Under the pieces are notes generated by a model that saw only the letters and a list, made by a program, of their open reading frames with translations, was not told the origin of the DNA and did no database searches. Below are positions 1 to 64,000 of a stretch of 64,000 nt of DNA, piece after piece. The stretch spans positions 1 to 64,000 of the IMG/VR virus record IMGVR_UViG_3300032288_001980; one strand, written 5' to 3'. The translations under genes were made by a program, and so were the position numbers. Numbering within the stretch: the stretch's first letter is position 1; each line of letters opens with the position of its first letter. Source of the stretch: a virus.

Positions 1-525
1 ATTCGTGAATGGGTTCTCGCGGATCTAGAAGCTAAAAAAGCTACTACTCAACTGATTATCAAAACACAGTATAGGGCACAGCATCATATGCCCAAAGATT
101 TACTAGATACAGTAAACAATGAATTAAACAGCATAGGTATTCCGAATGTAGCATGGATGGATAGTTATGTTCGTCGCCCAGGCTCTAAACAATATCTTCA
201 TGTTGACGGTCGTGATTTTCCTTTGTTTTGCGCTATTAACATTCCACTAAGTGGTGTTATTGGCAGTAGGTTTGAATACTATGGTGGTGATTATACTGTT
301 GAAAAGAAAGCGGAAAAAGGTCTTACATGGTTTGAACCTATATGGAATCGGCCACCTGAACTAATAGAAAACTTGGAACTGACCAGTGCTCATTTAATAA
401 AAATCGATGTTCCGCATATGGCTGTGGCCAATGATCATGAACCAAGGTCAATTGTGTCAATGAGATTTGAAGGTAATCCCAGCTATGAATATGTTAGGGA
501 CTGTATTATAAGGAATAACAGATGA
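1..525 (+). CDS. 2OG-Fe(II) oxygenase-like protein (5' end outside window)
   Basis: The reading frame is open from base 1, so the gene probably starts upstream of the window. The first internal ATG is at 88 and lacks a convincing ribosome binding site. The visible part shows an H-x-D pair (YLHVDG), then a distal P-H-x-x-V-A-N motif followed by an Arg (PHMAVANDHEPRS), the Fe(II)/2-oxoglutarate pattern H-x-D...H...R. The same distal motif recurs in the two minus-strand proteins at 14366-15518. The substrate is unknown. It overlaps the next gene by ATGA. The family call rests on motif spacing only. Confidence 0.6.
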   Translation: MREWVLADLEAKKATTQLIIKTQYRAQHHMPKDLLDTVNNELNSIGIPNVAWMDSYVRRPGSKQYLHVDGRDFPLFCAINIPLSGVIGSRFEYYGGDYTVEKKAEKGLTWFEPIWNRPPELIENLELTSAHLIKIDVPHMAVANDHEPRSIVSMRFEGNPSYEYVRDCIIRNNR

Positions 526-797
526 TTCATATTAATTTTAATATAAGGAACCCATGGTCTAGCAGATGGGATAGAGGCCGAGTATGGTCTGGTTCTTTAA
601 CACAACACAAGTTTTGGGAATTGCAAGCAATGAAAACAGCGGACGTCATTGACTTTGTATTTGCATTTACTATTAGACAGGATCATGCAGGCCTGGACAT
701 GTCATTGGGACTATTGGGTTTTGCACTAAGATTTAATGTTTATGATCATAGGCACTGGAACACTGATGTTAATGCCTGGGAAAACCACAAGGAGTAA
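522..797 (+). CDS. conserved phage protein of unknown function
   Basis: A 91-residue protein whose ATG overlaps the upstream TGA. It is aromatic and rich in Asp/His, with a central D-H-A-G-L-D-M-S-L-G-L-L-G segment and the C-terminal motif YDHRHWN. From memory, similar short proteins with 'DHAG...YDxRHWN' occur in other tailed phages. No catalytic motif is recognised. The close coupling makes it co-translated with the oxygenase-like gene. Confidence 0.75.
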   Translation: MIHINFNIRNPWSSRWDRGRVWSGSLTQHKFWELQAMKTADVIDFVFAFTIRQDHAGLDMSLGLLGFALRFNVYDHRHWNTDVNAWENHKE

Positions 798-798
798 T

Positions 799-1020
799 AT
801 GTATAAAACAGTTTACACAGAAGTCGAAGTTGATGTTGACCTTAGCGACTTTGATACAGACGATCTAATCGAAGAATTAGAAAGCCGCGGTGCTGGTGCC
901 ACAGACTATGGCGATGGCAAAGAGATCCTGGAGGCCATCTACGAAAAGCGTAGATTGGGCCGAGACTATCAAACCGAACTTAACCAACTAATTTGGTTGG
1001 GTCTTGGCAAGGTTATCTAA
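799..1020 (+). CDS. small acidic phage protein
   Basis: A 73-residue acidic protein. The start at 799 is chosen because AAGGAG lies five bases upstream; an in-frame ATG at 736 lies inside the previous gene and has no such site. The N-terminal half is an acidic stretch (VDVDLSDFDTDDLIEELESRG), the rest is helical. Function unknown. Confidence 0.75.
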   Translation: MYKTVYTEVEVDVDLSDFDTDDLIEELESRGAGATDYGDGKEILEAIYEKRRLGRDYQTELNQLIWLGLGKVI

Positions 1021-1033
1021 CATTTGAATAGTT

Positions 1034-1873
1034 ATGAAAAAATTTATCTTTTTATTACTGGCCTGTTGCGCCAATGCTTACTCTGGCCCTACTGCTAGTT
1101 ATGCTTTATACGACTATGATGCACATCAGTTTGTTATCAAAGAAGATGTAGACCGAGTTCGTAGTATGGCCAGTATTACTAAACTGTTTACTGCCATGAC
1201 TGTGATACGTAGCGGAGTTAATTTACAAGAAAAAGTAAAAGTAACAGGTCGTAGTAGAGGATTCGTGCCACGTAATTCGATGATTTCTAGATATGACTTG
1301 CTAAGAGCCATGTTAATCAGCAGTGATAACTTAGCCAGTGAAAGTCTTGCTAATGCACATCCTGGCGGATTTAATCAGTTTATAATCGATGCTAATTTTT
1401 ATGCTGATCAAGTATTAAAATTAAGAGAAACTAAAATTGTCGATTCCAGCGGTCTAATGGCCGGCAACGTCACTAACGTGAACGATTTAATAGATTTGCT
1501 TGAAGCAACTCGCAGTAATGAAATTATCAAAAAAATTGCCGCAGAGCGTAATGCTATCATTACTATGAATGTTACTCGTGGTAAGAAACAAAAAGAAATT
1601 ACAATTAATTTTAGAAACACTAATCCACAATTATGGACGTTTGATAACATTTTAGTTAGTAAAACAGGATATACCAATGCCGCGGGTCGATGCGTAGTTA
1701 TGTTGGTAGAAAAGAACAATTTGCCTTTTGCAGTAATTGTGCTAGGTACTAGAAATATATACGAAAGAAGTAAACTAGCCAAACAGCTAATTGAAATACC
1801 AATCGAACCTAGAATCGTTCCAGTAATAGAACCTGAAATAAAATTTGATTCGGTAGATTACAATTTGTACTAA
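1034..1873 (+). CDS. D-alanyl-D-alanine carboxypeptidase/endopeptidase-like (peptidase S11)
   Basis: A penicillin-binding-protein-like serine D,D-peptidase that would cut the terminal D-Ala or cross-links of peptidoglycan in the periplasm. All three active-site motifs are present: S47-I-T-K50, S97-D-N99 and K210-T-G212. The N-terminus is a secretion signal (KKFIFLLLACCANA); LLAC could also act as a lipobox. At 279 residues it holds only the catalytic domain, without the C-terminal beta domain and amphipathic anchor of PBP5 (about 400 residues). Possible roles are lysis, wall remodelling, or release of D-Ala for the DadA-like enzyme at 9793. Confidence 0.85.
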   Translation: MKKFIFLLLACCANAYSGPTASYALYDYDAHQFVIKEDVDRVRSMASITKLFTAMTVIRSGVNLQEKVKVTGRSRGFVPRNSMISRYDLLRAMLISSDNLASESLANAHPGGFNQFIIDANFYADQVLKLRETKIVDSSGLMAGNVTNVNDLIDLLEATRSNEIIKKIAAERNAIITMNVTRGKKQKEITINFRNTNPQLWTFDNILVSKTGYTNAAGRCVVMLVEKNNLPFAVIVLGTRNIYERSKLAKQLIEIPIEPRIVPVIEPEIKFDSVDYNLY

Positions 1874-2124
1874 TGGATTCACACGAAAAACTTTGGGCTA
1901 TTGATATTAGGCATGCCAAAAATAATGTAGTTTGGGCATTTCCTTATCATGTGCCCGAGCCCAGTTATCCGCCTTTTCCTGGTTTTGATGTTCTTGAAGG
2001 ATATTTACACGAACATTATGTTGGCTATTCTACAAATAGACTGTATAATAACGGTAGTCCAGTACTGGAAATTAAATTTGCAACAGAACAAGAAGCTATG
2101 ATGTTTGTACTGAGATGGTCATGA
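1873..2124 (+). CDS. small LRW-motif protein, array member 1
   Basis: An 83-residue protein, first of a tandem run of tiny paralogue-like genes. Its start overlaps the upstream stop (TAATG). It ends in EQEAMMFVLRWS, the family signature ([DE]-x-A-x-x-F-x-[LI]-R-W). The codons for R-W-S-stop (AGA TGG TCA TGA) contain the start of the next gene. Function unknown. Confidence 0.8.
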   Translation: MDSHEKLWAIDIRHAKNNVVWAFPYHVPEPSYPPFPGFDVLEGYLHEHYVGYSTNRLYNNGSPVLEIKFATEQEAMMFVLRWS

Positions 2125-2327
2125 GAGAGCTTAAAAAAGAATTATGGCCTTATCGGATCGTAATAAACAGCGACATTAAAAATGACATCACACCAGTGGA
2201 GCTCTGGTTAGGAGAACAACTGGGTACTTTTAAAGGTCGTTGGAATGTTGTTTATAGAGTTAACGAAACACATTTTTATTTTCGATTAGGCGAAGATGCT
2301 ATGTTATTTTCATTGAGGTGGTCATGA
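2121..2327 (+). CDS. small LRW-motif protein, array member 2
   Basis: A 68-residue protein. The start at 2121 overlaps the previous TGA; an in-frame ATG two codons earlier is possible. The domain pattern is visible: W-L-G-E-Q-L, then a G-R-W-N strand, then an aromatic strand and EDAMLFSLRWS at the end. Function unknown. Confidence 0.8.
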   Translation: MRELKKELWPYRIVINSDIKNDITPVELWLGEQLGTFKGRWNVVYRVNETHFYFRLGEDAMLFSLRWS

Positions 2328-2536
2328 CAGTAAAAATTTTTGCAGAGCGTGATAATTTTAAATTAATAGGCGACAGCAGAGATATAGCTGTTGATTTCAA
2401 TTATCGTAGTGCTGTATGGGATTGGTGTAACGACAATGATATTGATTTGGAATATCAAGGTTCACTAGGTAGTGTAGATCTTTGGCGTATTAGAAACGAA
2501 GAGCAAAGATTAATGTTTGTACTGAGGTGGTCATGA
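2324..2536 (+). CDS. small LRW-motif protein, array member 3
   Basis: A 70-residue protein starting within the upstream TGA. The preceding GAGGTGG, which encodes the upstream L-R-W end, sits where a Shine-Dalgarno would act. It contains W-D-W-C-N-D-N-D and ends EEQRLMFVLRWS. Function unknown. Confidence 0.8.
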   Translation: MTVKIFAERDNFKLIGDSRDIAVDFNYRSAVWDWCNDNDIDLEYQGSLGSVDLWRIRNEEQRLMFVLRWS

Positions 2537-2784
2537 CTGTGAGAACAAGATCCCGCCAACTTGAATATAAGGTTTTCAGCGATGTTGAACCACATATAGC
2601 CAAGGTATGGTGCAATAGTACTATCGGTGATCAATGGTGTGCCTTAGATAATCGACAAGGACTATGGACTTGTTTTTGGGCAGGCCCAAGTCATCTTAGA
2701 GAACGCAACGGAGAAACTGGAAAATATGTATATAGGTTTGCCGAAGAACAAGATGCGCTTATGTTTAAGATAAGGTGGAGTTAA
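2533..2784 (+). CDS. small LRW-motif protein, array member 4
   Basis: An 83-residue protein coupled by ATGA to member 3 and preceded by GAGGTGG. It is Trp-rich and ends EEQDALMFKIRWS. Function unknown. Confidence 0.8.
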   Translation: MTVRTRSRQLEYKVFSDVEPHIAKVWCNSTIGDQWCALDNRQGLWTCFWAGPSHLRERNGETGKYVYRFAEEQDALMFKIRWS

Positions 2785-2993
2785 TGTCATTACATACAGT
2801 TGTTTATCATAGACTAGAACCAGGACAGTTAGCAGGACATATTCGCAGTCTATTAGATCATAATGTAGATCGTTGGTTGGCAGAACATTGTCAGGGACGC
2901 TATTATCATAATCCTGGCTGGACAGATACTAAATTTATTCAATTTGAAGATGCATTGGAAGCATTTACCTTTTCATTAACCTGGGGAAAATAA
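2784..2993 (+). CDS. small LRW-motif protein, array member 5
   Basis: A 69-residue protein; its ATG overlaps the upstream TAA and AAGGTGGAG lies just upstream. It shows the full domain pattern: W-L-A-E-H-C-Q-G-R-Y-Y, then FEDALEAFTFSLTWGK. The Arg of LRW is Thr here. Function unknown. Confidence 0.8.
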   Translation: MSLHTVVYHRLEPGQLAGHIRSLLDHNVDRWLAEHCQGRYYHNPGWTDTKFIQFEDALEAFTFSLTWGK

Positions 2994-3151
2994 TGACATT
3001 AATTTATGACGATTTCGATGATGTTTATGTTTGGGTTGAAGATAACGATCATAACATTACGCTAAGTCCGGAATATGACGACGAAGAAAGTGCCCGTCAA
3101 TGGTATAGTCGAGTATATGCAATCATGCAGACTGCTAAATTGTCAGTATGA
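2993..3151 (+). CDS. 52-residue acidic protein inside the small-gene array
   Basis: A short frame beginning MTLIYDDFDDVYVWVEDND and ending QTAKLSV. It fills the gap between members 5 and 7 exactly: its ATG overlaps the upstream TAA and its TGA overlaps the next ATG. That packing is the main reason to believe it. It has an EYDDEESARQWYSRVYAI segment but no LRW ending. Function unknown. Confidence 0.65.
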   Translation: MTLIYDDFDDVYVWVEDNDHNITLSPEYDDEESARQWYSRVYAIMQTAKLSV

Positions 3152-3345
3152 GTAGCACAGTAGTCACACTACCTTATAGACCACTATGGGAACCACTTGA
3201 TTGGGCCAAAAAAAATTGTCCCAGCTATATTACTAATGACGCACACAGCATCGGTAATAACTCTTATGACAATAGTAAAATAGATTATTTTTTCAATGAT
3301 GAACATGATGCTTTTAAATTTGCACTAAGATGGGGTGGGCAATGA
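3148..3345 (+). CDS. small LRW-motif protein, array member 7
   Basis: A 65-residue protein coupled by ATGA on both sides. It contains W-A-K-K-N-C and ends NDEHDAFKFALRWGGQ, a clear family signature. Function unknown. Confidence 0.8.
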   Translation: MSSTVVTLPYRPLWEPLDWAKKNCPSYITNDAHSIGNNSYDNSKIDYFFNDEHDAFKFALRWGGQ

Positions 3346-3626
3346 AGACAACAACAAATTTTTATTCACCGATGCTAGAAGACAAGATACTAAAAGACGC
3401 GGCCAAAGAACTACAAAAAGAAATTGATTGGCAAGTTTTAAAAGATCTATTAATTGAAACAGGCTGGGTCAAAGTTGAATTAACTAGCAAGTGGCTACCT
3501 TGCACTGGAATAGAACTTGATGACTGGCGTAAAAAGAATCTTACTGGTCGATGGTATGCCAATGATAATATATGGATTTTTGAAAAAGCCGAAGATGCTG
3601 TTCTTTTTACACTACGATGGCAGTAA
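3342..3626 (+). CDS. small LRW-motif protein, array member 8
   Basis: A 94-residue protein. The start at 3342 overlaps the upstream TGA and is preferred to an in-frame ATG four codons earlier. It has an extra N-terminal helix (residues 10-35), then W-R-K-K-N-L-T-G-R-W and EKAEDAVLFTLRWQ at the end. Function unknown. Confidence 0.8.
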   Translation: MKTTTNFYSPMLEDKILKDAAKELQKEIDWQVLKDLLIETGWVKVELTSKWLPCTGIELDDWRKKNLTGRWYANDNIWIFEKAEDAVLFTLRWQ

Positions 3627-3904
3627 AAAGACGCAGATATTTTCCTAAAACTCCTGGCACAGGCGAGTATAGAATTTTGGACATTACACAGATTATCACA
3701 GACGGTGCAGACTGTTACCCATGGCAAGAAGTCTATGCTTGGTGGCCGGTTAAAACTATTAGCGGAAAAAGAGTATGGCGTGAAAAAGTGTTCAAGCGTC
3801 GAGTGTGGATCGTTTGGGGTGCAAGTTTTCATATGGAACCAGAAGTGCAATACGCTACAATGTTTGATTTAATTACTATAGACTGTAATGCTATCTACAA
3901 TTAA
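3617..3904 (+). CDS. basic, Trp-rich phage protein
   Basis: A 95-residue protein starting MAVKRRRYFPKTPG, overlapping the previous gene by 10 bases. It contains YPWQEVYAWWPVKTISG and RRVWIVWGASF. It lacks the LRW ending of its neighbours and belongs to another family. Similar Trp-rich 'YAWWPV' proteins seem familiar from phages, but no function is known. Confidence 0.75.
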   Translation: MAVKRRRYFPKTPGTGEYRILDITQIITDGADCYPWQEVYAWWPVKTISGKRVWREKVFKRRVWIVWGASFHMEPEVQYATMFDLITIDCNAIYN

Positions 3905-4316
3905 AGAAAGAATAACAGAATGGCGAGATTATCGCTTTTTAAAAAAGCACGGCTGCTCGTCTTGGTACCAGTATCATAGAAAAACAGATCCAGATGTTTG
4001 CCAGTGGGCCAGTAGAGTAGATGACTTTTATCATGGCTATCCAATGAAGCATTGTTTTGAAAACTTTGATAACGAAATCTACGAATGGGACTTGGGTCGA
4101 TGTGGCCTTACTAGATGCGAAAATTGGTGTAAAGAAAATCTGTCAGGCAAATGGAGATTTGATATGTTAAGAGTCTTTATGCAAACTCCTATTGGCATAC
4201 ACGGCGTTGAAGAATCTGAATACTGGATAAATGAAATAGGCGGCAGTGACAAAATATTTTTTGTTTGTCACGATGCCGAAGATATGTTTAAATTTAAATT
4301 AAGGTGGGGTTCATGA
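3888..4316 (+). CDS. LRW-motif protein, largest array member
   Basis: A 142-residue member with an N-terminal extension. Residues 1-35 resemble a basic helix with a W-Y-Q-Y-H stretch; the C-terminal part has the family layout, W-C-K-E-N-L-S-G-K-W then CHDAEDMFKFKLRWGS. It ends in ATGA overlap with the dehydrogenase gene. Function unknown. Confidence 0.8.
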   Translation: MLSTIKERITEWRDYRFLKKHGCSSWYQYHRKTDPDVCQWASRVDDFYHGYPMKHCFENFDNEIYEWDLGRCGLTRCENWCKENLSGKWRFDMLRVFMQTPIGIHGVEESEYWINEIGGSDKIFFVCHDAEDMFKFKLRWGS

Positions 4317-5077
4317 AAATAGGTATTATTGGTTATGGGGTAGTGGGCAAAGCAGTAGCTAACTCTTATGATAAAGAGCCCAAATATAAAGTTGAAATCT
4401 ATGATCCCATGCTAGGATTTAACAGTGACGTCAGTGATTGCGATGCAGTATTTGTCTGTGTGCCAAGTCCTAGTTTGCCCGACGGTGCTTGCGACAGTTC
4501 TATTTTAGAATCTGCTTTGCAAAGACTGGGAGAGTTTAAAGGAGTTATAATCAGTAAAACCACTGCTACTCCAGACGTTTATATTCGACTACAAAAACAG
4601 TATCCTAATCTAGTACATGCTCCTGAATTTTTAACGCAAAATAATGCTAGGGAAGATTATCGAAACGGACGCCTTTTAGTATTGGGAGGCAACGAGTGGT
4701 ACAGAATAGTAGCACATGGAATCATTAAACAGTCTGTATTTAAAACTGATGTCTTTTACACGGACATAGGTACTGCTAGTTTATTTAAATACATAGTTAA
4801 TAGTTTCCTAGCCACTAAAGTTATTGCTATGAATCAGTATCGAGCACTAGCTGACTCTATAGGCTTAGATTGGTCTGAGCTTGCTAAAATGTTAGCCGGA
4901 GACCCTAGAATTGGTTCAAGTCACTTGCAAGTTCCGGGTCCAGATGGCCAGTTTGGATTTGGCGGTATGTGCTTTCCCAAGGACATTGAAGCCCTTTTAA
5001 ATTATGCAGAACAGCAAAATATTAACTTGGAATTATTGTCAAAAGTAGTAAATATTAATAATACTCTAAGGAAATAA
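4313..5077 (+). CDS. UDP-glucose/GDP-mannose dehydrogenase family protein, short form
   Basis: An NAD-dependent nucleotide-sugar dehydrogenase relative. The N-terminal Rossmann motif is G7-Y-G-V-V-G12, and the catalytic Cys motif is intact as GFGGMC220FPKD. At 254 residues it lacks most of the C-terminal UDP-binding domain of the usual 400-residue or longer enzymes. The start at 4313 (ATGA overlap) is preferred to the upstream GTG. It may oxidise a sugar nucleotide for surface or DNA glycosylation, or act on another substrate because the sugar-binding domain is reduced. Confidence 0.8.
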   Translation: MKIGIIGYGVVGKAVANSYDKEPKYKVEIYDPMLGFNSDVSDCDAVFVCVPSPSLPDGACDSSILESALQRLGEFKGVIISKTTATPDVYIRLQKQYPNLVHAPEFLTQNNAREDYRNGRLLVLGGNEWYRIVAHGIIKQSVFKTDVFYTDIGTASLFKYIVNSFLATKVIAMNQYRALADSIGLDWSELAKMLAGDPRIGSSHLQVPGPDGQFGFGGMCFPKDIEALLNYAEQQNINLELLSKVVNINNTLRK

Positions 5078-5078
5078 T

Positions 5079-5774
5079 ATGGTCGGAGTAGCTCGTTACT
5101 TACAGATTGATGCTTACCGCAAACAACTGATTAACAAGCTAAATCTTGCTGATTTTTATTTTCGTGGTTTTATAGACGATAAAGAAGTTGCTAAGATAAT
5201 ACGCAAAGTTCTTAAAGATCCTAAAATTATAATCAAGCGTCACTATAGCAATAGTGCAGAACCTGACAGGTTTATTACTAGTAGTTTTTATGATCCCGAA
5301 GAAGATTCTAAGCCCTACGAGCTTTATCTTATTTTTTACAAAAAGAACGTAGTAAGAAAATATACCAAAACATGGCGCTATATTAAAAATGAAATAGCGG
5401 ACAGTTTAACACACGAATACGTACATTACCTACAGCACCAATCTGGTGCTGATTTTACGGTTAGTCCAGGAGATGACTTAGAGTATTATAAGGACTGTCA
5501 CGAGTTAGATGCTCACGCTGTCAATGCAGCCTATGAACTTATCGATAGTTATGGTACTAATAAAATTAACTTCGATGCACTGGTGCAAGTTTATAGAACT
5601 CAACCTACTCCCTTGCAAGATTGTAGTATGACGTTATGGGATTACGCAAAACATTTTCCTGCTGGGTCAAGAACATGGAAAAGATTTTTTAAAAAAGTAT
5701 ATGTTCACTATTGCTGGTTAACCGAGGCTAGATATAAAATCATTTATGACCAAAGCAGTATCCTCGTTCATTAA
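5079..5774 (+). CDS. putative zinc metallopeptidase (HExxH)
   Basis: A 231-residue protein with a zincin motif H112-E-Y-V-H116 in a helix and a possible third ligand in H141-E-L-D-A-H146. The N-terminus has no signal peptide, so it should act in the cytoplasm or within the virion. The 3' end overlaps the convergent hydrolase gene by 57 bases. Substrate unknown. Confidence 0.65.
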   Translation: MVGVARYLQIDAYRKQLINKLNLADFYFRGFIDDKEVAKIIRKVLKDPKIIIKRHYSNSAEPDRFITSSFYDPEEDSKPYELYLIFYKKNVVRKYTKTWRYIKNEIADSLTHEYVHYLQHQSGADFTVSPGDDLEYYKDCHELDAHAVNAAYELIDSYGTNKINFDALVQVYRTQPTPLQDCSMTLWDYAKHFPAGSRTWKRFFKKVYVHYCWLTEARYKIIYDQSSILVH

Positions 5775-6305
5775 TATCTCGAAATGATTATATTCTAATT
5801 CTAAATATTTTATATTTTTGATATATTCTTGGCTGTTAATAGTAACTACTCCGTCGTTAGGTTGACTCATCAGTGGAACGTGACCTTTAGTAGATACAAT
5901 TTGTAACCATGGTATATAAATGTTTGCTAATATATCTTGGGTATGCTTAACTGGCTCAGCAGTAGTGGCTACATCATGTAGCATTTGATATTCAGGAAAA
6001 AATATTGCCATTTGATTGGCCTTCTCACTGCCATTAAACGGGGTGCTAATAGTAACAACTGCTTTAATATTATTTTGACCAATAGCATCAACAATATGTG
6101 CCGCATACAATCCGCCCATGCTGTGAGCTACAATAACAGAACCTTTAAATTTATCTAAGTTTTGTTTTATTAATTCTAAATTTTTGACAAAAGGAATGGC
6201 AGTATCATAGTGAATGAAATCTCTTTTTGCTTTAATTTTTGGTGCCAAATAATTCCATATGGTAGGACTACAATTGGCTCCGTGTATAAAAATAACTTTT
6301 TGCAT
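5718..6305 (-). CDS. alpha/beta hydrolase (lipase/esterase-like)
   Basis: A 195-residue alpha/beta-hydrolase fold. It starts MQKVIFIHGAN (oxyanion HG), has the nucleophile elbow A-H-S62-M-G-G, and candidate triad Asp151 (NDG) and His174 (YNHFE). The start at 6305 is chosen because the fold begins there; longer in-frame starts add no recognisable sequence. It is divergent from the DUF3050 gene. Lipase, esterase or thioesterase activity are all possible. Confidence 0.8.
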   Translation of the reverse strand: MQKVIFIHGANCSPTIWNYLAPKIKAKRDFIHYDTAIPFVKNLELIKQNLDKFKGSVIVAHSMGGLYAAHIVDAIGQNNIKAVVTISTPFNGSEKANQMAIFFPEYQMLHDVATTAEPVKHTQDILANIYIPWLQIVSTKGHVPLMSQPNDGVVTINSQEYIKNIKYLELEYNHFEILMNEDTALVINDFISSLG

Positions 6306-6306
6306 G

Positions 6307-6335
6307 TTGACAGTAAGATAAGTATCCAGTATAAT
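6307..6335 (+). promoter_or_regulatory. strong sigma70-type promoter
   Basis: TTGACA (6307-6312), 17-bp spacer, TATAAT (6330-6335): a perfect consensus. The ATG at 6349 is 13 bases after the -10, so the leader should be about 6-7 bases with no ribosome binding site. The -10 region also reads TATACT on the other strand and could serve the divergent hydrolase. Confidence 0.85.
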
Positions 6336-6348
6336 AGTATTTAACCTT

Positions 6349-7116
6349 ATGAAATTTCCAATTACACGCATCACACAGCTGAGAGAGATATTGAACAATC
6401 ATCCATTGTTGTCTGAAAAAATTATTAATAATCGTCAAGACCTTCAACATTTTATGGAATGCCATGTGTTTGCAGTTTTTGACTTTATGAGTTTGATCAA
6501 AACTCTACAACACCAAATTTGTCCCAGCTCTACAGTTTGGTTGCCTAGTCCTTTGCAACGCAAAGCCAGTCGATTCGTTAATGAAATTATTCTAGCCGAA
6601 GAAAGCGATACCAGTTTAGTAGATGGCGAGTACATTAGTCATTACGATTTATACATCCAGGCCATGAGAGAAGTCGGTGCTGACCCTGATGTTATTATTG
6701 GATTTGAAGAACTAGTTAGAGAGTTTGGCATCGAATGGAGTTTAGATAAAGGTGACATTCCTGAAAGTTGTTATAACTTTGTTCGCAGTACTTTTGATTT
6801 TATTAATACAGATAAACCACATGTAGTAGCGGCGGCCTTTTGTTTTGGTAGAGAAACGGTTATACCTGACATGTTCACTGGAATATTAGAGCACTTGGGT
6901 ATTACAGAGTCACAGGCGCCTGGATTCTTTTACTATCTGCGTAGACACATCGAAGTTGACGGTGGCGAACACGGCCCTGCTAGTATCAAACTAATAGAAA
7001 CCTTGTGTGATAATGATCCTATTAAACTACAAGAAGCTGAACAGGCAGCACTAGATGCTATACAAGCACGTATTCGTTTTTGGAACGAAGTACGCAATGA
7101 GATTATATACAGATGA
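6349..7116 (+). CDS. DUF3050 family protein (heme-oxygenase-like fold)
   Basis: A 255-residue all-helical protein with family marks FMECHVFAVFDFMSL near residue 35 and RRHIEVDGGEHGPAS in the C-terminal third. DUF3050 proteins belong to the heme-oxygenase-like helical superfamily, which includes di-metal oxidases; the conserved His/Glu residues fit metal binding. Its phage role is unknown. It is the first gene of a nucleotide-metabolism run and overlaps dCMP deaminase by ATGA. Confidence 0.75.
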   Translation: MKFPITRITQLREILNNHPLLSEKIINNRQDLQHFMECHVFAVFDFMSLIKTLQHQICPSSTVWLPSPLQRKASRFVNEIILAEESDTSLVDGEYISHYDLYIQAMREVGADPDVIIGFEELVREFGIEWSLDKGDIPESCYNFVRSTFDFINTDKPHVVAAAFCFGRETVIPDMFTGILEHLGITESQAPGFFYYLRRHIEVDGGEHGPASIKLIETLCDNDPIKLQEAEQAALDAIQARIRFWNEVRNEIIYR

Positions 7117-7604
7117 AACCTAAATTTAAAAAACTATACATGGACTGGGCTACTCGTGTGGCCCAGTTAAGTTACGCAAAAAGATTACAAGTGGGTGCAG
7201 TTATTGTCAAAGACGATACTGTTATCAGTTATGGCTATAATGGTATGCCTGCGGGCTGGGATAACAACTGTGAACACGATGTAATAGTTGCCGAAATTGA
7301 TGGTGACCCAGGTAGGGTAATTAGAGAAAATAAAACTAGGCCGGAGGTTCTACATGCAGAATCAAATGCAATCGCAAAGCTCGCAAAATCTACTAATAGT
7401 GGCCTTGGTGCTGACTTGTTCATCACTCATAGCCCTTGTATGGAATGCGCTAAACTTATCTATCAGTCTGGCATTCGCCGCGTTTTTTATGCTGAGGATT
7501 ACAGAGATAATTCGGGTGTCAACTTCCTCAGACATTCAGGAGTCGCAGTGGAACAAATAGATGACAGTAGTCAAAGTATTTTGGACAACTCTAAATCCGT
7601 TTAA
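7113..7604 (+). CDS. dCMP deaminase
   Basis: A zinc-dependent deoxycytidylate deaminase that makes dUMP for thymidylate synthesis. The catalytic H81-A-E83 and the zinc pair P108-C109-x-x-C112 are present, as is the N-terminal GYNGMPAGWDNNC segment typical of phage and bacterial dCMP deaminases. The length of 163 residues is normal. It is co-transcribed with the DUF3050 gene. Confidence 0.92.
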   Translation: MKPKFKKLYMDWATRVAQLSYAKRLQVGAVIVKDDTVISYGYNGMPAGWDNNCEHDVIVAEIDGDPGRVIRENKTRPEVLHAESNAIAKLAKSTNSGLGADLFITHSPCMECAKLIYQSGIRRVFYAEDYRDNSGVNFLRHSGVAVEQIDDSSQSILDNSKSV

Positions 7605-7848
7605 CGGCGTAGCAGATTGGCAAGATTGGCTGGATACTCACGCCGGCAGTCAGGGACGAGATTGGGGCTGGTTTCAAAGTGATGTAGTTGCCGGCGACTA
7701 TGACGAACGCACAGTAATAGGTATATGGTTCAATAATGAAGCTATAGCAATGTTGTTTAAATTATCACACGACTGCGAGTTTTATTTAGGTGAAAAAACT
7801 GTTGACAAAGCAGACAAAGCACCGTATAATGATAGCTATGGAAAATGA
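7561..7848 (+). CDS. small LRW-family-like protein
   Basis: A 95-residue protein overlapping the deaminase 3' end by 44 bases. The pattern W-L-D-T-H ... GIWFNNEAIAMLFKL resembles the array at 1873-4316, with a degenerate ending and a polar tail added. Its 3' end contains the promoter of the next gene. Function unknown. Confidence 0.7.
   Translation: MTVVKVFWTTLNPFNGVADWQDWLDTHAGSQGRDWGWFQSDVVAGDYDERTVIGIWFNNEAIAMLFKLSHDCEFYLGEKTVDKADKAPYNDSYGK
7802..7830 (+). promoter_or_regulatory. sigma70-type promoter driving a leaderless start
   Basis: TTGACA (7802-7807), 17 bp, TATAAT (7825-7830). The ATG at 7838 follows after 7 bases, so transcription should begin at or next to the start codon. It lies inside the 3' coding end of the upstream gene. 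Confidence 0.85.
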
Positions 7849-8017
7849 AACTAAAAGATGGGTCGTCACTGTAGAAGAGGATCCCGAAACTGGTGATTTA
7901 ATTTTACCCTTTCCCGATGGTCTATTAGATTCTATGGGATGGAAAGAGGGCGATGTTATCAATTGGAAAGAAGAAAACGGCGCATGGATTCTGACTCGAA
8001 AATCAAACGACATGTAA
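7838..8017 (+). CDS. SpoVT-AbrB/MazE-like DNA-binding protein
   Basis: A 59-residue swapped-hairpin AbrB-type protein. DLILPFPDGLLDSMGWKEGD followed by W-K-E-E-N-G-A-W-I-L-T is the characteristic strand-turn-helix-strand. Such proteins act as transition-state regulators or as antitoxins; no toxin gene adjoins it, so transcription control is more likely. The start is fixed by the promoter just upstream. A longer reading to 7790 would run through the promoter. Confidence 0.75.
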   Translation: MENETKRWVVTVEEDPETGDLILPFPDGLLDSMGWKEGDVINWKEENGAWILTRKSNDM

Positions 8018-8574
8018 TGATCGACTTGGAAACATTGGGAGTAACACCCGATGCTGTTATCCTAACTCTGGGTGCAATTAAGTTTGACCCCTGGGATGAT
8101 TCAAGTACATTAAACAGTCAAGAAAATATTCAAATGGATTGTTTCTATCATAGAATCGATCCTGAGAGTTTTGGACCTGACGCTAGAATAGACAACGGCA
8201 CATTGGCTTGGTGGGCCAATCAAAATGACGACGTAAGGGCAGAAGCTTTTGCTGAAGATAATCGACATCCTATTAGGACTACATTAACAGATTTTTACAA
8301 ATGGTTAGGTAAATTTGACTGTGTGTGGAGCAACGGCGCCACATTTGATATTGTAATGTTAGAATGGGCTTATAGAGCTCAGGACAAAGGAATCCCATGG
8401 AAGTATTGGCAGGCTAGAGATACTAGAACAATTTTCGGATTGGTCAAAGATCACAAAGAATTTATGCCTGAATCTGCTTCTAGTATGAAACATCATGCAC
8501 TTTGGGATTGTTGGGTCCAGTTAGTAACTGTACAAAATATTATACGCAGTCTGAATATTCCTCGCCCGGAGTAA
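7984..8574 (+). CDS. DEDDh 3'-5' exonuclease (RNase T/DnaQ-like)
   Basis: An RNase H-fold exonuclease. The N-terminal HVMID14LE16TLG gives the first two acidic ligands, NGATFDIVML the third, and KHHALWDC the catalytic His and last Asp. The start at 7984 keeps the first beta strand complete; 8017 (TAATG overlap) would cut it. It may proofread, trim RNA or degrade host DNA; it is a stand-alone domain of 196 residues. Confidence 0.8.
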   Translation: MDSDSKIKRHVMIDLETLGVTPDAVILTLGAIKFDPWDDSSTLNSQENIQMDCFYHRIDPESFGPDARIDNGTLAWWANQNDDVRAEAFAEDNRHPIRTTLTDFYKWLGKFDCVWSNGATFDIVMLEWAYRAQDKGIPWKYWQARDTRTIFGLVKDHKEFMPESASSMKHHALWDCWVQLVTVQNIIRSLNIPRPE

Positions 8575-8634
8575 ATAGCATAGAGGACTTTAGGCATTCA
8601 TCCCTCTTTAAAAATTCTGCATGTCATTGCTATT
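8574..8634 (+). promoter_or_regulatory. candidate preQ1-I riboswitch upstream of the QueD-like gene
   Basis: In the leader of the QueD-like gene, AGAGG (8582-8586) pairs with CCTCT (8603-8607), followed by an A-rich tail TTTAAAAATTCT. This is the arrangement of the preQ1-I aptamer, where the tail folds back on the stem. An outer 7-bp pairing AATAGCA (8574-8580)/TGCTATT (8628-8634) encloses it. The loop is longer than in the classic B. subtilis aptamer and the second helix is not clean, so the call leans on context. Confidence 0.42.
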
Positions 8635-8653
8635 CAAGTAAGGAGAATAAACA

Positions 8654-9157
8654 ATGGCAAACCAACCTATAACATACAAGTATACCAGCACTAAAGAATA
8701 TGTAGACGCATTTCCCTGTGCTTATCGTCAGTGGCGAGCTGACAGTCACTGTAACTTAATTCACGGTTACAGTTTTTCAATGAAGTTCTACTTTGGTACT
8801 AATGATCTAGACGTTCGTAACTGGGCGGCTGACTATGGTGGCTTAAAAGAACTTAAAAAAATACTCGAAGATCAATTTGACCACACACTGATTGTGGCTC
8901 AAGATGATCCCGAACTAGAAACTTATAAACTGCTCCAAGAAAAGAAAATGGCCAAAATCGTTATTTTACCACGATTAGGCTGTGAGGGTTTGGCAGATCA
9001 GCTATATAAGTTTGTTAACGGAGTATACATACCTGATTACTGGGGTCCTAGTGAAGCCGAACGTCTATGGTGCTATCGCGTAGAAGTACGCGAGACACAG
9101 GCAAATATGGCTTTCCGTGAGGGGCATCGGGAGTGGGGTGAAGATTTGTTTAATTAA
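8654..9157 (+). CDS. queD: QueD-like 6-carboxytetrahydropterin/6-pyruvoyltetrahydropterin synthase
   Basis: A T-fold enzyme of the pterin/7-deazaguanine branch. The segment FPCAYRQWRADSHC33NLIH37GY carries the catalytic-type Cys and part of the zinc site, DH77TLI the next catalytic pair, and VEVRET the substrate-anchoring Glu. It is odd in that the usual A-H-R histidine is Tyr24 and HGH reads HGY, so metal binding is altered or uses His32. RBS AAGGAG. It is paired with the transporter gene downstream, which supports a preQ0/preQ1 role. Confidence 0.78.
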   Translation: MANQPITYKYTSTKEYVDAFPCAYRQWRADSHCNLIHGYSFSMKFYFGTNDLDVRNWAADYGGLKELKKILEDQFDHTLIVAQDDPELETYKLLQEKKMAKIVILPRLGCEGLADQLYKFVNGVYIPDYWGPSEAERLWCYRVEVRETQANMAFREGHREWGEDLFN

Positions 9158-9169
9158 AAGGAGAACATT

Positions 9170-9793
9170 ATGTTAGACAAAATTTTGGCCGGCGTTGACC
9201 GGGCACTTGCTTACAAATTAATGTTAGCGCACATCGTTATTATTGCAATTAGCAATTATATCGTTCAATTCAAGTTTGATTTCTTTGGCAATCCTATTGC
9301 ATGGGCGGCGTTTACGTTTCCATTGGTAGTTGTATTAACTGACTTAACAGTTAGACTGTTAGGTAAAGAAACAGGTCGTGCAGTAATTACCTTAGCTTTT
9401 ATTCCTGCTATTCTAGTAAGTATGGCAGTAGTTAAGTTAGGCGGTGCACCTGACTCTGTGGCTTTCCGCATCGGACTAGGATCTGGTGTTGCTTATTTTA
9501 TTAGCAATTTGTTAGATGTGTACGTTTTCCAGTACTTTAGAGAAAAATACCAAACATGGTGGATCGCCCCTACATTGAGTGCAGTAGCCAGTACATTCAT
9601 TGACACTTATGTATTCTTCTTTACAGCGTTCTACAAAGGTGCTAACGAATTCATGGCCGCTAACTGGCACATTGTTGCTACTAACAACAGTATCAGCAAA
9701 ATCCTTGTAAGTCTGTTAGTAATTTTACCCGCTTATGGCGTGTTATTAAATTACCTACAACAACGATTAAGCAAACAAGAACCCTCTAACTAA
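9170..9793 (+). CDS. yhhQ: queuosine-precursor transporter (VUT/YhhQ family)
   Basis: An inner-membrane protein of 207 residues with about six hydrophobic segments. TDLTVRLLGKETGR after the second segment is characteristic of the YhhQ/VUT family, which imports preQ0/preQ1. With the QueD-like gene 12 bases upstream, it suggests the phage draws on 7-deazaguanine precursors, for tRNA queuosine or for deazaguanine DNA modification. RBS AAGGAG. Confidence 0.85.
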   Translation: MLDKILAGVDRALAYKLMLAHIVIIAISNYIVQFKFDFFGNPIAWAAFTFPLVVVLTDLTVRLLGKETGRAVITLAFIPAILVSMAVVKLGGAPDSVAFRIGLGSGVAYFISNLLDVYVFQYFREKYQTWWIAPTLSAVASTFIDTYVFFFTAFYKGANEFMAANWHIVATNNSISKILVSLLVILPAYGVLLNYLQQRLSKQEPSN

Positions 9794-10977
9794 TGACTAA
9801 GCGAGTATTAGTGATCGGAGCAGGCATTACGGGTGTAATGTCTGCTTATTTTGCGGCAAAAAAAGGGTACGCAGTAACAGTTGTCGACCAAGAACGATAT
9901 GCTGGTATGCGTACTAGTTTTGCCAATGGCGGACAAATTAGTGTCAGTAACAGCGAAGTATGGACTACTCACAGCAATGTCCTAAAAGGCATTAAGTGGA
10001 TGTTCAAAAAAGATGCTCCATTACTGTTTAGACTATGGCGATTAGATTGGCCGATGTGGCGCTGGATTGCAAAATTTCTTTATTACACTTATACTGGTGC
10101 TTATCGAGCAAACACAGAACAAACAATTAAATTAGGTTTAGAATCTCGTAAATTGTATGATGTAATATGTGCAGAAGAAAAAATTAAGTTTGATAGAGAC
10201 AACTGCGGCATAGTACATTTTTATAAATCAGAAAATTATTGGCAATCTGCTGTATCTGCAACCGAGTTATACGCAGACAACGGTTTAGATCGAGTTGAGA
10301 TTCCCGTTGAACAAATGACTAAGTTAGATCCTAGCTTAAGAGACATTCAAGATTGTGTGGGTGCAACCTTTACGGCCAGTGATTGGACCGGTGACATACA
10401 TAAATTTTGCTATGAGTTAATGGATATACTGGAAAAGAAATATCAGGTTGTATTTCATAACACATGTAAAGTCAATTCATTAACTGCATATTCAACAGCA
10501 TTTGATGCTGTAATTGTTTCAGCAGGAGTAGGCAGTGAACAGTTGGCCAACAGCGTGGGTGATAGATTAGACGTTTACCCTGTAAAAGGATATAGCATTA
10601 CAATTAATAATGTAAAACCTCCGGCTGTAAGTTTATTAGATGATGAAGCTAAAATTGTTACTAGCAGTTTAGGTAATAGATTTAGAGTTGCCGGCACTGC
10701 CGAATTGGCCGGCGAAAACTATGATATTAGACGAGACAGAATCGAGCCTTTGTTAAATTGGGTTCATGAAAACTTTCCTAACATGAACACACACGACTAC
10801 AGTCAATGGGCTTGTCTAAGACCAATGACACCAAACATGATGCCCGTTGTTAAAAAGAGCACCAATAATCAAAAAGTATTTTATAATACTGGTCATGGTC
10901 ACTTGGGTTGGACTTTGGCACCTGTTACAGCCAAACAAGTAGTAGAACTAATAGACGCTGATAATGAAAATAGATAA
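9793..10977 (+). CDS. dadA: D-amino acid dehydrogenase (DadA-like FAD oxidoreductase)
   Basis: A 394-residue FAD enzyme of the DAO/DadA family, oxidising D-amino acids such as D-Ala to 2-oxo acids. It has the N-terminal dinucleotide motif G9-A-G-I-T-G14, then the DadA-typical SFANGGQISVSNSEVW, and the C-terminal FAD-binding GHGHLGWT. It overlaps the transporter stop (TAATG). It could use D-Ala freed by the D,D-carboxypeptidase at 1034. I do not recall it as a standard phage gene. Confidence 0.88.
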   Translation: MTKRVLVIGAGITGVMSAYFAAKKGYAVTVVDQERYAGMRTSFANGGQISVSNSEVWTTHSNVLKGIKWMFKKDAPLLFRLWRLDWPMWRWIAKFLYYTYTGAYRANTEQTIKLGLESRKLYDVICAEEKIKFDRDNCGIVHFYKSENYWQSAVSATELYADNGLDRVEIPVEQMTKLDPSLRDIQDCVGATFTASDWTGDIHKFCYELMDILEKKYQVVFHNTCKVNSLTAYSTAFDAVIVSAGVGSEQLANSVGDRLDVYPVKGYSITINNVKPPAVSLLDDEAKIVTSSLGNRFRVAGTAELAGENYDIRRDRIEPLLNWVHENFPNMNTHDYSQWACLRPMTPNMMPVVKKSTNNQKVFYNTGHGHLGWTLAPVTAKQVVELIDADNENR

Positions 10978-11260
10978 AATATATTCAAGTTCTCCTGATA
11001 TTACAAGTCCATATCAATTGCCTTTTATACATTGCTTAGAAGGTAATGGTATAAATCAAATGACATTACAGTGGTGCGAAAAACATACATTAGGCAAATG
11101 GGCTTACTGGTTTGATCGACAACATTGCCTAGACAATTGGGATATGACTGCTCAAATCGCTTATATTGGTTTTACAAATAGTATAGATCTTTTTATGTTT
11201 AGAATATCTGCACCAGACACTATAACTGACCGACAAAACCTTAGTAAAATAATAATCTAA
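10964..11260 (+). CDS. small protein related to the LRW array
   Basis: A 98-residue protein overlapping dadA by 14 bases. W-C-E-K-H-T-L-G-K-W in the middle matches the array domain; the final strand, NSIDLFMFRISAPD, has lost the LRW. Function unknown. Confidence 0.75.
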   Translation: MKIDKIYSSSPDITSPYQLPFIHCLEGNGINQMTLQWCEKHTLGKWAYWFDRQHCLDNWDMTAQIAYIGFTNSIDLFMFRISAPDTITDRQNLSKIII

Positions 11261-11532
11261 TGCTAATAGCAATACATTACATGAGCGAACTACCAGACGA
11301 ATTTGAAATAGTCGTGGGATTACTATTAGATAAATTTCTAGGCGAACGACTAGAGCATCTAAACGAGTGCCAACTTAGCTATCGTACTAGTACTGTACAA
11401 CATCACTACGCAGTCAAACTAGAAATATTTGCAGAGTTCCCAACAAAAAATGATGAATTTTTGTATAGATTAAAATATCCAGAACCAAAAAGAGTTGGTA
11501 TACCGCTGGGCCGGGATAACGAATATACTTAA
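11260..11532 (+). CDS. small phage protein of unknown function
   Basis: A 90-residue protein coupled by TAATG. Its end, TKNDEFLYRLKYPEPKRVG, may be a distant form of the DAxxFxLRW ending, but the rest is not clearly related. Function unknown. Confidence 0.7.
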   Translation: MLIAIHYMSELPDEFEIVVGLLLDKFLGERLEHLNECQLSYRTSTVQHHYAVKLEIFAEFPTKNDEFLYRLKYPEPKRVGIPLGRDNEYT

Positions 11533-11543
11533 TAAATATTTTT

Positions 11544-11690
11544 ATGCTAAAAGTGATTCAAGGCACCAAAGCTCAAGATCAGAGCTCAAAAAGATCAAAC
11601 AAAGTATTAGATATTAATAATCGCTTACGTCGAAAAAAGCTAAAAGTTATTGAACAAAAAAACGATAACAGCTCAAATAAGGCCAAGTGA
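11544..11690 (+). CDS. 48-residue basic protein
   Basis: A short frame starting MLKVIQGTKAQDQSSKRSN, with a basic R-L-R-R-K-K-L-K core and polar ends. It fits the gap between two genes with no overlap. No strong ribosome binding site is seen; AATAAATA at 11531 lies directly upstream. It could bind nucleic acid, or the frame could be fortuitous. Confidence 0.45.
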   Translation: MLKVIQGTKAQDQSSKRSNKVLDINNRLRRKKLKVIEQKNDNSSNKAK

Positions 11691-11696
11691 CTACTT

Positions 11697-11704
11697 GATA
11701 AATA
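11697..11704 (+). promoter_or_regulatory. T4-type late promoter
   Basis: GATAAATA, 25 bases before the start at 11730. It matches the nATAAATA octamer used by gp55-type sigma factors. Confidence 0.6.
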
Positions 11705-11729
11705 AAATACATATATAATGGAGGCAGAC

Positions 11730-12209
11730 ATGCTATCAAAATTATCAGCTTTTTTAAAAGGCATTATCAGCGGTAAAACAGAAGTTGTTGAACAACCCGC
11801 TAAACAGGTACAACAAGATCCCATGACGGGAATTATTGTTGCACCACAACCTCAGCCAGCAACTACGCCAATTCCGCTGGTCCCTGAGCAAAACAATGCT
11901 GGTTGGCCCTTCCCTAAGCCAGAAGAAAAACCAGCAGAAACTAAAACAGCAAAGAAAAAGCCAGCGGCTATGAAAGCTCCAGCTAAAAAAGCTCCAGCTA
12001 AAACGTCGGCACCTGCAAAAACTGCAACTCCAAAAAAAAAGGCAGAAGCAGTAAAGGTAACACCGATAGTAATAAAAGCCAAAGTTGATCCTGCTAGCTT
12101 AGAAGGAAAAACCAAAGTCGAACTATTGGCACTGGCTAAATCAAAAGGTATCAAAGTAAGTCCTCGTATGGGCAAGGCTGCATTGGTAAAAAGAATAGTT
12201 GGGCAATAA
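11730..12209 (+). CDS. histone H1-like protein with C-terminal SAP/Rho-N-like domain
   Basis: A 159-residue protein with three parts: a short hydrophobic N-terminal helix (MLSKLSAFLKGIIS), a Pro-rich linker, and a Lys/Ala/Pro tract with AKKAPAK-type repeats (about residues 73-110) like eukaryotic H1 tails. It ends in a helix-turn-helix SAP or Rho-N-like module (LEGKTKVELLALAKSKGIKV). The start at 11730 is set by GGAGG eight bases upstream; the earlier ATG at 11718 overlaps that site. With a late promoter, packaging or condensing phage DNA is a reasonable guess. Confidence 0.75.
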   Translation: MLSKLSAFLKGIISGKTEVVEQPAKQVQQDPMTGIIVAPQPQPATTPIPLVPEQNNAGWPFPKPEEKPAETKTAKKKPAAMKAPAKKAPAKTSAPAKTATPKKKAEAVKVTPIVIKAKVDPASLEGKTKVELLALAKSKGIKVSPRMGKAALVKRIVGQ

Positions 12210-12215
12210 GTTGCA

Positions 12216-12244
12216 TTGACAAACAGACACAAACACAGTATAAT
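12216..12244 (+). promoter_or_regulatory. sigma70-type promoter driving a leaderless start
   Basis: TTGACA (12216-12221), 17 bp, TATAAT (12239-12244), then six bases and the ATG at 12251. There is no room for a ribosome binding site downstream of the expected start of transcription. Confidence 0.88.
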
Positions 12245-12250
12245 TTAACG

Positions 12251-12700
12251 ATGAAACAAATTGACCTTAACAAATACCAACAATTCGTAGAAGCTGTTAC
12301 TAGCAAGCCTAGCAATGACTTAACTACGTTTATAGACCAGTGCGATCGCTTGGATGCAAACTATGAACGGTTTGAAGGCGAGACAGAATCAAGACATGGA
12401 CCAGATATCAATGTGCCATTGTTGCTTACTGCCTGTTTGGGACTGGCCTCAGAATCGGGCGAGTTCATTGAAATCCCTAAAAAAATATTTTTCCAAGGCA
12501 AACCGCTGAACGAAGAAAACCTATTTCACATGAAACGGGAATTGGGTGATATCATGTGGTACTGGATTAATGCCTGTCGTGCTTTGCATCTTGACCCCAA
12601 TGACGTCATTGCCGAAAACGTAAAAAAGTTAGAAGCACGTTACCCAGGTGGTAGTTTTGATGCTTACTACAGTGAAAATCGTAAAACAGGTGACCTATGA
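12251..12700 (+). CDS. MazG-like nucleoside triphosphate pyrophosphohydrolase
   Basis: A 149-residue all-alpha NTP pyrophosphatase. The metal-binding pattern E-x-x-E...E-x-x-D is visible in ASESGEFIEIPKKI and MKRELGDIMWYW. Phage MazG-type proteins are thought to remove unusual nucleotides or alter alarmone levels. It is the first gene of a coupled early run; the next gene overlaps by ATGA. Confidence 0.88.
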   Translation: MKQIDLNKYQQFVEAVTSKPSNDLTTFIDQCDRLDANYERFEGETESRHGPDINVPLLLTACLGLASESGEFIEIPKKIFFQGKPLNEENLFHMKRELGDIMWYWINACRALHLDPNDVIAENVKKLEARYPGGSFDAYYSENRKTGDL

Positions 12701-12897
12701 TCGATGCACGTGATCTCAGTTACAAGTTACTAGACCTGTGGAGAGAACGTGCCATGATTCATAACGATGCGGCTGCAATTGCAAAGAAAAAAATTATACA
12801 GCCTGTGTTAGTACAAACCGATTCGGGTACATTTGTAGTATCCGACGTTGAACTAACAGAACAGGGTATTGTATTAAAGTTAGGAGATAGACAATGA
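12697..12897 (+). CDS. small phage protein of unknown function
   Basis: A 66-residue protein coupled by ATGA on both sides. It has an N-terminal helix (ARDLSYKLLDLWRERA), then beta strands with QTDSGTFVVSDVEL. No recognised family. Confidence 0.75.
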   Translation: MIDARDLSYKLLDLWRERAMIHNDAAAIAKKKIIQPVLVQTDSGTFVVSDVELTEQGIVLKLGDRQ

Positions 12898-13142
12898 GTT
12901 ATGGTATGCATTTTGATGCTAGTGGTTTTTCAATAGAAGAACTAATGCAAAAAGAAATAGAATTCCGTAAAAAACTCATGACTGCTCAAAATGCTGGTGC
13001 TAATCCACATATACTGGGACAGTTTGAAATGATTCTAGAAGACATCCGTTTGGCTATGAGCGAAAAAATGATGTTGGAAAAATTTCAAAGAGAAGAATCA
13101 GGTAAAAAGGACGACTTCGATGACAGCCTTAGCATCGGTTAA
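12894..13142 (+). CDS. small helical phage protein
   Basis: An 82-residue, Met/Glu-rich protein with a long central helix (FSIEELMQKEIEFRKKLM) and a charged tail. It is coupled to its neighbours; the next gene starts 22 bases before its stop. Function unknown. Confidence 0.75.
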   Translation: MSYGMHFDASGFSIEELMQKEIEFRKKLMTAQNAGANPHILGQFEMILEDIRLAMSEKMMLEKFQREESGKKDDFDDSLSIG

Positions 13143-13647
13143 ACAAGACAGTGTTGGCCGCATCAGTATCGGTCATAATGAACTGTTTGAATTAGTTTAT
13201 CAAGGAAACAGTAAACAATTAACCGTTAAGCCCACTGCTGAAATAGTCGACTTTGAAAGACTGTGCAAAACATACGGAGTTTCTTTTAATTACAACTTAA
13301 AAGATACTTCAAGTATGTCAGATAAAGAATACGTAGAGTATTGCGTAAGTAATTGGAATATGCCTGACCAGTATATTCAATTAGACTTAGATAAGTATTT
13401 TGCCGCTAAAATTTCTTCTGTTGAACAAGCAGAACGTGTAAGTTTAGAACTGGCAATGTTTGAAGAACGTGGACTATTAATTGTTTTACGTTTTATAGTT
13501 TATCTAGTGGATACTATGAGAAAACACAATATAGTGTGGGGTGTAGGTCGCGGTAGTAGTATTGCTAGTTATTGCTTGTACCTAATAGGTCTGCATAAAG
13601 TAGACAGCATTAAGTACCAACTAGATATTAAGGAGTTTTTGAAATGA
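13120..13647 (+). CDS. DNA polymerase III alpha-like fragment (GxGRGS module)
   Basis: A 175-residue protein whose C-terminal third, VGRGSSIASYCLYLIGLHKV, matches the G-R-G-S-[AS]-x-x-S-L-V-x-Y-x-L-G-I motif of bacterial replicative C-family polymerases (DnaE/PolC), followed by the usual D-x-I-K-Y and E-F-L. The catalytic Asp triad region and the PHP domain are absent, so it cannot be a polymerase by itself. It may be a scavenged nucleotide-phosphate-binding module or may interfere with the host replisome. Confidence 0.7.
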   Translation: MTALASVKQDSVGRISIGHNELFELVYQGNSKQLTVKPTAEIVDFERLCKTYGVSFNYNLKDTSSMSDKEYVEYCVSNWNMPDQYIQLDLDKYFAAKISSVEQAERVSLELAMFEERGLLIVLRFIVYLVDTMRKHNIVWGVGRGSSIASYCLYLIGLHKVDSIKYQLDIKEFLK

Positions 13648-14018
13648 ATAGACATAAAACAGCAAGAGGCCGTGAGTTTAACATGGCTGCATTTTCTGCA
13701 CAGCAGGGAGATACAATTGCTGTGGGTAATACTCTTCGAAATGCAAGAGGTGACGTAATTGACAAATATGGAAAAGTTATAAAGACCGCAAAAGAAATCC
13801 AAGAAGCATATTATAACCGAAATCCTAATGCTGTTAAAAAAGTCAGCATTAAAGAAGATGGCACTTTGCCCACTGTTGATGTAGAAGTTCCGCCCGAAGA
13901 TATAGTAGCAGAAGTAAAAGAATATGTTAACGAACAAGGAAACGAAGTTGTTGAACGTACTTTTGCCGACGGTAGTGTTGAGTTAGAAGAAAAACCTACT
14001 AAATCTAAAAAGAAGTAA
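13644..14018 (+). CDS. conserved phage protein of unknown function
   Basis: A 124-residue protein starting MNRHKTARGREFNMAAF, with a basic N-terminus, an N-A-R-G-D-V-I-D-K-Y-G segment and an acidic-then-lysine tail. Proteins with the same opening seem familiar from T4-like phages. ATGA overlap upstream. Function unknown. Confidence 0.75.
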   Translation: MNRHKTARGREFNMAAFSAQQGDTIAVGNTLRNARGDVIDKYGKVIKTAKEIQEAYYNRNPNAVKKVSIKEDGTLPTVDVEVPPEDIVAEVKEYVNEQGNEVVERTFADGSVELEEKPTKSKKK

Positions 14019-14034
14019 TTAAGGATAGACACAG

Positions 14035-14379
14035 ATGACAATTAAAGATTTACATCCGTTACCGGATACAATTTTAGGCCGCGTATTATTTGGCGAAAGA
14101 ACTACCGCCAGCGGCATTGTTCTTAGAGACGACAACGGCAAAGACGAAGGAATTCGTCCTCGTTGGGCCAAAATTTGGAAAGTGGGATCTAACGTAACAG
14201 ATGTTAAGCCTGGTGACTGGGTATTAGTAGAACACGGACGTTGGAGTTTTGTTAGTAAAATAGACTTAGCGGGTGTTAGTAATGAATTTGAATTTCATAG
14301 AATCGATCCTAAGTGTATTATGATGATCCACGAAGGCGGCAAGCCTGCAGATGTAATGGAAGATATCACAGACTTTTAA
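14035..14379 (+). CDS. groES: GroES/gp31-like co-chaperonin
   Basis: A 114-residue co-chaperonin that would cap host GroEL to help fold phage proteins, as gp31 does in T4. The order is typical: N-terminal strand PLPDTILGRVLF, a mobile loop GERTTASGIVLRDD, then KVGSNVTDVKPGDWVLVE (the GroES 'V..GD.V' barrel strand). The RBS-like AAGGAT lies upstream. Its 3' end overlaps the convergent oxygenase gene by 14 bases. Confidence 0.85.
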   Translation: MTIKDLHPLPDTILGRVLFGERTTASGIVLRDDNGKDEGIRPRWAKIWKVGSNVTDVKPGDWVLVEHGRWSFVSKIDLAGVSNEFEFHRIDPKCIMMIHEGGKPADVMEDITDF

Positions 14380-14956
14380 CTACTTCATCTAGTAACTTAA
14401 AATCAGCAATAGTCCAAGTAACTATAACTCGCCGATCCCTAGTTTCATTAACTACACAATGAGGCAAAGTCGTTCTAAACAAACAGGCTTTGCCTTTTTC
14501 ACTGTCTAATGTATATTCAGCAATAGGCACTTTTTTGCCCATAATAGTAAAATATCCGTAATTAGCTTCACCCATAAAATTTACATAGTAAGGACCTGGT
14601 AAGTCAAACCATACAGTTGATGCGCCCGGGCCACAGTTGTTAATGGGAAAATTAAAAGAACAATTTCTAGGAGCATCAATATGCGATACTGGTATAGTAC
14701 CAGCATGGGTAATAGAAAAAGTCACTATCTCTGAAAGAAACGGATATTTTTCCCTAACTTGTATGAAAAATTCATCACTGGTATAGTGACAAGTATCGCC
14801 TAACTTATTCCACATAATATCTGAATACTTGTTGTATAACCTTGATTGTTCTTCTTGACTGATGTAAAAGTCCGGCACTTCGTAATAGTATAAGTCGTGG
14901 CGGCACTGTATGTTTTTAGTGTCTATAGTGGGATTATGTTGTTGGTTCTTGCTCAC
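14366..14956 (-). CDS. 2OG-Fe(II) oxygenase-like protein
   Basis: A 196-residue protein with the pattern H-I-D (VSHIDAPRNC) and a distal P-H-C-V-V-N followed by an Arg. It is a sister of the next upstream gene, with which it overlaps by 23 bases, and of the protein at 1-525. It is expressed from the minus strand behind a late promoter, divergent from the tail fibre. It may hydroxylate a protein side chain, and the fibre is the natural candidate. Confidence 0.7.
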   Translation of the reverse strand: MSKNQQHNPTIDTKNIQCRHDLYYYEVPDFYISQEEQSRLYNKYSDIMWNKLGDTCHYTSDEFFIQVREKYPFLSEIVTFSITHAGTIPVSHIDAPRNCSFNFPINNCGPGASTVWFDLPGPYYVNFMGEANYGYFTIMGKKVPIAEYTLDSEKGKACLFRTTLPHCVVNETRDRRVIVTWTIADFKLLDEVVKSL

Positions 14957-15518
14957 GATAATCTAACTTTTCTAATTTATTAAAAGCCGATACTGCTTGA
15001 TCAAAAGGATCCATTATGCTCCAACTCATTAACAATCGATTAGTGCTACCTTTATTTAAAACAGCATGTGGTTTTAGAACATTAAAAATGCAAGGCTGCG
15101 TAAATTGAAATCTAAACTTTTCTTTTAATGGACCCGATATTGAAACGATATTATTTTTTGGATCATAGGTATACTCGTTAACATCATCGTTGGGGTCTTC
15201 AAAGAAGATTGTATCTGTTTTATCAGTGCAATTCTGTAAAGGTACATTTAATGCACATTTCCTATCAAAACTAGTTTTACTCGAAGTATCCCAGTGAGGT
15301 GGCCAATATTTACTGGTAGTGGTCCAGAAGAAACTTACATATTTGGCCAGCCCGGGTATTCTTTCACGTAGATAAATTAAGTAAGGATCTACAATGTAAG
15401 GCAAAAGAAGAAAAGGTTGGCCTGGAGCCCTTTTACGAAAATAAATCCCTAATATTCTTTCAGTATCTAAACCAATGTCCAGTTCATGGACAAATTCGTT
15501 GTCAATTAAGTTTTTCAT
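14934..15518 (-). CDS. 2OG-Fe(II) oxygenase-like protein
   Basis: A 194-residue protein with P-P-H-W-D as the first iron ligands and K-P-H-A-V-L-N ... N-R-L-L-M-S-W as the distal His and 2OG-binding Arg. It is the first gene of a two-gene minus-strand operon. The late promoter at 15535-15542 sits 16 bases before its ATG. Substrate unknown. Confidence 0.72.
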   Translation of the reverse strand: MKNLIDNEFVHELDIGLDTERILGIYFRKRAPGQPFLLLPYIVDPYLIYLRERIPGLAKYVSFFWTTTSKYWPPHWDTSSKTSFDRKCALNVPLQNCTDKTDTIFFEDPNDDVNEYTYDPKNNIVSISGPLKEKFRFQFTQPCIFNVLKPHAVLNKGSTNRLLMSWSIMDPFDQAVSAFNKLEKLDYREQEPTT

Positions 15519-15534
15519 ATGATAGTTAAAACTG

Positions 15535-15542
15535 TATTTATT
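15535..15542 (-). promoter_or_regulatory. T4-type late promoter, minus strand
   Basis: AATAAATA on the minus strand, 16 bases upstream of the oxygenase start at 15518. It forms a divergent pair with the octamer at 15581. Confidence 0.65.
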
Positions 15543-15580
15543 TTCTTATTTTGGTGAAATTTTTTGCTATTCAAATTTTG

Positions 15581-15588
15581 AATAAATA
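15581..15588 (+). promoter_or_regulatory. T4-type late promoter for the tail fibre
   Basis: AATAAATA, 27 bases before the fibre ATG at 15616. No clear Shine-Dalgarno follows it. Confidence 0.7.
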
Positions 15589-15615
15589 CAAAATATTGAT
15601 TGGATTCAACTGCAT

Positions 15616-18600
15616 ATGGCATATATTATTAATTTAACAGACGGTAGCGTACTTTTAACAGTACAAGACGGGGAAATTAACGAATCAACTAGTGTGGCTC
15701 TTGTAGGCAGAAATGCAACTACATACGGTGAAAAAGTAATGGAAAACACCGTACACATGCTAGAAAATTTTGCTAGTTCTACGGCTCCCACAAATCCTTT
15801 GGCTGGCCAGCTATGGTATAGAAAGGACGTTGATGATCCCAAACTAAGCGGATTAAAAGTTTACGATCAGGGTTCGTGGAGAACACTGGGCAAGATTACC
15901 GTTAGCTCAAGTTTACCACAAGATGACCCCGGCTATACGCCAGTTATCGGTGATATGTGGTTTAGTCCATCCACAGGTAATTTATATGCATGGTATACCA
16001 AAGACGGTTCTACTAATTTCCACTTAGTCACCGGCGGGGGCGGCGGTGGAGGAGGTGGGGGTGGCGGTGGAGGAGGTGGAATTGACCTTCCTACTTTGCT
16101 GACATTGTTAGATGGTGCCCTAACCGAAAATCAATTAGCAGATAGTTTTATTCAGGATTTAAATCAAAAATTTGCAGATGAAGCCCAAAACCGCATTGCG
16201 GGCCTGGCCGCAGAAGCTCAAAACAGAGTTAGTGCAATCAATGCTGAGGCCGCCGCAAGAAATACAGCATTACAGCAAGAAACCAATGCTAGAAATAATG
16301 CTATTGCTGCCGAATCACAAGCTAGAGCACTTGCACTAGCCGCTGAAGCAACTACTCGCAACCAACAAATAGTTACAGAAGCAAATGCACGTATTGCGGG
16401 TATTACTGCCGAGGCGCAAAATAGAGCAACTGCATTAGCCGCTGAAGCAACTGCTCGTAATACAGCCATTACAAATCAAGCCAGTACTTTTAACGCGGCA
16501 CTAGCAGCCGAAGCGGCAGCACGTGGTGCGGCGATTACAACCGAGCAACAACAAAGACAAACAGCTACTGACAGTCTAGCACAGCAAATTACTACACTTA
16601 CAGCTAGTGTTAATAATAGTGTTGCAGGCTTGCAAACTACACAAAATACACAAGCAACTGCGATCAGCGCACAAGCTCAACAAATCACTCAATTAACTGC
16701 TAGAACTAGCACCGCAGAAGCTAACATTATTGCAGAGACTACAGCTAGAACAACAGCCGACACTAGTTTGACTAATCAAATTAATACGTTAAGTGCCAGT
16801 GTTGGCGCTAATGCGGCTGCAATTCAAACAGAACAGACTGCTAGAGCTAATGCTGTAGAAAGTCTTGCTGAACAAATTACAACATTGAGTGCCAGCACTG
16901 ATGATAGTATTGCCCAACTCCAAGATCAAATTACTGCGGTAACTGGCGGAGACAGTAGTTTAGTACAGACAGTTCAGACACTAGTAGCTCAAACTGCGGC
17001 TAATACCAGTGCTATTACCAATGAACAAAGTGCTAGAACAAATGCTGATAGCAGTTTGACTAATCAGATTAATACTCTAAGTGCAACTACAGCAGGTAAT
17101 ACTGCGGCTATCCAAGCAGAAGCTACTGCTCGTAGCAATGGAGATGAAACCCTTACTACACAAATTAACAACCAGGCTGCACAGTTTAATACTAGTTTAG
17201 CTGGAATCCAAAGTATCCAAACTAGTCAAGCCAGTGACTTAAATGCATTGGCTACAGATATACAAACTTTAACTGCCAGCGTTGGTACAGCAAATGCGGC
17301 TATTCAAACAGAAGCCAGTACTAGAGCTAGTGCTGATACTAGTTTAGCCAATCAAATTACAACTATCAGCAGTAGTTTTGGTAATAGTATTGCTGAATTA
17401 CAAACGCAAATTAATACTATGACTGGTAGTGATACTAGTTTAGTACAGCAACTTAATACATTAACTGCGGCAGTTGGTACCAACGCCACTGCTATTACAA
17501 CAGAAGCTACTAGCAGAGCAACAGCCGACAGCGCACTGAGCACAAGAATCGATACGCTACAATCAACTGTTGATGGAAATACTGCGGCTATCACAGCGGA
17601 GGCAACAACTCGTGCTACTTCTGACAGCAGTTTAACTACTCAAATTAATGCGGCAGTAGCCAAAGCAGATAATGCACTAGCTGGTATTGTAACCGAAGCA
17701 CAAACTCGTGCCAGCGCAGATAATGCATTAAGTACACAAATTACTACACTAAGTTCTGAAGTTGATGATGCATTTGCAGCCATTCAAACTGAAGCTACTA
17801 CAAGGGCCAATGCCGACAGCAGTTTATCACAACAAATTACCACATTAACTTCTAGCACAAATACCAGCCTAGCACAAGTCAATACTAATATTCAAACAGA
17901 AACTACTGCTAGAGAAGCATTAGCAAGCCAAGTTACAACATTAAGCACCAGCGTTGCTAACGCACAAACAGCTATTCAAAACGAAGTTACTGCTAGAACA
18001 TCAGCCGACAGTGCGCTGACTCAAAGCATTAACTTACTAGGTAGTGTAGTTGACCAAAATACTGCGGCCATTCAAGCAGAACAAACAGCACGTAGCGATG
18101 CTATTAGCAGTCTTGCTACTAGTGTTAACAGTTTGGTTGCTAGCTCTGGTAGTAAAATTTATCGTCAAAGCACGAGCCCTAATACAGGAATTGCCAAAGA
18201 AGGCGATTTGTGGTTTGACACTTCCAATGGAAACAGAGCTTACTATTTTAACAGTAGTACTAACCAATGGGTAGTTACAGACGATACACGTATTGCCGCA
18301 ACAGCCGCTGGCCTAGTAACAGAACAAACTGCACGTACTACTGCTGACAGTGCATTAAGCAGTCAGATTACTACACTGACCAGTACAGTCAACGGTCACA
18401 GTACAAGTATTCAAACGTTGGCCAGCACAACTGACGGCCTAAGTGCTCAGTATGCTATTAAAGTTGACAACAACGGTTATATCAGTGGCTTCGGCCTAGC
18501 CAGCACTAGTGCCAATGGTACTCCAACTAGTGCATTCGTTATTCAAGCAGATACATTTAGTTTGTATAAAGCTGGTGCGGCCAGTCCTATTGCTCCTTTT

Positions 18601-20691
18601 ACAATTGATTTAACAACAACGCCTGCACGTATGAAGTTCAACGGTGTGTTGACCGCTGATAAGATTATTGCAGGTAACTTAGGTGATGTTATTGGTCTAG
18701 GTAGCAACAACGTTCAGCTAGATGGACCTAATAGAAAAATTGTTGTTAACGACGGAACATATGACCGTGTTGTAATTGGACAAATCAGCAGTAACGTATA
18801 CGGTATTCAAATCAAAGACAATACTGGTAAAACAATTATTACCAGTGGTGGCCAGCTAGGATCTGATATTACTGTTCAAGGCAGTACAGTACCACTAGGT
18901 ACGTTGGCTAACAATGCCGCAGTTCCAGCTATTAACTACATTGGTGCTTTTAGTAGTGCTCCTAACGTCAATCAATACAGCGTTAATGCTGTATACAAAA
19001 ACACAACCGACGGTAATAGTTATATTTTAGTAAGTAATAGCGGAGTATACAGTTGGACTGTTTATTTGACTAAAGGTACAGATGGTGCCGCAGGCGCTCA
19101 AGGACCAGCAGGACCAACGGGTGCTACAGGTGCTACAGGACCAGCTGGAGCCGCAGGCACTAACGCTAAGGCATTGTTCGTAACAAGCACAAGCCAAGTA
19201 TTCCAAGTTACCAAAACAGGTTCTAATAGTCCAGCTAGTGTGACATTCACAGCAACTCCTGCTGGTGCGCTAACTGGTACTGCAACATGGTCAGTGACTT
19301 CTGGTACAGCTACATTAACTGGTGTTGGCAATACACGTACATTGACTTATGCTAACATGAGCACAGATGCTGTTACTGTACAAGCAAGTATCACTGATGC
19401 CAGCGGTACATATACTGACAGTATAACAGTTGTTAAAGTTCGCGAAGGTACAGATGGTGCTAACGGAGCCGCTGGTCAAGCAGGCGTGACTGCATTCTTA
19501 ACTAACGAAGCCGCAACTATTGCAGCCGCGGCAGACGGTACAGTTGGATCTTTTAGTGGTGTTAACACTGACATTAAAGTATATGTCGGTTTATCAGATG
19601 ATACTTCAAACTGGACCGTTACTAGAACAAACAGTACTGGCGTTACAAGTACATTAAGTGGCTCTAACGTTGCTATTACTGCAATGACTGTCGATAGCGG
19701 TTACGTTGACATTACAGCTACTAAGAGTGGAACTACTGTAACTAAACGATTTACATTAGCTAAATCTAAGACAGGTGCCAGTGGCGCCGCAGGTGCAACA
19801 GGCGCTACAGGTGCAACAGGCGCTAGCGGAGCTCCTGCAATAACTAGTTATTTGACTAACGAAAGTGTAACTATTAGCTGTGATTCCAGTGGTAATACTT
19901 TAAGTGGTGCATTAGCCAATGCTGTTACATCCATGAAGGTAATCAACGGTACTACAGATGATACTGCAAACTGGAGTTTCAGTGCTAGCCCTGCTAGCTC
20001 GGCCAGCACAGCTCAATGGACACTAAGTGGCAGTCAGTTGACAATTAACAGTTTTAGCAATACAATTGATACACATGGTGTTACAATTACAGCTACACGC
20101 AGTGGTTATCCTTCACTGAGCAAAGTCTTTACTTTAAGTAAGAGCAAACAGGGAGCCGCAGGTGCTACTGGTGCTACTGGACCAACTGGTTCAACAGGTG
20201 CCGCAGGCGCACGTGGTACTATGCAGTTCTATATTCCAATCGCAGGAGCTACCAGCTGGAGTGATACGCAGGCTAACAGCGCCACAACAAGTTATGGTGG
20301 CAACAAAGTAAATGATACAGTTACTCAATATAACAGTAACGGCGGATGGAGTGAAACACGTTTTTGGAATGGTAGTGCATGGGTAGCACCCGGACAAGTT
20401 ATTGATGGTAACCTGTTAGTAACAGGCACCATTGGTGCTGCCAAAATTTCAGCTAATGCTATTACCGCGGAAAAGATTGCCACTGATGCAATTACTGCTG
20501 ACAAAATCTCAGCCAATGCTATTACAGCGGCCAAAATTAGTGCTGGTGCTATTACTGCTGACAAGTTAACAGTTTCCAATCTATCCGCAGTTAGTGCGGC
20601 TATGGGTACTTTAACTTCTGGTAGAATTCAAAGCCCGGACGGCAGTTTTGTAATTGATTTTACTAATAAGTATATAAACATTACAGTTTAA
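15616..20691 (+). CDS. large tail fibre protein with coiled-coil and collagen-like repeats
   Basis: A 1691-residue structural protein and probable receptor-binding fibre. In order: an N-terminal attachment part with PTNPLAGQLWYRKDV near residue 56, a run of 16 Gly (bases 16033-16080), then about 650 residues of degenerate repeats (TRAxADSSLTxQIxTL) predicted as trimeric coiled coil. A beta-rich domain follows, then three collagen-like Gly-x-y tracts, each before an Ig-like domain of the 'SGxATWTLSG' kind. The C-terminal stalk repeats (AITADKISANAITAAKIS) resemble phage tail-tip DUF1983 ends. Confidence 0.9.
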   Translation: MAYIINLTDGSVLLTVQDGEINESTSVALVGRNATTYGEKVMENTVHMLENFASSTAPTNPLAGQLWYRKDVDDPKLSGLKVYDQGSWRTLGKITVSSSLPQDDPGYTPVIGDMWFSPSTGNLYAWYTKDGSTNFHLVTGGGGGGGGGGGGGGGGIDLPTLLTLLDGALTENQLADSFIQDLNQKFADEAQNRIAGLAAEAQNRVSAINAEAAARNTALQQETNARNNAIAAESQARALALAAEATTRNQQIVTEANARIAGITAEAQNRATALAAEATARNTAITNQASTFNAALAAEAAARGAAITTEQQQRQTATDSLAQQITTLTASVNNSVAGLQTTQNTQATAISAQAQQITQLTARTSTAEANIIAETTARTTADTSLTNQINTLSASVGANAAAIQTEQTARANAVESLAEQITTLSASTDDSIAQLQDQITAVTGGDSSLVQTVQTLVAQTAANTSAITNEQSARTNADSSLTNQINTLSATTAGNTAAIQAEATARSNGDETLTTQINNQAAQFNTSLAGIQSIQTSQASDLNALATDIQTLTASVGTANAAIQTEASTRASADTSLANQITTISSSFGNSIAELQTQINTMTGSDTSLVQQLNTLTAAVGTNATAITTEATSRATADSALSTRIDTLQSTVDGNTAAITAEATTRATSDSSLTTQINAAVAKADNALAGIVTEAQTRASADNALSTQITTLSSEVDDAFAAIQTEATTRANADSSLSQQITTLTSSTNTSLAQVNTNIQTETTAREALASQVTTLSTSVANAQTAIQNEVTARTSADSALTQSINLLGSVVDQNTAAIQAEQTARSDAISSLATSVNSLVASSGSKIYRQSTSPNTGIAKEGDLWFDTSNGNRAYYFNSSTNQWVVTDDTRIAATAAGLVTEQTARTTADSALSSQITTLTSTVNGHSTSIQTLASTTDGLSAQYAIKVDNNGYISGFGLASTSANGTPTSAFVIQADTFSLYKAGAASPIAPFTIDLTTTPARMKFNGVLTADKIIAGNLGDVIGLGSNNVQLDGPNRKIVVNDGTYDRVVIGQISSNVYGIQIKDNTGKTIITSGGQLGSDITVQGSTVPLGTLANNAAVPAINYIGAFSSAPNVNQYSVNAVYKNTTDGNSYILVSNSGVYSWTVYLTKGTDGAAGAQGPAGPTGATGATGPAGAAGTNAKALFVTSTSQVFQVTKTGSNSPASVTFTATPAGALTGTATWSVTSGTATLTGVGNTRTLTYANMSTDAVTVQASITDASGTYTDSITVVKVREGTDGANGAAGQAGVTAFLTNEAATIAAAADGTVGSFSGVNTDIKVYVGLSDDTSNWTVTRTNSTGVTSTLSGSNVAITAMTVDSGYVDITATKSGTTVTKRFTLAKSKTGASGAAGATGATGATGASGAPAITSYLTNESVTISCDSSGNTLSGALANAVTSMKVINGTTDDTANWSFSASPASSASTAQWTLSGSQLTINSFSNTIDTHGVTITATRSGYPSLSKVFTLSKSKQGAAGATGATGPTGSTGAAGARGTMQFYIPIAGATSWSDTQANSATTSYGGNKVNDTVTQYNSNGGWSETRFWNGSAWVAPGQVIDGNLLVTGTIGAAKISANAITAEKIATDAITADKISANAITAAKISAGAITADKLTVSNLSAVSAAMGTLTSGRIQSPDGSFVIDFTNKYINITV
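16180..18150 (+). repeat. degenerate coiled-coil repeats within the tail fibre gene
   Basis: In-frame tandem units of roughly 35-45 codons, built on 'EAxTRAxADSSLTxQIxTLxxxV...AAIQ'. They vary at DNA level but keep the protein pattern, which suits a trimeric coiled-coil shaft whose length could change by recombination. Boundaries are approximate. Confidence 0.75.
19090..20220 (+). repeat. three collagen-like Gly-x-y tracts in the fibre gene
   Basis: GPAGPTGATGATGPAGAAG (from about base 19106), GAAGATGATGATGASGAP (about 19788) and GAAGATGATGPTGSTGAAG (about 20155). Pro occurs mainly in the first (X) position and Thr/Ala in the second (Y). Each tract separates globular beta domains. Confidence 0.85.
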
Positions 20692-20702
20692 GGCACAGAC
20701 AA

Positions 20703-21371
20703 ATGAATATTGAATTAGTAAACGGATTAATCAACGAAGTAGCGACTCAATACTCTCAGCGAGAGAAAGTATACTTAAAAAACGTTAACGGCGATGCTGA
20801 AGTAGTTGAACTTCAACCAGCAGATGATGACTTGATAGCTACAGTATATCCAGTTGATGCGCTACATCCTGGATCAATTGTCAACGTCACCGGCGACGAA
20901 AACAAATATATAAACGGTCGTCCTTTAGTTGTATACTGTAAAGGTACAACAATGTATGATTTTAGTATTCCTTTGGAATATCAAATGAATCCTCCATATA
21001 CAGGACGTCCTTTTATACATCGTAAGTGGGACTGTTTTACACTACTTAGAGATTATTATAAAAGAGAATTAAACATTGACATGCCGCCCGTGGAATACTT
21101 TGACGAATGGTGGAACAAAGGTGAAAACTTTTATTTGAATACCAGCGGTGTAGCGGGATTCTACCCTGTTACTAGTTTACAGAAACACGATGTAATTGCT
21201 ATGCGTTTAGGTAGTCATGTTTTTAATCATAGTGCAATTTACCTAGGCGATAATAAAATTTTACATCATGTGGGTGGAAAGTTTAGTTGTATTGAAACTA
21301 TTAGACCAGCTTACATGAGAATGATGTTTGGTTATTTTAGACACAAGGATCTAGCAGTACAAAATGGCTAA
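20703..21371 (+). CDS. NlpC/P60 domain tail protein (peptidoglycan peptidase)
   Basis: A 222-residue protein with a C-terminal NlpC/P60 cysteine peptidase: KWDC111FTLLRDYY carries the nucleophile, and NH176SAIYLGDNKILHH the catalytic His and adjoining strand. Tail proteins of this kind (lambda gpK type) open the wall locally during DNA entry. The N-terminal 100 residues form a beta-rich domain that may join the tail tip. It lies 11 bases after the fibre. Confidence 0.82.
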   Translation: MNIELVNGLINEVATQYSQREKVYLKNVNGDAEVVELQPADDDLIATVYPVDALHPGSIVNVTGDENKYINGRPLVVYCKGTTMYDFSIPLEYQMNPPYTGRPFIHRKWDCFTLLRDYYKRELNIDMPPVEYFDEWWNKGENFYLNTSGVAGFYPVTSLQKHDVIAMRLGSHVFNHSAIYLGDNKILHHVGGKFSCIETIRPAYMRMMFGYFRHKDLAVQNG

Positions 21372-22812
21372 AACTCTTTTTATGGGTAGACATACTGATG
21401 GTAATGTCTACACAGTTATCTATTCAGGAACAAACGGTACTGGTACACAGGACCTTATTGCCAACCCTTTAAATCGTATCAACGAAGTATTTTTTCACAG
21501 TAGCTTTGGTTATTTAAAATCAAATACTGCGGGTACATATACAATTACTTTACCTGCTAGATCATCAACGCAGGTCAGTGGAAAGAAAAAAGGCAGAACT
21601 GTAACACAACCAAGTTTCGGATCCGCACAATATACTTTAACAACTACTAATTATACAGCCGGTGGGTTCCCTCCTAACATTATTGCTGTTGAAACTAATC
21701 TAAATAGAACAATTACCGGTACTACTGTGGTACAACAACCTGCTCCAGAAACTATTAGATATATCACTATAGGTGCTGACGCCAGCGGAGTATATTTAGA
21801 CGAACAATATTTTGCTTATACAACTGCGTTGCCTTCGATAACACTAACATTAAAAGTTTATGTTATTACTAATCCCGTTGAACAAACCGATCCTAATCGT
21901 GCTGTGCGAATTGAACCCGGCGTAGTTAAAGTCAACAACGGAGTGTTCAACAGTGATTTAGGTTATGTCAAAGTCAAGTCCGGCTACAGTCTCGGAGGAT
22001 CAGTTAGTTCTTATACTGAAACTTCTAACAGCTATTATGAAGAACAAGGCGCACTACGCAGAGTATGGAAAGTTAACTTAAAGCAAGCAGAGTTAAATAT
22101 AGGATGGGACGCCTTTGAACGTTACGATGGCATCAAAGAAGGTATTTGGTTTAAAGATACTACAACAGCCATTTCTACTTTAGAAGGACAAACATCTTGG
22201 TATAATCCTGCAGACGGTTGGACTTACTACAGGGGAACACAAGTTGAAGACACACATGACTTTGATTATACTTACGAAGTATGGGCTCTTAAGAGAAATA
22301 CTACAACGGGTGTTTACTTTGATCCTTCGGTAGAAGGTAACTGGTTTTATTCAAAAACTTACAGTAGATCAACTAAAATTGGCCCCGACGAAATCGACTG
22401 GAAAGATGCTCAAGGACAAGCATTGGCCTATGGGCCGCCCAGTAAGCTAGCATTGGCTGGGGCTACATATGGACAAAGTAACGGCAGTAGCACAAGTTTA
22501 GTTAATGGTAGACCTTTCCTTGGTATTGCTATGAGCGGTCCTAATGCTGGAAGAAATTTTAGCTGGAGACTAATCGGCATAATTGATAAAGGTACAATGA
22601 CTAGAGGATATCGAGTATATCGTAGTCGTAATGTACCGGTTAATACTGGTCGAGCAGGCGCGGCATTTGTTAACGGACCAACTGTTAACTTAGTTAATAC
22701 CCCAGGCGGAGTAAGTACAGGTGTAGCATTTTTCTATGATGGTATTCAAAATGCCTACGGTGATGTGGTTGGTTATCCAACAAACACAGTATTTGGAGCC
22801 AAATTAATATGA
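21364..22812 (+). CDS. virion structural protein, probably tail/fibre-associated
   Basis: A 482-residue beta-rich protein, Thr/Tyr/Gly-rich with no catalytic motif. It starts MAKTLFMGRHTDGNVYTVIY. The position between the NlpC/P60 protein and other structural genes, and the composition, suggest a tail-tip or fibre component. It overlaps both neighbours by a few bases. Confidence 0.7.
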   Translation: MAKTLFMGRHTDGNVYTVIYSGTNGTGTQDLIANPLNRINEVFFHSSFGYLKSNTAGTYTITLPARSSTQVSGKKKGRTVTQPSFGSAQYTLTTTNYTAGGFPPNIIAVETNLNRTITGTTVVQQPAPETIRYITIGADASGVYLDEQYFAYTTALPSITLTLKVYVITNPVEQTDPNRAVRIEPGVVKVNNGVFNSDLGYVKVKSGYSLGGSVSSYTETSNSYYEEQGALRRVWKVNLKQAELNIGWDAFERYDGIKEGIWFKDTTTAISTLEGQTSWYNPADGWTYYRGTQVEDTHDFDYTYEVWALKRNTTTGVYFDPSVEGNWFYSKTYSRSTKIGPDEIDWKDAQGQALAYGPPSKLALAGATYGQSNGSSTSLVNGRPFLGIAMSGPNAGRNFSWRLIGIIDKGTMTRGYRVYRSRNVPVNTGRAGAAFVNGPTVNLVNTPGGVSTGVAFFYDGIQNAYGDVVGYPTNTVFGAKLI

Positions 22813-23363
22813 GTTTTATTACGCAATCCGATAGAATTTATATTAGCAGTGGTTCGGGTGCCAATGCGGTAGTTAAATATGATACCTACGAACCACATCC
22901 TATTGTTTATAGCAGAGTAAACGGTACTCTTAGTTATTCTAATTCTGTCAGTAGTTACACATTTACTATTCCAGGCAGAGAAGGATACGGTACAGAAACC
23001 AGATACACTGCCACTGGCATAGATACTATATCTACCATTTATACAGCACCTGCCGGAGTAACGGTTGACTTTTGTATAAGTTCTGTTAGACTAACAAGTA
23101 GCAATGCCGCTGGCACGCCTAATACTTACTATTATTGGAGGATGCCAACTAATAGGTGGTATGCGGCCAATGGCAGTATTTTAGTAGACCAAGCAGTACA
23201 GCAAAATGGTAAACTGGAACGTGCTAGTCAATTGACTATATACACAGCCGGCAATCAAGCATTTTTGAGATTTCAAAGATCTCAATACAGCGATGATGCT
23301 AATGCGGTTCATTCATATACATTTGAATACAATGTAATGGTATGCAAGGTTAAGGAAACCTAA
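22809..23363 (+). CDS. beta-rich structural protein
   Basis: A 184-residue protein coupled by ATGA to the previous gene and of similar composition (VSSYTFTIPGREGYGTETRY). It is probably part of the same tail-tip or fibre assembly. No recognised family. Confidence 0.65.
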   Translation: MSFITQSDRIYISSGSGANAVVKYDTYEPHPIVYSRVNGTLSYSNSVSSYTFTIPGREGYGTETRYTATGIDTISTIYTAPAGVTVDFCISSVRLTSSNAAGTPNTYYYWRMPTNRWYAANGSILVDQAVQQNGKLERASQLTIYTAGNQAFLRFQRSQYSDDANAVHSYTFEYNVMVCKVKET

Positions 23364-23374
23364 TAGGAGTAATT

Positions 23375-23674
23375 ATGATTGAGATTAGAAAAATCGAAAA
23401 CGATTTTATCAACAAAATAACTGTAGCTACAGTAGATATTTACGAAGTACTAAGTGGTATACAACGTTTGCGCGATACATTTGTTATCCAGTTAGACGGT
23501 GTATTAGATATCTCTGACAGCAGTCTAGTTGATTTAATTTACGGAAAATTAAGTGATATTGGTTACGAAATTGTGGTACAAACCAATGCACCTTATAACC
23601 AGCCTGCACCTACTAGTGGTAGCGGCGGTATCAGTGACCCTGTTGAAGTACCTCCAGGCGCAGATAACCCGTAA
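23375..23674 (+). CDS. small protein of the fibre operon
   Basis: A 99-residue protein with AGGAG at its start. It has alpha/beta content in the first 75 residues and a disordered Pro/Gly tail (PAPTSGSGGISD). It may be a fibre chaperone or adaptor by position. No family recognised. Confidence 0.65.
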   Translation: MIEIRKIENDFINKITVATVDIYEVLSGIQRLRDTFVIQLDGVLDISDSSLVDLIYGKLSDIGYEIVVQTNAPYNQPAPTSGSGGISDPVEVPPGADNP

Positions 23675-23685
23675 TAAGGACAGAA

Positions 23686-24606
23686 ATGAAGACTTATTAT
23701 TTGCCTTGTAGATGTCACTACGATCCTTTTTGGAAAAGCCTGTGCAATTTGTACGGCGGTAACATCCTTGACCGTACTAATACATTGACTTTTGGCGATT
23801 TTGCTTATAAGACTCTTACTCCTATTCCCGCAATGACTACTATGACTACTAGATTTTCTGATTTGTGTGATCAGCGAGCAGAAGAACTAGGAGCACTAGC
23901 AGAATTAAACAATTGCAAAATCAATTTAATGTGGAGTGGCGGCATTGATAGTACTACAGCGGCAGTTAGTTTTCTTAAAAACGAGCGAACAAGACCACGT
24001 TTAGTTATTTTATTACAAGACAAAAGTATTGGAGAATATCCAGAGTTTTACAATTTATTGCAACGAGAAAACGTAGTATGCAAATTAGTGCCAGATGCTA
24101 AAAAACTACTAAGTCTCAAAGACATTAACATTACTGGAGAAATTGGTGATCAATTATTTGGTAGTGCGGCATTCTTTGACGCTTGGAAAGTGGGCAAACT
24201 TTTTAGCAAGCCACAAGATTACTTTAGTCCCGAGCTATGGGAAGCACTACAACCACAGCTAGTTCATGCACCTTACGAACTAAAAGAAACCAAAGACGTC
24301 ATGTGGTGGATTAACTTTAGCATGAAATATCAAAACGTACAGTTAAGAATTTATCCTAGTGTAATGCTACCATGGGGAGGCATTGTACATTACTTTGATA
24401 CAGATTATTTCCAATTATGGAGTATGAATAATCCCGATAGTAAAATTCGCGACACTTTAGAAAGTTACAAGTGGCCAGCCAAAGATTATATCTACGAATA
24501 TACCAAGGATGGATTTTATAGAGACAATAAACTCAAAGTAGGCAGTTTAAAAATAGGACCAGTTAAATGTTCTATTGATGAAAATTTTAAATATGAGGTA
24601 TGCTAA
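23686..24606 (+). CDS. PP-loop ATP pyrophosphatase, asparagine-synthase-like
   Basis: A 306-residue enzyme that would adenylate a carboxylate or similar group. The P-loop-like MWS84GGIDS89T binds pyrophosphate, and T-G-E-I-G-D-Q-L-F-G-S (from 150) matches the G-E-x-x-D-E-L-F-G motif of AsnB. There is no N-terminal glutaminase domain, so the nitrogen donor or nucleophile is unknown. It sits inside the fibre operon and has a paralogue at 37246 that shares W-W-x-N-F and F-Q-L-W-S-x-N-N-P. Confidence 0.78.
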   Translation: MKTYYLPCRCHYDPFWKSLCNLYGGNILDRTNTLTFGDFAYKTLTPIPAMTTMTTRFSDLCDQRAEELGALAELNNCKINLMWSGGIDSTTAAVSFLKNERTRPRLVILLQDKSIGEYPEFYNLLQRENVVCKLVPDAKKLLSLKDINITGEIGDQLFGSAAFFDAWKVGKLFSKPQDYFSPELWEALQPQLVHAPYELKETKDVMWWINFSMKYQNVQLRIYPSVMLPWGGIVHYFDTDYFQLWSMNNPDSKIRDTLESYKWPAKDYIYEYTKDGFYRDNKLKVGSLKIGPVKCSIDENFKYEVC

Positions 24607-25799
24607 TGGCAGTTAATGAAACTTATCAACAATTTGTTAGAAAAGTCAGCAAAGGCACCGGTTATTCTAACAATGAAGTTATCGAACAAATTAATTCTCT
24701 AGACAAAGACAGTGAAGATTATCAAGAACTGTTAACTAGAGCGTTGGTACTATTGGCTACAAAAAAGCCATTGGTTACTCCACTTGTTAAAATTGCAGGC
24801 AATACTGCTTGGATGCAGTATATGAAAAGTAATGGTATTGACACCAAAGCTAGTACAATGGCCAATACTATTAAAATGATAGATAAAAGTCCTATTAACC
24901 AGTGGATCATTAACTTGTATGAAGAAAACTGGGGCAATACAAGAATGTTTGTTAACTATATTAACGGACTAAGATCAAATAACAAAATTCCTTACCTGCA
25001 TATTTTATTAAAGAGTCTATATAAATCGGCGTATGATGAAGGTAAGTTAGAAACCGAACAACAATTAAAAGACTTGATGGCCAGAGAAGACTTGATCGAC
25101 ATTGTAGTTAGAACTAGTATGAATAGTGGCGGTCTAAAAAAGATTTCCGGTGAAACTGCAACCAATACCGGAATATATAAATGGGTTACAGAAAGTGGCG
25201 ATTTTAAGGTATTACATCATGCTATTGCTAATGCAGAAGCCGCATATGATTTAGGCGGCGGCTATGCTACTCCGGCACTGAGCATTCAATTTAATAAAGT
25301 ATTAACATCCCTGGACCTAATTGATCCTAAGTCTGCCAGGGACTTGGATGTTGTTAGTTTAAATATTGACTCTGACTTACAAATAAGTCCTAGAGAATAT
25401 CTAAACTTATTAGACAGTCAAAGATGGCAAGAATTTGATGTCTTTATCAATCACATCGATCCTAGTTATAACAGCTACTTCATTACTAGCTTTGGTTTTG
25501 CAACTAGTACAGTAGTCGGTCTCGAAGGCAAAACATGGATTGATACTACTTACAATGCTATTAAATGTATTGCTGAATTAATTGCCATGGGCAAAGACGT
25601 TTATTTTATATTGTATGGCAGACCTACTACTAGAATACATCAAAATAAAGTTATAGGCATGAGATTCTTCAACAAAGAATTAGTGGATGTTGAAATATAT
25701 CAAGATCCGTTTAGTACTGATACCAAATATGTTTTTGGTACTAATTCTACATTAGGTAATACTACGGCCCGCGGGTCAAACCTTGATTTTATTCGATAA
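24606..25799 (+). CDS. virion or assembly protein of unknown function
   Basis: A 397-residue protein starting MAVNETYQQFVRKV (TAATG overlap with the PP-loop gene). Residues 1-170 are helical, then mixed alpha/beta. Its end overlaps a 22-bp repeat that also occurs at 25985. No family recognised; the operon suggests a tail role. Confidence 0.65.
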   Translation: MAVNETYQQFVRKVSKGTGYSNNEVIEQINSLDKDSEDYQELLTRALVLLATKKPLVTPLVKIAGNTAWMQYMKSNGIDTKASTMANTIKMIDKSPINQWIINLYEENWGNTRMFVNYINGLRSNNKIPYLHILLKSLYKSAYDEGKLETEQQLKDLMAREDLIDIVVRTSMNSGGLKKISGETATNTGIYKWVTESGDFKVLHHAIANAEAAYDLGGGYATPALSIQFNKVLTSLDLIDPKSARDLDVVSLNIDSDLQISPREYLNLLDSQRWQEFDVFINHIDPSYNSYFITSFGFATSTVVGLEGKTWIDTTYNAIKCIAELIAMGKDVYFILYGRPTTRIHQNKVIGMRFFNKELVDVEIYQDPFSTDTKYVFGTNSTLGNTTARGSNLDFIR

Positions 25800-26006
25800 A
25801 ATAAATCAAAATTTATAAACGCTGACTATACACGCAAGCTCTCCAATCGTTGGTGTGACGGACTACACCTTGTGCAGAGCAAGTTTCTCTGGCAAGTTCC
25901 AAAGCAGTAGGACTGGTACATGCGGCAAGTAATAAAAACGAAATAAGGATAGTGAATTTCATCCTGTACTTATGCCAAATTTCAATTTTATTCGATAAAA
26001 TAAATC
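25786..26006. repeat. 22-bp direct repeats flanking a small lipoprotein gene
   Basis: The 22-mer ATTTTATTCGATAAAA + TAAATC occurs exactly at 25786-25807 and at 25985-26006, 199 bp apart. Each copy contains the inverted repeat TTTTAT-TCG-ATAAAA. The first copy encodes the last codons and stop of the upstream gene. The bracketed DNA carries only the lipoprotein gene. Confidence 0.9.
25813..25962 (-). CDS. 49-residue lipoprotein
   Basis: A short minus-strand frame. It opens MKFTILISFLLLAAC, a complete lipoprotein signal with lipobox L-A-A-C at residue 15. The mature part has a second pair of Cys and no recognised domain. It could block superinfection, assist lysis, or act as an entericidin-like toxin. 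It lies between two 22-bp direct repeats, as if inserted as a unit. Confidence 0.65.
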   Translation of the reverse strand: MKFTILISFLLLAACTSPTALELARETCSAQGVVRHTNDWRACVYSQRL

Positions 26007-26035
26007 TTGACTACTCAGTGTCTAGTGTGTATAAT
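26007..26035 (+). promoter_or_regulatory. sigma70-type promoter of the clamp-loader gene
   Basis: TTGACT (26007-26012), 17 bp, TATAAT (26030-26035). The -10 box lies in the loop of a 10-bp inverted repeat. The ATG at 26068 is 32 bases downstream. Confidence 0.82.
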
Positions 26036-26056
26036 TTTACTACTAGACACTTTTTT
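26017..26056 (+). terminator. terminator-like hairpin wrapped around a promoter
   Basis: AGTGTCTAGT (26017-26026) pairs perfectly with ACTAGACACT (26042-26051), followed by TTTTTT. Transcripts arriving from upstream would form the hairpin and stop; transcripts started at the enclosed promoter would contain at most the right arm and so escape it. Confidence 0.65.
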
Positions 26057-26067
26057 ACGGGCTGACA

Positions 26068-27012
26068 ATGGATCAAACAAAAGAACTTAAACAACTATGG
26101 GTCGAAAAATATCGTCCTAAGACTATGGACGATTATGTGTGGATCGATAATAATCAAAAATCAATGATTGAAAGTTGGATCAAAGAACGTTATCTTCCGC
26201 AACTATTACTAAGCGGTGCAGCCGGTACAGGTAAAACTACTCTAGCCAAAGTACTTATTAATGCACTTAACGTTGAGCCTGCAGATGTGTTGATTATCAA
26301 TGCCAGTCGCGATAACAACGTTGATACTGTACGTAATAAAATTACTAACTTTGGTCAAACAATGCCCTTTGGCGATTTTAAGATTATTTTGTTAGACGAA
26401 GCAGACTATCTAAGTCCTAACGCACAGGCCGCACTTCGCGGTGTCATGGAACAGTATGCTAATATTGTACGTTTCATTATTACCTGTAACTATCCACAAA
26501 AGATCATTCCTGCACTACACAGTCGTTGTCAGACATTTAACTTTAGAAGTCTTAATGAAGATGACTTTTTTGTTTATGTACTTAAAATTATTGTACAAGA
26601 GCAAGTAGTAGCCGATGAAGATACTATTAAAGCCTTTATCAAAGCTCATTATCCCGACCTTCGTAAAACTATCAATGCTATCCAACAGCATAGTACTACC
26701 GGAACATTGATCCTTCCCAGTGTAGAAGAAGATTCGGGCAAAGATTATAGACTAGAAATGGTTGCATTATTTAGGCAAGGCAAACTTAAAGAAGCCAGAG
26801 CATTGATCTGTAGTCAAATCAGTTTAGACGAATATGAGGACATGTTTAAATTCTTGTATCGCAATTTAGACTTTTGGGGTAGTAGTGACGACCAGCGGGA
26901 CCTAGCTATTCTTAAAATCAGAGAAGGCCTTGTCAATCACAGTATGTGTGCCGATCCAGAAATTAATCTAAGTGCAACACTAGTTGAACTAGAAAGAATT
27001 GCACGTGGTTAA
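26068..27012 (+). CDS. 44: sliding-clamp loader ATPase (T4 gp44-like)
   Basis: A 314-residue AAA+ protein, close in length to T4 gp44. Walker A is G50AAGTGKT57, Walker B LLD110EAD, and the clamp-loader S152-R-C154 arginine-finger motif is present. It opens the gp45-type clamp and loads it on primed DNA. No gp62-like small subunit follows; the next gene is a nuclease-like protein. Confidence 0.93.
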   Translation: MDQTKELKQLWVEKYRPKTMDDYVWIDNNQKSMIESWIKERYLPQLLLSGAAGTGKTTLAKVLINALNVEPADVLIINASRDNNVDTVRNKITNFGQTMPFGDFKIILLDEADYLSPNAQAALRGVMEQYANIVRFIITCNYPQKIIPALHSRCQTFNFRSLNEDDFFVYVLKIIVQEQVVADEDTIKAFIKAHYPDLRKTINAIQQHSTTGTLILPSVEEDSGKDYRLEMVALFRQGKLKEARALICSQISLDEYEDMFKFLYRNLDFWGSSDDQRDLAILKIREGLVNHSMCADPEINLSATLVELERIARG

Positions 27013-27686
27013 TGTCGTATTCTATTAATCCTTTAACAGTCAATGAACTGACCGATCTTATTGGTAAAGACTTTGTGTCTAATTTCCAAAAGGAAATGGA
27101 CCCTGTTTTACAGCCTTTACGCAAACATATTGCCTTAGGTAGACCTCTTAGCTTAGGCAAAGAACTTTGGGAATATGCAGTAGCCGATGCCATCGATGGT
27201 GCCGAATGGAACGGTGCTGGACATAGCTTAATTGATGTTCGTATAGGGTCAGATATTGGCATCGATGTTAAAAGTGTTAGCAAACAAACAAGAAGCTCTA
27301 ACACTACAGAAGCCAGCATGTTTCAGAATTTTAATCAAGATGCTAAAACACATTTTACCAATAGAAACAGTCAGGGTGTATGGGATATACATGTTGCAGG
27401 TTGGCTAGAGAAAATACAAAACATAAAAGAATATTATCTGTTGGCTATTGTTAGAGACAAAGCTAGCCTAGACTGTAGCTTATGTGGTTTTAAAGCAGAA
27501 AATAATAAACTTGATTACTTGGCAGAGCGATGCACATTTAACAATGCGTCTATGAAAATCTTAGACATTGCTGATCCTGAGTTTATTAATATTAGATACT
27601 ATAACAGCAAAAGCCGTCTTGAAATAACTTTTACTAAAAAATGCTGGACTGATAAAAACTATGCCTTACCAATCTACAGATTCTAA
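27012..27686 (+). CDS. PD-(D/E)XK nuclease-like protein
   Basis: A 224-residue protein overlapping the clamp loader by TAATG. The segment LIDVRIGSDIGIDVKSVSK fits a restriction-type core (D75...D85-V-K87), and the surrounding pattern of helix-strand-strand suits that fold. A CxxC (CSLC) occurs later. The target is unknown. It occupies the place of gp62 in T4. Confidence 0.55.
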   Translation: MSYSINPLTVNELTDLIGKDFVSNFQKEMDPVLQPLRKHIALGRPLSLGKELWEYAVADAIDGAEWNGAGHSLIDVRIGSDIGIDVKSVSKQTRSSNTTEASMFQNFNQDAKTHFTNRNSQGVWDIHVAGWLEKIQNIKEYYLLAIVRDKASLDCSLCGFKAENNKLDYLAERCTFNNASMKILDIADPEFINIRYYNSKSRLEITFTKKCWTDKNYALPIYRF

Positions 27687-27918
27687 AAAAGCCTATGAGT
27701 TCTTAGTTCGTGCAGGTATTATCAGACCCAACGAGCGTACATTGGAAGGCCAGGAAAAGTTAGACGTATATCTAATTCTAAGTTTATTGGAACCTAGTAG
27801 TCAAAGCAATAATCAAAGATTCTGGACTGATCATTATATCTATGCTAACAAAGAATATTCTGTAACATATTTTGATAAAGACGACTACGAAATTATAGAA
27901 GTCATCCGGGGAGCTTAA
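27661..27918 (+). CDS. small phage protein of unknown function
   Basis: An 85-residue protein overlapping the nuclease-like gene by 26 bases, with an N-terminal helix and an aromatic C-terminal half (FWTDHYIYANKEYSVTYF). Its 3' end overlaps the convergent glycosyltransferase by 17 bases. Confidence 0.7.
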   Translation: MPYQSTDSKKAYEFLVRAGIIRPNERTLEGQEKLDVYLILSLLEPSSQSNNQRFWTDHYIYANKEYSVTYFDKDDYEIIEVIRGA

Positions 27919-28723
27919 TCATTTGATAAAATTCTTGCATATGGTTAGTATCTAAAGAATCTGTGCTGTACAATAACGATACTAACTTTATAATCAATTC
28001 TCGGTCACTGTGACAATACCTATGAATATTAATTATATTACTATGGTCAATATGGTCTAAGTTAACAGTAAAATTACCATATGCCCCACTAAGATCATAG
28101 TGTGCTTTATATGGTAGCTTTTTGTTAGTCCAATACCAGTATAGATAAAATTCTGTAATATTCCAATCTCTGATATTTAGAACATCTGTTTTTGTACACA
28201 AGTCCCTGGTTAAAGTATTATTGAACACCCATGGGGTAAGGCAATAAGGAAATATTTTAGTATCTTCGCCGCCAGCCATGTGCATACTAGTAAACACATA
28301 TTGCCATTCCCATTTAGTCAATCTAGTATCAACTATGTTTTCGTGTCCTATCACATAGATATAATCGGAGTTAATAAAATAACTGGCTGCAATATCTTTG
28401 TACAGCATATTTTTAGCATCTAGTATAATACTCCATTCGGTATCCACATAAAAAGAACTGTAGAGTTTGAACATTTGCTGTCTGTACCAACCTCTTGTTT
28501 CATGGGTTTGAGGAGCAGATTGAATCTTAACAGACCAACCAGTTGGTAATGCTTTTAATACGTAAGGCGCAGGGTCGCACCCATCTTCTGCAATTATTAA
28601 AACTTTTTTTGGACCTTTCCAATGTTTAGTTAGTGTAACCAAACTCAAATATAAATTTGGTAAGTCTTCTTGAAAAACAACGTAAACAATGGTAATATCT
28701 GATTGACTCTCTGCGGTATTCAT
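27902..28723 (-). CDS. glycosyltransferase-like protein (DUF6492-type)
   Basis: A 273-residue protein starting MNTAESQSDITIVYVV; longer in-frame starts lack coding character. It shows HETRGWYRQQMFKLYSS followed by W-S-I-I-L-D-A-K-N, which fits the H..GW..Q...K and D-A-D/N metal-binding region of DUF6492 glycosyltransferases. The product may sugar-modify a virion protein, DNA or host surface. It is divergent from the HAD gene, 13 bp apart. Confidence 0.65.
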   Translation of the reverse strand: MNTAESQSDITIVYVVFQEDLPNLYLSLVTLTKHWKGPKKVLIIAEDGCDPAPYVLKALPTGWSVKIQSAPQTHETRGWYRQQMFKLYSSFYVDTEWSIILDAKNMLYKDIAASYFINSDYIYVIGHENIVDTRLTKWEWQYVFTSMHMAGGEDTKIFPYCLTPWVFNNTLTRDLCTKTDVLNIRDWNITEFYLYWYWTNKKLPYKAHYDLSGAYGNFTVNLDHIDHSNIINIHRYCHSDRELIIKLVSLLYSTDSLDTNHMQEFYQMIKLPG

Positions 28724-28731
28724 GTTACAAT
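28703..28731 (+). promoter_or_regulatory. sigma70-type promoter driving a leaderless start
   Basis: TTGACT (28703-28708), 17 bp, TACAAT (28726-28731), five bases, ATG at 28737. It overlaps the start codon of the divergent glycosyltransferase gene. Confidence 0.72.
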
Positions 28732-28736
28732 TACTT

Positions 28737-29330
28737 ATGAATAAAATTATCTTAACTGACGCAGATGGCGTTTTACTAGATTGGGAATACGCATTTGATG
28801 TATGGATGCGTACACATGGTTTCAATAAAGTTGATGGCGGCAACTTAAAATATAATATTGGAACTAGATATGGTATTGATCCCGAGCAAGGAAGAAAACT
28901 AATTAAGATTTTTAACGAATCTGCTAGCATTGGCTTTTTGCCTGCACTTAGGGATAGCATGTATTACGTTAAACGACTGCATGAAGAACACGGCTATGTA
29001 TTCCACTGCATTACTAGCCTAAGCAATGATACTAGCGCACAAGAACTTCGTAAAATGAATCTTAAAAAATTGTTCGGGGAAACAGCGTTTGAAAAGTTTG
29101 TATTCTTAGACACAGGCGCAGATAAAGATGGAGCACTAGAGCCTTATAGAGGTAGTGGACTTTGGTGGATAGAAGATAAAATTGTAAATGCTCAAGTCGG
29201 CGCAAGCCTAGGATTAAATAGTTTATTGGTCGAACACGGACATAATATGAACTATGTGGACCCTGCCATTCCCCGAGTTAAAAACTGGAAACAGATCTAC
29301 GAAATCATTACAAATGATACACACAATTAA
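28737..29330 (+). CDS. HAD-superfamily phosphatase (5'-nucleotidase-like)
   Basis: A 197-residue HAD enzyme. Motif I is TD8AD10GVLLDW, motif II the Ser/Thr in CITSLS, motif IV WWIEDK. The cap insertion is helical, as in deoxynucleotidases. It may dephosphorylate a nucleotide. The start follows the promoter at 28703; the frame's earlier ATG lies upstream of the expected transcript. Confidence 0.78.
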   Translation: MNKIILTDADGVLLDWEYAFDVWMRTHGFNKVDGGNLKYNIGTRYGIDPEQGRKLIKIFNESASIGFLPALRDSMYYVKRLHEEHGYVFHCITSLSNDTSAQELRKMNLKKLFGETAFEKFVFLDTGADKDGALEPYRGSGLWWIEDKIVNAQVGASLGLNSLLVEHGHNMNYVDPAIPRVKNWKQIYEIITNDTHN

Positions 29331-30105
29331 TGAACAGCCTTATGCAAACTTTGATAAGTTTGTTGATATAAAAAGTCTTAATGAAGTTAAAGAAGCTACC
29401 TGTTTGGCATTTGCTAGAAACTTTAATAGATTAATGCCAGCTACAGCAGGTGACCCGGAAAACTGGCCCGACGGTAGTGAGCCTTTTGTTCCTAAAAGTC
29501 CCTATAGAGAACTAAGTGATGCACTAAAGGATCACGCAACAAACAAAGACAGTCCACTGTGGCCTAATGCTAATGCGCTAGGTAAGGAAAACTTTCCGCT
29601 AGGTTATGCGTTTATGTCCTTGGTAACTGACAGTGTTGGTATTGGTACTTGTATGATGCTACGTTATATGAAAAGTACCAAATATGCAGATAAAAGCAAA
29701 GCAGAAGGTACTGCTTGGACTCCTTGGGCTACGGAGTTCGAACCTATATTGTCCTGGGTTAATAAACAAAACATATTCAAAGAACAAGGTCGTATCATTA
29801 TTTTTTATAACGGCGAAGGGCAGGGATGTGGACTGCACAGAGATCATAGCCCTAATAAAAGGCCACAAACACCCGATCAGTTTATTTGGATTAATCTGTT
29901 TCCTGATAGAAAACAATTTTATTTGCTAGATGGGCAAACGGGTGAGAAACACTATTGCCGTAGTCAAACTGCAATGTTCGATACCAGTAACTGGCATGCT
30001 AGCGACAGCCATCCACTGCCTGCTTTTAGTCTTAGAGTGGATGGCCGCTTTACTGATGAATGGTTGGAAAAGACCAACCTTAAGTCAATTTACTCGTCGT
30101 CGTAA
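29314..30105 (+). CDS. AlkB-like 2OG-Fe(II) oxygenase
   Basis: A 263-residue protein with the iron site H175-R-D177 and H228, and Arg241 for 2-oxoglutarate (FSLRVDGR). The GLHRDHS context and the Trp/Phe-rich core are like AlkB-type demethylases, though the N-terminal nucleotide-recognition lid is not recognisable. It could repair alkylated DNA or act on a protein. It overlaps the HAD gene by 17 bases. Confidence 0.7.
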   Translation: MIHTINEQPYANFDKFVDIKSLNEVKEATCLAFARNFNRLMPATAGDPENWPDGSEPFVPKSPYRELSDALKDHATNKDSPLWPNANALGKENFPLGYAFMSLVTDSVGIGTCMMLRYMKSTKYADKSKAEGTAWTPWATEFEPILSWVNKQNIFKEQGRIIIFYNGEGQGCGLHRDHSPNKRPQTPDQFIWINLFPDRKQFYLLDGQTGEKHYCRSQTAMFDTSNWHASDSHPLPAFSLRVDGRFTDEWLEKTNLKSIYSSS

Positions 30106-30809
30106 ATCCTTAAGATTTCTGCTACAGCAGGGTGACGTTCGATTTCCTTATGACCGAACTGTACACTACCAATCATTTCACTGCGATTTTGTTCCATGCG
30201 CTGAACAAAATCCCAAAGGCCGTTTTCTTCGTAACCTCTGTCGTGTTGATTTAAGTCTCCTGTAGCAATTATTTTACTTCTATCTCCTATACGGGTTAAC
30301 AACATCTTCATCTGACTTTGTGTTGCATTTTGCATTTCGTCAGCTATGATGATTGCGTCTTTAAAAGTACGACCGCGCATATATGCTAATGGGCAAATTT
30401 CTATTGTTTTTTCCTCTAACATATAAGCTATAGTCTTAATCGACCAATATTCTTCGAAAACGTCAAATATTGGACGAGTCCAAGGATCCATTTTTTGTTC
30501 CAATGTGCCTGGGAGGAAACCGTGCTGTTCGTCAACGCTAACTGCCGGGCGAGTTATAACTAGTTTTTTACAACGGCCAGCTTTTAGTTCTTGAATAGCG
30601 TACAAGCAGGCTAGTAGGGTTTTGCCCGTTCCTGCAGGACCTAGTGCGATTACTATGGGTTTTTTGCGGTTTTCTAATAGATCTACGTATTGCTCTTGCT
30701 TTAAGTTTCTTGGGAGGATTTCTACTTCTCTGTTACGCTCTCTGCGATAAACGTCTAACTCAATTACACCCTGTTGTTCGAAAACAGGTTTTCTATTACG
30801 TTTAGCCAA
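30090..30809 (-). CDS. phoH: PhoH-like ATPase
   Basis: A 239-residue PhoH protein: Walker A G57PAGTGKT64, IIIAD157EMQNAT as Walker B, and ATGDLNQHD as sensor. It begins at a TTG (30809), supported by a full GGAGGT seven bases upstream. PhoH-like genes are common in marine phages; they are ATPases/helicases linked to RNA. The 3' end overlaps the oxygenase by 16 bases. Confidence 0.9.
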   Translation of the reverse strand: MAKRNRKPVFEQQGVIELDVYRRERNREVEILPRNLKQEQYVDLLENRKKPIVIALGPAGTGKTLLACLYAIQELKAGRCKKLVITRPAVSVDEQHGFLPGTLEQKMDPWTRPIFDVFEEYWSIKTIAYMLEEKTIEICPLAYMRGRTFKDAIIIADEMQNATQSQMKMLLTRIGDRSKIIATGDLNQHDRGYEENGLWDFVQRMEQNRSEMIGSVQFGHKEIERHPAVAEILRIYDDE

Positions 30810-30843
30810 TGTTGACCTCCAATTAGTAAAAGATGCTTACTAA

Positions 30844-30857
30844 GGATGCAAGCATCC
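30844..30857. repeat. short palindrome between phoH and the next operon
   Basis: GGATGC-AA-GCATCC, a perfect 6-bp inverted repeat in the 133-bp gap 30810-30942. It may be an operator or a small hairpin in the phoH leader. Apart from the GATAAATA box nothing else is seen in the gap. Confidence 0.5.
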
Positions 30858-30909
30858 AAAAGTATTTAAGCCTAAATCGTTTTATCTAACTAGGCATGTT
30901 ATCAAGTAG

Positions 30910-30917
30910 GATAAATA
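30910..30917 (+). promoter_or_regulatory. T4-type late promoter
   Basis: GATAAATA, 25 bases before the ATG at 30943, heading the structural/IF-1/spanin run. Confidence 0.65.
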
Positions 30918-30942
30918 GAAATGTATATTATTACGGATTAAC

Positions 30943-31545
30943 ATGCCCCATCAAAAAGAAATTGATAAAAATTTAGACTACATTCTTGGTAGCAAAACAG
31001 TATTAGATGTTCTTATGGAATTTGAGAATATGCTAGATACTGTTAATTTGTACGGTTTTAAGAACTGGAAATACGGAGAAATTGTAGAAGGCCCTAAACT
31101 AAGCAGATATTGGGTCACTGTTACATTAATGTATCCTTATAAATTAATGCCCGATCCCAGTGGCGCAGACCGCTTGACCAAGTACGACTGCCATGTAGAA
31201 TATGAAAAGGCTCATTACCTTGTTCCTAGAAAAATCCGTACCCCCGAAGATTTAGAACAAAACGAAGAAGGTAAACGTTTACCTAAAGTAGATAAAAAAG
31301 AAATTTGGTTAGTTACTATTGAAATGCCACGTAGATTTATCGACGAAGAAACGTTTAATACTGGCGCCGTTGACACAGATGAAATCGACTCCGATGCAGT
31401 AGATGATGCTTACGACGAAGGTCTAGACGGCGAGGAAGCAGTCAAGGGTAATGCCGAACAACAAGCACCGGGTCAGCAACAACCACAAGGTGAAGGCTCC
31501 GCTACACAAGCTGGCGCAGAGCAACCATTACAACCACAACAATAA
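30943..31545 (+). CDS. virion-associated protein with acidic, Gln-rich tail
   Basis: A 200-residue protein: an ordered N-terminal domain (residues 1-145), an acidic segment (VDTDEIDSDAVDDAYDEG), then a disordered Gln/Pro tail. The late promoter and the neighbours suggest a structural or assembly role. No family recognised. Confidence 0.7.
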   Translation: MPHQKEIDKNLDYILGSKTVLDVLMEFENMLDTVNLYGFKNWKYGEIVEGPKLSRYWVTVTLMYPYKLMPDPSGADRLTKYDCHVEYEKAHYLVPRKIRTPEDLEQNEEGKRLPKVDKKEIWLVTIEMPRRFIDEETFNTGAVDTDEIDSDAVDDAYDEGLDGEEAVKGNAEQQAPGQQQPQGEGSATQAGAEQPLQPQQ

Positions 31546-31547
31546 TT

Positions 31548-32069
31548 ATGAGCAACAGTTTACTTTATAAATTACGTGACAAAATCAAACAACTTAATGA
31601 AAGTCTTTTTGAAGGTGACCTGCATAGAATGATTTTTCCTATAATTTTAGTTGATGCTTATCAACCAAAGTTTGGGGACGAAAAACGTACTGTAGTTGTT
31701 AGCTTAACTGCTAAAGAAGAAGGTGCTGCCAGCGACTTAGTTGATTTTATTGATAAGGGCAATTACGGAATTCATGACTGTGACTTTAGTCCAGCACCAG
31801 ATGAAACAGGAAATTTTATTGTATTCATCGAACTAAAACGTAATCGAAAAATGTTTGATATATTGGATACTATTCTTAAAGACGCTAGTAACATTACTAA
31901 CATCGAAGAGTGGGAGTTTATCCCTTACACACATAGTAAAAAATATAAGTGGGAACGTGAGCAGTTTGAATCTACTGTTCCACAGATGCCGCATTTATAT
32001 GGACACAATTTAGATGAAGCAGAGAGAGAAAAACTTAGAAAGAGAATTAAGTTTTTGCTTAATTATTAA
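31548..32069 (+). CDS. phage protein of unknown function, probably assembly-related
   Basis: A 173-residue alpha/beta protein starting [17 protein letters not shown] and ending in a basic helix ([15 protein letters not shown]). It lies two bases after the previous gene, and the next start overlaps its stop. No catalytic motif. Confidence 0.7.
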
Positions 32070-32287
32070 TGAGTAAAGAAGATTTAATACAGTCAGACGG
32101 ACAAGTAATAGAAGTTTTACCAAATGCAATGTTTAGAGTAAAACTGGACAACGGCCATATACTGCTTGCTACAATTAATGGCCGTATGCGTAAGAATAAT
32201 ATTAACGTCAGTCTTAATGACAAGGTTAGCGTTGAAATTAGTCCTTACGATTTAACAAAGGGTCGTATTACATACAGACGAAGATAA
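32069..32287 (+). CDS. infA: translation initiation factor IF-1
   Basis: A full-length 72-residue S1/OB-fold IF-1, exactly the bacterial length. The order [35 protein letters not shown] and [16 protein letters not shown] matches bacterial IF-1 almost position by position. It would bind the ribosomal A site and support IF2/IF3. Its stop/start overlap with the upstream gene is TAATG. A host-derived gene kept in a phage late operon is unusual. Confidence 0.95.
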
Positions 32288-32288
32288 T

Positions 32289-32789
32289 ATGTGGCAAGTT
32301 CAATGGATGCTAAGTCTTATTCCAGCTGAAATACTAAGTTTAATATACTGGATTATTATAGCTGTTGGTATTACCGGTATTGCTGCCGGGTGGCTAGGCC
32401 GTTGGATTCCGTTTTATGGAAAGTATGTTCAACTCTTAAAACCTATAGGTGTTTTATTAGTTGTTTTAGGTGTTTGGCTCCGTGGCGGCTATGACGTTGA
32501 AATGGCTTGGAGAGCCAAAGTAAAAGATATGGAAAACAAAGTTGCTATAGCAGAAGAACAAGCCAAGACTGCTACTGCTAAAGTAGAAACAAAAGTTGTA
32601 ACCCAAACTAAAATTGTTAGAGAAAAAGGTGAAACTATCGTTCGATATGTTGACAAAGTAGTTACACAAGATAAAGAAGTTATTAAATTTGTAGAGCATT
32701 GCCCTATCCCACCAGCAGTAGTTAATACTATAAATGCTGCCGCTAAAAATCAACCGATAGAAGAAAAGAAGCAGGAGGCTAAAAAATGA
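32289..32789 (+). CDS. i-spanin-like membrane protein
   Basis: A 166-residue protein with two hydrophobic segments (about 13-34 and 48-65), then a long charged helix (residues 70-140) and a Lys/Glu tail. With the lipoprotein that overlaps its end it fits an i-spanin/o-spanin pair, which fuses inner and outer membranes at lysis. Classic Rz has one membrane segment; the extra one could add holin-like function. Confidence 0.65.
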   Translation: MWQVQWMLSLIPAEILSLIYWIIIAVGITGIAAGWLGRWIPFYGKYVQLLKPIGVLLVVLGVWLRGGYDVEMAWRAKVKDMENKVAIAEEQAKTATAKVETKVVTQTKIVREKGETIVRYVDKVVTQDKEVIKFVEHCPIPPAVVNTINAAAKNQPIEEKKQEAKK

Positions 32790-33076
32790 AAAAGGGTTTA
32801 ATCATTTTATTAGTGTCCTTTGCTACTGCACTTTTGTTAACTGGCTGTAGCACAACTGTTCCTGTCAAAATGAAATTTCCTGACGCACCATCTGTGCTTA
32901 TGGAAAAATGTCCTCCGTTGCAAACTATAGATAAAGCCGAAGGAGTTAGCATAATTGATATTACAAAAAATGTAACAATCAATTATACTGCATACTACGA
33001 GTGCGGAATCAAAGTAGAAAACTGGATAGAGTGGTACGACCAACAAAAGAAAATATTCGATAGCATCAAAAATTGA
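32786..33076 (+). CDS. o-spanin-like lipoprotein
   Basis: A 96-residue lipoprotein with signal MKKGLIILLVSFATALLLTGC, lipobox L-T-G-C21. The RBS AGGAGG lies within the i-spanin 3' end. The mature part is Pro-containing, then amphipathic. It is longer than minimal Rz1. Its TGA stop lies inside the -35 box of the next promoter. Confidence 0.72.
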   Translation: MKKGLIILLVSFATALLLTGCSTTVPVKMKFPDAPSVLMEKCPPLQTIDKAEGVSIIDITKNVTINYTAYYECGIKVENWIEWYDQQKKIFDSIKN

Positions 33077-33101
33077 CATTCACTATAATAAGTAGTAGAA
33101 T
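33073..33101 (+). promoter_or_regulatory. sigma70-type promoter driving a leaderless start
   Basis: TTGACA (33073-33078), 17 bp, TAGAAT (33096-33101), eight bases, ATG at 33110. The upstream TGA stop (33074-33076) is part of the -35. A TATAAT at 33084-33089 in the spacer is too close to this -35 to be its partner. Confidence 0.75.
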
Positions 33102-33109
33102 ATGCAAGT

Positions 33110-33937
33110 ATGGACTACTACAAGGTATTGGGTTTAAATTCAGGCGCTTCCGAAGAGGAAATTAAAAAAGCCTATCGGAAACTAGCCAGCAAACATCATC
33201 CTGACAAAGGTGGAGACACGGCTAAGTTTCAAGAAATCCAAACGGCCTACGACGCACTAACTAACCCAAATAGTCGTCACAGTCAACAAACAAATCAACA
33301 GTGGTCCGGGGAAAGTCCTTTCAATTGGGAAGACTTGGCCAGTGTATTTTCACAACATCGCGCTCAATCGGGATTTGATCCATTTGAACAAATATTCAAA
33401 CACCCTAATGGCCCCCGCAATCAAGATTATCATGTAGACATTACAGTAGATCTCGAACAACTGTTTAGAAGCGATACTATATTAGTTGGTCTTAGATTGC
33501 CGTCGATGACTACACAAGATCTCGAAATAAAATTATCTCACGATTATAAAACTGGAACAAAAATTAGATATGCAGGATTAGGTAGTCGTGCAATTGGAAG
33601 AGCCAATCCCGGAGACTTGTATGTAACTATTATACAACGACCGCACATAAAGTACGAACGTGCTGGAGTTGATTTAACAGTTACCGAAAACATATCAGTT
33701 TGGCAAGCAATGACTGGCGGAGACTTGCAAATTAACACAATAGATAATAAAATACTAGAAATTAAGATTCATCCCGGAACACAAAACGGAACAGTTATGC
33801 GATTAAAAGGATATGGCATGCCATATGGCGCTAACGGTTTGCGGGGAGATTTGCTGGTTCGTTTAAATATTAGTATACCAGCACTTTCCGAGGAAGAAGC
33901 TAATAAAACAATTAACCAACTTAAAGGAACGGTATGA
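33110..33937 (+). CDS. DnaJ/CbpA-like co-chaperone
   Basis: A 275-residue Hsp40. The J domain at residues 1-60 has H30-P-D32, followed by a Gln/Ser linker and two beta-rich substrate-binding domains (the R-G-D-L-[LY]-V motifs). There is no CxxCxGxG zinc region, so it resembles CbpA. It would stimulate host DnaK. It overlaps the ClpA-like gene by ATGA, forming a chaperone operon. Confidence 0.88.
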
Positions 33938-36186
33938 GCGATCAGGATAAGATCCATGACATGATTAGTAAGGCATTTAACTTAGCCTTGGACAATAAAC
34001 ACGAATATGTTACTTTAGAGCATCTGTTGTTTGCTATCTTAGAAGATGATAGTAATAAAGAACTGCTGGTGAAATTAGGATGCAATCCAGACGCACTAAA
34101 TGCAGATCTTATGACTTTTCTTGCAGAACAAGAAAAATTAGATTCCGAGTCGGTTAAGCCCAGAAAAACTAATACACTAGAGCGTAGTTTCAATCGTGCC
34201 TTTACCCAAGCCTTGTTTAACGGCAGAAATTTTATTGCTATAACAGATATCCTGTTAAGCATTCTTAGCGAAAAGCAAAGTCACGCGGCCTATTATCTTG
34301 CAATTCAAGGTGTTAATAAAGATACAATTATTGAATATATTAAAAGCCAACACGAAGCAGAAGAGACAACCACTAAACGATCTACTAAATCTAATAGAAA
34401 AGACGAAGACAAGTATCTTGCTAAGTTTTGTAAAAATCTTTGCGATGATGCAATCGAAGGCAAAGTTGATGCAGTAATTGGCCGCGATGAAATTATTGAA
34501 AATCTTGTACAAGTTATTGCTAGACGTAAGAAAAACAATGTTGTACTAGTAGGAGATCCCGGTGTTGGTAAAACTGCTATTGCAGAAGGCCTAGCTTATA
34601 AAATTGTACACGATCAAGTGCCCGACCTACTTAAAAATAACGAATTATACAGCTTGGATGTCGGAGCATTATTAGCAGGGACAAAATATCGCGGCGACTT
34701 TGAAGAGCGTTTGAAAAACATCTTAGACATTTTAGAAACTAGGGACAATGCTATATTGTTTATCGACGAAATTCATATGATCATGGGTGCTGGCGGTGGT
34801 GGCAACAGTTCGGCTGACATGGCTAACTTAATCAAGCCTGCACTAAACAGTGGTAAGATTCGTTGCATTGGTAGTACTACTCATGAAGAATATCGCAAGA
34901 TTTTTGAAAAAGATCGTGCAATGAATCGTCGATTTTACAAGTTAGATGTTTCTGAACCTACTGTAGCTCAATGTAAAGAAATCCTTCGCGGACTAATTGG
35001 TAGTTACGAAAAGTTCCATAACATTAAATTTACAACAGCAGCCTTAGATGCGGCAGTTGAATTATCTAGTAAGTTTATGTTGGATAAGCAGTTGCCCGAC
35101 AAAGCCATTGACGTTATTGATGCTAGTGCGGCCCGTCAACGTATCAAGCCGGAATCCGATCGTAAATTAGTTATTGATGTTCCTGAAATTCAATTTGAAA
35201 TCAGCAGTATTACACGAATCCCCTTGGATCGATTAACCACTGTTAACGACAAGGAAGTAGGCAAAATTGATTACGAAGGTAAGCTCAAGGCAGGAGTATA
35301 CGGTCAAGATCATGCTATCGAAGAATTGCTAAATGCATTGTATATTGCACAAGCAGGCCTTAAGGATCCTAATAAACCATTGGGCAGTTTCTTGTTTTTA
35401 GGTCCAACTGGTACAGGCAAAACAGAACTAGCAACTCAGCTGGCACAAGCCATGGGCCAAGCCCTTGTACGTTTTGATATGAGCGAATATCAAGAACAGC
35501 ACAAAGTTGCCAGTTTGATTGGTAGTCCTCCAGGCTACGTTGGATACAGTGATGGGCAAGCTGGCTCGGGGAAACTTATTAACGAAATTGAAAAGAATCC
35601 CAATTGTGTGCTATTGCTTGATGAAATCGAAAAAGCTCATCCTAGTGTCATTAATGTGTTTTTACAGTTAATGGATGCAGGCATTGTTAGTGGCAGTGAC
35701 GGTAAAACAGTCAACGGTCGTAACATTGTGTTGATTATGACCAGTAACTTGGGCGCCGCTGATGCAGAAAAAAATGCCATTGGATTTGCCGCAGGTAAAG
35801 TGCAGGGCGCAGAAGATGCGGCTGTGAAAAAGTTTTTCACTCCAGAATTCCGTAATAGATTAGATGCAATTATCAAATTTAATAAACTGGACAAATCTAT
35901 TATCATTAATATCGTTAATAAGTTTATTAATGAAATGAACTCGCAACTGGCCGAGCGTAACTTGTTTATTACTTTGGAGACTTCTGCTATTGACTGGCTG
36001 ATAGAAAACGGTTATAATGAGACTATGGGTGCGAGACCTATGAAGAGATTAATTTCTACAGAAATCAAACAGCCTTTAAGTAAGAAAATTCTATTCAGCC
36101 AAAACTACAAAAACCTTACTGTCAAACTAAGTCGCACCAAAACGGGATGGAAGTTCAATGAGTCAAAACGAAAATCAGCCAATTAA
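33934..36186 (+). CDS. clpA: ClpA-like AAA+ unfoldase
   Basis: A 750-residue double AAA+ protein: a Clp-N domain (1-140), D1 with Walker A G207DPGVGKT214 and LFIDEIH, and D2 with G490PTGTGKT and [11 protein letters not shown]. No ClpB-type middle coiled coil is seen between the domains, so it belongs with ClpA. In D2 an I616-G-F618 tripeptide stands where ClpA has its ClpP-docking IGL loop, suggesting it can feed substrates to host ClpP. Rare for a phage; it may redirect host proteolysis. Confidence 0.92.
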
Positions 36187-36898
36187 TCTAGGACTAAACC
36201 TTAGACACAAATATAGCCAAAAGCCTTATTTTGGCACAATGTTTTTTAAAATAGTTTATGATATCAGAGATCCTAAGGAACATAAGCGACCTGCTAAGGT
36301 ATGGAACCTAACTCCAACGACTAGAAGAGACTGGTTTAGTAAAGCAAAGATATTGGCCAGCGCGATTAGTAGGTTTTGTGTCAGAGAACTAAAAGCCAAT
36401 TATAGACAGCGTACAGAAAGTAACAGGGTCACGTTCTTTTTAGAAAAAGAAGAACATGCTAGAGCGTTGGTTAAACAATTTGATAAAAATATTGTAGAAG
36501 TGTATGTTCCTTATAACAACATGCAAATCCAAATTGGTTCCAGCGATATGATGGCTACGCCTTTGTTTAGATCTAAACTATTTGAGCAATCTAACTACTG
36601 TAACGGATTTAGGTATAAAGTTCAAGTAAATGCTACCAACGAAATAAAAGCGATGAAAAGTAACTTAAACTCTTTTTTTGCTAATATTAGCAGACAGGAT
36701 TATAGTCTTAGTTACAATGCACAACTTATGCTAGATTCTGACCCTAAAAGAGGAGAAAGACTAGCTCGCTGGAATAAATTAAGTATGTACTTTAATGATG
36801 AACAGGATCTGTTGATGCTTAAATTAATGATGGGACTAACTGAGATGGAAGTTTATAAAGTTATTTTGCACAAAGAACTGATCTTCCAGGATAAATAA
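36158..36898 (+). CDS. phage protein of unknown function
   Basis: A 246-residue basic protein overlapping clpA by 29 bases. It is mixed alpha/beta with no catalytic motif. Near the C-terminus, FNDEQDLLMLKLMMGL recalls the ending of the LRW array proteins, so it may carry a distant copy of that domain. It could be an adaptor for the chaperone genes by position. Confidence 0.65.
   Translation: MSQNENQPINLGLNLRHKYSQKPYFGTMFFKIVYDIRDPKEHKRPAKVWNLTPTTRRDWFSKAKILASAISRFCVRELKANYRQRTESNRVTFFLEKEEHARALVKQFDKNIVEVYVPYNNMQIQIGSSDMMATPLFRSKLFEQSNYCNGFRYKVQVNATNEIKAMKSNLNSFFANISRQDYSLSYNAQLMLDSDPKRGERLARWNKLSMYFNDEQDLLMLKLMMGLTEMEVYKVILHKELIFQDK
36890..36897 (+). promoter_or_regulatory. T4-type late promoter
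   Basis: GATAAATA overlapping the stop of the upstream gene, 32 bases before the ATG at 36930, with AAGGAG in between. Confidence 0.65.
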
Positions 36899-36929
36899 AT
36901 GCATCTAGTTATCCTTTAAGGAGATTTAT

Positions 36930-37220
36930 ATGGCTATTACAGTAACCGAAAGAACAGTAAAACCCGCAGACAAAGCATGGTGGAGTGCCAGCAATGCCGC
37001 CGCGCTTGCTCAATTAAAAGAGTGGCACAAAGCATTTCCTGGCGTTGTATCCGTTAGAGGTTCTACTATTGATGCTAACACCGTTCAAAGCGTGTTAACA
37101 TTTAACCAAATGTCTGATTATAATGCTTATAAAGCAGCCGTTGATTCTAATGCTATTTACAGAGCAAGAAGAACGTACAATGAGAACAATGGAATTGTAA
37201 CAACAGTTACAGTTGCTTAA
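36930..37220 (+). CDS. small late protein in its own transcription unit
   Basis: A 96-residue protein with its own late promoter, a strong AAGGAG site and a terminator 18 bases after its stop. This layout suggests high late expression, as for a decoration or other abundant virion protein. Sequence: an amphipathic W-W-S-A-S-N-A-A segment and a beta-rich end. No family recognised. Confidence 0.7.
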   Translation: MAITVTERTVKPADKAWWSASNAAALAQLKEWHKAFPGVVSVRGSTIDANTVQSVLTFNQMSDYNAYKAAVDSNAIYRARRTYNENNGIVTTVTVA

Positions 37221-37237
37221 TTACTCGATTATACAAT

Positions 37238-37259
37238 AAAGCCCCTTAAGGGGCTTTTT
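37238..37259. terminator. bidirectional rho-independent terminator
   Basis: AAAGCCCC-TTAA-GGGGCTTT followed by TT. On the minus strand its loop supplies the TAA stop of the PP-loop gene, so the last codons of that gene form one arm. It serves both convergent units. Confidence 0.9.
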
Positions 37260-38352
37260 GTTTGAACAAATTTTCAGGATTATAATAATCTTGTGGATTA
37301 AATTTTTCTAGGATTTCAAAGTCTTCGGTAACTGCTTCGTTTAGTATTCTGTGATTGAACACAGTAGTCAAGCTGGGACGTTTAATTTTATTTTTGAAAT
37401 AATCAAAATCTTTGTTGAAGTTATAGATGCTTTGTTTAGCTTCTAGCTTGTAATTTTTCCAATCATCAATGTATCTAACCTGCGGATTGTTTATGCTCCA
37501 CAGTTGGAATTCTTCTGTTTGATAAAAATGATAAAGATATGTAGAGTCCCACTGCTTAGTGATATTGGGTATTTGACTAGGGAATGTTAGGGCGTATATT
37601 CTAAAGTGTACTGTTTGCCATTTAAAGCAGAAGTTATACCACCAAAAGAAATCGCTGTTTTTTTCTAATTTAACTCCGTAGTTATTACTAGAAGCTACTA
37701 CTGCATCTATTAATATGTTAGATACTTGGTCATCTTTTATATAGTGATTTATATGATTAAAAATACTGGATCTAGTAAATTTAGAATTTAATTCATCTGC
37801 TCCCTGATGTGTTAGATAAAATTTTATTAAATCACTACCAAACAATTGATCATTGAATTCACCAGTTACTAATATAATAGATCCGTTAAACATCCATGGT
37901 GTGTGTTCACTGTTTAAAAATTCAAAATTAGGCAGTATGTGTTCTTTATAAAACTTGGGATTTTCAAATGTGGCTTCTGTACTGAGAATAATTTTTATTC
38001 TACCTTTAAGATCTGCTAGGCTGTAGTTTCTCATAAACCCTACTACAACCATCGTACTGTCTATACCGCCACTCCACATTATACCAATGGGCTTATTAAG
38101 ATCCACACTGGCCTGATAAATTTCTTTTACCCGAAGATCAACAGCATCATCATAACTTAAAGATTGACTAGACAACTCAGGCAATCGACAAGCATCATGC
38201 ATAGCCAGGTTAATGGGCTGTACTAGTGTGCCTGATCTATCATTCATTCCCACTGCATGACCTATTAGATTGTATATCTTGCGCCATGCGGCAACATCTT
38301 CAGTTTTTAAGCTATTGATAGTCAAGGGATTAAAGTAATAAAGGGATTTCAT
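37246..38352 (-). CDS. PP-loop ATP pyrophosphatase, asparagine-synthase-like
   Basis: A 368-residue paralogue of the enzyme at 23686. The loop is MWS94GGIDS99T, and V-T-G-E-F-N-D-Q-L-F-G (from 162) is the AsnB-like motif. It shares W-W-Y-N-F-C-F-K-W-Q-T and E-F-Q-L-W-S-I-N-N-P with its sister. No glutaminase domain is present. It is second in a minus-strand late operon divergent from a fibre gene; it ends in a terminator. Substrate unknown. Confidence 0.78.
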   Translation of the reverse strand: MKSLYYFNPLTINSLKTEDVAAWRKIYNLIGHAVGMNDRSGTLVQPINLAMHDACRLPELSSQSLSYDDAVDLRVKEIYQASVDLNKPIGIMWSGGIDSTMVVVGFMRNYSLADLKGRIKIILSTEATFENPKFYKEHILPNFEFLNSEHTPWMFNGSIILVTGEFNDQLFGSDLIKFYLTHQGADELNSKFTRSSIFNHINHYIKDDQVSNILIDAVVASSNNYGVKLEKNSDFFWWYNFCFKWQTVHFRIYALTFPSQIPNITKQWDSTYLYHFYQTEEFQLWSINNPQVRYIDDWKNYKLEAKQSIYNFNKDFDYFKNKIKRPSLTTVFNHRILNEAVTEDFEILEKFNPQDYYNPENLFKQKAP

Positions 38353-38984
38353 ATTAAACTGTTAAGCCAAAACTCTCTGACCATTTCACGTCTTGCGGCT
38401 TCGATATCTTCAGCAGTATTGCACTCGTTGATTTTATTGCGCCATTTCTCACCTAAAGTTTCTATTCTAAATTTAGTAATGTTGTCTGACTCGATCCTAA
38501 GTTTTAGTTCCTTGACTGCTTGATGTACCGGTACTTCTAGTGTACGTGCATATTCTTCTAATATGTAAGTATACCTATTATTAGCTATATCGCACTTGGC
38601 TATCTCTGCTTCGGCTACTACATCAAAGTGATCCCACGAATGCCTAGTAACTCTGGCCATAGTATTGTGTAAATGCGTTTCCCAATTAAAAAATGCTTCC
38701 TGTCTTAGCCTTAAAATCTTTTGCTTTTGTTTCCAGCTTTCACTAACATTAGCCGGGTCTATTTCTGTAAATGAATTTATAGTAGGATTTATTACATATA
38801 ATTTCTTAAAGAAAAAGTCTCTGTCAGTGGGCTTAAAGTAATCAACAGAATTGCTGATTGTAATACCTCTGACCATACTGTCACCATCGCCGGCGGCTAA
38901 CGCATTAGCAGTCAATACCCTGGGAGTCATAGTATAGACACAGTAATTTTCTGTGCTCCATACTATGTATTTCATGTCTTGCAT
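38349..38984 (-). CDS. protein of unknown function coupled to the PP-loop enzyme
   Basis: A 211-residue protein ending in helices (EDIEAARREMVREFW). It overlaps the PP-loop gene by ATGA, so the two products are made together and may act together. A start at residue 4 (MKYIVWS) is also possible. A minus-strand late promoter lies 25 bases upstream. Confidence 0.65.
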   Translation of the reverse strand: MQDMKYIVWSTENYCVYTMTPRVLTANALAAGDGDSMVRGITISNSVDYFKPTDRDFFFKKLYVINPTINSFTEIDPANVSESWKQKQKILRLRQEAFFNWETHLHNTMARVTRHSWDHFDVVAEAEIAKCDIANNRYTYILEEYARTLEVPVHQAVKELKLRIESDNITKFRIETLGEKWRNKINECNTAEDIEAARREMVREFWLNSLI

Positions 38985-39008
38985 AACCGTTCCCTATAAT
39001 TATGTACG

Positions 39009-39016
39009 TATTTATT
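39009..39016 (-). promoter_or_regulatory. T4-type late promoter, minus strand
   Basis: AATAAATA on the minus strand, 24 bases before the gene starting at 38984. It is back to back with the plus-strand octamer at 39018. Confidence 0.65.
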
Positions 39017-39017
39017 G

Positions 39018-39025
39018 AATAAATA
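39018..39025 (+). promoter_or_regulatory. T4-type late promoter
   Basis: AATAAATA one base away from the minus-strand octamer, giving a symmetrical divergent late promoter. Confidence 0.55.
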
Positions 39026-39051
39026 CAACAGCATCACTACGATGTTATCCA

Positions 39052-39059
39052 AATAAATA
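39052..39059 (+). promoter_or_regulatory. T4-type late promoter
   Basis: AATAAATA, 17 bases before the ATG at 39077, with GGAGAG between. It is the closer of two plus-strand octamers for the fibre operon. Confidence 0.65.
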
Positions 39060-39076
39060 CTATATTGGAGAGAGAT

Positions 39077-39244
39077 ATGGCAAAAATACACGAAGAACTA
39101 ATCGTTATTAAACTAAGCAGGCTAACAAAAGACAGCGAAGAAACAGTTGTACCCACAGTGGATGCTAACATTGTTGCTAATTTGGAAGTGCTTGTACAAG
39201 AGTTAGTTGGTAATGGAGTAGTTGTGGAAATTATTAAAGATTAA
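39077..39244 (+). CDS. 55-residue protein preceding the second fibre gene
   Basis: A short protein, MAKIHEELIVIKLSRLTKDS at its start and ending VVVEIIKD. GGAGAG lies upstream and the fibre ATG follows two bases after its stop. It might be a fibre-assembly factor. No family recognised. Confidence 0.7.
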   Translation: MAKIHEELIVIKLSRLTKDSEETVVPTVDANIVANLEVLVQELVGNGVVVEIIKD

Positions 39245-39246
39245 AC

Positions 39247-40806
39247 ATGACAACAATTATAAAATCTAGGGGCGATTTACAATTAGACCCTTCGGGCCGA
39301 CTTGTAGTTCACCAGGTAGAAACTTCGGATCCACCACAAAGCGAAAACAGTAACGTTGTTGCTACTACTCGCTGGGTTCGTACTGCCGTTACCGAGTTAA
39401 TTAATGGCGCACCAGGAGTGTTAGATACTCTGGGAGAAATTTCTACTGCTATCGGTAATGACCCTAATTTTGTAAACAATATAACCACATTAGCTAACAA
39501 TGCTGTAATACGTGCCGGTGACACAATGACTGGTCCGCTGATTATGAGTCGTAATCCGCAGTTACCGTTAGAAGCAACAACCAAGCAATGGGTAGAATAT
39601 AAACTCGACGAACAAACTACTGATTTTATTGAAGAAGGTACTAATAACTTATATTTTTTAACTAGCAGAGCACGAAATAGTATCAGTGTTGTTGACAACG
39701 ATATACAGTCTACTTTTTTAAGTTACGATAGCACTAGTGGTCAAGTAAGATATAACCCTAGAACCGATAGACTAATTGAAGTGCCTAGTGCTCGTTTCTT
39801 TACAGAAGCAAGAGCTCAGGCTAGTTTAAGTTATACAACGGGCGTAGCTAACTACAATTCCGGTACTGGTTTAATTACTATACCAAGAAATACTACACAT
39901 ATTGATGAAGGCATAAACAGATACTTTACTGAAATTCGTGCTAGAGAAAGTATTAGTGTACAAGGACCATTACTGTACAACAATCAATCTGGTTTAATTG
40001 ATGTGCCTGCCAGCGGAGTAGTTGCAGGTGTGTATGCTTATGCTAACGTTACTGTTGATCAATACGGTCGTGTCACACACATCGAAGATGGCACTGGATC
40101 GGGGCCTATTAGCACTAATACAAATGGTGGCAATACCAGTATTAGTCTTATCACTGAAGGTAATGGTAGTGTTAATATCCAAGGTGACACTAGCATTGGT
40201 GGCGGGAACTTAAATGTTGCAGGTAATATTCATGCTACAGGCAATATCACAGCAGACGGTAACATTCAATTGGGTAATGCCGCATCTGATACCGTTACAT
40301 TTGCCGCTGAAATTAACAGCGATATTGTACCGCTATCAACCGACACTTATAACATTGGCAGCGTTACAAATCGCTGGCTAACAACTTATAGCAAGACTAC
40401 TGTAAACAACAAACAAATCATTATCAGTGATGCTGATCCTACAGTTAATACCAGTAATTATGTTTTAACTTGCACTACTAGTAATGATGCACCAACCGAA
40501 CTAACTATTGTTGGTACTAATAAAATTCAAATTCCTGCAGGATCCAGTGCTAGCTTTGAAATCAAGTTTGTGGGTGCCAACGGTCTACAGCGTTATGCTA
40601 GTATTGTAAAAGGACTAGTAATTAATAATGGGGGAGTAACATCATTAGTTGGTCCTATTGTTAAAGAAACTTTAGCCAGTACTGGTGCTACATTAAATTC
40701 TAACGTAAGCATATCGGGAAATATACTAAGTATCTCTGCTACTGGCTTGGCAGGAGAAACTATTAAATGGACAGCTTTTGCCAGCGTAACAACGGTAACA
40801 TTCTAA
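39247..40806 (+). CDS. tail fibre protein
   Basis: A 519-residue fibre protein. The N-terminus has the common phage-fibre segments TTRWVRTAV, L-D-T-L-G-E-I and AGDTMTGPLIM, followed by repeats of E-G-x-N-x-L-Y-F-x-x-x-R-A-R and T-H-I-D-E-G-I-N-R-Y-F-T. After these come a beta-helix-like G-N-I-x-A-x-G-N-I region and a beta-rich C-terminal head. It is divergent from the PP-loop operon. Confidence 0.85.
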   Translation: MTTIIKSRGDLQLDPSGRLVVHQVETSDPPQSENSNVVATTRWVRTAVTELINGAPGVLDTLGEISTAIGNDPNFVNNITTLANNAVIRAGDTMTGPLIMSRNPQLPLEATTKQWVEYKLDEQTTDFIEEGTNNLYFLTSRARNSISVVDNDIQSTFLSYDSTSGQVRYNPRTDRLIEVPSARFFTEARAQASLSYTTGVANYNSGTGLITIPRNTTHIDEGINRYFTEIRARESISVQGPLLYNNQSGLIDVPASGVVAGVYAYANVTVDQYGRVTHIEDGTGSGPISTNTNGGNTSISLITEGNGSVNIQGDTSIGGGNLNVAGNIHATGNITADGNIQLGNAASDTVTFAAEINSDIVPLSTDTYNIGSVTNRWLTTYSKTTVNNKQIIISDADPTVNTSNYVLTCTTSNDAPTELTIVGTNKIQIPAGSSASFEIKFVGANGLQRYASIVKGLVINNGGVTSLVGPIVKETLASTGATLNSNVSISGNILSISATGLAGETIKWTAFASVTTVTF

Positions 40807-40807
40807 A

Positions 40808-41338
40808 ATGAGATTAAGAGAATTATTTGAACAAGCAGTTTCCGAAGCACTATTAGTTACCGATGTACCCAACGAAGATTGGTTAGATGGTAAAGTAGAG
40901 TATGCTAGAAAAAAAGGCTATGACAGTTACAACAGCCCATATATGGGCAGTACAACCGGTTATGTTAGACAGCCTAGCCGCGTAGAAATACCTATAGAGA
41001 TACTTAAAAGAATTCCTGGTGCTAGAAAAGAACAGGAAAATGTTCGCAGAGCAGATCTCGAAGCTATTATGAAAATAATGGACGAAACAGGCAAACTGCC
41101 AATGCATGACGGGAAAGAATATGCACCTTTTATTGGAGTTGCATGGAACGGTGATGCTAGAGTTTTAGAAGGTAATCATAGAATTATGGCCGCGGCTAAA
41201 TTGGGCTGGAAGTCTTTGCCAGTAGAATTAAAATACTTTGATGGCGGCGAACGAGTGGAGTCGGGCATGTTATACCCAGGTAAAATTGGATTAAAAGAAC
41301 CTGAACCCGGAACGACTATTGTTATGAATCAGGATTAA
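40808..41338 (+). CDS. tagged virion protein with ParB-like domain
   Basis: A 176-residue protein opening MRLRELFEQAVSEA, a capsid-targeting-like tag with a protease-type site L-F-E. The rest fits a ParB/sulfiredoxin-like fold: VEIPIEILKRIPG, then DARVLEGNHRIMAAAKLGWKSLP, where G-N-H-R is the nucleotide/phosphate motif. It may be injected with DNA and act as a nuclease or NTP-binding effector. Confidence 0.72.
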   Translation: MRLRELFEQAVSEALLVTDVPNEDWLDGKVEYARKKGYDSYNSPYMGSTTGYVRQPSRVEIPIEILKRIPGARKEQENVRRADLEAIMKIMDETGKLPMHDGKEYAPFIGVAWNGDARVLEGNHRIMAAAKLGWKSLPVELKYFDGGERVESGMLYPGKIGLKEPEPGTTIVMNQD

Positions 41339-41339
41339 T

Positions 41340-41627
41340 ATGCAAGCTCAAGAATTTGATCATTTTGTTAGGTTAGTCAGCGACCAAGAATTAGACAAAG
41401 ATACTATTAAAGATTTTTTTAGAATAGTATTTGATAGTCCTGTTGGAGCATTAATTGATCAGCAATCTGATGGCGCAGTTATGATATATCATGCCAGAGA
41501 CCAAGAGCATTGCTATGATATTCCTTTAGTTGATGATCTTAGTAAATTGGATGGTGACATAATTTCCAAACGTCTATTGGATAAGTTTCCTTTTGATTTC
41601 AGCATCGAAGCCAGTACTAGTGTTTGA
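41340..41627 (+). CDS. small phage protein of unknown function
   Basis: A 95-residue acidic protein one base after the ParB-like gene. It begins MQAQEFDHFVRLVSD, which may be a looser form of the targeting tag. Its TGA is embedded in the -35 box of the next promoter. Confidence 0.7.
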   Translation: MQAQEFDHFVRLVSDQELDKDTIKDFFRIVFDSPVGALIDQQSDGAVMIYHARDQEHCYDIPLVDDLSKLDGDIISKRLLDKFPFDFSIEASTSV

Positions 41628-41652
41628 CAACTAAATTAAATTTAGTTATACT
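41624..41652 (+). promoter_or_regulatory. sigma70-type promoter driving a leaderless start
   Basis: TTGACA (41624-41629), 17 bp, TATACT (41647-41652), five bases, ATG at 41658. The upstream TGA (41625-41627) is part of the -35. Confidence 0.82.
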
Positions 41653-41657
41653 AGTAC

Positions 41658-42020
41658 ATGATTAAAAACATCACTTCTAACTCCTCATTACTAAATGTAA
41701 GTTGCTATCAAGGCAATACTCCATATATCAGTCCAGGTGCCCAAAGTGCCGGTATGCTTAGATATAACACCAACATGAACTATTTAGAAGTCTATGATGG
41801 TGTCAGTTGGCAACAGTTTGGTGGTGGCAATGCTACTATTGATGTAGCACCTCACGTACAGGCTGCTATTGCGTGGGTACAATGTAAAATGGCCGAAGAA
41901 GCCGAAATGAAGGCTATGGCCGCAAAACATGCCAGCGTGGCCCATGCACTAGCTAACGTAGAGCAAGCAAAGAAAGAACTAGATTTAATTTTCCAACTAG
42001 CCAAGGACCACACAGAATGA
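41658..42020 (+). CDS. short fibre-like protein with helical tail
   Basis: A 120-residue protein. AGMLRYNTNMNYLEVYDGVS is the small beta motif seen at the start of many phage fibres, followed by G-G-G-N and a long Ala/Glu helix (residues 70-118). It may be a mini-fibre or adaptor, although its promoter is of the early type. Confidence 0.7.
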   Translation: MIKNITSNSSLLNVSCYQGNTPYISPGAQSAGMLRYNTNMNYLEVYDGVSWQQFGGGNATIDVAPHVQAAIAWVQCKMAEEAEMKAMAAKHASVAHALANVEQAKKELDLIFQLAKDHTE

Positions 42021-42295
42021 TTACAGTAGAATTTACCACAGACGACACACTAGAGCAACGCACAGAAACTATCGGCGATTTGCTACATCAGCACCATTGC
42101 GAAGTTACTTTTACCAAAGTAGACGGTTCGGTTAGGGTAATGCCCTGTACTCTCAAAGAAGGTAGCTTTCCCATCGTAGAAAGCAAAGGAACCAAAGCCA
42201 AAAATCCAAATGTCTACAGCGTTTGGTGTACTGACAAGTCAGAATGGCGTAGCTTCAAAATTATGAATGTTACCCAAATTACCGTTCTTGACTAA
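42017..42295 (+). CDS. SH3-like barrel protein (DUF2693/WYL_2-type)
   Basis: A 92-residue protein coupled by ATGA. CEVTFTKVDGSVRVMPCTL, then N-V-Y-S-V-W-C-T-D-K-S-E-W-R-S-F, is the pattern of the phage DUF2693 family, a small barrel related to WYL domains that may bind nucleic acid or ligands. Its 3' end contains the next promoter. Confidence 0.75.
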   Translation: MITVEFTTDDTLEQRTETIGDLLHQHHCEVTFTKVDGSVRVMPCTLKEGSFPIVESKGTKAKNPNVYSVWCTDKSEWRSFKIMNVTQITVLD

Positions 42296-42316
42296 TATTT
42301 TCATTTAATGTATAAT
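42288..42316 (+). promoter_or_regulatory. sigma70-type promoter driving a leaderless start
   Basis: TTGACT (42288-42293), 17 bp, TATAAT (42311-42316), six bases, ATG at 42323. It overlaps the end of the upstream coding region. Confidence 0.85.
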
Positions 42317-42322
42317 AGTAGC

Positions 42323-42697
42323 ATGACTACATTTGTCGCCACGGATTCGTTTACACTAGAACAAGTGCAAGACTTTGCACGTATTAGTGGCGACGACCAA
42401 GAAATTCATGTAGTACACGGTATTGTGCAAGGCGGATTCATTATCAGCAAACTGCCTCAATGGCTAGTATGGAGTAAGTTTACCGAACAGGAATATTTCA
42501 AAGACTGTAAGTATGCGCTCAGTGCAAAAATGGATTTGAAGTTTAGTAAACCTGTTAGAGTTGATACTCCTTTGACAATAGAATTTACTTGCGATAATAT
42601 TAAGTCAGCAATCGTCACTATCGACTGGATTGTTAAAAGTGAAAATACTCGGCATTGCTGGGGATCATGGAAAGTTGTTACAAGAAATGGCACATAA
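42323..42697 (+). CDS. MaoC-like hotdog-fold hydratase
   Basis: A 124-residue hotdog protein. FARISGDDQEIHVVHGIVQG matches the (R)-specific enoyl-CoA hydratase motif, with Asp and His of S-G-D-x-x-x-I-H. The start at 42323 follows the promoter; an ATG at 42308 would lie within the spacer/-10. It could act on fatty acyl-CoA or acyl-ACP, linking it with the desaturase at 61846. Confidence 0.72.
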   Translation: MTTFVATDSFTLEQVQDFARISGDDQEIHVVHGIVQGGFIISKLPQWLVWSKFTEQEYFKDCKYALSAKMDLKFSKPVRVDTPLTIEFTCDNIKSAIVTIDWIVKSENTRHCWGSWKVVTRNGT

Positions 42698-43691
42698 ACG
42701 AATTGGCTTTGCTTGCAAGTGGATTGACTTTCCGCATCAGACTGACGGTATCAAACCCAAAGATGACTGCAAGAAATACAATACTGGCACTACTACTATC
42801 AGTTGGTTAAATAGACAAACTAGATCTGTAGCCGAACAAAAGCTCTGGGACCTGATGGTTCAAAACTTAGAAGCTACTAAGTTGCTGGTAGAAAGAGTTG
42901 GCAATCTTGAACCGAAATTTCGTATGGTCCGCCTTAGCAGTGATTTGTTGCCTGCTTATACCGAGCCTAGCTGGCGCTATTTTTGGCATCAGCCTGGGAC
43001 TGTTAGCTATCTTGAGCAACATTTTTCTATCATTGGCCAGCTGGCTAGGCAACTGGGTGTACGTCTTAGTTTTCATCCCGGCCAATATTGCGTACTGGCT
43101 AGTGAATCAGCTGACGTAGTTGATCGTAGTGTAGAGGAGTTTGAATATCATGTGGACATGGCCCGTTACATGGGATACGGTAAAGAATTTCAGGATTTTA
43201 AAATCAATGTCCACATCGCGGGTCGACGCGGTCCCCAAGGTATCATCGACATTATTCCACGACTCACTCCAGAAGCCCGTAACACACTTACCATCGAAAA
43301 CGACGAAATGTCGTGGGGCGTCGAAGACAGCATCAAGCTCGTTGACCATTGTGCCCTTGTACTCGATATACACCATCACTGGATCCGTACAGGAGAGTAC
43401 ATTCAGCCCTCCGACGATAGAGTATTACGTATAATTGATAGCTGGCGCGGCGTTCGGCCCGTTATCCATTACTCTGTTAGTCGCGAAGATATTTTAGTGG
43501 GGCATTGCGTTGATACTCTGCCCGACATGCACAGTTTGCTAGCACAGGGCTACAAAAAAGCCAAACTTAGAGCACACAGTGACTTTTATTGGAATACCGC
43601 AGTTAACCAATGGGCTATTACCTTTAACGATCAATTTGATATTATGTGCGAAAGCAAGGGTAAGAATTTGGCCAGTTTTCAATTAAATTAG
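42687..43691 (+). CDS. uvsE: UV damage endonuclease (UVDE/UvsE)
   Basis: A 334-residue TIM-barrel endonuclease that nicks 5' to UV photoproducts. The family opening is seen (RIGFACKWID), and the metal-binding segments VRLSSDLLP, RLSFHPGQYCVL, INVHIAGRRG, L-T-I-E-N-D-E and LDIHHHWI follow in order. The start at 42687 fits the family N-terminus and overlaps the hydratase gene by 11 bases. It fits a phage exposed to sunlight. Confidence 0.92.
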   Translation: MAHKRIGFACKWIDFPHQTDGIKPKDDCKKYNTGTTTISWLNRQTRSVAEQKLWDLMVQNLEATKLLVERVGNLEPKFRMVRLSSDLLPAYTEPSWRYFWHQPGTVSYLEQHFSIIGQLARQLGVRLSFHPGQYCVLASESADVVDRSVEEFEYHVDMARYMGYGKEFQDFKINVHIAGRRGPQGIIDIIPRLTPEARNTLTIENDEMSWGVEDSIKLVDHCALVLDIHHHWIRTGEYIQPSDDRVLRIIDSWRGVRPVIHYSVSREDILVGHCVDTLPDMHSLLAQGYKKAKLRAHSDFYWNTAVNQWAITFNDQFDIMCESKGKNLASFQLN

Positions 43692-43735
43692 TATTCATTC
43701 ACTAGAAAAAAGATGTGGAAAATGTTGCTCTGCAA

Positions 43736-43743
43736 CATAAATA
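43736..43743 (+). promoter_or_regulatory. possible late promoter
   Basis: CATAAATA in the 138-bp gap before the gene at 43830. A possible sigma70 -10 (TATACT, 43748-43753) with a poor -35 (TTGCTC, 43725-43730) overlaps it. Confidence 0.45.
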
Positions 43744-43749
43744 ATGTTA

Positions 43750-43771
43750 TACTACAGAATGTACTGTAGTA
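43750..43771 (+). other. leader hairpin before the phasin-like gene
   Basis: TACTACAG-AATGTA-CTGTAGTA, a perfect 8-bp stem with a 6-base loop, not followed by a U run. It lies between the promoter boxes and the AAGGAG site, so it may be an operator or an mRNA-stabilising element. GTTGC-TCT-GCAAC (43724-43736) is a second small inverted repeat in the same gap. Confidence 0.7.
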
Positions 43772-43829
43772 CAAGAGAAACGCCTAATGATAGGGTTTCA
43801 AATTTAACCTCGCTTTTAAGGAGAAAATT

Positions 43830-44048
43830 ATGCAAGAACTAATCAAAGAAACAACAACTGCTTTTGTTACTGATATCAACAAAGCCGCTTTAGAGTTTAC
43901 AAAAACCATTGTAGAAGCTCAAACCCAAGTTGTTAAGACCATGACAAAAGAGTTTTCCAAGCACTATGACCAAGAAAAAGTAAATGCTTTTTACAAGCCT
44001 TGGCAAGACCTAGCTTTACAAACTGCTCGTTCTGTATTCGTTAAGTAA
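43830..44048 (+). CDS. 72-residue phasin-like amphipathic helix protein
   Basis: A small protein that should be almost wholly helical, with a Phe/Ala/Lys pattern (AALEFTKTIVEAQTQVVKTM) like phasin segments. It has a strong AAGGAG site, its own leader hairpin and its own terminator, so it is probably abundant. It could coat a membrane, granule or nucleic acid surface. Confidence 0.7.
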   Translation: MQELIKETTTAFVTDINKAALEFTKTIVEAQTQVVKTMTKEFSKHYDQEKVNAFYKPWQDLALQTARSVFVK

Positions 44049-44065
44049 TTTAGAATACTATTCAC

Positions 44066-44109
44066 AAACCCCGCTAAATATAAGATTAAAACTTATATAG
44101 CGGGGTTTT
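44066..44109 (+). terminator. strong rho-independent terminator
   Basis: AAACCCCGCTA pairs with TAGCGGGGTTT, with a further ATATAAG/CTTATAT inner stem, ending in TTTT. The next start codon lies two bases after it, leaving GGGG of the stem as the only ribosome-binding candidate for the gene at 44112. Confidence 0.92.
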
Positions 44110-44111
44110 CC

Positions 44112-45098
44112 ATGAGATTTGAAGAATTTATTAGTCAGCCAGCAATAGGCGACATCATTGAAATTGAACTAGGCGAAGAAATAGTAGAAGCGGTTATCAC
44201 TGCCGTTAACGGTGACGAAATTGTTGCTGAAACTGATAGTATATCCGGTGCCAACTTACTAGTTGAGTCTTATGGAAAATACTGGTGCAGTACAGATAAA
44301 AAGTGGAAGGAACGTCAGGGTCCTAAGCAAACACGCAGTAGTGAAAGCATTGAAGAAGTCAAGCAAAGACTAGATCCTAAATGCTGGGACGGTTATAAAA
44401 AACAGGGCACCAAAATCAAAGGTGGTGTTAGAGTTAATAACTGTGTTAAAGAATCAGCAGATGTTAACAGTCTAGCTAAAATCAGCGATGAAGCACTAGA
44501 CAAAGCCTACGGGTACGGTCGCAGTAGTCCTGGTAACACATTTGGCTGGCAAGCCAATGTTATGAGTGCCACTTATGCTAAAAAACTAATTGATGCTGGA
44601 GAAACAGATATTGAAAAAATCTCTGATGCTATCCACAAAGGTTGGAATGTTACTGCACAAAAGTTTGTACAAGATCCCAATCAGTTTGATGATACAGAAA
44701 AACTACGCCAAGCAGGTAAACTAGATGCTAAGTTAGAGCAAAGAGCCAAGTTAATGAAAATTAACTATGCTCAGTTGTCCGAAGACGAAAAAGAAAAAGA
44801 CCGCGTTGTTGCTCGTGCTTTGTTACAAGCTATTAACGGTGAGCAAGGTGTGGCGGAAGCTGAATATCAAGGACGCAATGTTCCCTTAGGCAAGCCAATG
44901 CAAGGCGATGTTAAGAAGTTTAAGGTTTATGTACGTGATCCAAGCACAGGTAATGTGAAAAAAGTAAACTTTGGCGATCCTAACATGCGTATTAAAAAGT
45001 CCAACCCTAAACGCCGTAAGAGTTTCCGTGCAAGACACAATTGCAGTAACCCAGGACCACGTACAAAGGCACGTTACTGGTCATGCAGAAAGTGGTAA
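44112..45098 (+). CDS. tagged virion protein with Cys/basic modules
   Basis: A 328-residue protein opening MRFEEFISQPAIGD. It is modular: a small beta domain (10-60), K-Y-W-C-S-T-D-K-K-W-K, the motif D-P-K-C-W-D-G-Y-K-K-Q-G-T-K, and a helical middle (115-240). A GVAE junction (residues 246-249) follows, then a C-terminal YQGRNVPLGKPMQGD module and a basic Cys-rich end (HNCSNPGPRTKARYWSCRKW). The YQGR module recurs in the protein at 47836. Probably processed and packaged. Confidence 0.7.
   Translation: MRFEEFISQPAIGDIIEIELGEEIVEAVITAVNGDEIVAETDSISGANLLVESYGKYWCSTDKKWKERQGPKQTRSSESIEEVKQRLDPKCWDGYKKQGTKIKGGVRVNNCVKESADVNSLAKISDEALDKAYGYGRSSPGNTFGWQANVMSATYAKKLIDAGETDIEKISDAIHKGWNVTAQKFVQDPNQFDDTEKLRQAGKLDAKLEQRAKLMKINYAQLSEDEKEKDRVVARALLQAINGEQGVAEAEYQGRNVPLGKPMQGDVKKFKVYVRDPSTGNVKKVNFGDPNMRIKKSNPKRRKSFRARHNCSNPGPRTKARYWSCRKW
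44845..44858 (+). repeat. 14-bp 'GVAE' junction repeat, copy 1
   Basis: AAGGTGTGGCGGAA, in frame as x-GVAE. It is identical to copies at 46694 and 47003. Each copy separates two protein modules. Confidence 0.85.
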
Positions 45099-45101
45099 GC
45101 T

Positions 45102-45500
45102 GTGCGTAAACATATCAACATTGTAGAAGCTGTTAGTAAAGGTTGTCCCATTGCCACACATGATTTGGAAGTTAATGTAAAGAATCGACAAGTGGGTATA
45201 GACCAACATCACTATGGGCCAGCTAATCCAGACAAGCCCGGCGACTACTGGAAAGTAGCTGCCAAGCAATGGAAGATAGATGAAAAGACTGCCAAGACTA
45301 TGCAATGTGCAAACTGTGCGGCATTTAATATAACAGATGCTATGTACAAATGCATACATGATGGTATGGGCAAAGAAGCGTTTGAATCCGAAAAGACACG
45401 CGAAGCCGCAGACTTAGGTTACTGTAACTTATTGCATTTTAAATGTGCAGGTTCACGCAGTTGTGAGTTATGGATAACCGGCGGACCTATAGTAAAATAA
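45102..45500 (+). CDS. tagged Cys-rich metal-binding protein
   Basis: A 132-residue protein with a GTG start (45102), opening MRKHINIVEAVSKG with a protease-type site I-V-E. It has C-A-N-C, Y-K-C, LGYC and FKCAGSRSC, six Cys in the last 65 residues, like a small Fe-S (HiPIP-like) or zinc module. It lies three bases after the previous tagged gene. Confidence 0.7.
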   Translation: MRKHINIVEAVSKGCPIATHDLEVNVKNRQVGIDQHHYGPANPDKPGDYWKVAAKQWKIDEKTAKTMQCANCAAFNITDAMYKCIHDGMGKEAFESEKTREAADLGYCNLLHFKCAGSRSCELWITGGPIVK

Positions 45501-45501
45501 T

Positions 45502-47187
45502 ATGCGATTTACTGAATTCATTAAAGGTCCTGCACCTAAACAAACCAAAACACAATTCACAGAAATGGAATTGGCAATAATGGAGGGCGGCGGCAGTTTA
45601 GAACCCGCAGTCGAGTTGCCAGTTGTCAAACGTCAAAGTGCATTATCGCAGGCCATGGGCGAAGCAGAAATGGGTACTGCTTATGCTCGTAACATATCAC
45701 AAGAGTTTCGAAAACTAGGTTACAAAAAGATTGGCAGCGGTGCAGACAGTACTGTGTTTGCCAAAGAAGCAGGTTATGTAATTAAAATTCTTATGCCCGA
45801 AGATCCAGGTAGTCGTGCTGTAGAAGTGTTTAAAAAATTCTACGAATTTTGCCTGCAACATCAAGATCTTAAATGTTTGCCAGTAATCAACGAATATAAT
45901 ACTATCGATGTACTAGATAAAGAATACATTCAGATTGACATGGAACGACTTTTTCCTATTAGGAAAAATACGTTTTCCGAAGCAATGGTTTGGTATCTAA
46001 GTGATTATGTAAGCAATGACATTGCATGGCCTGCGGTTAAAGCGGAATTATCTAACCCTGATAAATGGGAAGAATCGCATTGGCCTAGGCAAGCTGATAA
46101 AATAGCTAACAAAGTAAAAAATCTCACAGCTGATCAAGAACAAACATGGAGTGAATTATATTCTGTAATGTCCATGTTATTTAAAACTGGACGTATCAAT
46201 AAACTAGGTTGGGACTTGCATACTGAAAATGTCATGCAACGTAAAAACGGCGATCTAGTTATTATCGATCCGTGGTTTGCCGACAATACTTTGTTAGAAT
46301 CTAATTTAGAAGAAAAGTGGAGTCAAAAGTACAAGAAGTCTATTAACTGTAGTAATCCCAAAGGATTTAGCCAACGTGCTCATTGCCAGGGTCGAAAGAA
46401 AAATGAAGGCGTTGAAGCCAATTTGAATACCAAGTATAGTCTAAAAAACATGTTCGGTGATGTAAAATCATTGGACAATTTAAGTCTTGAACAGTTGAAC
46501 AAGGCCATGGACGGCCGTGTTCGACTTGTGGGAAGAAAATTTCGCAGTCAAGAAGGACGCAGTTTTAGATACGATGTTAAACTGGCCAATGGTGAATGGT
46601 ATATCATGCATGTAGTTTATGTGCATGGCTTAATTGATGCTTGGCTCACCGATGAAGAAAACAATAAGATACCGTTGAGCAAATTTAAGGCAAAAGGTGT
46701 GGCGGAAGGTATTGATATTGGTCAGGAGTGGATGAGCGATACTGAACTCGACGACTATGTACCAATACAACTTCAAGACGAGTGGCGTGAGCTGTTGGGA
46801 TTTGATGAAGAAGGAAATCCACATCCATTATGGGTTAACATGACTGGGGACTACGAGCCTAACTCAAACGATCCACAACATCGTGCATGGATGGTCAAAG
46901 TAGCTAACAAATGGTTTGCTATGAAAAAGATTCCTAATGTCAAATTCTATGATGTTAGGGACATAGATGACGAATTAGAATGGTTGGTTCAGATTGGTCA
47001 GCAAGGTGTGGCGGAAAACTTTGCTGACGGCAAAGTCAAAGGCAAAAGCCGGCCCGGTCGTGTAAAACGTGCAGGTGCTAGTTGTGATGGTTCAGTCACT
47101 GACTTACGTGCTAAAGCAAAAAATGCCAGCGGCGAGAAAAGTAAAATGTATCACTGGTGTGCTAATATGAAGTCGGGTAAAAAGTAA
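45502..47187 (+). CDS. tagged protein with kinase-like domain and Cys/basic modules
   Basis: A 561-residue modular protein opening MRFTEFIKGP. Residues 60-265 form a protein-kinase-like fold: G-loop I77GSGADSTVF, Lys95 (VIKIL), catalytic G-W-D238-L-H240-T-E-N243 and I-I-D256-P-W as the metal Asp. Then come a Cys/basic motif (INCSNPKGFSQRAHCQG), two domains divided by GVAE junctions, and a C-terminal CDGSVTDLRAKAKNASG module. It might phosphorylate host targets after injection. Activity untested; the D-P-W replaces D-F-G. Confidence 0.72.
   Translation: MRFTEFIKGPAPKQTKTQFTEMELAIMEGGGSLEPAVELPVVKRQSALSQAMGEAEMGTAYARNISQEFRKLGYKKIGSGADSTVFAKEAGYVIKILMPEDPGSRAVEVFKKFYEFCLQHQDLKCLPVINEYNTIDVLDKEYIQIDMERLFPIRKNTFSEAMVWYLSDYVSNDIAWPAVKAELSNPDKWEESHWPRQADKIANKVKNLTADQEQTWSELYSVMSMLFKTGRINKLGWDLHTENVMQRKNGDLVIIDPWFADNTLLESNLEEKWSQKYKKSINCSNPKGFSQRAHCQGRKKNEGVEANLNTKYSLKNMFGDVKSLDNLSLEQLNKAMDGRVRLVGRKFRSQEGRSFRYDVKLANGEWYIMHVVYVHGLIDAWLTDEENNKIPLSKFKAKGVAEGIDIGQEWMSDTELDDYVPIQLQDEWRELLGFDEEGNPHPLWVNMTGDYEPNSNDPQHRAWMVKVANKWFAMKKIPNVKFYDVRDIDDELEWLVQIGQQGVAENFADGKVKGKSRPGRVKRAGASCDGSVTDLRAKAKNASGEKSKMYHWCANMKSGKK
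46694..46707 (+). repeat. 14-bp 'GVAE' junction repeat, copy 2
   Basis: AAGGTGTGGCGGAA within the kinase-like gene, between a beta domain and the next module (GVAEGIDIG). Confidence 0.85.
47003..47016 (+). repeat. 14-bp 'GVAE' junction repeat, copy 3
   Basis: AAGGTGTGGCGGAA in the same gene, just before the C-terminal basic module (GVAENFADGKVKGK). Confidence 0.85.
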
Positions 47188-47195
47188 AACTAATA

Positions 47196-47828
47196 ATGGT
47201 TACGTTAGAAAAAACTCATGAACAATTAAATCCGCAGGCTACATGGTCAAGACCTATAGACAAGATAATAGTGTCACATGACTGCATGACTAACTTTGAT
47301 CAAAACGGCTACGACCTTACTCCCTTAGAGGAGCGTTATGCAGAAGCCAATGGAGCCAGTGTGCGTAATGTTAGATGGCGTAAAGCAATATTCAAAGATT
47401 GGTTTAGTTGCAGTTCTATAAAAGGTGTACATTTAAATCATGCTTGTTTATTTGAGCGTAAAGGCTTTAGCGGTACGGCTCTAAAACAAATACATCAGTT
47501 TGCTGAGCAGTTTACACCTGTATATAAACTAGTTCATATGAGACCTAAGTGGGGCATAGATATCAGTATAGACTATGCAGATGCTGACAAGGCATTTGAA
47601 GTATTTCACTACGAGTGGGATGATTTTAATTACGATTCAGTGGTTGAAAAACAATATCAAATAGAAAAAGTTATTACTAATGTTGATTGGCAGGACTTAG
47701 CTGATAAGTTTTGGCAAATGCGAGACCAGTGGTTGCATTTAGATTTTTACGGACAAACTAAGTTTAAAACAGATTATCTAAACCTAGAGCCCGAGCGTTT
47801 TAAATTAGTTACATGGACATTAAGTTAA
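47196..47828 (+). CDS. phage protein of unknown function
   Basis: A 210-residue protein, untagged, with many aromatic residues (HYEWDDFNYDSVVEK) and no visible catalytic motif. It lies between two tagged-protein genes. No family recognised. Confidence 0.7.
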   Translation: MVTLEKTHEQLNPQATWSRPIDKIIVSHDCMTNFDQNGYDLTPLEERYAEANGASVRNVRWRKAIFKDWFSCSSIKGVHLNHACLFERKGFSGTALKQIHQFAEQFTPVYKLVHMRPKWGIDISIDYADADKAFEVFHYEWDDFNYDSVVEKQYQIEKVITNVDWQDLADKFWQMRDQWLHLDFYGQTKFKTDYLNLEPERFKLVTWTLS

Positions 47829-47835
47829 ATACTGT

Positions 47836-48462
47836 ATGCGTTTAAAAGAAATTTCACAGCAATATCTTTGGCACGGATCCAGGAACAAAATTCCTGTTCT
47901 AGAGCCAAGACAATCACTAGACACTGGTGGCGCACCAGGTAGTAACCAAAACGCTATCTATGCTACCAGCGACCCAAAAGTTGCAATTGCCATGGGACTT
48001 ACAACAGCTGGTTCTGACACTGGTATGTTTCCTAATGACCCTCAAATGGTTTTATTCAGTGGAAAAATTAGAAAAGGCGAAAATGTTTATTTGCACAAAG
48101 TACCTATGAACGGTCCTGATGGCAAGCCACAGTTTGTGCCCGGCGGTAACAGTAGAGAATTTCATTCCGTTCCTGGAGTTAAAGAAATTAAACCAGTAGA
48201 AATAAAAGAAGTTCCTGTGGACCAGTATCTTCATTTAATCAGAGAAGCTACTCCTGAAGACTGGGAACTACGCAAAAAGTACATGAAGCAAAGTGTAGAC
48301 GAAGCACGTTATCACGGCCGTGAAGTAACACTGGGTATTCCAGTTAAACAGGGCGAACATTATTTTGTTTATCAACGAGATCCTATTACTCAAAAAATAA
48401 AAAAGGTAATACACAAAGAGCCGGCAAAGAAAGTTAAAAAAGTCAAAACTATACGTAAGTGA
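47836..48462 (+). CDS. tagged protein with ADP-ribosyltransferase-like N-domain
   Basis: A 208-residue protein opening MRLKEISQQ, followed at once by YLWHGSRNKIPVLEP and N-A-I-Y-A-T-S-D-P-K-V-A-I-A-M. The H-G-S and Y-A-T motifs with this spacing resemble the His and Tyr of ADP-ribosyltransferase folds; the catalytic Glu is not certain. The C-terminal module YHGREVTLGIPVKQGEHYF matches the end of the protein at 44112. It is a candidate injected effector, as Alt is in T4. Confidence 0.6.
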   Translation: MRLKEISQQYLWHGSRNKIPVLEPRQSLDTGGAPGSNQNAIYATSDPKVAIAMGLTTAGSDTGMFPNDPQMVLFSGKIRKGENVYLHKVPMNGPDGKPQFVPGGNSREFHSVPGVKEIKPVEIKEVPVDQYLHLIREATPEDWELRKKYMKQSVDEARYHGREVTLGIPVKQGEHYFVYQRDPITQKIKKVIHKEPAKKVKKVKTIRK

Positions 48463-48473
48463 TTATAGTGATA

Positions 48474-48479
48474 TATAAT
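48474..48479 (+). promoter_or_regulatory. -10 box with flanking inverted repeat
   Basis: TATAAT, eight bases before the ATG at 48488, flanked by AGTGA (48467-48471) and TCACT (48483-48487). No good -35 is seen at the 17-bp position, so an activator may be needed. Confidence 0.55.
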
Positions 48480-48487
48480 GTGTCACT

Positions 48488-50512
48488 ATGAAAAAACTTT
48501 TTGAGATTCGAAACTTAAATCCCGTTAAACGAATTGAGCAGGACTACGATGAAAAGCATAGACTGGCCATGGAAGCCATTAAGCCCTATGCTAGATCCGT
48601 ACCACAAAGTAATTTAACTCCTGTTAGTATAGACTATATTAGTAGAAAAACTAGTATAGTATTTTTACTATTGCCAGAGTGGGCACATAATTTTCCTCCT
48701 TATAACGTGGCCCGCTTGGCCGCAGTGACTAAAGCAGCCGGCTACGAAACACATGCATTTGATCTTAACGCCAAAGCATATCAAAATCATACCAATTGGA
48801 AGTTAGACTATAATCCATGGGCCGGCAATAGAGATTGGAAGTGGCGCAGTCCGCACTATGAACAAGAACTCAGTCCACATGTCGAAAAATTTCTAAGTCC
48901 TTACATAGAAAAAATAGTAAAACTTAATCCTACGGTTGTAGGACTTACACTATATTACTGCAACGAAGAAGCCAGCAAATGGATGGCTCGAGAATTAAAA
49001 AAGCGTATGCCCAATTTAATAGTAATGGTTGGCGGGCCTAGTTGTCATCAAAGCTACTGGGAGCCTCCCAAAGAATATGACTATATTGTATCTGGCGAAG
49101 GCGAAAAAATGTTATTAGAAGCCATGGAAGAAATAGAACAAGGTATTGTCAAACCCAAGCCTGTATGGTTTAGACAGCAAGATGGACAGCGTTTAGACTT
49201 AGACAGTATTCCTAGTCCAGACTACAGTCATTTTCCTGCCAGCGACTATTCTGTACCTAATGGTATTAATGCAGAACTTAGCAGAGGTTGTATAGCCAAA
49301 TGTGTATTTTGCAGTGAAACACATTACTGGAAATATCGCGGCAGAATGGCACGTAACATTATTGACGAACTAGCAGACTTGTATTATAATCGCGGAGTAG
49401 ATGTAGTATGGTTCATTGACAGTTTAGTTAATGGCAATCTTAAAGAATTACGTGCATTTGCTCTAGGAGTAGTAGCACGTGGTATGAAATTACATTGGAC
49501 CGGGTATGCTAGATGTGATGGGCGCATGGACTTGGACTATTATAAGGACCTTGCTGCCAGCGGCTGCTTTAGTTTAAGTTATGGTATTGAATCTGGGTCA
49601 AACAAAGTTCTCGCTGACATGGACAAAGGCGTAACTGTTGAAGAAATAGAACAGAATTTTAGAGACGGTGCCGAAGTTGGAGTCGAAGCATTTACTAACT
49701 GGATAGTTGGATTTCCTACTGAACAGCCGCAGGACTTGTATGACAGTATGCAGTTGATATGGCGTAATAGAAATAATAATATCAGCAGTATTGCCGCTGG
49801 TATGGGTTTTATTATTCCACCCGACACTATTATTGCACAGGCTGTGGAAAAATTTAACATAGCAAAAAACTACTTTGAAAATAACTGGATAACCAATGAC
49901 TATCGCAACAGTAAAGTTCACAGACTTATAAGGTTAAAGATTTTTAACATATTGTTGATTAATTTAATTAACAAACAAGGACATGATTATACCAATAGAC
50001 CAAACCTTAAACACAGCTATAAATTAAAGGCCAGTTCGTTAAAAGAAATTGAATTTGAGCAATTTGACTTTAATATATGCAAGCCTAACATCAGCAGTTT
50101 TGCAGACAGTGTTGTTAATGAAGTATGGCCTTTACTAAGACTGCTTTGGAGAACAAGGGGTGCATTTAGTATAGACTTGCAGTTTAATCCCGAACAAGAC
50201 AGTCAAGAGTTTGGATGGAATTTAAGCAGTGATTTTACTGCACAAATTAAATTTGAAATCAACGAGCAAGGGCGATGGACTGCGGATTTTTACTATAAGT
50301 TCAAGCAAGCAGAAAATGCTTGGAATTTCAATGACTATTCAACAGCGACCAGCGTGGCTGCTAGCAGAGCTCGCAAATTAGCAGTACCAGGAAGCACAGG
50401 ACAAGTAGTCTACGACGATGAAGAAAGAGACCGACATTTGGCTTTATTAGAACAGCGCAAACAACTGGATTTCAGTTTCGAATACACATACAAAGATATT
50501 GGACAATGGTAA
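48488..50512 (+). CDS. B12-binding-domain radical SAM enzyme
   Basis: A 674-residue protein. Residues 70-230 resemble a cobalamin-binding domain (VVGLTLYYCNEEASKW, MVGGPSCHQSYW, Y-I-V-S-G-E-G-E). A radical SAM barrel follows, with C268-I-A-K-C272-V-F-C275 and FSLSYGIESGS as the SAM-binding segment. The C-terminal 200 residues are unrecognised. Such enzymes often methylate unactivated carbon. The substrate is unknown. Confidence 0.85.
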   Translation: MKKLFEIRNLNPVKRIEQDYDEKHRLAMEAIKPYARSVPQSNLTPVSIDYISRKTSIVFLLLPEWAHNFPPYNVARLAAVTKAAGYETHAFDLNAKAYQNHTNWKLDYNPWAGNRDWKWRSPHYEQELSPHVEKFLSPYIEKIVKLNPTVVGLTLYYCNEEASKWMARELKKRMPNLIVMVGGPSCHQSYWEPPKEYDYIVSGEGEKMLLEAMEEIEQGIVKPKPVWFRQQDGQRLDLDSIPSPDYSHFPASDYSVPNGINAELSRGCIAKCVFCSETHYWKYRGRMARNIIDELADLYYNRGVDVVWFIDSLVNGNLKELRAFALGVVARGMKLHWTGYARCDGRMDLDYYKDLAASGCFSLSYGIESGSNKVLADMDKGVTVEEIEQNFRDGAEVGVEAFTNWIVGFPTEQPQDLYDSMQLIWRNRNNNISSIAAGMGFIIPPDTIIAQAVEKFNIAKNYFENNWITNDYRNSKVHRLIRLKIFNILLINLINKQGHDYTNRPNLKHSYKLKASSLKEIEFEQFDFNICKPNISSFADSVVNEVWPLLRLLWRTRGAFSIDLQFNPEQDSQEFGWNLSSDFTAQIKFEINEQGRWTADFYYKFKQAENAWNFNDYSTATSVAASRARKLAVPGSTGQVVYDDEERDRHLALLEQRKQLDFSFEYTYKDIGQW

Positions 50513-50525
50513 GTTAAATATAGAT

Positions 50526-50828
50526 ATGAAACAATATAAAATTACCAGTGAAACTTTTAGAACTCAGGGCGATGATCCTAGTATTCCTGACGCTTATGTG
50601 GATCCCGCACAGCTAGCAGAACTTAAAAAACTAGCGGGTATAGACAGTTTGGGAATTATGGAACGACATCGTGCCCGTGACTCTCAAAGCCCTATCACTG
50701 GTGAAATTGGCACGGATAAAGCAGAATATCAGCGTAAGCATAATATTAGACCCGGATCAGACGAGTGGTTTAAGTTGTGGTTTGCAAGGCCCACGCTAAC
50801 TGGAGAAAACCCCATGCCCAAGGCTTGA
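50526..50828 (+). CDS. small phage protein with acidic N-terminal half
   Basis: A 100-residue protein starting MKQYKITSETFRTQG; an in-frame ATG at 50499 overlaps the radical SAM gene. It contains VDPAQLAELKKLAGI, then a conserved-looking H-N-I-R-P-G-S-D-E-W-F-K-L-W-F end. Its TGA lies in the next -35 box. Function unknown. Confidence 0.7.
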   Translation: MKQYKITSETFRTQGDDPSIPDAYVDPAQLAELKKLAGIDSLGIMERHRARDSQSPITGEIGTDKAEYQRKHNIRPGSDEWFKLWFARPTLTGENPMPKA

Positions 50829-50853
50829 CCCCAACAGGTAAATACTATATAAT
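50825..50853 (+). promoter_or_regulatory. sigma70-type promoter with very short leader
   Basis: TTGACC (50825-50830), 17 bp, TATAAT (50848-50853). The ATG at 50865 is 11 bases on, a leader of about 4-5 bases. The upstream TGA (50826-50828) is part of the -35. Confidence 0.78.
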
Positions 50854-50864
50854 GGGGTTTTATT

Positions 50865-51491
50865 ATGAGTGAGTATTACAAAAGATTACAACTAAACAAT
50901 TTAGAACAGTTTCAAACAACAATCAGTGACTTATATGTTACTGATCCTATTGTTTCTAATGTTACCGGGCCTATCCCTTTATTTAAATCCGGTCAACCAG
51001 AACCCGAGTACAAGTATAGCTTGTTAGCATGGGCGCCTATTCAAATTTTAACTGGATCTAATAGTATTAGTCCTGCATATTTTAGAGTGTTTGGATTACC
51101 ACAACAAACTTATCCAATAGTAGAACAGGGACATGACATTAAAGTTCACCATCGACAAGCACGAGACTCAAAAGAAGTATTAACGGCCCATTTATTACAA
51201 CTAATAATGTATATTCCCATTTTAAATGGGGCCGATCACACTATAGAATTATATGATCCCGACTCTGAGGAGTTACTAGATAGTTTTGCACTAACTACGC
51301 CTGTATTGGTTGACAGCAACCTTAAAATGAAATCTGTAATTAATAATCCCAATGGTTGTTGGCATGTACAAATACAATTTGTAACTAAACATGCGTATGC
51401 AATGACAGGAAATATGCTACTTCAAACTATTGGTACTCCAATGGCTCCGGGAGCCTTATCTTTCCCTGCATCCCAAATTTTACCTGACTAA
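50865..51491 (+). CDS. phage protein of unknown function
   Basis: A 208-residue beta-rich protein (PLFKSGQPEPEYKYSLLAWA, H-T-I-E-L-Y-D-P-D-S-E-E). No catalytic motif. It is followed after three bases by the di-iron protein gene. Confidence 0.65.
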   Translation: MSEYYKRLQLNNLEQFQTTISDLYVTDPIVSNVTGPIPLFKSGQPEPEYKYSLLAWAPIQILTGSNSISPAYFRVFGLPQQTYPIVEQGHDIKVHHRQARDSKEVLTAHLLQLIMYIPILNGADHTIELYDPDSEELLDSFALTTPVLVDSNLKMKSVINNPNGCWHVQIQFVTKHAYAMTGNMLLQTIGTPMAPGALSFPASQILPD

Positions 51492-51494
51492 ACC

Positions 51495-52595
51495 ATGGAA
51501 AGAAAGCACCCGCTAGGACCAGCGACTACACAAAGTCAATTGCCCGAAGGCTACCAAATGAACTGGGCTGTAGCTAACGGCTGTCCCACTACATTCAGCT
51601 GGGAATACAACGACCATCGTAAAGAATTGTTGTCCTTGTACGAAAAGGGCAAGGCCGGCCAATGGGACGCACAAACAAGAATCGACTGGACTATAGAAAC
51701 AGACCCAACTAACCCAATGGGCATTGACGAAACTATTATTCCTTTATACGGTACAGATCTGTGGTCAAAACTTAGTGCTAAAACCAAAGACGATATCGTC
51801 TACGATTATAATGCTTACCTAATAGGTGCGTTCTTACATGGAGAACAGGGTGCGTTAATCAGCGCGGCTAAGATTATTGAAAGTGCTCCTGATCACGATG
51901 CCAAATGGCTAGCTACTACACAGGCCATTGACGAAAGTCGCCACATCGAAGCCTTTGGTAAGTTTGCACATAGAATTAACATGATACGCCCAGTGCAACG
52001 CAGTTTGATGAAAATGTACGAAGTTGCTTTTAAAAGCGACAAGTGGGACTTGGTATTTCTAAACAGTCACGTAGTAGCCGAGGGGTGGGGAATAGGAAGT
52101 ATGCAGTTGATGCGTGATAACGCTACTAATCCATTAGCTAAAAGTATGCTGGCCTACATTATGCAGGACGAAGCAAGACATATTGCGTTTGGACGTTATA
52201 TTCTTAAAGATTATTATAAAGGTCTAACTGCACAAGAACTAATGGACCGCGAGGACTATTTAATTGCTTGTGTAATGTGGCTATATGCCCGCTTGGATTT
52301 TAACGAAATCTTAGATCATCACTTGGATATGAAAGACGTAGGGCGCCAAATCAAAGAAAACGTCAGCTACCACAAAGTTAAAAAACACATGATGAGCAGA
52401 ATCGTTCCTATTATCAAGGATATTGGACTGCTGACCCCTAGACTGCAAAAGACGTTTGTAAAACTGGGTATCATTGAAAACGTTGACTTAAACTTTGATG
52501 ATATGTGGCGCGAAGATGATGCTATTGCTACCAGCATGGAAGAAACCATACGCAATAGACTACAGCAAGTAGGTGTCAATACTAATAATCTCTAA
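51495..52595 (+). CDS. ferritin-like di-iron oxygenase
   Basis: A 366-residue helical protein with the carboxylate-bridged di-iron ligand set: E117 (H-G-E-Q-G), E147-S-R-H150, E196 (AEGWG) and E226-A-R-H229 followed by I-A-F-G-R-Y. This is the pattern of R2-like and AurF-like oxygenases. It is not an obvious class I ribonucleotide reductase small chain, because the radical Tyr region and length differ. Substrate unknown; an N-oxygenase or aldehyde-type oxidation is possible. Confidence 0.78.
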   Translation: MERKHPLGPATTQSQLPEGYQMNWAVANGCPTTFSWEYNDHRKELLSLYEKGKAGQWDAQTRIDWTIETDPTNPMGIDETIIPLYGTDLWSKLSAKTKDDIVYDYNAYLIGAFLHGEQGALISAAKIIESAPDHDAKWLATTQAIDESRHIEAFGKFAHRINMIRPVQRSLMKMYEVAFKSDKWDLVFLNSHVVAEGWGIGSMQLMRDNATNPLAKSMLAYIMQDEARHIAFGRYILKDYYKGLTAQELMDREDYLIACVMWLYARLDFNEILDHHLDMKDVGRQIKENVSYHKVKKHMMSRIVPIIKDIGLLTPRLQKTFVKLGIIENVDLNFDDMWREDDAIATSMEETIRNRLQQVGVNTNNL

Positions 52596-52600
52596 GCAAA

Positions 52601-52646
52601 AATAAATGGTATAAATTCAATAAATACATGAATTGAGCCATTTATT
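52601..52646. repeat. inverted repeat around a late promoter
   Basis: AATAAATGG (52601-52609) and CCATTTATT (52638-52646) are perfect 9-bp arms enclosing AATAAATA (52619-52626). The right arm touches the ATG at 52647, so a cruciform or mRNA stem would hide the start. Confidence 0.75.
52619..52626 (+). promoter_or_regulatory. T4-type late promoter
   Basis: AATAAATA, 20 bases before the ATG at 52647, heading the run of tagged genes. Confidence 0.65.
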
Positions 52647-53873
52647 ATGCGATTACAAGAACTTCTAGCTGAAAATATCACATTACTCGAGTACAATCGA
52701 GATATCACCGCCCAAAACTATGGCAGGAAAATCGTCCCTATTGCTAGGAGAGATCGTAGTATACCCGCACAATTCAGAGATCCAGATCAAGTATCCGACG
52801 ACCAATTATTAGATTTAGTCATGGACCAAATCGAAAAGTCGGATCCCACACAAAATAAAGAATACGCACAGGCCCTAGCAAAAATATACGGACAAGGACA
52901 AACAAAGTTCGAAGACATGGGCAGTACATTATCAGATTATCTTATTAAATTTGATAAACTTAAACGCAAAAAAGTTATTCCTAGTCCTCGTAATGATTTT
53001 ATGCGCTATACTAATATTGGCGATTTTTTAAGTGTAGTTGACGAATATCCCGATGTAGACGAAAGCCCCGAAGCCAAAGGCAAATCCCACGAAATTTATA
53101 AAGATTCTGTTCTAAGAGTAATTCAACCTATTAACAAAGAAGCCGCTTGCTATTACGGACGTGGTACACGTTGGTGTACTGCGGCTAATACTAATAACAT
53201 GTTTGACACTTATGCCGGCAAGGGCGAATTGTTTATTCTTATACCTCAAAAGCCTGCATATAAAGATGAGAAATATCAACTGCATTTCGAAACTAGGCAG
53301 TTTATGAATGAAAAAGATCATCCTGTACCAATGATAGATCTTGTAAAAAGATTCCCGCAATTAAAACAAATATTCTACGATCAAGCACATAATCTTAATA
53401 TCAAAGCCTTGATACTTGACACAGAAGAATATGAAAAATTACTTAGAAAATTCCCAGAAGAAATAAGAAATCGTTTATTAGCATTTGTAAATGAAGACAC
53501 TGGTACTGTTATTAAAAATATGCTGGTACAATTACTTCACGACGCAAAAATTCTAAAAGAGTTAGTTGATCCAGACGAATTCAAAGAACTAGCATGGGAA
53601 GCCTTTAATGACGAAGGTTATGATTTAGTTAATAAAATTACTAGAACCATTCGTGATATTGATACATGGCAAGAGTTTGAAGCAAGATATGATATAGTCA
53701 GTGATGCAATAGCAGACTGGACGCAGGAAAAAGATTTTTATCAGTTAATCATGGACGAATTAGAAAGCATCGATGAGCTAGACCTACAGATGGACTGTGC
53801 AATAGGCATGAACGGTGAAATACTAAACTGGCTAGATGCGGCCATTGAACATAACGTAAGGGAACTAATATGA
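52647..53873 (+). CDS. tagged virion protein with 'GxGTRWCTA' domain
   Basis: A 408-residue protein opening MRLQELLAEN, the clearest capsid-targeting-like tag (site L-A-E). The central domain (about 115-260) has EAACYYGRGTRWCTAANTN and YQLHFETRQFMNEKDH, which recalls a domain found in many phage genomes without known function. The C-terminal part is acidic and helical. ATGA overlap with the next tagged gene. Confidence 0.75.
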   Translation: MRLQELLAENITLLEYNRDITAQNYGRKIVPIARRDRSIPAQFRDPDQVSDDQLLDLVMDQIEKSDPTQNKEYAQALAKIYGQGQTKFEDMGSTLSDYLIKFDKLKRKKVIPSPRNDFMRYTNIGDFLSVVDEYPDVDESPEAKGKSHEIYKDSVLRVIQPINKEAACYYGRGTRWCTAANTNNMFDTYAGKGELFILIPQKPAYKDEKYQLHFETRQFMNEKDHPVPMIDLVKRFPQLKQIFYDQAHNLNIKALILDTEEYEKLLRKFPEEIRNRLLAFVNEDTGTVIKNMLVQLLHDAKILKELVDPDEFKELAWEAFNDEGYDLVNKITRTIRDIDTWQEFEARYDIVSDAIADWTQEKDFYQLIMDELESIDELDLQMDCAIGMNGEILNWLDAAIEHNVRELI

Positions 53874-55354
53874 GAGCCAGTGAGCTTTTTGAATCAAAAC
53901 AGAAAAAATTAAATGGCCTTACGGTTATGAGCTTGGATCAATTTGTTGATCATGAACAACAGGACGTAGAAGAATCCGCAGGAGACAGTCAATGGCTGGA
54001 TCGAGCAGATGTCTTAATTAAAAAACTAGGTAGACTTGGCCAAGCAGTTGTGACAAATCCTATGCATTGGAGACGTTACGAGTCTGCTGTTGAAAATAAT
54101 GATACTGATTGGCTTTACAACTTTATTGCATATCACTTAAAGTCTAACACAAAAGAAATGCTAAAGCTCGATAACCTTATTGGTGACATAGGCGGCGGCC
54201 TAGGCAGGCTTACTGATTTTGCTTGGTCTGTTAAAGAAGGAAAATGGAAAGAAGATTTCTTAGAACCATGGGAAGAATACAAATCCAGCATGACTAGTGA
54301 AAGTCTGTCAGAAGCTCCATTTGGTCTAGGATCCAAGTATAGGGCAATGGACGACGATGAAATGCAGGATTTTTTAGGCCGCGTTAAAACTAAGACCAAA
54401 ACTAAAAGAGACAAGTTCGACTATCCTTACGTGCATGGCAGTAACGTTGAAATCAAGGACGAAAAAGGACACAAGTACGACTTGGATGCACTTAAGGCCA
54501 TGATCACTGCTAGACCAAAAAGTATATTAGGCCAAAACGCTAAAATGCAACACAGCGAAACCGGCAGTCAAGCAATCTATGACATTGGCTTACCAGCACT
54601 TAAAGGACTGGCAGTCAATGAAGAAACAGGTGAGTTTGTAGTAGTAGATACTTGCCCGGGCGCCGGCGCTTGTAAAACTTACTGTTATGCAATGCAGGGC
54701 GGCTATGTTATGTTTAAAGCTTCTAGTATGAGCAGTACTAGATTGTTAAACTTCTTATTAAACGATCCTGAAGGCTTTGCAAGTATGCTTAACACAGAAA
54801 TAGAAAAATCTAAAGCCAAGCTGGGTAAAAAGAATGTTAAGATGGTAGTTCGTTGGCACGATGCCGGAGACTTTTTTAGTCCTGAATATCTAGATGTTGC
54901 TTATCAAATTGCTAATGATAATCCTGACGTAGAGTTTTATGCTTATACCAAGATAGCTGACGTAGCTACTGCAAGTCGTCCTAAGAATTTCCGTATGAAC
55001 TTTAGCGGAGGCGCACATACCAGTCAGGAAAAGAAAGTAGACTTTCAAAGAGTCAAGCACAGCAAGGTTGTGCCGCAAGAAATGTTTTGGGACTTGATTG
55101 CACGTGATGGTAACAAGCTAATTAAAGATGCCAAAGACCGTATGCAATTTAAGTCCGGTGCAGAGTTAGAAGAATTTAAACAGCGCATGGCTAAAAAGTA
55201 TGCATTAGATACCAGCAGTATCATTACATATGATGAAATGATGCGTACTCCCGAAGGTGATAAAAACAAATGGAATGTTATTGTAATGCCTGGCGACGGT
55301 GACAACGCAGCCAATAGAGATGATGTTTTAGGTAGCTATTTGCTATTCCATTGA
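53870..55354 (+). CDS. tagged protein with Gp88-type domain
   Basis: A 494-residue protein opening MRASELFESKQ (site L-F-E). Residues 35-150 form a helical domain. The C-terminal domain has C-P-G-A-G-A-C-K-T-Y-C-Y-A-M-Q-G-G-Y, then VRWHDAGDFFSPEYL, which fits the phage Gp88 family, with Cys suited to a metal cluster. The joining of a tag, a helical domain and this cluster domain suggests a packaged enzyme. Function unknown. Confidence 0.75.
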   Translation: MRASELFESKQKKLNGLTVMSLDQFVDHEQQDVEESAGDSQWLDRADVLIKKLGRLGQAVVTNPMHWRRYESAVENNDTDWLYNFIAYHLKSNTKEMLKLDNLIGDIGGGLGRLTDFAWSVKEGKWKEDFLEPWEEYKSSMTSESLSEAPFGLGSKYRAMDDDEMQDFLGRVKTKTKTKRDKFDYPYVHGSNVEIKDEKGHKYDLDALKAMITARPKSILGQNAKMQHSETGSQAIYDIGLPALKGLAVNEETGEFVVVDTCPGAGACKTYCYAMQGGYVMFKASSMSSTRLLNFLLNDPEGFASMLNTEIEKSKAKLGKKNVKMVVRWHDAGDFFSPEYLDVAYQIANDNPDVEFYAYTKIADVATASRPKNFRMNFSGGAHTSQEKKVDFQRVKHSKVVPQEMFWDLIARDGNKLIKDAKDRMQFKSGAELEEFKQRMAKKYALDTSSIITYDEMMRTPEGDKNKWNVIVMPGDGDNAANRDDVLGSYLLFH

Positions 55355-55355
55355 T

Positions 55356-56195
55356 ATGAGACTACAAGAATTATTAAATGAAGCACCTCTAGTAGATTAT
55401 GAACCTTTTGGTGACTTTAATAAGCCGGGCCCGTTTAGGGGACCTGACAAAAAACTAGTGCCTCATCCTGTTAACAAAGTTAAGGCCATAAAGTTTTTTG
55501 AAAAGACACCTTTTGATTTTAGATTGTTTTTTAGTAATGTATCGGGTACCGGGCGCTACAGTGAATACGGACCGATGACTCCAAGTAATGTGGAAATCAT
55601 ATTTGGTGATGAAGGTAAAGAAATTGTCAAAGGTCACGAAGATGCAATTACAGTAGTATTTGTGGGCAACAAAGGTGATGCTAAACGTATGCTGACTCCA
55701 TGGGTTATGGCACATAGATTCGGCCATGCTATTGTAGCTGGTGGTAGGGGTAGCAGTGGAGATCCTGCTTGGCAAGAAGCAGAAAGTCACTTCTTTAGAA
55801 CTATCAATCAAATTCTTCAGGATTTTTATGGCAACAGAGGTAACCCAGGTGGACAATTAAAGTTTGAACTCAGTAAAGAATACAATGCTTTATTCAATGC
55901 TATTGGCACACAACGCAGTAGTAGGGAAGGTGATATTAAAAGACCCTACGAGTTTTTATATGAACTATTTGCACAGTACTTGGGCACTGGCAACGTAACA
56001 CTAAATCCGTTGCCAGTTAGTATCGGCTATGGACGGCAAGCATGGGGCAACCCTAGTCGTCAGTTAACTATACGTTCAGAAGAACTAAGAGACGAACAAG
56101 AAAGACGTCAAACAACAGAAGTTTTAGCTAGGGATATGGAACTGTTGTTTAATGACGTTTTGGGTAATTCTGTGGGAAAAATATATGTTATGTGA
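55356..56195 (+). CDS. tagged protein with HRFGH motif
   Basis: A 279-residue protein opening MRLQELLNEAPLVDYE (site L-N-E). It contains W-V-M-A-H-R-F-G-H-A-I, a helix in which the Glu of a zincin HExxH is replaced by Arg, so a metalloprotease-derived fold without the usual catalysis is possible. The rest is mixed and unrecognised. It lies one base after the Gp88-like gene. Confidence 0.7.
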   Translation: MRLQELLNEAPLVDYEPFGDFNKPGPFRGPDKKLVPHPVNKVKAIKFFEKTPFDFRLFFSNVSGTGRYSEYGPMTPSNVEIIFGDEGKEIVKGHEDAITVVFVGNKGDAKRMLTPWVMAHRFGHAIVAGGRGSSGDPAWQEAESHFFRTINQILQDFYGNRGNPGGQLKFELSKEYNALFNAIGTQRSSREGDIKRPYEFLYELFAQYLGTGNVTLNPLPVSIGYGRQAWGNPSRQLTIRSEELRDEQERRQTTEVLARDMELLFNDVLGNSVGKIYVM

Positions 56196-56274
56196 ACGAA
56201 ATAATGAATATCCTGTGTATCCTCCACAGGAAGGCGAGTGGGATAGACCCTTAAACCCATATAGTCCAGTATAA
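56185..56274 (+). CDS. possible 29-residue Pro-rich peptide
   Basis: A short frame beginning MLCERNNEYPVYPPQEGEW, overlapping the previous stop and ending inside the late promoter of the next gene. Its composition (many Pro/Asn/Tyr) looks biased rather than random, but no ribosome binding site is seen. Weak. Confidence 0.3.
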   Translation: MLCERNNEYPVYPPQEGEWDRPLNPYSPV

Positions 56275-56277
56275 ATA
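56270..56277 (+). promoter_or_regulatory. T4-type late promoter, exact T4 consensus
   Basis: TATAAATA, 5 bases before the ATG at 56283. If it is used for that gene, the transcript has almost no leader. Confidence 0.65.
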
Positions 56278-56282
56278 TAATT

Positions 56283-56630
56283 ATGAGATTAACTGAGCTT
56301 AAATCTGGTATTAATACACTTGGACGTACTGGCGCGGGCGATGTCGAAATCGCACGACTAGCCCGTAGAGCTCGTAGTATGTACCCCAATTTAGGTCATG
56401 ACGATTTAGAAGCTGTACTAAAATACTTGGAGCTTGGCTTAGAAAAAGACCAAAGCGACATAGACGATGTAGAGCGCAATGATGCAGAGCAAGAGCATGA
56501 GCTGAATAAAATGGACAAAGAAATTGATCAACTTGACAAAGAAGTTGACGATTTAGAATCCAGAGAAGAAACGGATAGGGAACTGATCGCCAATCTCCGT
56601 GACACCATAAGAATATTACAATCAAGATGA
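56283..56630 (+). CDS. tagged coiled-coil protein
   Basis: A 115-residue protein opening MRLTELKSG. Residues 15-55 hold two helices (RLARRARSMYPNL), residues 55-113 a charged coiled coil (ELNKMDKEIDQLDKEVDDLE). The tag lacks a clear [LIV]xE site nearby. It overlaps the next gene by ATGA. Confidence 0.72.
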   Translation: MRLTELKSGINTLGRTGAGDVEIARLARRARSMYPNLGHDDLEAVLKYLELGLEKDQSDIDDVERNDAEQEHELNKMDKEIDQLDKEVDDLESREETDRELIANLRDTIRILQSR

Positions 56631-57736
56631 GATTACAAGAATTAGTTGAAAACACATCCGGTGCTTTTGCTGCCGTTAGCGCACCAATCGGCTCTATGCA
56701 ACGTAGAGTGAAAAAAGTAAAAGAAGATAGCGACAGCAGAGAAGCAGTATCTAATGCTATTTCACGTCGCATCCTAACTCGCCACCCAGAATTACTACAA
56801 AAATATGGCCCTGTACAGGTTATGGACGCTATTGACTCTGTGGCTGATTTTGTGGGAGATGTAGATGAAATTGGAACTAGCGATGTATCTGGATGGGTCA
56901 TGCAGGTAGCTGATATGCTTGAAGAACACGGTGATTCAAGTCGATTAGGAGAAACTAACAAATATCGCCTTAAACCTCCCCCAGGTTACGGAGATTACTC
57001 CAAAGGCGCCCACAATTCAGATGGCACTGCTTCTAAACAACGTGAAATAGACAGAGAGTTTGACAAACAAGAATACGAGTATAGCCGTAGAAGAGAAGAG
57101 GAAGAAGAACGTAAGAGTCGTACAGTGGGCGAATCAACAGAAGAAGATATTATAAATTCAGGTATGCCTTTAAAACACATCGAACGAGAACTGCAACACT
57201 CTGGTCTTGAACTCGACATTCGTCGTTTTCTAAGATGGGCCATTGACAATGGTAGTTCTCACATAGAAGATGCTATAGAACTTGCCGACAAAGCTATAGC
57301 AAAGTATCCACAAGAAACCAAAGAAATAGTTTATCCTTTGCATCGTCTAAAAAAACTACTAAACAATGGTGTCGACGAAGCCGCGCCGTTCCCAGTTAAG
57401 ATGGCAGCTGGTTTAGGCATGGGCGCACTAAGTGGTACTGGTGGTGTTATTATAGGCAGTATGTTGGGTGGTATTTTTGCTCCTATCATAGGAGGTTACA
57501 CCGGTTATCAAGGCGCTAAATTAGGCATGAAAGCCGCAGATGACATTTGGGATTGGGCCAGTAGAAAGCTAGGCGGTAAAGAAGAAGATGCGGCTTTTGC
57601 ACATATCAGAGCTGCCGCCGCTGGTAAAGATACCTTTGAATTCAACGGCAAAGAATACGAAGTTACATTACCTAAAACCGATGTTAATAAAGCTATTCAG
57701 GCTGTTAAGCAAGTTGCTGAAGCTAGATTAGCTTAA
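56627..57736 (+). CDS. tagged protein with glycine-zipper membrane segment
   Basis: A 369-residue protein opening MRLQELVENTSG (site L-V-E). It has a helical N-domain, a highly charged linker (REEEEERKSRTVGES), and near residue 265 a Gly-rich hydrophobic hairpin (GALSGTGGVIIGSMLGGIF, then PIIGGYTGYQG), the glycine-zipper pattern that inserts in membranes. A small beta module ends the protein. As a packaged protein it could form a membrane channel during DNA entry. Confidence 0.72.
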   Translation: MRLQELVENTSGAFAAVSAPIGSMQRRVKKVKEDSDSREAVSNAISRRILTRHPELLQKYGPVQVMDAIDSVADFVGDVDEIGTSDVSGWVMQVADMLEEHGDSSRLGETNKYRLKPPPGYGDYSKGAHNSDGTASKQREIDREFDKQEYEYSRRREEEEERKSRTVGESTEEDIINSGMPLKHIERELQHSGLELDIRRFLRWAIDNGSSHIEDAIELADKAIAKYPQETKEIVYPLHRLKKLLNNGVDEAAPFPVKMAAGLGMGALSGTGGVIIGSMLGGIFAPIIGGYTGYQGAKLGMKAADDIWDWASRKLGGKEEDAAFAHIRAAAAGKDTFEFNGKEYEVTLPKTDVNKAIQAVKQVAEARLA

Positions 57737-57755
57737 TCATTTAATTTCATTTTCG

Positions 57756-57763
57756 GATAAATA
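57756..57763 (+). promoter_or_regulatory. T4-type late promoter
   Basis: GATAAATA, 46 bases before the ATG at 57810. Confidence 0.6.
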
Positions 57764-57809
57764 ATACTGAAAATCCCATTTATTGGGTAAGAATTCTGCG
57801 AGCCAATTT

Positions 57810-58904
57810 ATGAGTAAAAAATCAATCCAAGAACAGTTAGTCGAAAGCGTTTTAGACGACAGCGACGATGCTGGCTTCATGGCAAAAAGCAATTTATATA
57901 ATGCTATCAAAAATGCAATTCAATTGCATAGAATCATTAAAGATACAGATAACTTAGAACCATGGGTTTTAGAAAAAATTGCTATTGCCGCAGACTATAT
58001 CGATACTGTTAAGGATTATGTAGAATACAAAAGCATTCACGATAACGAATTCCAGTTGGACGGTACTTATGCTCAGGGGCACGGGCACCATGAATATGAA
58101 GAAAGTGCGATAAGCGAAGCCTACGATAAGAGTTTCTTTGTTGTTGCTGATATAGGCCAGGGCAAACAGACTTTTAGAGCGCAAGGTCAAAACGAAGAAG
58201 ATGCTCGCAAAAAGTTTTTAAGTCAACACCCTGGTGCTAAAGTTCTTCATGTAGTATTGAATACCTTTGAAAATGTTAACGAGGCCGGCGAACAGCAAGA
58301 TCCCAATGCGGCTGCTGACCCAACACAAAACCAAGCCGCACCTGCACAAGAGCCTGCTCCAGCACCGCAAGCAGGCGCACTAGCAACAGAACCTGCCGAT
58401 CCGCAAACTCAAGCAGACATCGGTAAGATCCTAGATGGCATCAAAGCTATTCAAAAATATGCTAAGAGCAGAGATGACTTAGATCCCGAATTTGACAAAG
58501 ACAAGTTAGTTAAACTAGTAAGCAAAAAGATTCAAGGCACACAGCCTGAAGATGCAGAAAAAATTGCTAACTTTATTTTAGATACAGTTTCCGAAAGTGC
58601 TGTAATGGAAAAGGCCAAAAGCAAAGCACAACAGCGTTTCATGGGCATGGTACATGCCGCACAAAAAGGCGAAAAGCCTGCTAGTAAAGAAGTTGCTAAA
58701 GTAGCCAAAGACATGCCTAAAAAAGCAGCCAAAGACTTTGCCAAAACCAAACATAAAGGCCTTCCTGAAAAAGTTAAAGAAACAGCAAACTTAATGGATG
58801 AGTGGAATCAATATAAATTAGCTACTACTCGTTCCACAAGTAATGAATCTGTAGAAGCAGAAGCAATGGCACGTATGGCCAGAATGTTTGCAGGTAAAAA
58901 ATAA
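57810..58904 (+). CDS. virion-associated protein with DUF3008-like domain
   Basis: A 364-residue protein starting MSKKSIQEQLVESVLDD, a looser tag with site L-V-E. The N-domain FMAKSNLYNAIKNAIQLH is helical. A Pro/Ala/Gln linker (about 170-200) follows, and the C-terminal region KAKSKAQQRFMGMVHAAQKG plus KDMPKKAAKDFAKTKHKGLP fits DUF3008. The start at 57810 is chosen over an upstream TTG. The next gene overlaps by TAATG. Confidence 0.75.
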   Translation: MSKKSIQEQLVESVLDDSDDAGFMAKSNLYNAIKNAIQLHRIIKDTDNLEPWVLEKIAIAADYIDTVKDYVEYKSIHDNEFQLDGTYAQGHGHHEYEESAISEAYDKSFFVVADIGQGKQTFRAQGQNEEDARKKFLSQHPGAKVLHVVLNTFENVNEAGEQQDPNAAADPTQNQAAPAQEPAPAPQAGALATEPADPQTQADIGKILDGIKAIQKYAKSRDDLDPEFDKDKLVKLVSKKIQGTQPEDAEKIANFILDTVSESAVMEKAKSKAQQRFMGMVHAAQKGEKPASKEVAKVAKDMPKKAAKDFAKTKHKGLPEKVKETANLMDEWNQYKLATTRSTSNESVEAEAMARMARMFAGKK

Positions 58905-60151
58905 TGCCAACACCTACTCCGATGACTCCTGCTAAACCTATTGCTCCTGGTGCAACTAAACCACAAGGAACAACAGCGCCAGGAGCGCCTAATCAGCAAA
59001 ATGCTAACACACCTGGTCAAAATTCAGACGAGGTTGTTCGTAATCCGGGTGAAAAGATTTACAGTTTAAAAACACAAAAAGATCCAAACGGATCAATGAC
59101 TGTTTTTGCTAAAAACGAAATGGAAGCAAAAGCAAAATATCAGCAAATGGGCGCACCAATGGGCACAGTTGCACAAGCTATCGAAGTTAAAGAGGATAAA
59201 GCTATGACATATCAAGAACGTGTAGCACAATTTCATGAATCATCATTTCCTACATTAGAAGATGCAATCGTAGGAACACTACATGATCACTTATTAGAAA
59301 ATGGTGTTGATTTTTATGTTGACGGTGCTATTAAAACACGCAGTCAACAGACTGCATTAGACATTGTAGAAACTCTACAACAGTTCAGCACTGATTTTAT
59401 TCCTTTCGTTGTTGAAAGTGATGGCGAGTATATTATCAAAGTAGGTACTTTAGAAGAGGATACGTTATTAGAGGACGAGGTTAACTTACCTGACCCTACA
59501 CGTATTTCTGTAAAACAAAATGCCGCTGGTGCTTTTAAAGTATATGTAGGTGAAGATGTTGCAGACACATTTGATAGCATAAAAAGTGCTTCAAAGTATA
59601 TCCAAACACTTGTGTCTGAGACACGAGCACAATTTGATGAACTGGATGAAATGTTCCAGTACACTATCGGAGTAAGTATGGTTAATGAAGGCAAAAAGAA
59701 AATGGCTAAAGAAGGCAATGCCTTCGACTGGAAAAACAAAGAAGACGACGATAAGCCAAAAGTCGGCGATAAAAAGCGTACTAGCAAGGGCGAAGTAGAA
59801 TATACTAAAACTGGATTAATCCACAGAGCACGTCAGAACTATGGCGGTGCTGATTCCGAAGAGGATACAGCAGACGGAAAAGATCCAGCAACAGGCGAAA
59901 AGCGTGGCCGTGGTCGTCCACGTACTCGTCCACTACCTGATCCTGACGCTCCTAAGCGTGGTCGTGGTCGCCCAAAGAAAGTTAAAGAAGCACAAGCCAG
60001 CTTGTCTAATCTTAAAAAGCAAGTTAAAGAAACACTACGTAAGATCGAAAGCCTAAGTGAAAGCCAGCGCAGTAATCCTAAGGTAGCCGAAGTAGTACAA
60101 AGACTACACGAATCAGTCACTAAGGCAGTTGCCGCGGCACGTATGCTATGA
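58904..60151 (+). CDS. AT-hook DNA-binding phage protein
   Basis: A 415-residue protein with a disordered Pro/Thr start (MPTPTPMTPAKPIAPG), an alpha/beta middle, and two AT-hooks near residues 328 and 346 (GEKRGRGRPRTRP and PKRGRGRPKKVKE), followed by a coiled coil. AT-hooks bind the minor groove of AT-rich DNA, such as this genome. Late neighbours suggest a head or nucleoid protein. It overlaps the next tagged gene by ATGA. Confidence 0.8.
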   Translation: MPTPTPMTPAKPIAPGATKPQGTTAPGAPNQQNANTPGQNSDEVVRNPGEKIYSLKTQKDPNGSMTVFAKNEMEAKAKYQQMGAPMGTVAQAIEVKEDKAMTYQERVAQFHESSFPTLEDAIVGTLHDHLLENGVDFYVDGAIKTRSQQTALDIVETLQQFSTDFIPFVVESDGEYIIKVGTLEEDTLLEDEVNLPDPTRISVKQNAAGAFKVYVGEDVADTFDSIKSASKYIQTLVSETRAQFDELDEMFQYTIGVSMVNEGKKKMAKEGNAFDWKNKEDDDKPKVGDKKRTSKGEVEYTKTGLIHRARQNYGGADSEEDTADGKDPATGEKRGRGRPRTRPLPDPDAPKRGRGRPKKVKEAQASLSNLKKQVKETLRKIESLSESQRSNPKVAEVVQRLHESVTKAVAAARML

Positions 60152-60318
60152 GATTACACGAGCTAGTAGAATCAAAAAGCAAACTTGGTACCGATTACAC
60201 TACAGACAAAGTGTTTTCAGACCAAGTCAAAGCCACCGACAAAGCCACGAAAATGCCTGTTGCCCAATGGGGTACTAAGCATCCGTTTAACGGCAAGCTA
60301 GTAGGCGGCGGAGTATAA
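60148..60318 (+). CDS. 56-residue tagged peptide
   Basis: A short protein, MRLHELVESKSKLGTDYTTD at its start and ending LVGGGV. The tag (site L-V-E) makes up a sixth of it, so the mature product would be about 48 residues, similar in size to packaged internal peptides. It fits exactly between the AT-hook gene (ATGA) and dps. Confidence 0.75.
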   Translation: MRLHELVESKSKLGTDYTTDKVFSDQVKATDKATKMPVAQWGTKHPFNGKLVGGGV

Positions 60319-60319
60319 C

Positions 60320-60760
60320 ATGGAACAACTAGTACAAGAAATGAAAGTGCTACATGCTAGCACATTTTCTTTATATTTAAAGGCACACAACTATCACTGG
60401 AACGTAGAAGGTATTCACTTTCCGCAGTTTCATGCATTTTTTGAAGACTTATACAACGAATTATGGACAGCAGTAGATCCTATTGCAGAAAATATTCGTA
60501 AGCTAGGCTCGTTTACGCCTGGCAGTTTATCTAGATTTAATGAATTAACTATTGTTGAAGATGAATTAAAAATTCCTACTGCTATGGATATGGTAGCCAA
60601 GTTACACGACGACAACGAAAGAGTAATTGGACTATTATACAGAGTGTACGAACTAGCAGAAGGTGCCAAGGAGCTTGGATTAAGCAATTTTATCCAAGAC
60701 AGAATTGACGTACACAAAAAACATGCGTGGATGTTAAGAAGTATTCTACGTAGAAACTAA
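60320..60760 (+). CDS. dps: Dps-like ferritin
   Basis: A 146-residue Dps/ferritin-like protein. The ferroxidase-centre pattern is present: A-H23-N-Y-H26-W-N-V-E-G, then F-H38-A-F-F-E-D-L-Y-N-E. It stores iron and shields DNA from peroxide. It begins one base after the tagged peptide and is closed by its own terminator. Confidence 0.88.
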   Translation: MEQLVQEMKVLHASTFSLYLKAHNYHWNVEGIHFPQFHAFFEDLYNELWTAVDPIAENIRKLGSFTPGSLSRFNELTIVEDELKIPTAMDMVAKLHDDNERVIGLLYRVYELAEGAKELGLSNFIQDRIDVHKKHAWMLRSILRRN

Positions 60761-60771
60761 TCAGTTTCCCC

Positions 60772-60793
60772 GGGCTACTAAGTAGCCCTTTTC
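60772..60793 (+). terminator. rho-independent terminator
   Basis: GGGCTAC-TAA-GTAGCCC followed by TTTT, 12 bases after the dps stop. Confidence 0.9.
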
Positions 60794-60804
60794 ATTTTAT
60801 CGAT

Positions 60805-61098
60805 ATGCAGAATTTAAAAAAACAACGGTATCGGCCGGCTCGGAAGCCGCACGATCATATACCTACTAACGAAGCTCAGTTACTCAGTAAACAATTTACA
60901 GAACAAGAACTAGACATTATAAAACAACTAGCTAGTAATCAATTAGACTATAATAGTTCTCAAGTAACAGATGAGTTGCAAGACAAGCTATATGATTTTT
61001 ATCATTCCAAAATGCCTAGTATAACTAAAAGCGTTCACGGTAGTCCAGGTCTTTGGATTACGGCCAGATTAAATACAATATATAAGAATTCGCTCTAA
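60805..61098 (+). CDS. small basic phage protein
   Basis: A 97-residue protein starting MQNLKKQRYRPARKPHDH, basic at the N-terminus, then helical (FTEQELDIIKQLASNQLD). It directly follows the terminator and no clear ribosome binding site is seen. Function unknown. Confidence 0.65.
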   Translation: MQNLKKQRYRPARKPHDHIPTNEAQLLSKQFTEQELDIIKQLASNQLDYNSSQVTDELQDKLYDFYHSKMPSITKSVHGSPGLWITARLNTIYKNSL

Positions 61099-61237
61099 GA
61101 GCAACCAGCCCCACCTTAGGGCCGTTAGTCGTCAACGGTATTAGGCGTCCGGACAATTGGACTGTACCCCGTTAGTGTACGCTGGATAAAGTAACCAGCA
61201 TCTTTGACTTTAGACACTGACTCTTGTACAATAAAAT
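61099..61237 (+). other. 139-bp non-coding stretch with RNA-like pairings
   Basis: No gene is seen. The left 110 bases are richer in G+C than the surroundings and can pair: AACGGTA with TACC/CCGTT around GTCC...GGAC, and GCTGG with CCAGC. The right end holds the promoter at 61204. It could be a small RNA, a leader, or simply inactive DNA. Confidence 0.4.
61204..61232 (+). promoter_or_regulatory. sigma70-type promoter driving a leaderless start
   Basis: TTGACT (61204-61209), 17 bp, TACAAT (61227-61232), five bases, ATG at 61238. Confidence 0.75.
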
Positions 61238-61864
61238 ATGAATGTTACCAACATAATCGACTCTCCTGCTATTATTGATGTTGAGTTTCCAGAATTCGAA
61301 AGATTTGATGTTGATCGTATGTTTGAGGCACCAGCGGGCAGAGTTGACTATGGGTCGTTAGATGTAGAGCCACAACGATTTACAATATTTCCACGTGATG
61401 ATACCAACGACGAGTTTAGTAAATTTAGTAAAGAGCTCTATGAGCCGCTAAGGTTAATAACTAAACAATTAGTATCTCTAGATCCGTTACGGTACCCTAT
61501 GTTCGATAGTCCTAACTTCGACATTTGGTTTACTAAACGTTATGCTAGTAGAACAAAAATAGCATTTAGTAGAGTAATCGATCAGCCTGGGTTCAATCAA
61601 GGCTGGCATTTAGATAATAGATTTGTATTGTTATCGGGTGTAATCAATGTACAAGATAACAATACGCAAACACATTTTTCTCATGAGAGAATTATGCGTT
61701 GGGTACCCGAACAAGTAGAACATGAATTTCCTGAAAAAATAATTCATCAGGGACAAAATAAAAAGTGGACCGGCACGTTTTGGCTTAATACTGAAATTAC
61801 TTGGCACTGTGTGCCTTTAGTTGAAACTACAAGAAAGATTATTTTATGCAATTTGTTTCTTTAA
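61238..61864 (+). CDS. 2OG-Fe(II) oxygenase-like protein
   Basis: A 208-residue protein with G-W-H-L-D as the first iron ligands and T-W-H-C-V-P-L ... T-T-R-K-I-I-L as distal His and 2OG Arg. The layout resembles the other oxygenases in the window but the sequence is not close. It overlaps the desaturase by 19 bases, so a lipid or a protein partner is possible. Confidence 0.68.
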   Translation: MNVTNIIDSPAIIDVEFPEFERFDVDRMFEAPAGRVDYGSLDVEPQRFTIFPRDDTNDEFSKFSKELYEPLRLITKQLVSLDPLRYPMFDSPNFDIWFTKRYASRTKIAFSRVIDQPGFNQGWHLDNRFVLLSGVINVQDNNTQTHFSHERIMRWVPEQVEHEFPEKIIHQGQNKKWTGTFWLNTEITWHCVPLVETTRKIILCNLFL

Positions 61865-62604
61865 AGAAATATACAACAACTAGCTGGAAAGTTCTTTATA
61901 TACAAATTGCCGCACATCTTGGCCTTTTGTATCAAATATTTTATGGAGAAGCATGGTGGTGGTTAGTTAGTTTATTTGTTTTCGTAGCCAGCGGTTGTTT
62001 TGGTCTTGTAATGACTTATCACAGACTGTTAGCGCATAACAGCTGGCCTGCTAGCAGTAGATATAGAAAAATAGGTAGTCTGCTTGGTGCTTATGCGGGA
62101 ATCGGTAGTCCCATGGTATGGACTGCGGTACATAGGGCGCATCATAAGTTTGTTGACACAGCTCGAGACCCACATGGACCCGAGCACTTAGGACTAGCCC
62201 GTGTACAGTTTCTAGGTATGTTTGGCCAAGCAGGCGGCGAGCATATTATTGACATGCTCAAAGACAAGTTTCAAACTAATCTAAATAGATACTATTTTAA
62301 GCTACATATAGCAATAGCAGTAACTTGGTTGATAATCAGTCCAACTCTATTTGTCTGTGCTTACCTTGCACCCATGGCATTATTATGGGAAATTGGCGGT
62401 AGCGTAAACACTATTAATCACTGGTTCGGCTACAAAAACCGAGATAACCACAAACATCATGCTTACAATAATCCCATTACAGCTATTTTATTCTTTGGTG
62501 AAGGCTGGCATGCTAACCATCATGATAATCCTATCAGCTATACAACCAAAGAAAAATGGTGGGAATTTGACTTTGCTGGTTTAATGATCAAATTGGTTAA
62601 ATAA
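61846..62604 (+). CDS. membrane fatty-acid desaturase
   Basis: A 252-residue acyl desaturase of the delta-9 type. The three His boxes are intact: H59RLLAH64, H96RAHH100 and H222ANHH226, with hydrophobic segments between. It would add double bonds to host membrane lipids. It is short but complete for the phage/cyanobacterial type. It is coupled to the 2OG-like gene. Confidence 0.9.
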   Translation: MQFVSLKKYTTTSWKVLYIQIAAHLGLLYQIFYGEAWWWLVSLFVFVASGCFGLVMTYHRLLAHNSWPASSRYRKIGSLLGAYAGIGSPMVWTAVHRAHHKFVDTARDPHGPEHLGLARVQFLGMFGQAGGEHIIDMLKDKFQTNLNRYYFKLHIAIAVTWLIISPTLFVCAYLAPMALLWEIGGSVNTINHWFGYKNRDNHKHHAYNNPITAILFFGEGWHANHHDNPISYTTKEKWWEFDFAGLMIKLVK

Positions 62605-62608
62605 TACT

Positions 62609-62977
62609 ATGAGAGCTCACGAATTTATACAAGAACAAACAGCCATGGATATCGAACGTGCTAGAATCGATATTATTGGCCTAGGACATTTAGTACTATT
62701 TGGTACTTTGCCAGTGGGCAAGGATGCTAATTCCAGTATTAAACAGCTTAGTCAAGTTGGCATAACTTATCCTGACTTACATCAAAAACTCTTGGACTTT
62801 TACAATAAGGAAAAAGATCCACACGCAGATTGCATCCCCGTAATCAAAAAATGGCTAGTAGCACATAAACCAAATATTGCCAGTGAACTACACAGCGAAC
62901 ACTGGGAACATCACCCCAAGAGCTCTAACATGATGAGTTCTACTAAGAAGCAAAAGCCGCCTGAAATAACTTCTTGA
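62609..62977 (+). CDS. tagged phage protein
   Basis: A 122-residue protein opening MRAHEFIQEQTAMD (site I-Q-E), followed by helices and a polar tail (HHPKSSNMMSSTKKQK). Its TGA lies in the -35 box of the next promoter. Function unknown. Confidence 0.72.
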   Translation: MRAHEFIQEQTAMDIERARIDIIGLGHLVLFGTLPVGKDANSSIKQLSQVGITYPDLHQKLLDFYNKEKDPHADCIPVIKKWLVAHKPNIASELHSEHWEHHPKSSNMMSSTKKQKPPEITS

Positions 62978-63002
62978 CATTGGTTGCAAATTAGCGTAGA
63001 AT
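62974..63002 (+). promoter_or_regulatory. overlapping sigma70-type and late promoters
   Basis: TTGACA (62974-62979), 17 bp, TAGAAT (62997-63002), overlapped by AATAAATA (63000-63007). The upstream TGA (62975-62977) is part of the -35. The ATG at 63024 is 21 bases after the -10. Confidence 0.7.
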
Positions 63003-63015
63003 AAATAATCTACGC
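62994..63015. repeat. inverted repeat around the late octamer
   Basis: GCGTAGA (62994-63000) and TCTACGC (63009-63015), perfect 7-bp arms with an 8-base loop holding most of the late octamer. Confidence 0.75.
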
Positions 63016-63023
63016 AGTTAATT

Positions 63024-64000
63024 ATGCGACCATACGTACACACAAATCCACTTACAGCTACTGAAGTAGTTAAACTCAGAGAATCCAGCACCGAATGGCT
63101 TAACAGTCAAAGTGCCAGCATGTGTTTAGCTAAATGGTATCATGTCAGCTTACATTTAACAAATGGTAGAACACACAGTTGTTACCATCCGCCTACTCAC
63201 GCTATCAGTATAGATCAAATACAACGTAGACCCAGTGCTTTGCACAATACTGATCAAAAAATAAACGAACGCAAACAAATGCTACGTGGTGAAAAACCCG
63301 AAGGCTGTAAGTACTGCTGGAGTCTAGAAGCACAGGGCAATGTCAGCGACCGTCATTACCGCAGTAGCGAACATTGGGCATTACCCTATCGTGACAGTAT
63401 CAGTAATTTAGAACCTAATCCTACGTATGTAGAAGTTAATTTTAATCAAAGTTGTAATTTTAAATGTGCTTATTGCAGTCCACATCTAAGCACCGCATGG
63501 GAAGAAGAAATCAAAGAGTATGGTCCTTATCCAACTAGTACTCCGCATAACGCTATTTCTGCACTAGAGGCCAATGGACTAATGCCGTTAAAGGTTGCTA
63601 ATCGAGACAATCCTTATGTAGAAGCCTTTTGGAAGTGGTGGCCAGAATTATATGAAACATTATTGGTATTCCGCATGACGGGCGGCGAACCATTAATGGA
63701 TAAAAATACTTTTAGGGTATTAGATTATGTTGCTAACAATCCTAAGGGGGATTTAGAAATTGGTATTACCACTAATATGTGTCCTCCTACCCAGGATCTG
63801 TTAGACAAATTTGTTGCTAGTGTTCAAGCTATTGAAAATTACAGCGCCAGTGCAACTATTGTAGCAGTTAACAATGGCAAGAAAAGTCATACTAAATGGC
63901 CACGTCATGTTTTAAACAAAAATAAAGTTAATATCGACACACTACACAGATTACAAGTTAATGGTTTACCTAATATAGATAGTGTACCTGCTGATGGTAG
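63024..64000 (+). CDS. radical SAM protein with twitch-type domain (3' end outside window)
   Basis: At least 325 residues, open to the window end. The iron-sulphur motif is C144-N-F-K-C148-A-Y-C151, followed by F-R-M-T-G-G-E-P, the SAM-binding loop. The N-terminal 140 residues carry several Cys (EGCKYCW). The layout agrees with the phage 'twitch' radical SAM proteins, whose substrates are unknown. It is not QueE-like in motif. Confidence 0.82.
   Translation, partial: MRPYVHTNPLTATEVVKLRESSTEWLNSQSASMCLAKWYHVSLHLTNGRTHSCYHPPTHAISIDQIQRRPSALHNTDQKINERKQMLRGEKPEGCKYCWSLEAQGNVSDRHYRSSEHWALPYRDSISNLEPNPTYVEVNFNQSCNFKCAYCSPHLSTAWEEEIKEYGPYPTSTPHNAISALEANGLMPLKVANRDNPYVEAFWKWWPELYETLLVFRMTGGEPLMDKNTFRVLDYVANNPKGDLEIGITTNMCPPTQDLLDKFVASVQAIENYSASATIVAVNNGKKSHTKWPRHVLNKNKVNIDTLHRLQVNGLPNIDSVPADG

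What the first reader, a model, noticed from the sequence alone, without database searches (positions are those of the whole stretch)
1873..4316. Tandem array of tiny proteins with a C-terminal DAxxFxLRW signature
Seven of the nine small overlapping genes here end in [DE]-x-A-x-x-F-x-[LI]-R-W (or a close variant), often after W-[LC]-x-E/K-x-x-x-G-[KR]-W. Possible relatives lie at 7561, 10964 and 36158. Their sequences have diverged far while keeping that core, the pattern of repeated duplication under diversifying pressure, as for inhibitors of varied host targets or defence systems. I do not recognise the domain.
Basis: partly seen in the sequence, partly recalled or inferred. Interest (0 to 1): 0.78.

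Follow-up and report, generated by a model that had tools for sequence, protein, structure and literature searches.

The report
Phage mini-protein array carrying capsid fragments
A large bacterial virus carries a packed row of tiny, fast-changing proteins that share one small domain, and some of them (one here, many in related viruses) have a piece of the virus's own shell protein or core enzymes spliced onto the front, which suggests mimicry in conflicts with hosts or rival viruses.

Summary
Ten overlapping ORFs (1873-4316) include eight ending in F-x-[LI]-[RT]-W. They are 8 of 471 ORFs in the window and no others occur in the 184-kb phage contig. The ending marks an unrecognised small beta-alpha-beta-beta-alpha domain. 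It recurs in tandem arrays in over 100 IMG/VR contigs (547 copies in 108 loci, up to 35 per record) and in cultured jumbo phages; Sinorhizobium phage Phosso has 43. No convincing Pfam, PHROG, PADLOC or PDB match exists for the domain.

(1) The LRW codons double as the ribosome-binding site of the next gene: AGG 65% there, 8% in background. (2) Many members carry an N-terminal piece of the phage's own hallmark proteins, mainly major capsid protein gp23 (Pfam Gp23 in 9 of 150 long members, every other family in 1). The window's 3330-3626 gene carries a gp23 helix. Codon identity is at chance, so the pieces are kept as protein. dN/dS is 0.31 (0.12 for other genes), never above 1.

Best guess: conflict proteins acting by mimicry of phage core proteins. 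Function untested.

The parts
1873..2124 (+). array gene 1, 83 aa, ends EQEAMMFVLRWS; 9-member subfamily in the sampled loci
   Evidence: profile E 2.8e-10
2121..2327 (+). array gene 2, 68 aa (ORF opens at 2115), 'RELKKELWPYRI' subfamily, ends GEDAMLFSLRWS; ATGA overlap with gene 1
   Evidence: close relatives in 11 other loci; profile E 1.1e-8
2324..2536 (+). array gene 3, 70 aa (ORF opens at 2318), ends EEQRLMFVLRWS; ATGA overlap
   Evidence: profile E 1.6e-9
2533..2784 (+). array gene 4, 83 aa (ORF opens at 2527), ends EQDALMFKIRWS; ATGA overlap
   Evidence: profile E 1.6e-11
2784..2993 (+). array gene 5, 69 aa (ORF opens at 2775), ends ALEAFTFSLTWGK; TAATG overlap
   Evidence: profile E 9.8e-11
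2993..3151 (+). 52-aa ORF inside the array without the motif
   Evidence: no family match
3148..3345 (+). array gene 6, 65 aa, 'PSYITND' subfamily, ends EHDAFKFALRWGGQ; ATGA overlap
   Evidence: 21 members in 21 loci; profile E 1.2e-9
3342..3626 (+). array gene 7, 94 aa (ORF opens at 3330): N-terminal helix homologous to gp23 residues ~178-208 of the phage's own capsid protein, then the shared domain ending AEDAVLFTLRWQ
   Evidence: AlphaFold2 model with long helix then b-a-b-b-a, pLDDT 72.6
3617..3904 (+). 95-aa ORF inside the array without the motif
   Evidence: weak phrog_7749, E 0.0015, unknown function
3888..4316 (+). array gene 8, 142 aa, 'DFYHGYP..C' subfamily, ends AEDMFKFKLRWGS
   Evidence: 15 members in 15 loci; profile E 1.2e-7
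2110..2124 (+). example of a ribosome-binding site embedded in the LRW(S) codons (CTGAGATGGTCATGA); TTGAGGTGGTCATGA and CTGAGGTGGTCATGA precede the starts at 2324 and 2533
   Evidence: sequence; codon test
7561..7848 (+). possible outlying member (FNNEAIAMLFKLS, longer tail)
   Evidence: profile E 0.0099

Best explanation
SHOWN: the array is a run of overlapping, probably translationally coupled small genes whose products share one compact alpha/beta domain. The domain's last helix (DAxxFxLRW) ends the protein, and its codons are biased to serve as ribosome-binding site for the next gene. The domain is a chassis: in many members, including window gene 3342-3626, a short piece of a phage hallmark protein, most often gp23, sits in front of it, kept at amino-acid level. 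INFERRED: these are accessory conflict proteins. The domain folds and presents the variable front part, which in motif-bearing members mimics conserved segments of phage core proteins and so titrates or blocks a host factor that senses or attacks those proteins (decoy). Members without a recognisable phage piece would bind other partners in the same way.
For: Domain and array. Folds. gp23 pieces: six chimeras on separate contigs above Pfam's Gp23 cut-off; Gp23/major-head the only families recurring among 150 long members; the subfamily of the window gene, with overt gp23 members removed, still ranks gp23 first among 924 long ORFs, at the same residues. Other motifs exceed shuffles: NLCxE 5 v 0.03, Walker A 6 v 0.07, polymerase motif A 4 v 0.2, with matching motifs in the same or related phages' NrdA, polymerase and terminase. 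Front pieces swap among C-terminal subfamilies. Kept as protein, not DNA: identical codons 22 of 51, expected 20.3. Cultured phage Phosso has 43 members and a gp23-piece chimera, XYS97328.1. Purifying but fast evolution.
Against: No target, phenotype or expression data. Only one of eight window members carries a recognisable phage piece. The pieces are short (10-60 aa) and unlikely to fold like the source protein, whereas most known capsid or terminase sensors are thought to read folded proteins (own knowledge). No gene-wide positive selection. PADLOC gave nothing convincing. The gp23 pieces are no closer to any cultured phage's gp23 than 41-50% in the best rows.
Confidence: 0.36

Rival explanations
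1. One reading: a repertoire of small inhibitors of varied host or defence proteins; the capsid and enzyme pieces are incidental raw material captured during gene birth.
For: Tandem, overlapping, fast-evolving, lineage-variable small genes in a large phage; most members have no recognisable phage piece.
Against: Pieces preserve signature residues while flanks and codons are randomised, and two hallmark motifs can sit within 25 aa (NLCQEV next to MDSGMFYAPYIP in L136; NSVYG-TNLCKEI in L080). Incidental capture does not predict preserved signatures.
Confidence: 0.27
2. Weapons against co-infecting phages: the pieces interfere with capsid assembly, RNR or replication of related rivals (dominant-negative or superinfection interference).
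For: Sources are shared core genes of T4-related phages; gp23 pieces hit 75 to 1538 phage records depending on the piece, so many rivals share the targets. A published review describes jumbo phages deploying intracellular factors against rivals (PMC7824862).
Against: Pieces are about equally far from own and from other gp23, so self-harm would be expected; pieces of 10-15 aa from NrdA or polymerase are implausible inhibitors.
Confidence: 0.17
3. Capsid- or replisome-associated helper proteins: the gp23 helix docks the domain on the assembling head.
For: gp23 spine-helix piece conserved in one subfamily across more than 20 contigs.
Against: Three different gp23 regions are used (37-120, 143-208, 324-348), plus polymerase, NrdA and P-loop motifs on the same domain; the members are numerous and variable, unlike assembly factors.
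Confidence: 0.09
4. By-product of translation signals: LRW exists because AGGTGG is needed as a Shine-Dalgarno site before the next ATG.
For: AGG at 65% of LRW arginines when a start follows, 31% (9/29) when none does, 8% background.
Against: Conservation extends about 18 residues upstream and over the whole domain; Lys or Thr replaces Arg in 99 of 547; in Phosso the usual ending is DAMLFKL followed by varied residues, often without LRW.
Confidence: 0.03
5. DNA-level decoys or landing sites for homing endonucleases/inteins, which favour exactly these conserved motif-coding sites.
For: Walker A, NLCxE and polymerase motif A are classic intein sites (own knowledge); NrdA and polymerase matches are split into pieces in some of these phages.
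Against: Codons at identical residues match no more than codon usage predicts (22 of 51 v 20.3; 47 of 109 overall).
Confidence: 0.04

Closest known systems
Small-gene host-takeover modules (e.g. phage SPO1's 26-gene cluster, PMC6873191 abstract)
   Same: cluster of many tiny genes of largely unknown fold used inside the host
   Different: I know of no claim that the SPO1 genes form one paralogous family; here one domain recurs 8-43 times per genome, with capsid and enzyme pieces on some members and an RBS inside the conserved C-terminus
Lineage-specific expansions in jumbo phages (e.g. ~35 zinc-ribbon copies in phage G, PMC7824862)
   Same: one small domain multiplied dozens of times in a giant phage
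   Different: different domain; here the expansion is shared by many phages, with conserved orthologous subfamilies and chimeric front ends
T4 gp23 major capsid protein (PF07068)
   Same: N-terminal pieces of many members, and of window 3342-3626, are homologous to it
   Different: the members are not capsid proteins; only roughly 25-60-residue pieces from three regions are present
Phage proteins that activate bacterial sensors (gp23 Gol peptide for Lit, capsid for CapRel: own knowledge; tail tube for DSR2: PMC11087589 abstract)
   Same: parts of phage structural proteins are what the host detects
   Different: those are the real structural proteins; arrays of decoy fragments have not been reported in what I could search
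T4 gp33 late-transcription coactivator (PF16805)
   Same: weak local match of window gene 2324 (E 0.25)
   Different: far below Pfam cut-off and seen for one member only; rejected

Membership tests
Gp23 major capsid protein (PF07068) | full HK97-type capsid protein of ~380-520 aa | tested here: not met
   members are small (mostly 52-163 aa) and match only pieces; the real gp23 of this phage is separate, contig 167406-168572
Gp23 major capsid protein (PF07068) | homology of the N-terminal piece to gp23 | tested here: met
   six chimeras above gathering cut-off; window 3342-3626 by HMM, gp23 top among 924 ORFs, sequence E 1.5e-4, and hhalign E 2.5e-6
Phage late-transcription coactivator gp33 (PF16805) | match above curated cut-off | tested here: not met
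   11.7 bits against cut-off 25
Any known domain (Pfam, PHROGs, PDB) for the shared C-terminal domain | significant recurrent profile or fold match | tested here: not met
   only uncharacterised viral models match
Known anti-phage defence proteins (PADLOC) | recurrent profile match | tested here: not met
   single weak hits only, best E 0.0026, one member each
Decoy/anti-defence protein (functional class) | binds a defence protein and prevents its action | not testable with these tools
   needs binding and infection assays
Host-takeover gene module (functional class) | expressed early and acts on host machinery | not testable with these tools
   no expression data for these phages
Proteins under diversifying selection | dN/dS above 1 | tested here: not met
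   median 0.31, none of 222 pairs above 1; site-specific tests not run

The most novel reading that the evidence does not exclude
The arrays are a modular mimicry system: phages graft conserved signature segments of their own capsid, ribonucleotide reductase, polymerase and packaging/helicase proteins onto a common mini-domain to saturate unknown bacterial (or satellite/rival) factors that recognise those very segments. That would imply immune recognition of short conserved motifs of phage core proteins.
Probability: 0.25. Interest if true: 0.93.

Novelty: new variant of a known kind. Interest (0 to 1): 0.72.

Why it matters
An abundant phage protein family, up to 43 copies per genome, has no recognisable entry in Pfam, PHROGs or PDB. 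Its capsid-fragment members point to specific, testable partners: whatever in the cell recognises conserved parts of gp23, NrdA or polymerase. Cultured hosts exist (Sinorhizobium meliloti phage Phosso; Pseudomonas phage PA5oct and Agrobacterium phage Atu_ph07 with few, weaker members), so the question can go to the bench. The RBS embedded in a conserved C-terminus also shows how such arrays could grow: each gene carries the start signal of the next.

Tried and rejected
Late-transcription coactivator (gp33) and DUF6175 hits: below cut-off, one member each. WhiB-like and DnaB hits: single weak matches. Direct blast of window DNA or of single members against cultured phages: no relevant match; a profile search was needed to find Phosso. 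Bacterial genomes: no relative of one subfamily. Exonuclease motif I enrichment is weak (12 v 6.1 shuffled) and the single NSxYG is near chance taken alone (1 v 0.23). PDB fold searches with both models: nothing at E<=0.001. HMMs of other subfamilies against long ORFs revealed no further source gene. Literature searches found no description of the family; the library is incomplete. A weak resemblance of the domain's W-x-FE-x3-DA segment to gp23 149-172 (domain E ~1) was not pursued.
Full report
WHAT IS THERE. The window is the first 64 kb of a 183,898-bp virus record. Between a D-alanyl-D-alanine carboxypeptidase (PF00768) and a UDP-sugar dehydrogenase (PF00984) lie ten small plus-strand ORFs. 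Eight end in F-x-[LI]-[RT]-W plus 1-3 residues. A regular expression for the ending finds these eight among 471 ORFs of the window and no other convincing one in the contig. Nearly every junction overlaps, typically by the four bases ATGA (sequence).

WIDER FAMILY. In these loci and the window 547 ORFs carry the ending, in 108 loci and up to 16 per locus. MCL clustering gave 68 groups; those with window members span 8 to 61 loci each. The seed biases which loci were fetched, but most members do not contain it (162 do). A C-terminal profile (A6) finds 9 matches in this contig, 35 in a 240-kb record, 26 in a 364-kb record, and in cultured phages 43 in Sinorhizobium phage Phosso, 6 weak in Agrobacterium phage Atu_ph07, 4 in Pseudomonas phage PA5oct, none in GAP32 or Vibrio phage 2.275. 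This phage's gp23 is nearest to Phosso, Vibrio 2.275, PA5oct and GAP32/CBB, so it belongs near that jumbo-phage group.

ONE DOMAIN. HMMs built separately from many subfamilies hit the same last ~50 residues of an unrelated 290-aa protein (L047:2866-3738). AlphaFold2 gives helix, then b-a-b-b-a, for window 3330-3623 (pLDDT 72.6, moderate) and b-b-b-a-a-b-b-a for a subfamily without the WCxEN motif (pLDDT 94.0). Both end in the same b-b-a unit with FxLRW in the last helix. No solved structure matches; viral models that match are all uncharacterised proteins.

RIBOSOME SITE IN THE MOTIF. In members not selected by the seed, the arginine codon of LRW is AGG in 167 of 257 when a start lies within 17 nt downstream and in 9 of 29 when none does; background AGG is 8%. 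AGGTGG with 2 nt before ATG places GAGGTG in register with the anti-Shine-Dalgarno (own knowledge of the 16S 3' end). This does not explain the protein motif: Lys or Thr also occur, conservation spans the domain, and Phosso members mostly end in DAMLFKL plus varied residues.

CAPSID PIECES. Some members match gp23 at their N terminus. Against this phage's own gp23 (L006:3406-4572), pieces from residues 37-120, 143-208, 177-250 and 324-348 are found in different members. Pfam Gp23's cut-off is exceeded by six members on separate contigs. Among 150 long members, Gp23 recurs in nine while every other Pfam family occurs once, and only major-head families recur in PHROGs. The subfamily of window gene 3342-3626 (35 members, 33 loci) carries the gp23 segment around residues 178-208. 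With overt gp23-like members left out, its HMM still ranks gp23 proteins first among 924 long ORFs, at the same residues (sequence E 6e-5 to 1.5e-4 for the best). In the 364-kb record the full gp23 is present (74% identical to ours) and the array piece is about 42% identical to it. The complete genome of cultured phage Phosso has its own gp23 plus XYS97328.1, whose 'WDAAVFYTPYVPL' parallels its gp23 'IDAAAYYCPYVPL' in front of the family domain, and a further gp23 piece at 182,277-182,417 in an ORF with a different tail. So the chimeras are not metagenome assembly errors.

OTHER PIECES. Shuffled controls give 0.03-0.2 expected for NLCxE (5 seen), Walker A (6) and polymerase motif A (4) among 735 array-like ORFs. 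Sources exist in these phages: NrdA 'IYQSNLCCEILLPTK' against array 'IYNSNLCKEILLTAQ' in the same record, polymerase 'DINSLYPS', terminase 'LLGRQLGKT'. The Walker A source could be terminase (phrog_2, E 0.005) or helicase (phrog_19, E 0.002). Exonuclease motif I is only twice chance. No NrdA was found in this contig. These shorter pieces are less certain than gp23. The same C-terminal subfamily occurs with no piece, with gp23, or with Walker A plus NLCxE, so fronts are exchanged.

LEVEL OF SELECTION. At residues identical between piece and source, codons agree in 22 of 51 cases against 20.3 expected (five pairs with a usable background; 47 of 109 over all eleven pairs). That argues for protein-level retention and against recent copying or DNA targets; the sample is small. 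Array genes have median dN/dS 0.31 (222 pairs, none above 1) against 0.12 for other genes (85 pairs), higher in 19 of 21 matched locus pairs. They are real, constrained, fast-evolving proteins; gene-wide diversifying selection is not shown.

INTERPRETATION. Shown: family, domain, coupling signal, chimeras, protein-level retention. Inferred: use in conflict, and mimicry as the mode for motif-bearing members. Decoys for host factors are my first choice, generic host inhibitors second, interference with rival phages third. Nothing here identifies a partner. Literature searches found no earlier description, within an incomplete library.

Noticed in passing
window 8654-9157 and 9170-9793: QueD-like 6-pyruvoyl tetrahydropterin synthase (PF01242) beside a Vut_1/YhhQ-type transporter (PF02592): possible queuosine or deazaguanine DNA-modification genes.
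   Followed up: partly
window 9793-10977: FAD-dependent amino-acid oxidoreductase (DAO, PF01266, E 3e-57), an unusual phage cargo gene.
   Followed up: no
window 6349-7116: DUF3050/haem-oxygenase-like protein (PF11251, E 3e-79) in a phage.
   Followed up: no
window 7939-8574: Rv2179c-like 3'-5' exonuclease (PF16473); homologues also lie near arrays in L030, L068, L094, L099 and L124, a possible source of the DLET motif seen in some array proteins.
   Followed up: partly
G021 (record of L098) 57737-61717: NrdA match split into three pieces with a 902-aa frame: probable intein or similar insertion after the NLCxE motif.
   Followed up: no
G012 (record of L081) 131885-134219: DNA polymerase B match split over two ORFs between motif A and motif B.
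   Followed up: no
L191 1-14000 and L192 20032-21917 (Phosso): Phosso small-protein arrays are interspersed with tRNA genes and are annotated only as hypothetical proteins.
   Followed up: partly
gp23 149-172 versus the domain's W-x-FE-x3-DA segment: Weak resemblance of the shared domain itself to another gp23 segment (domain E about 1, same place in several gp23s).
   Followed up: no
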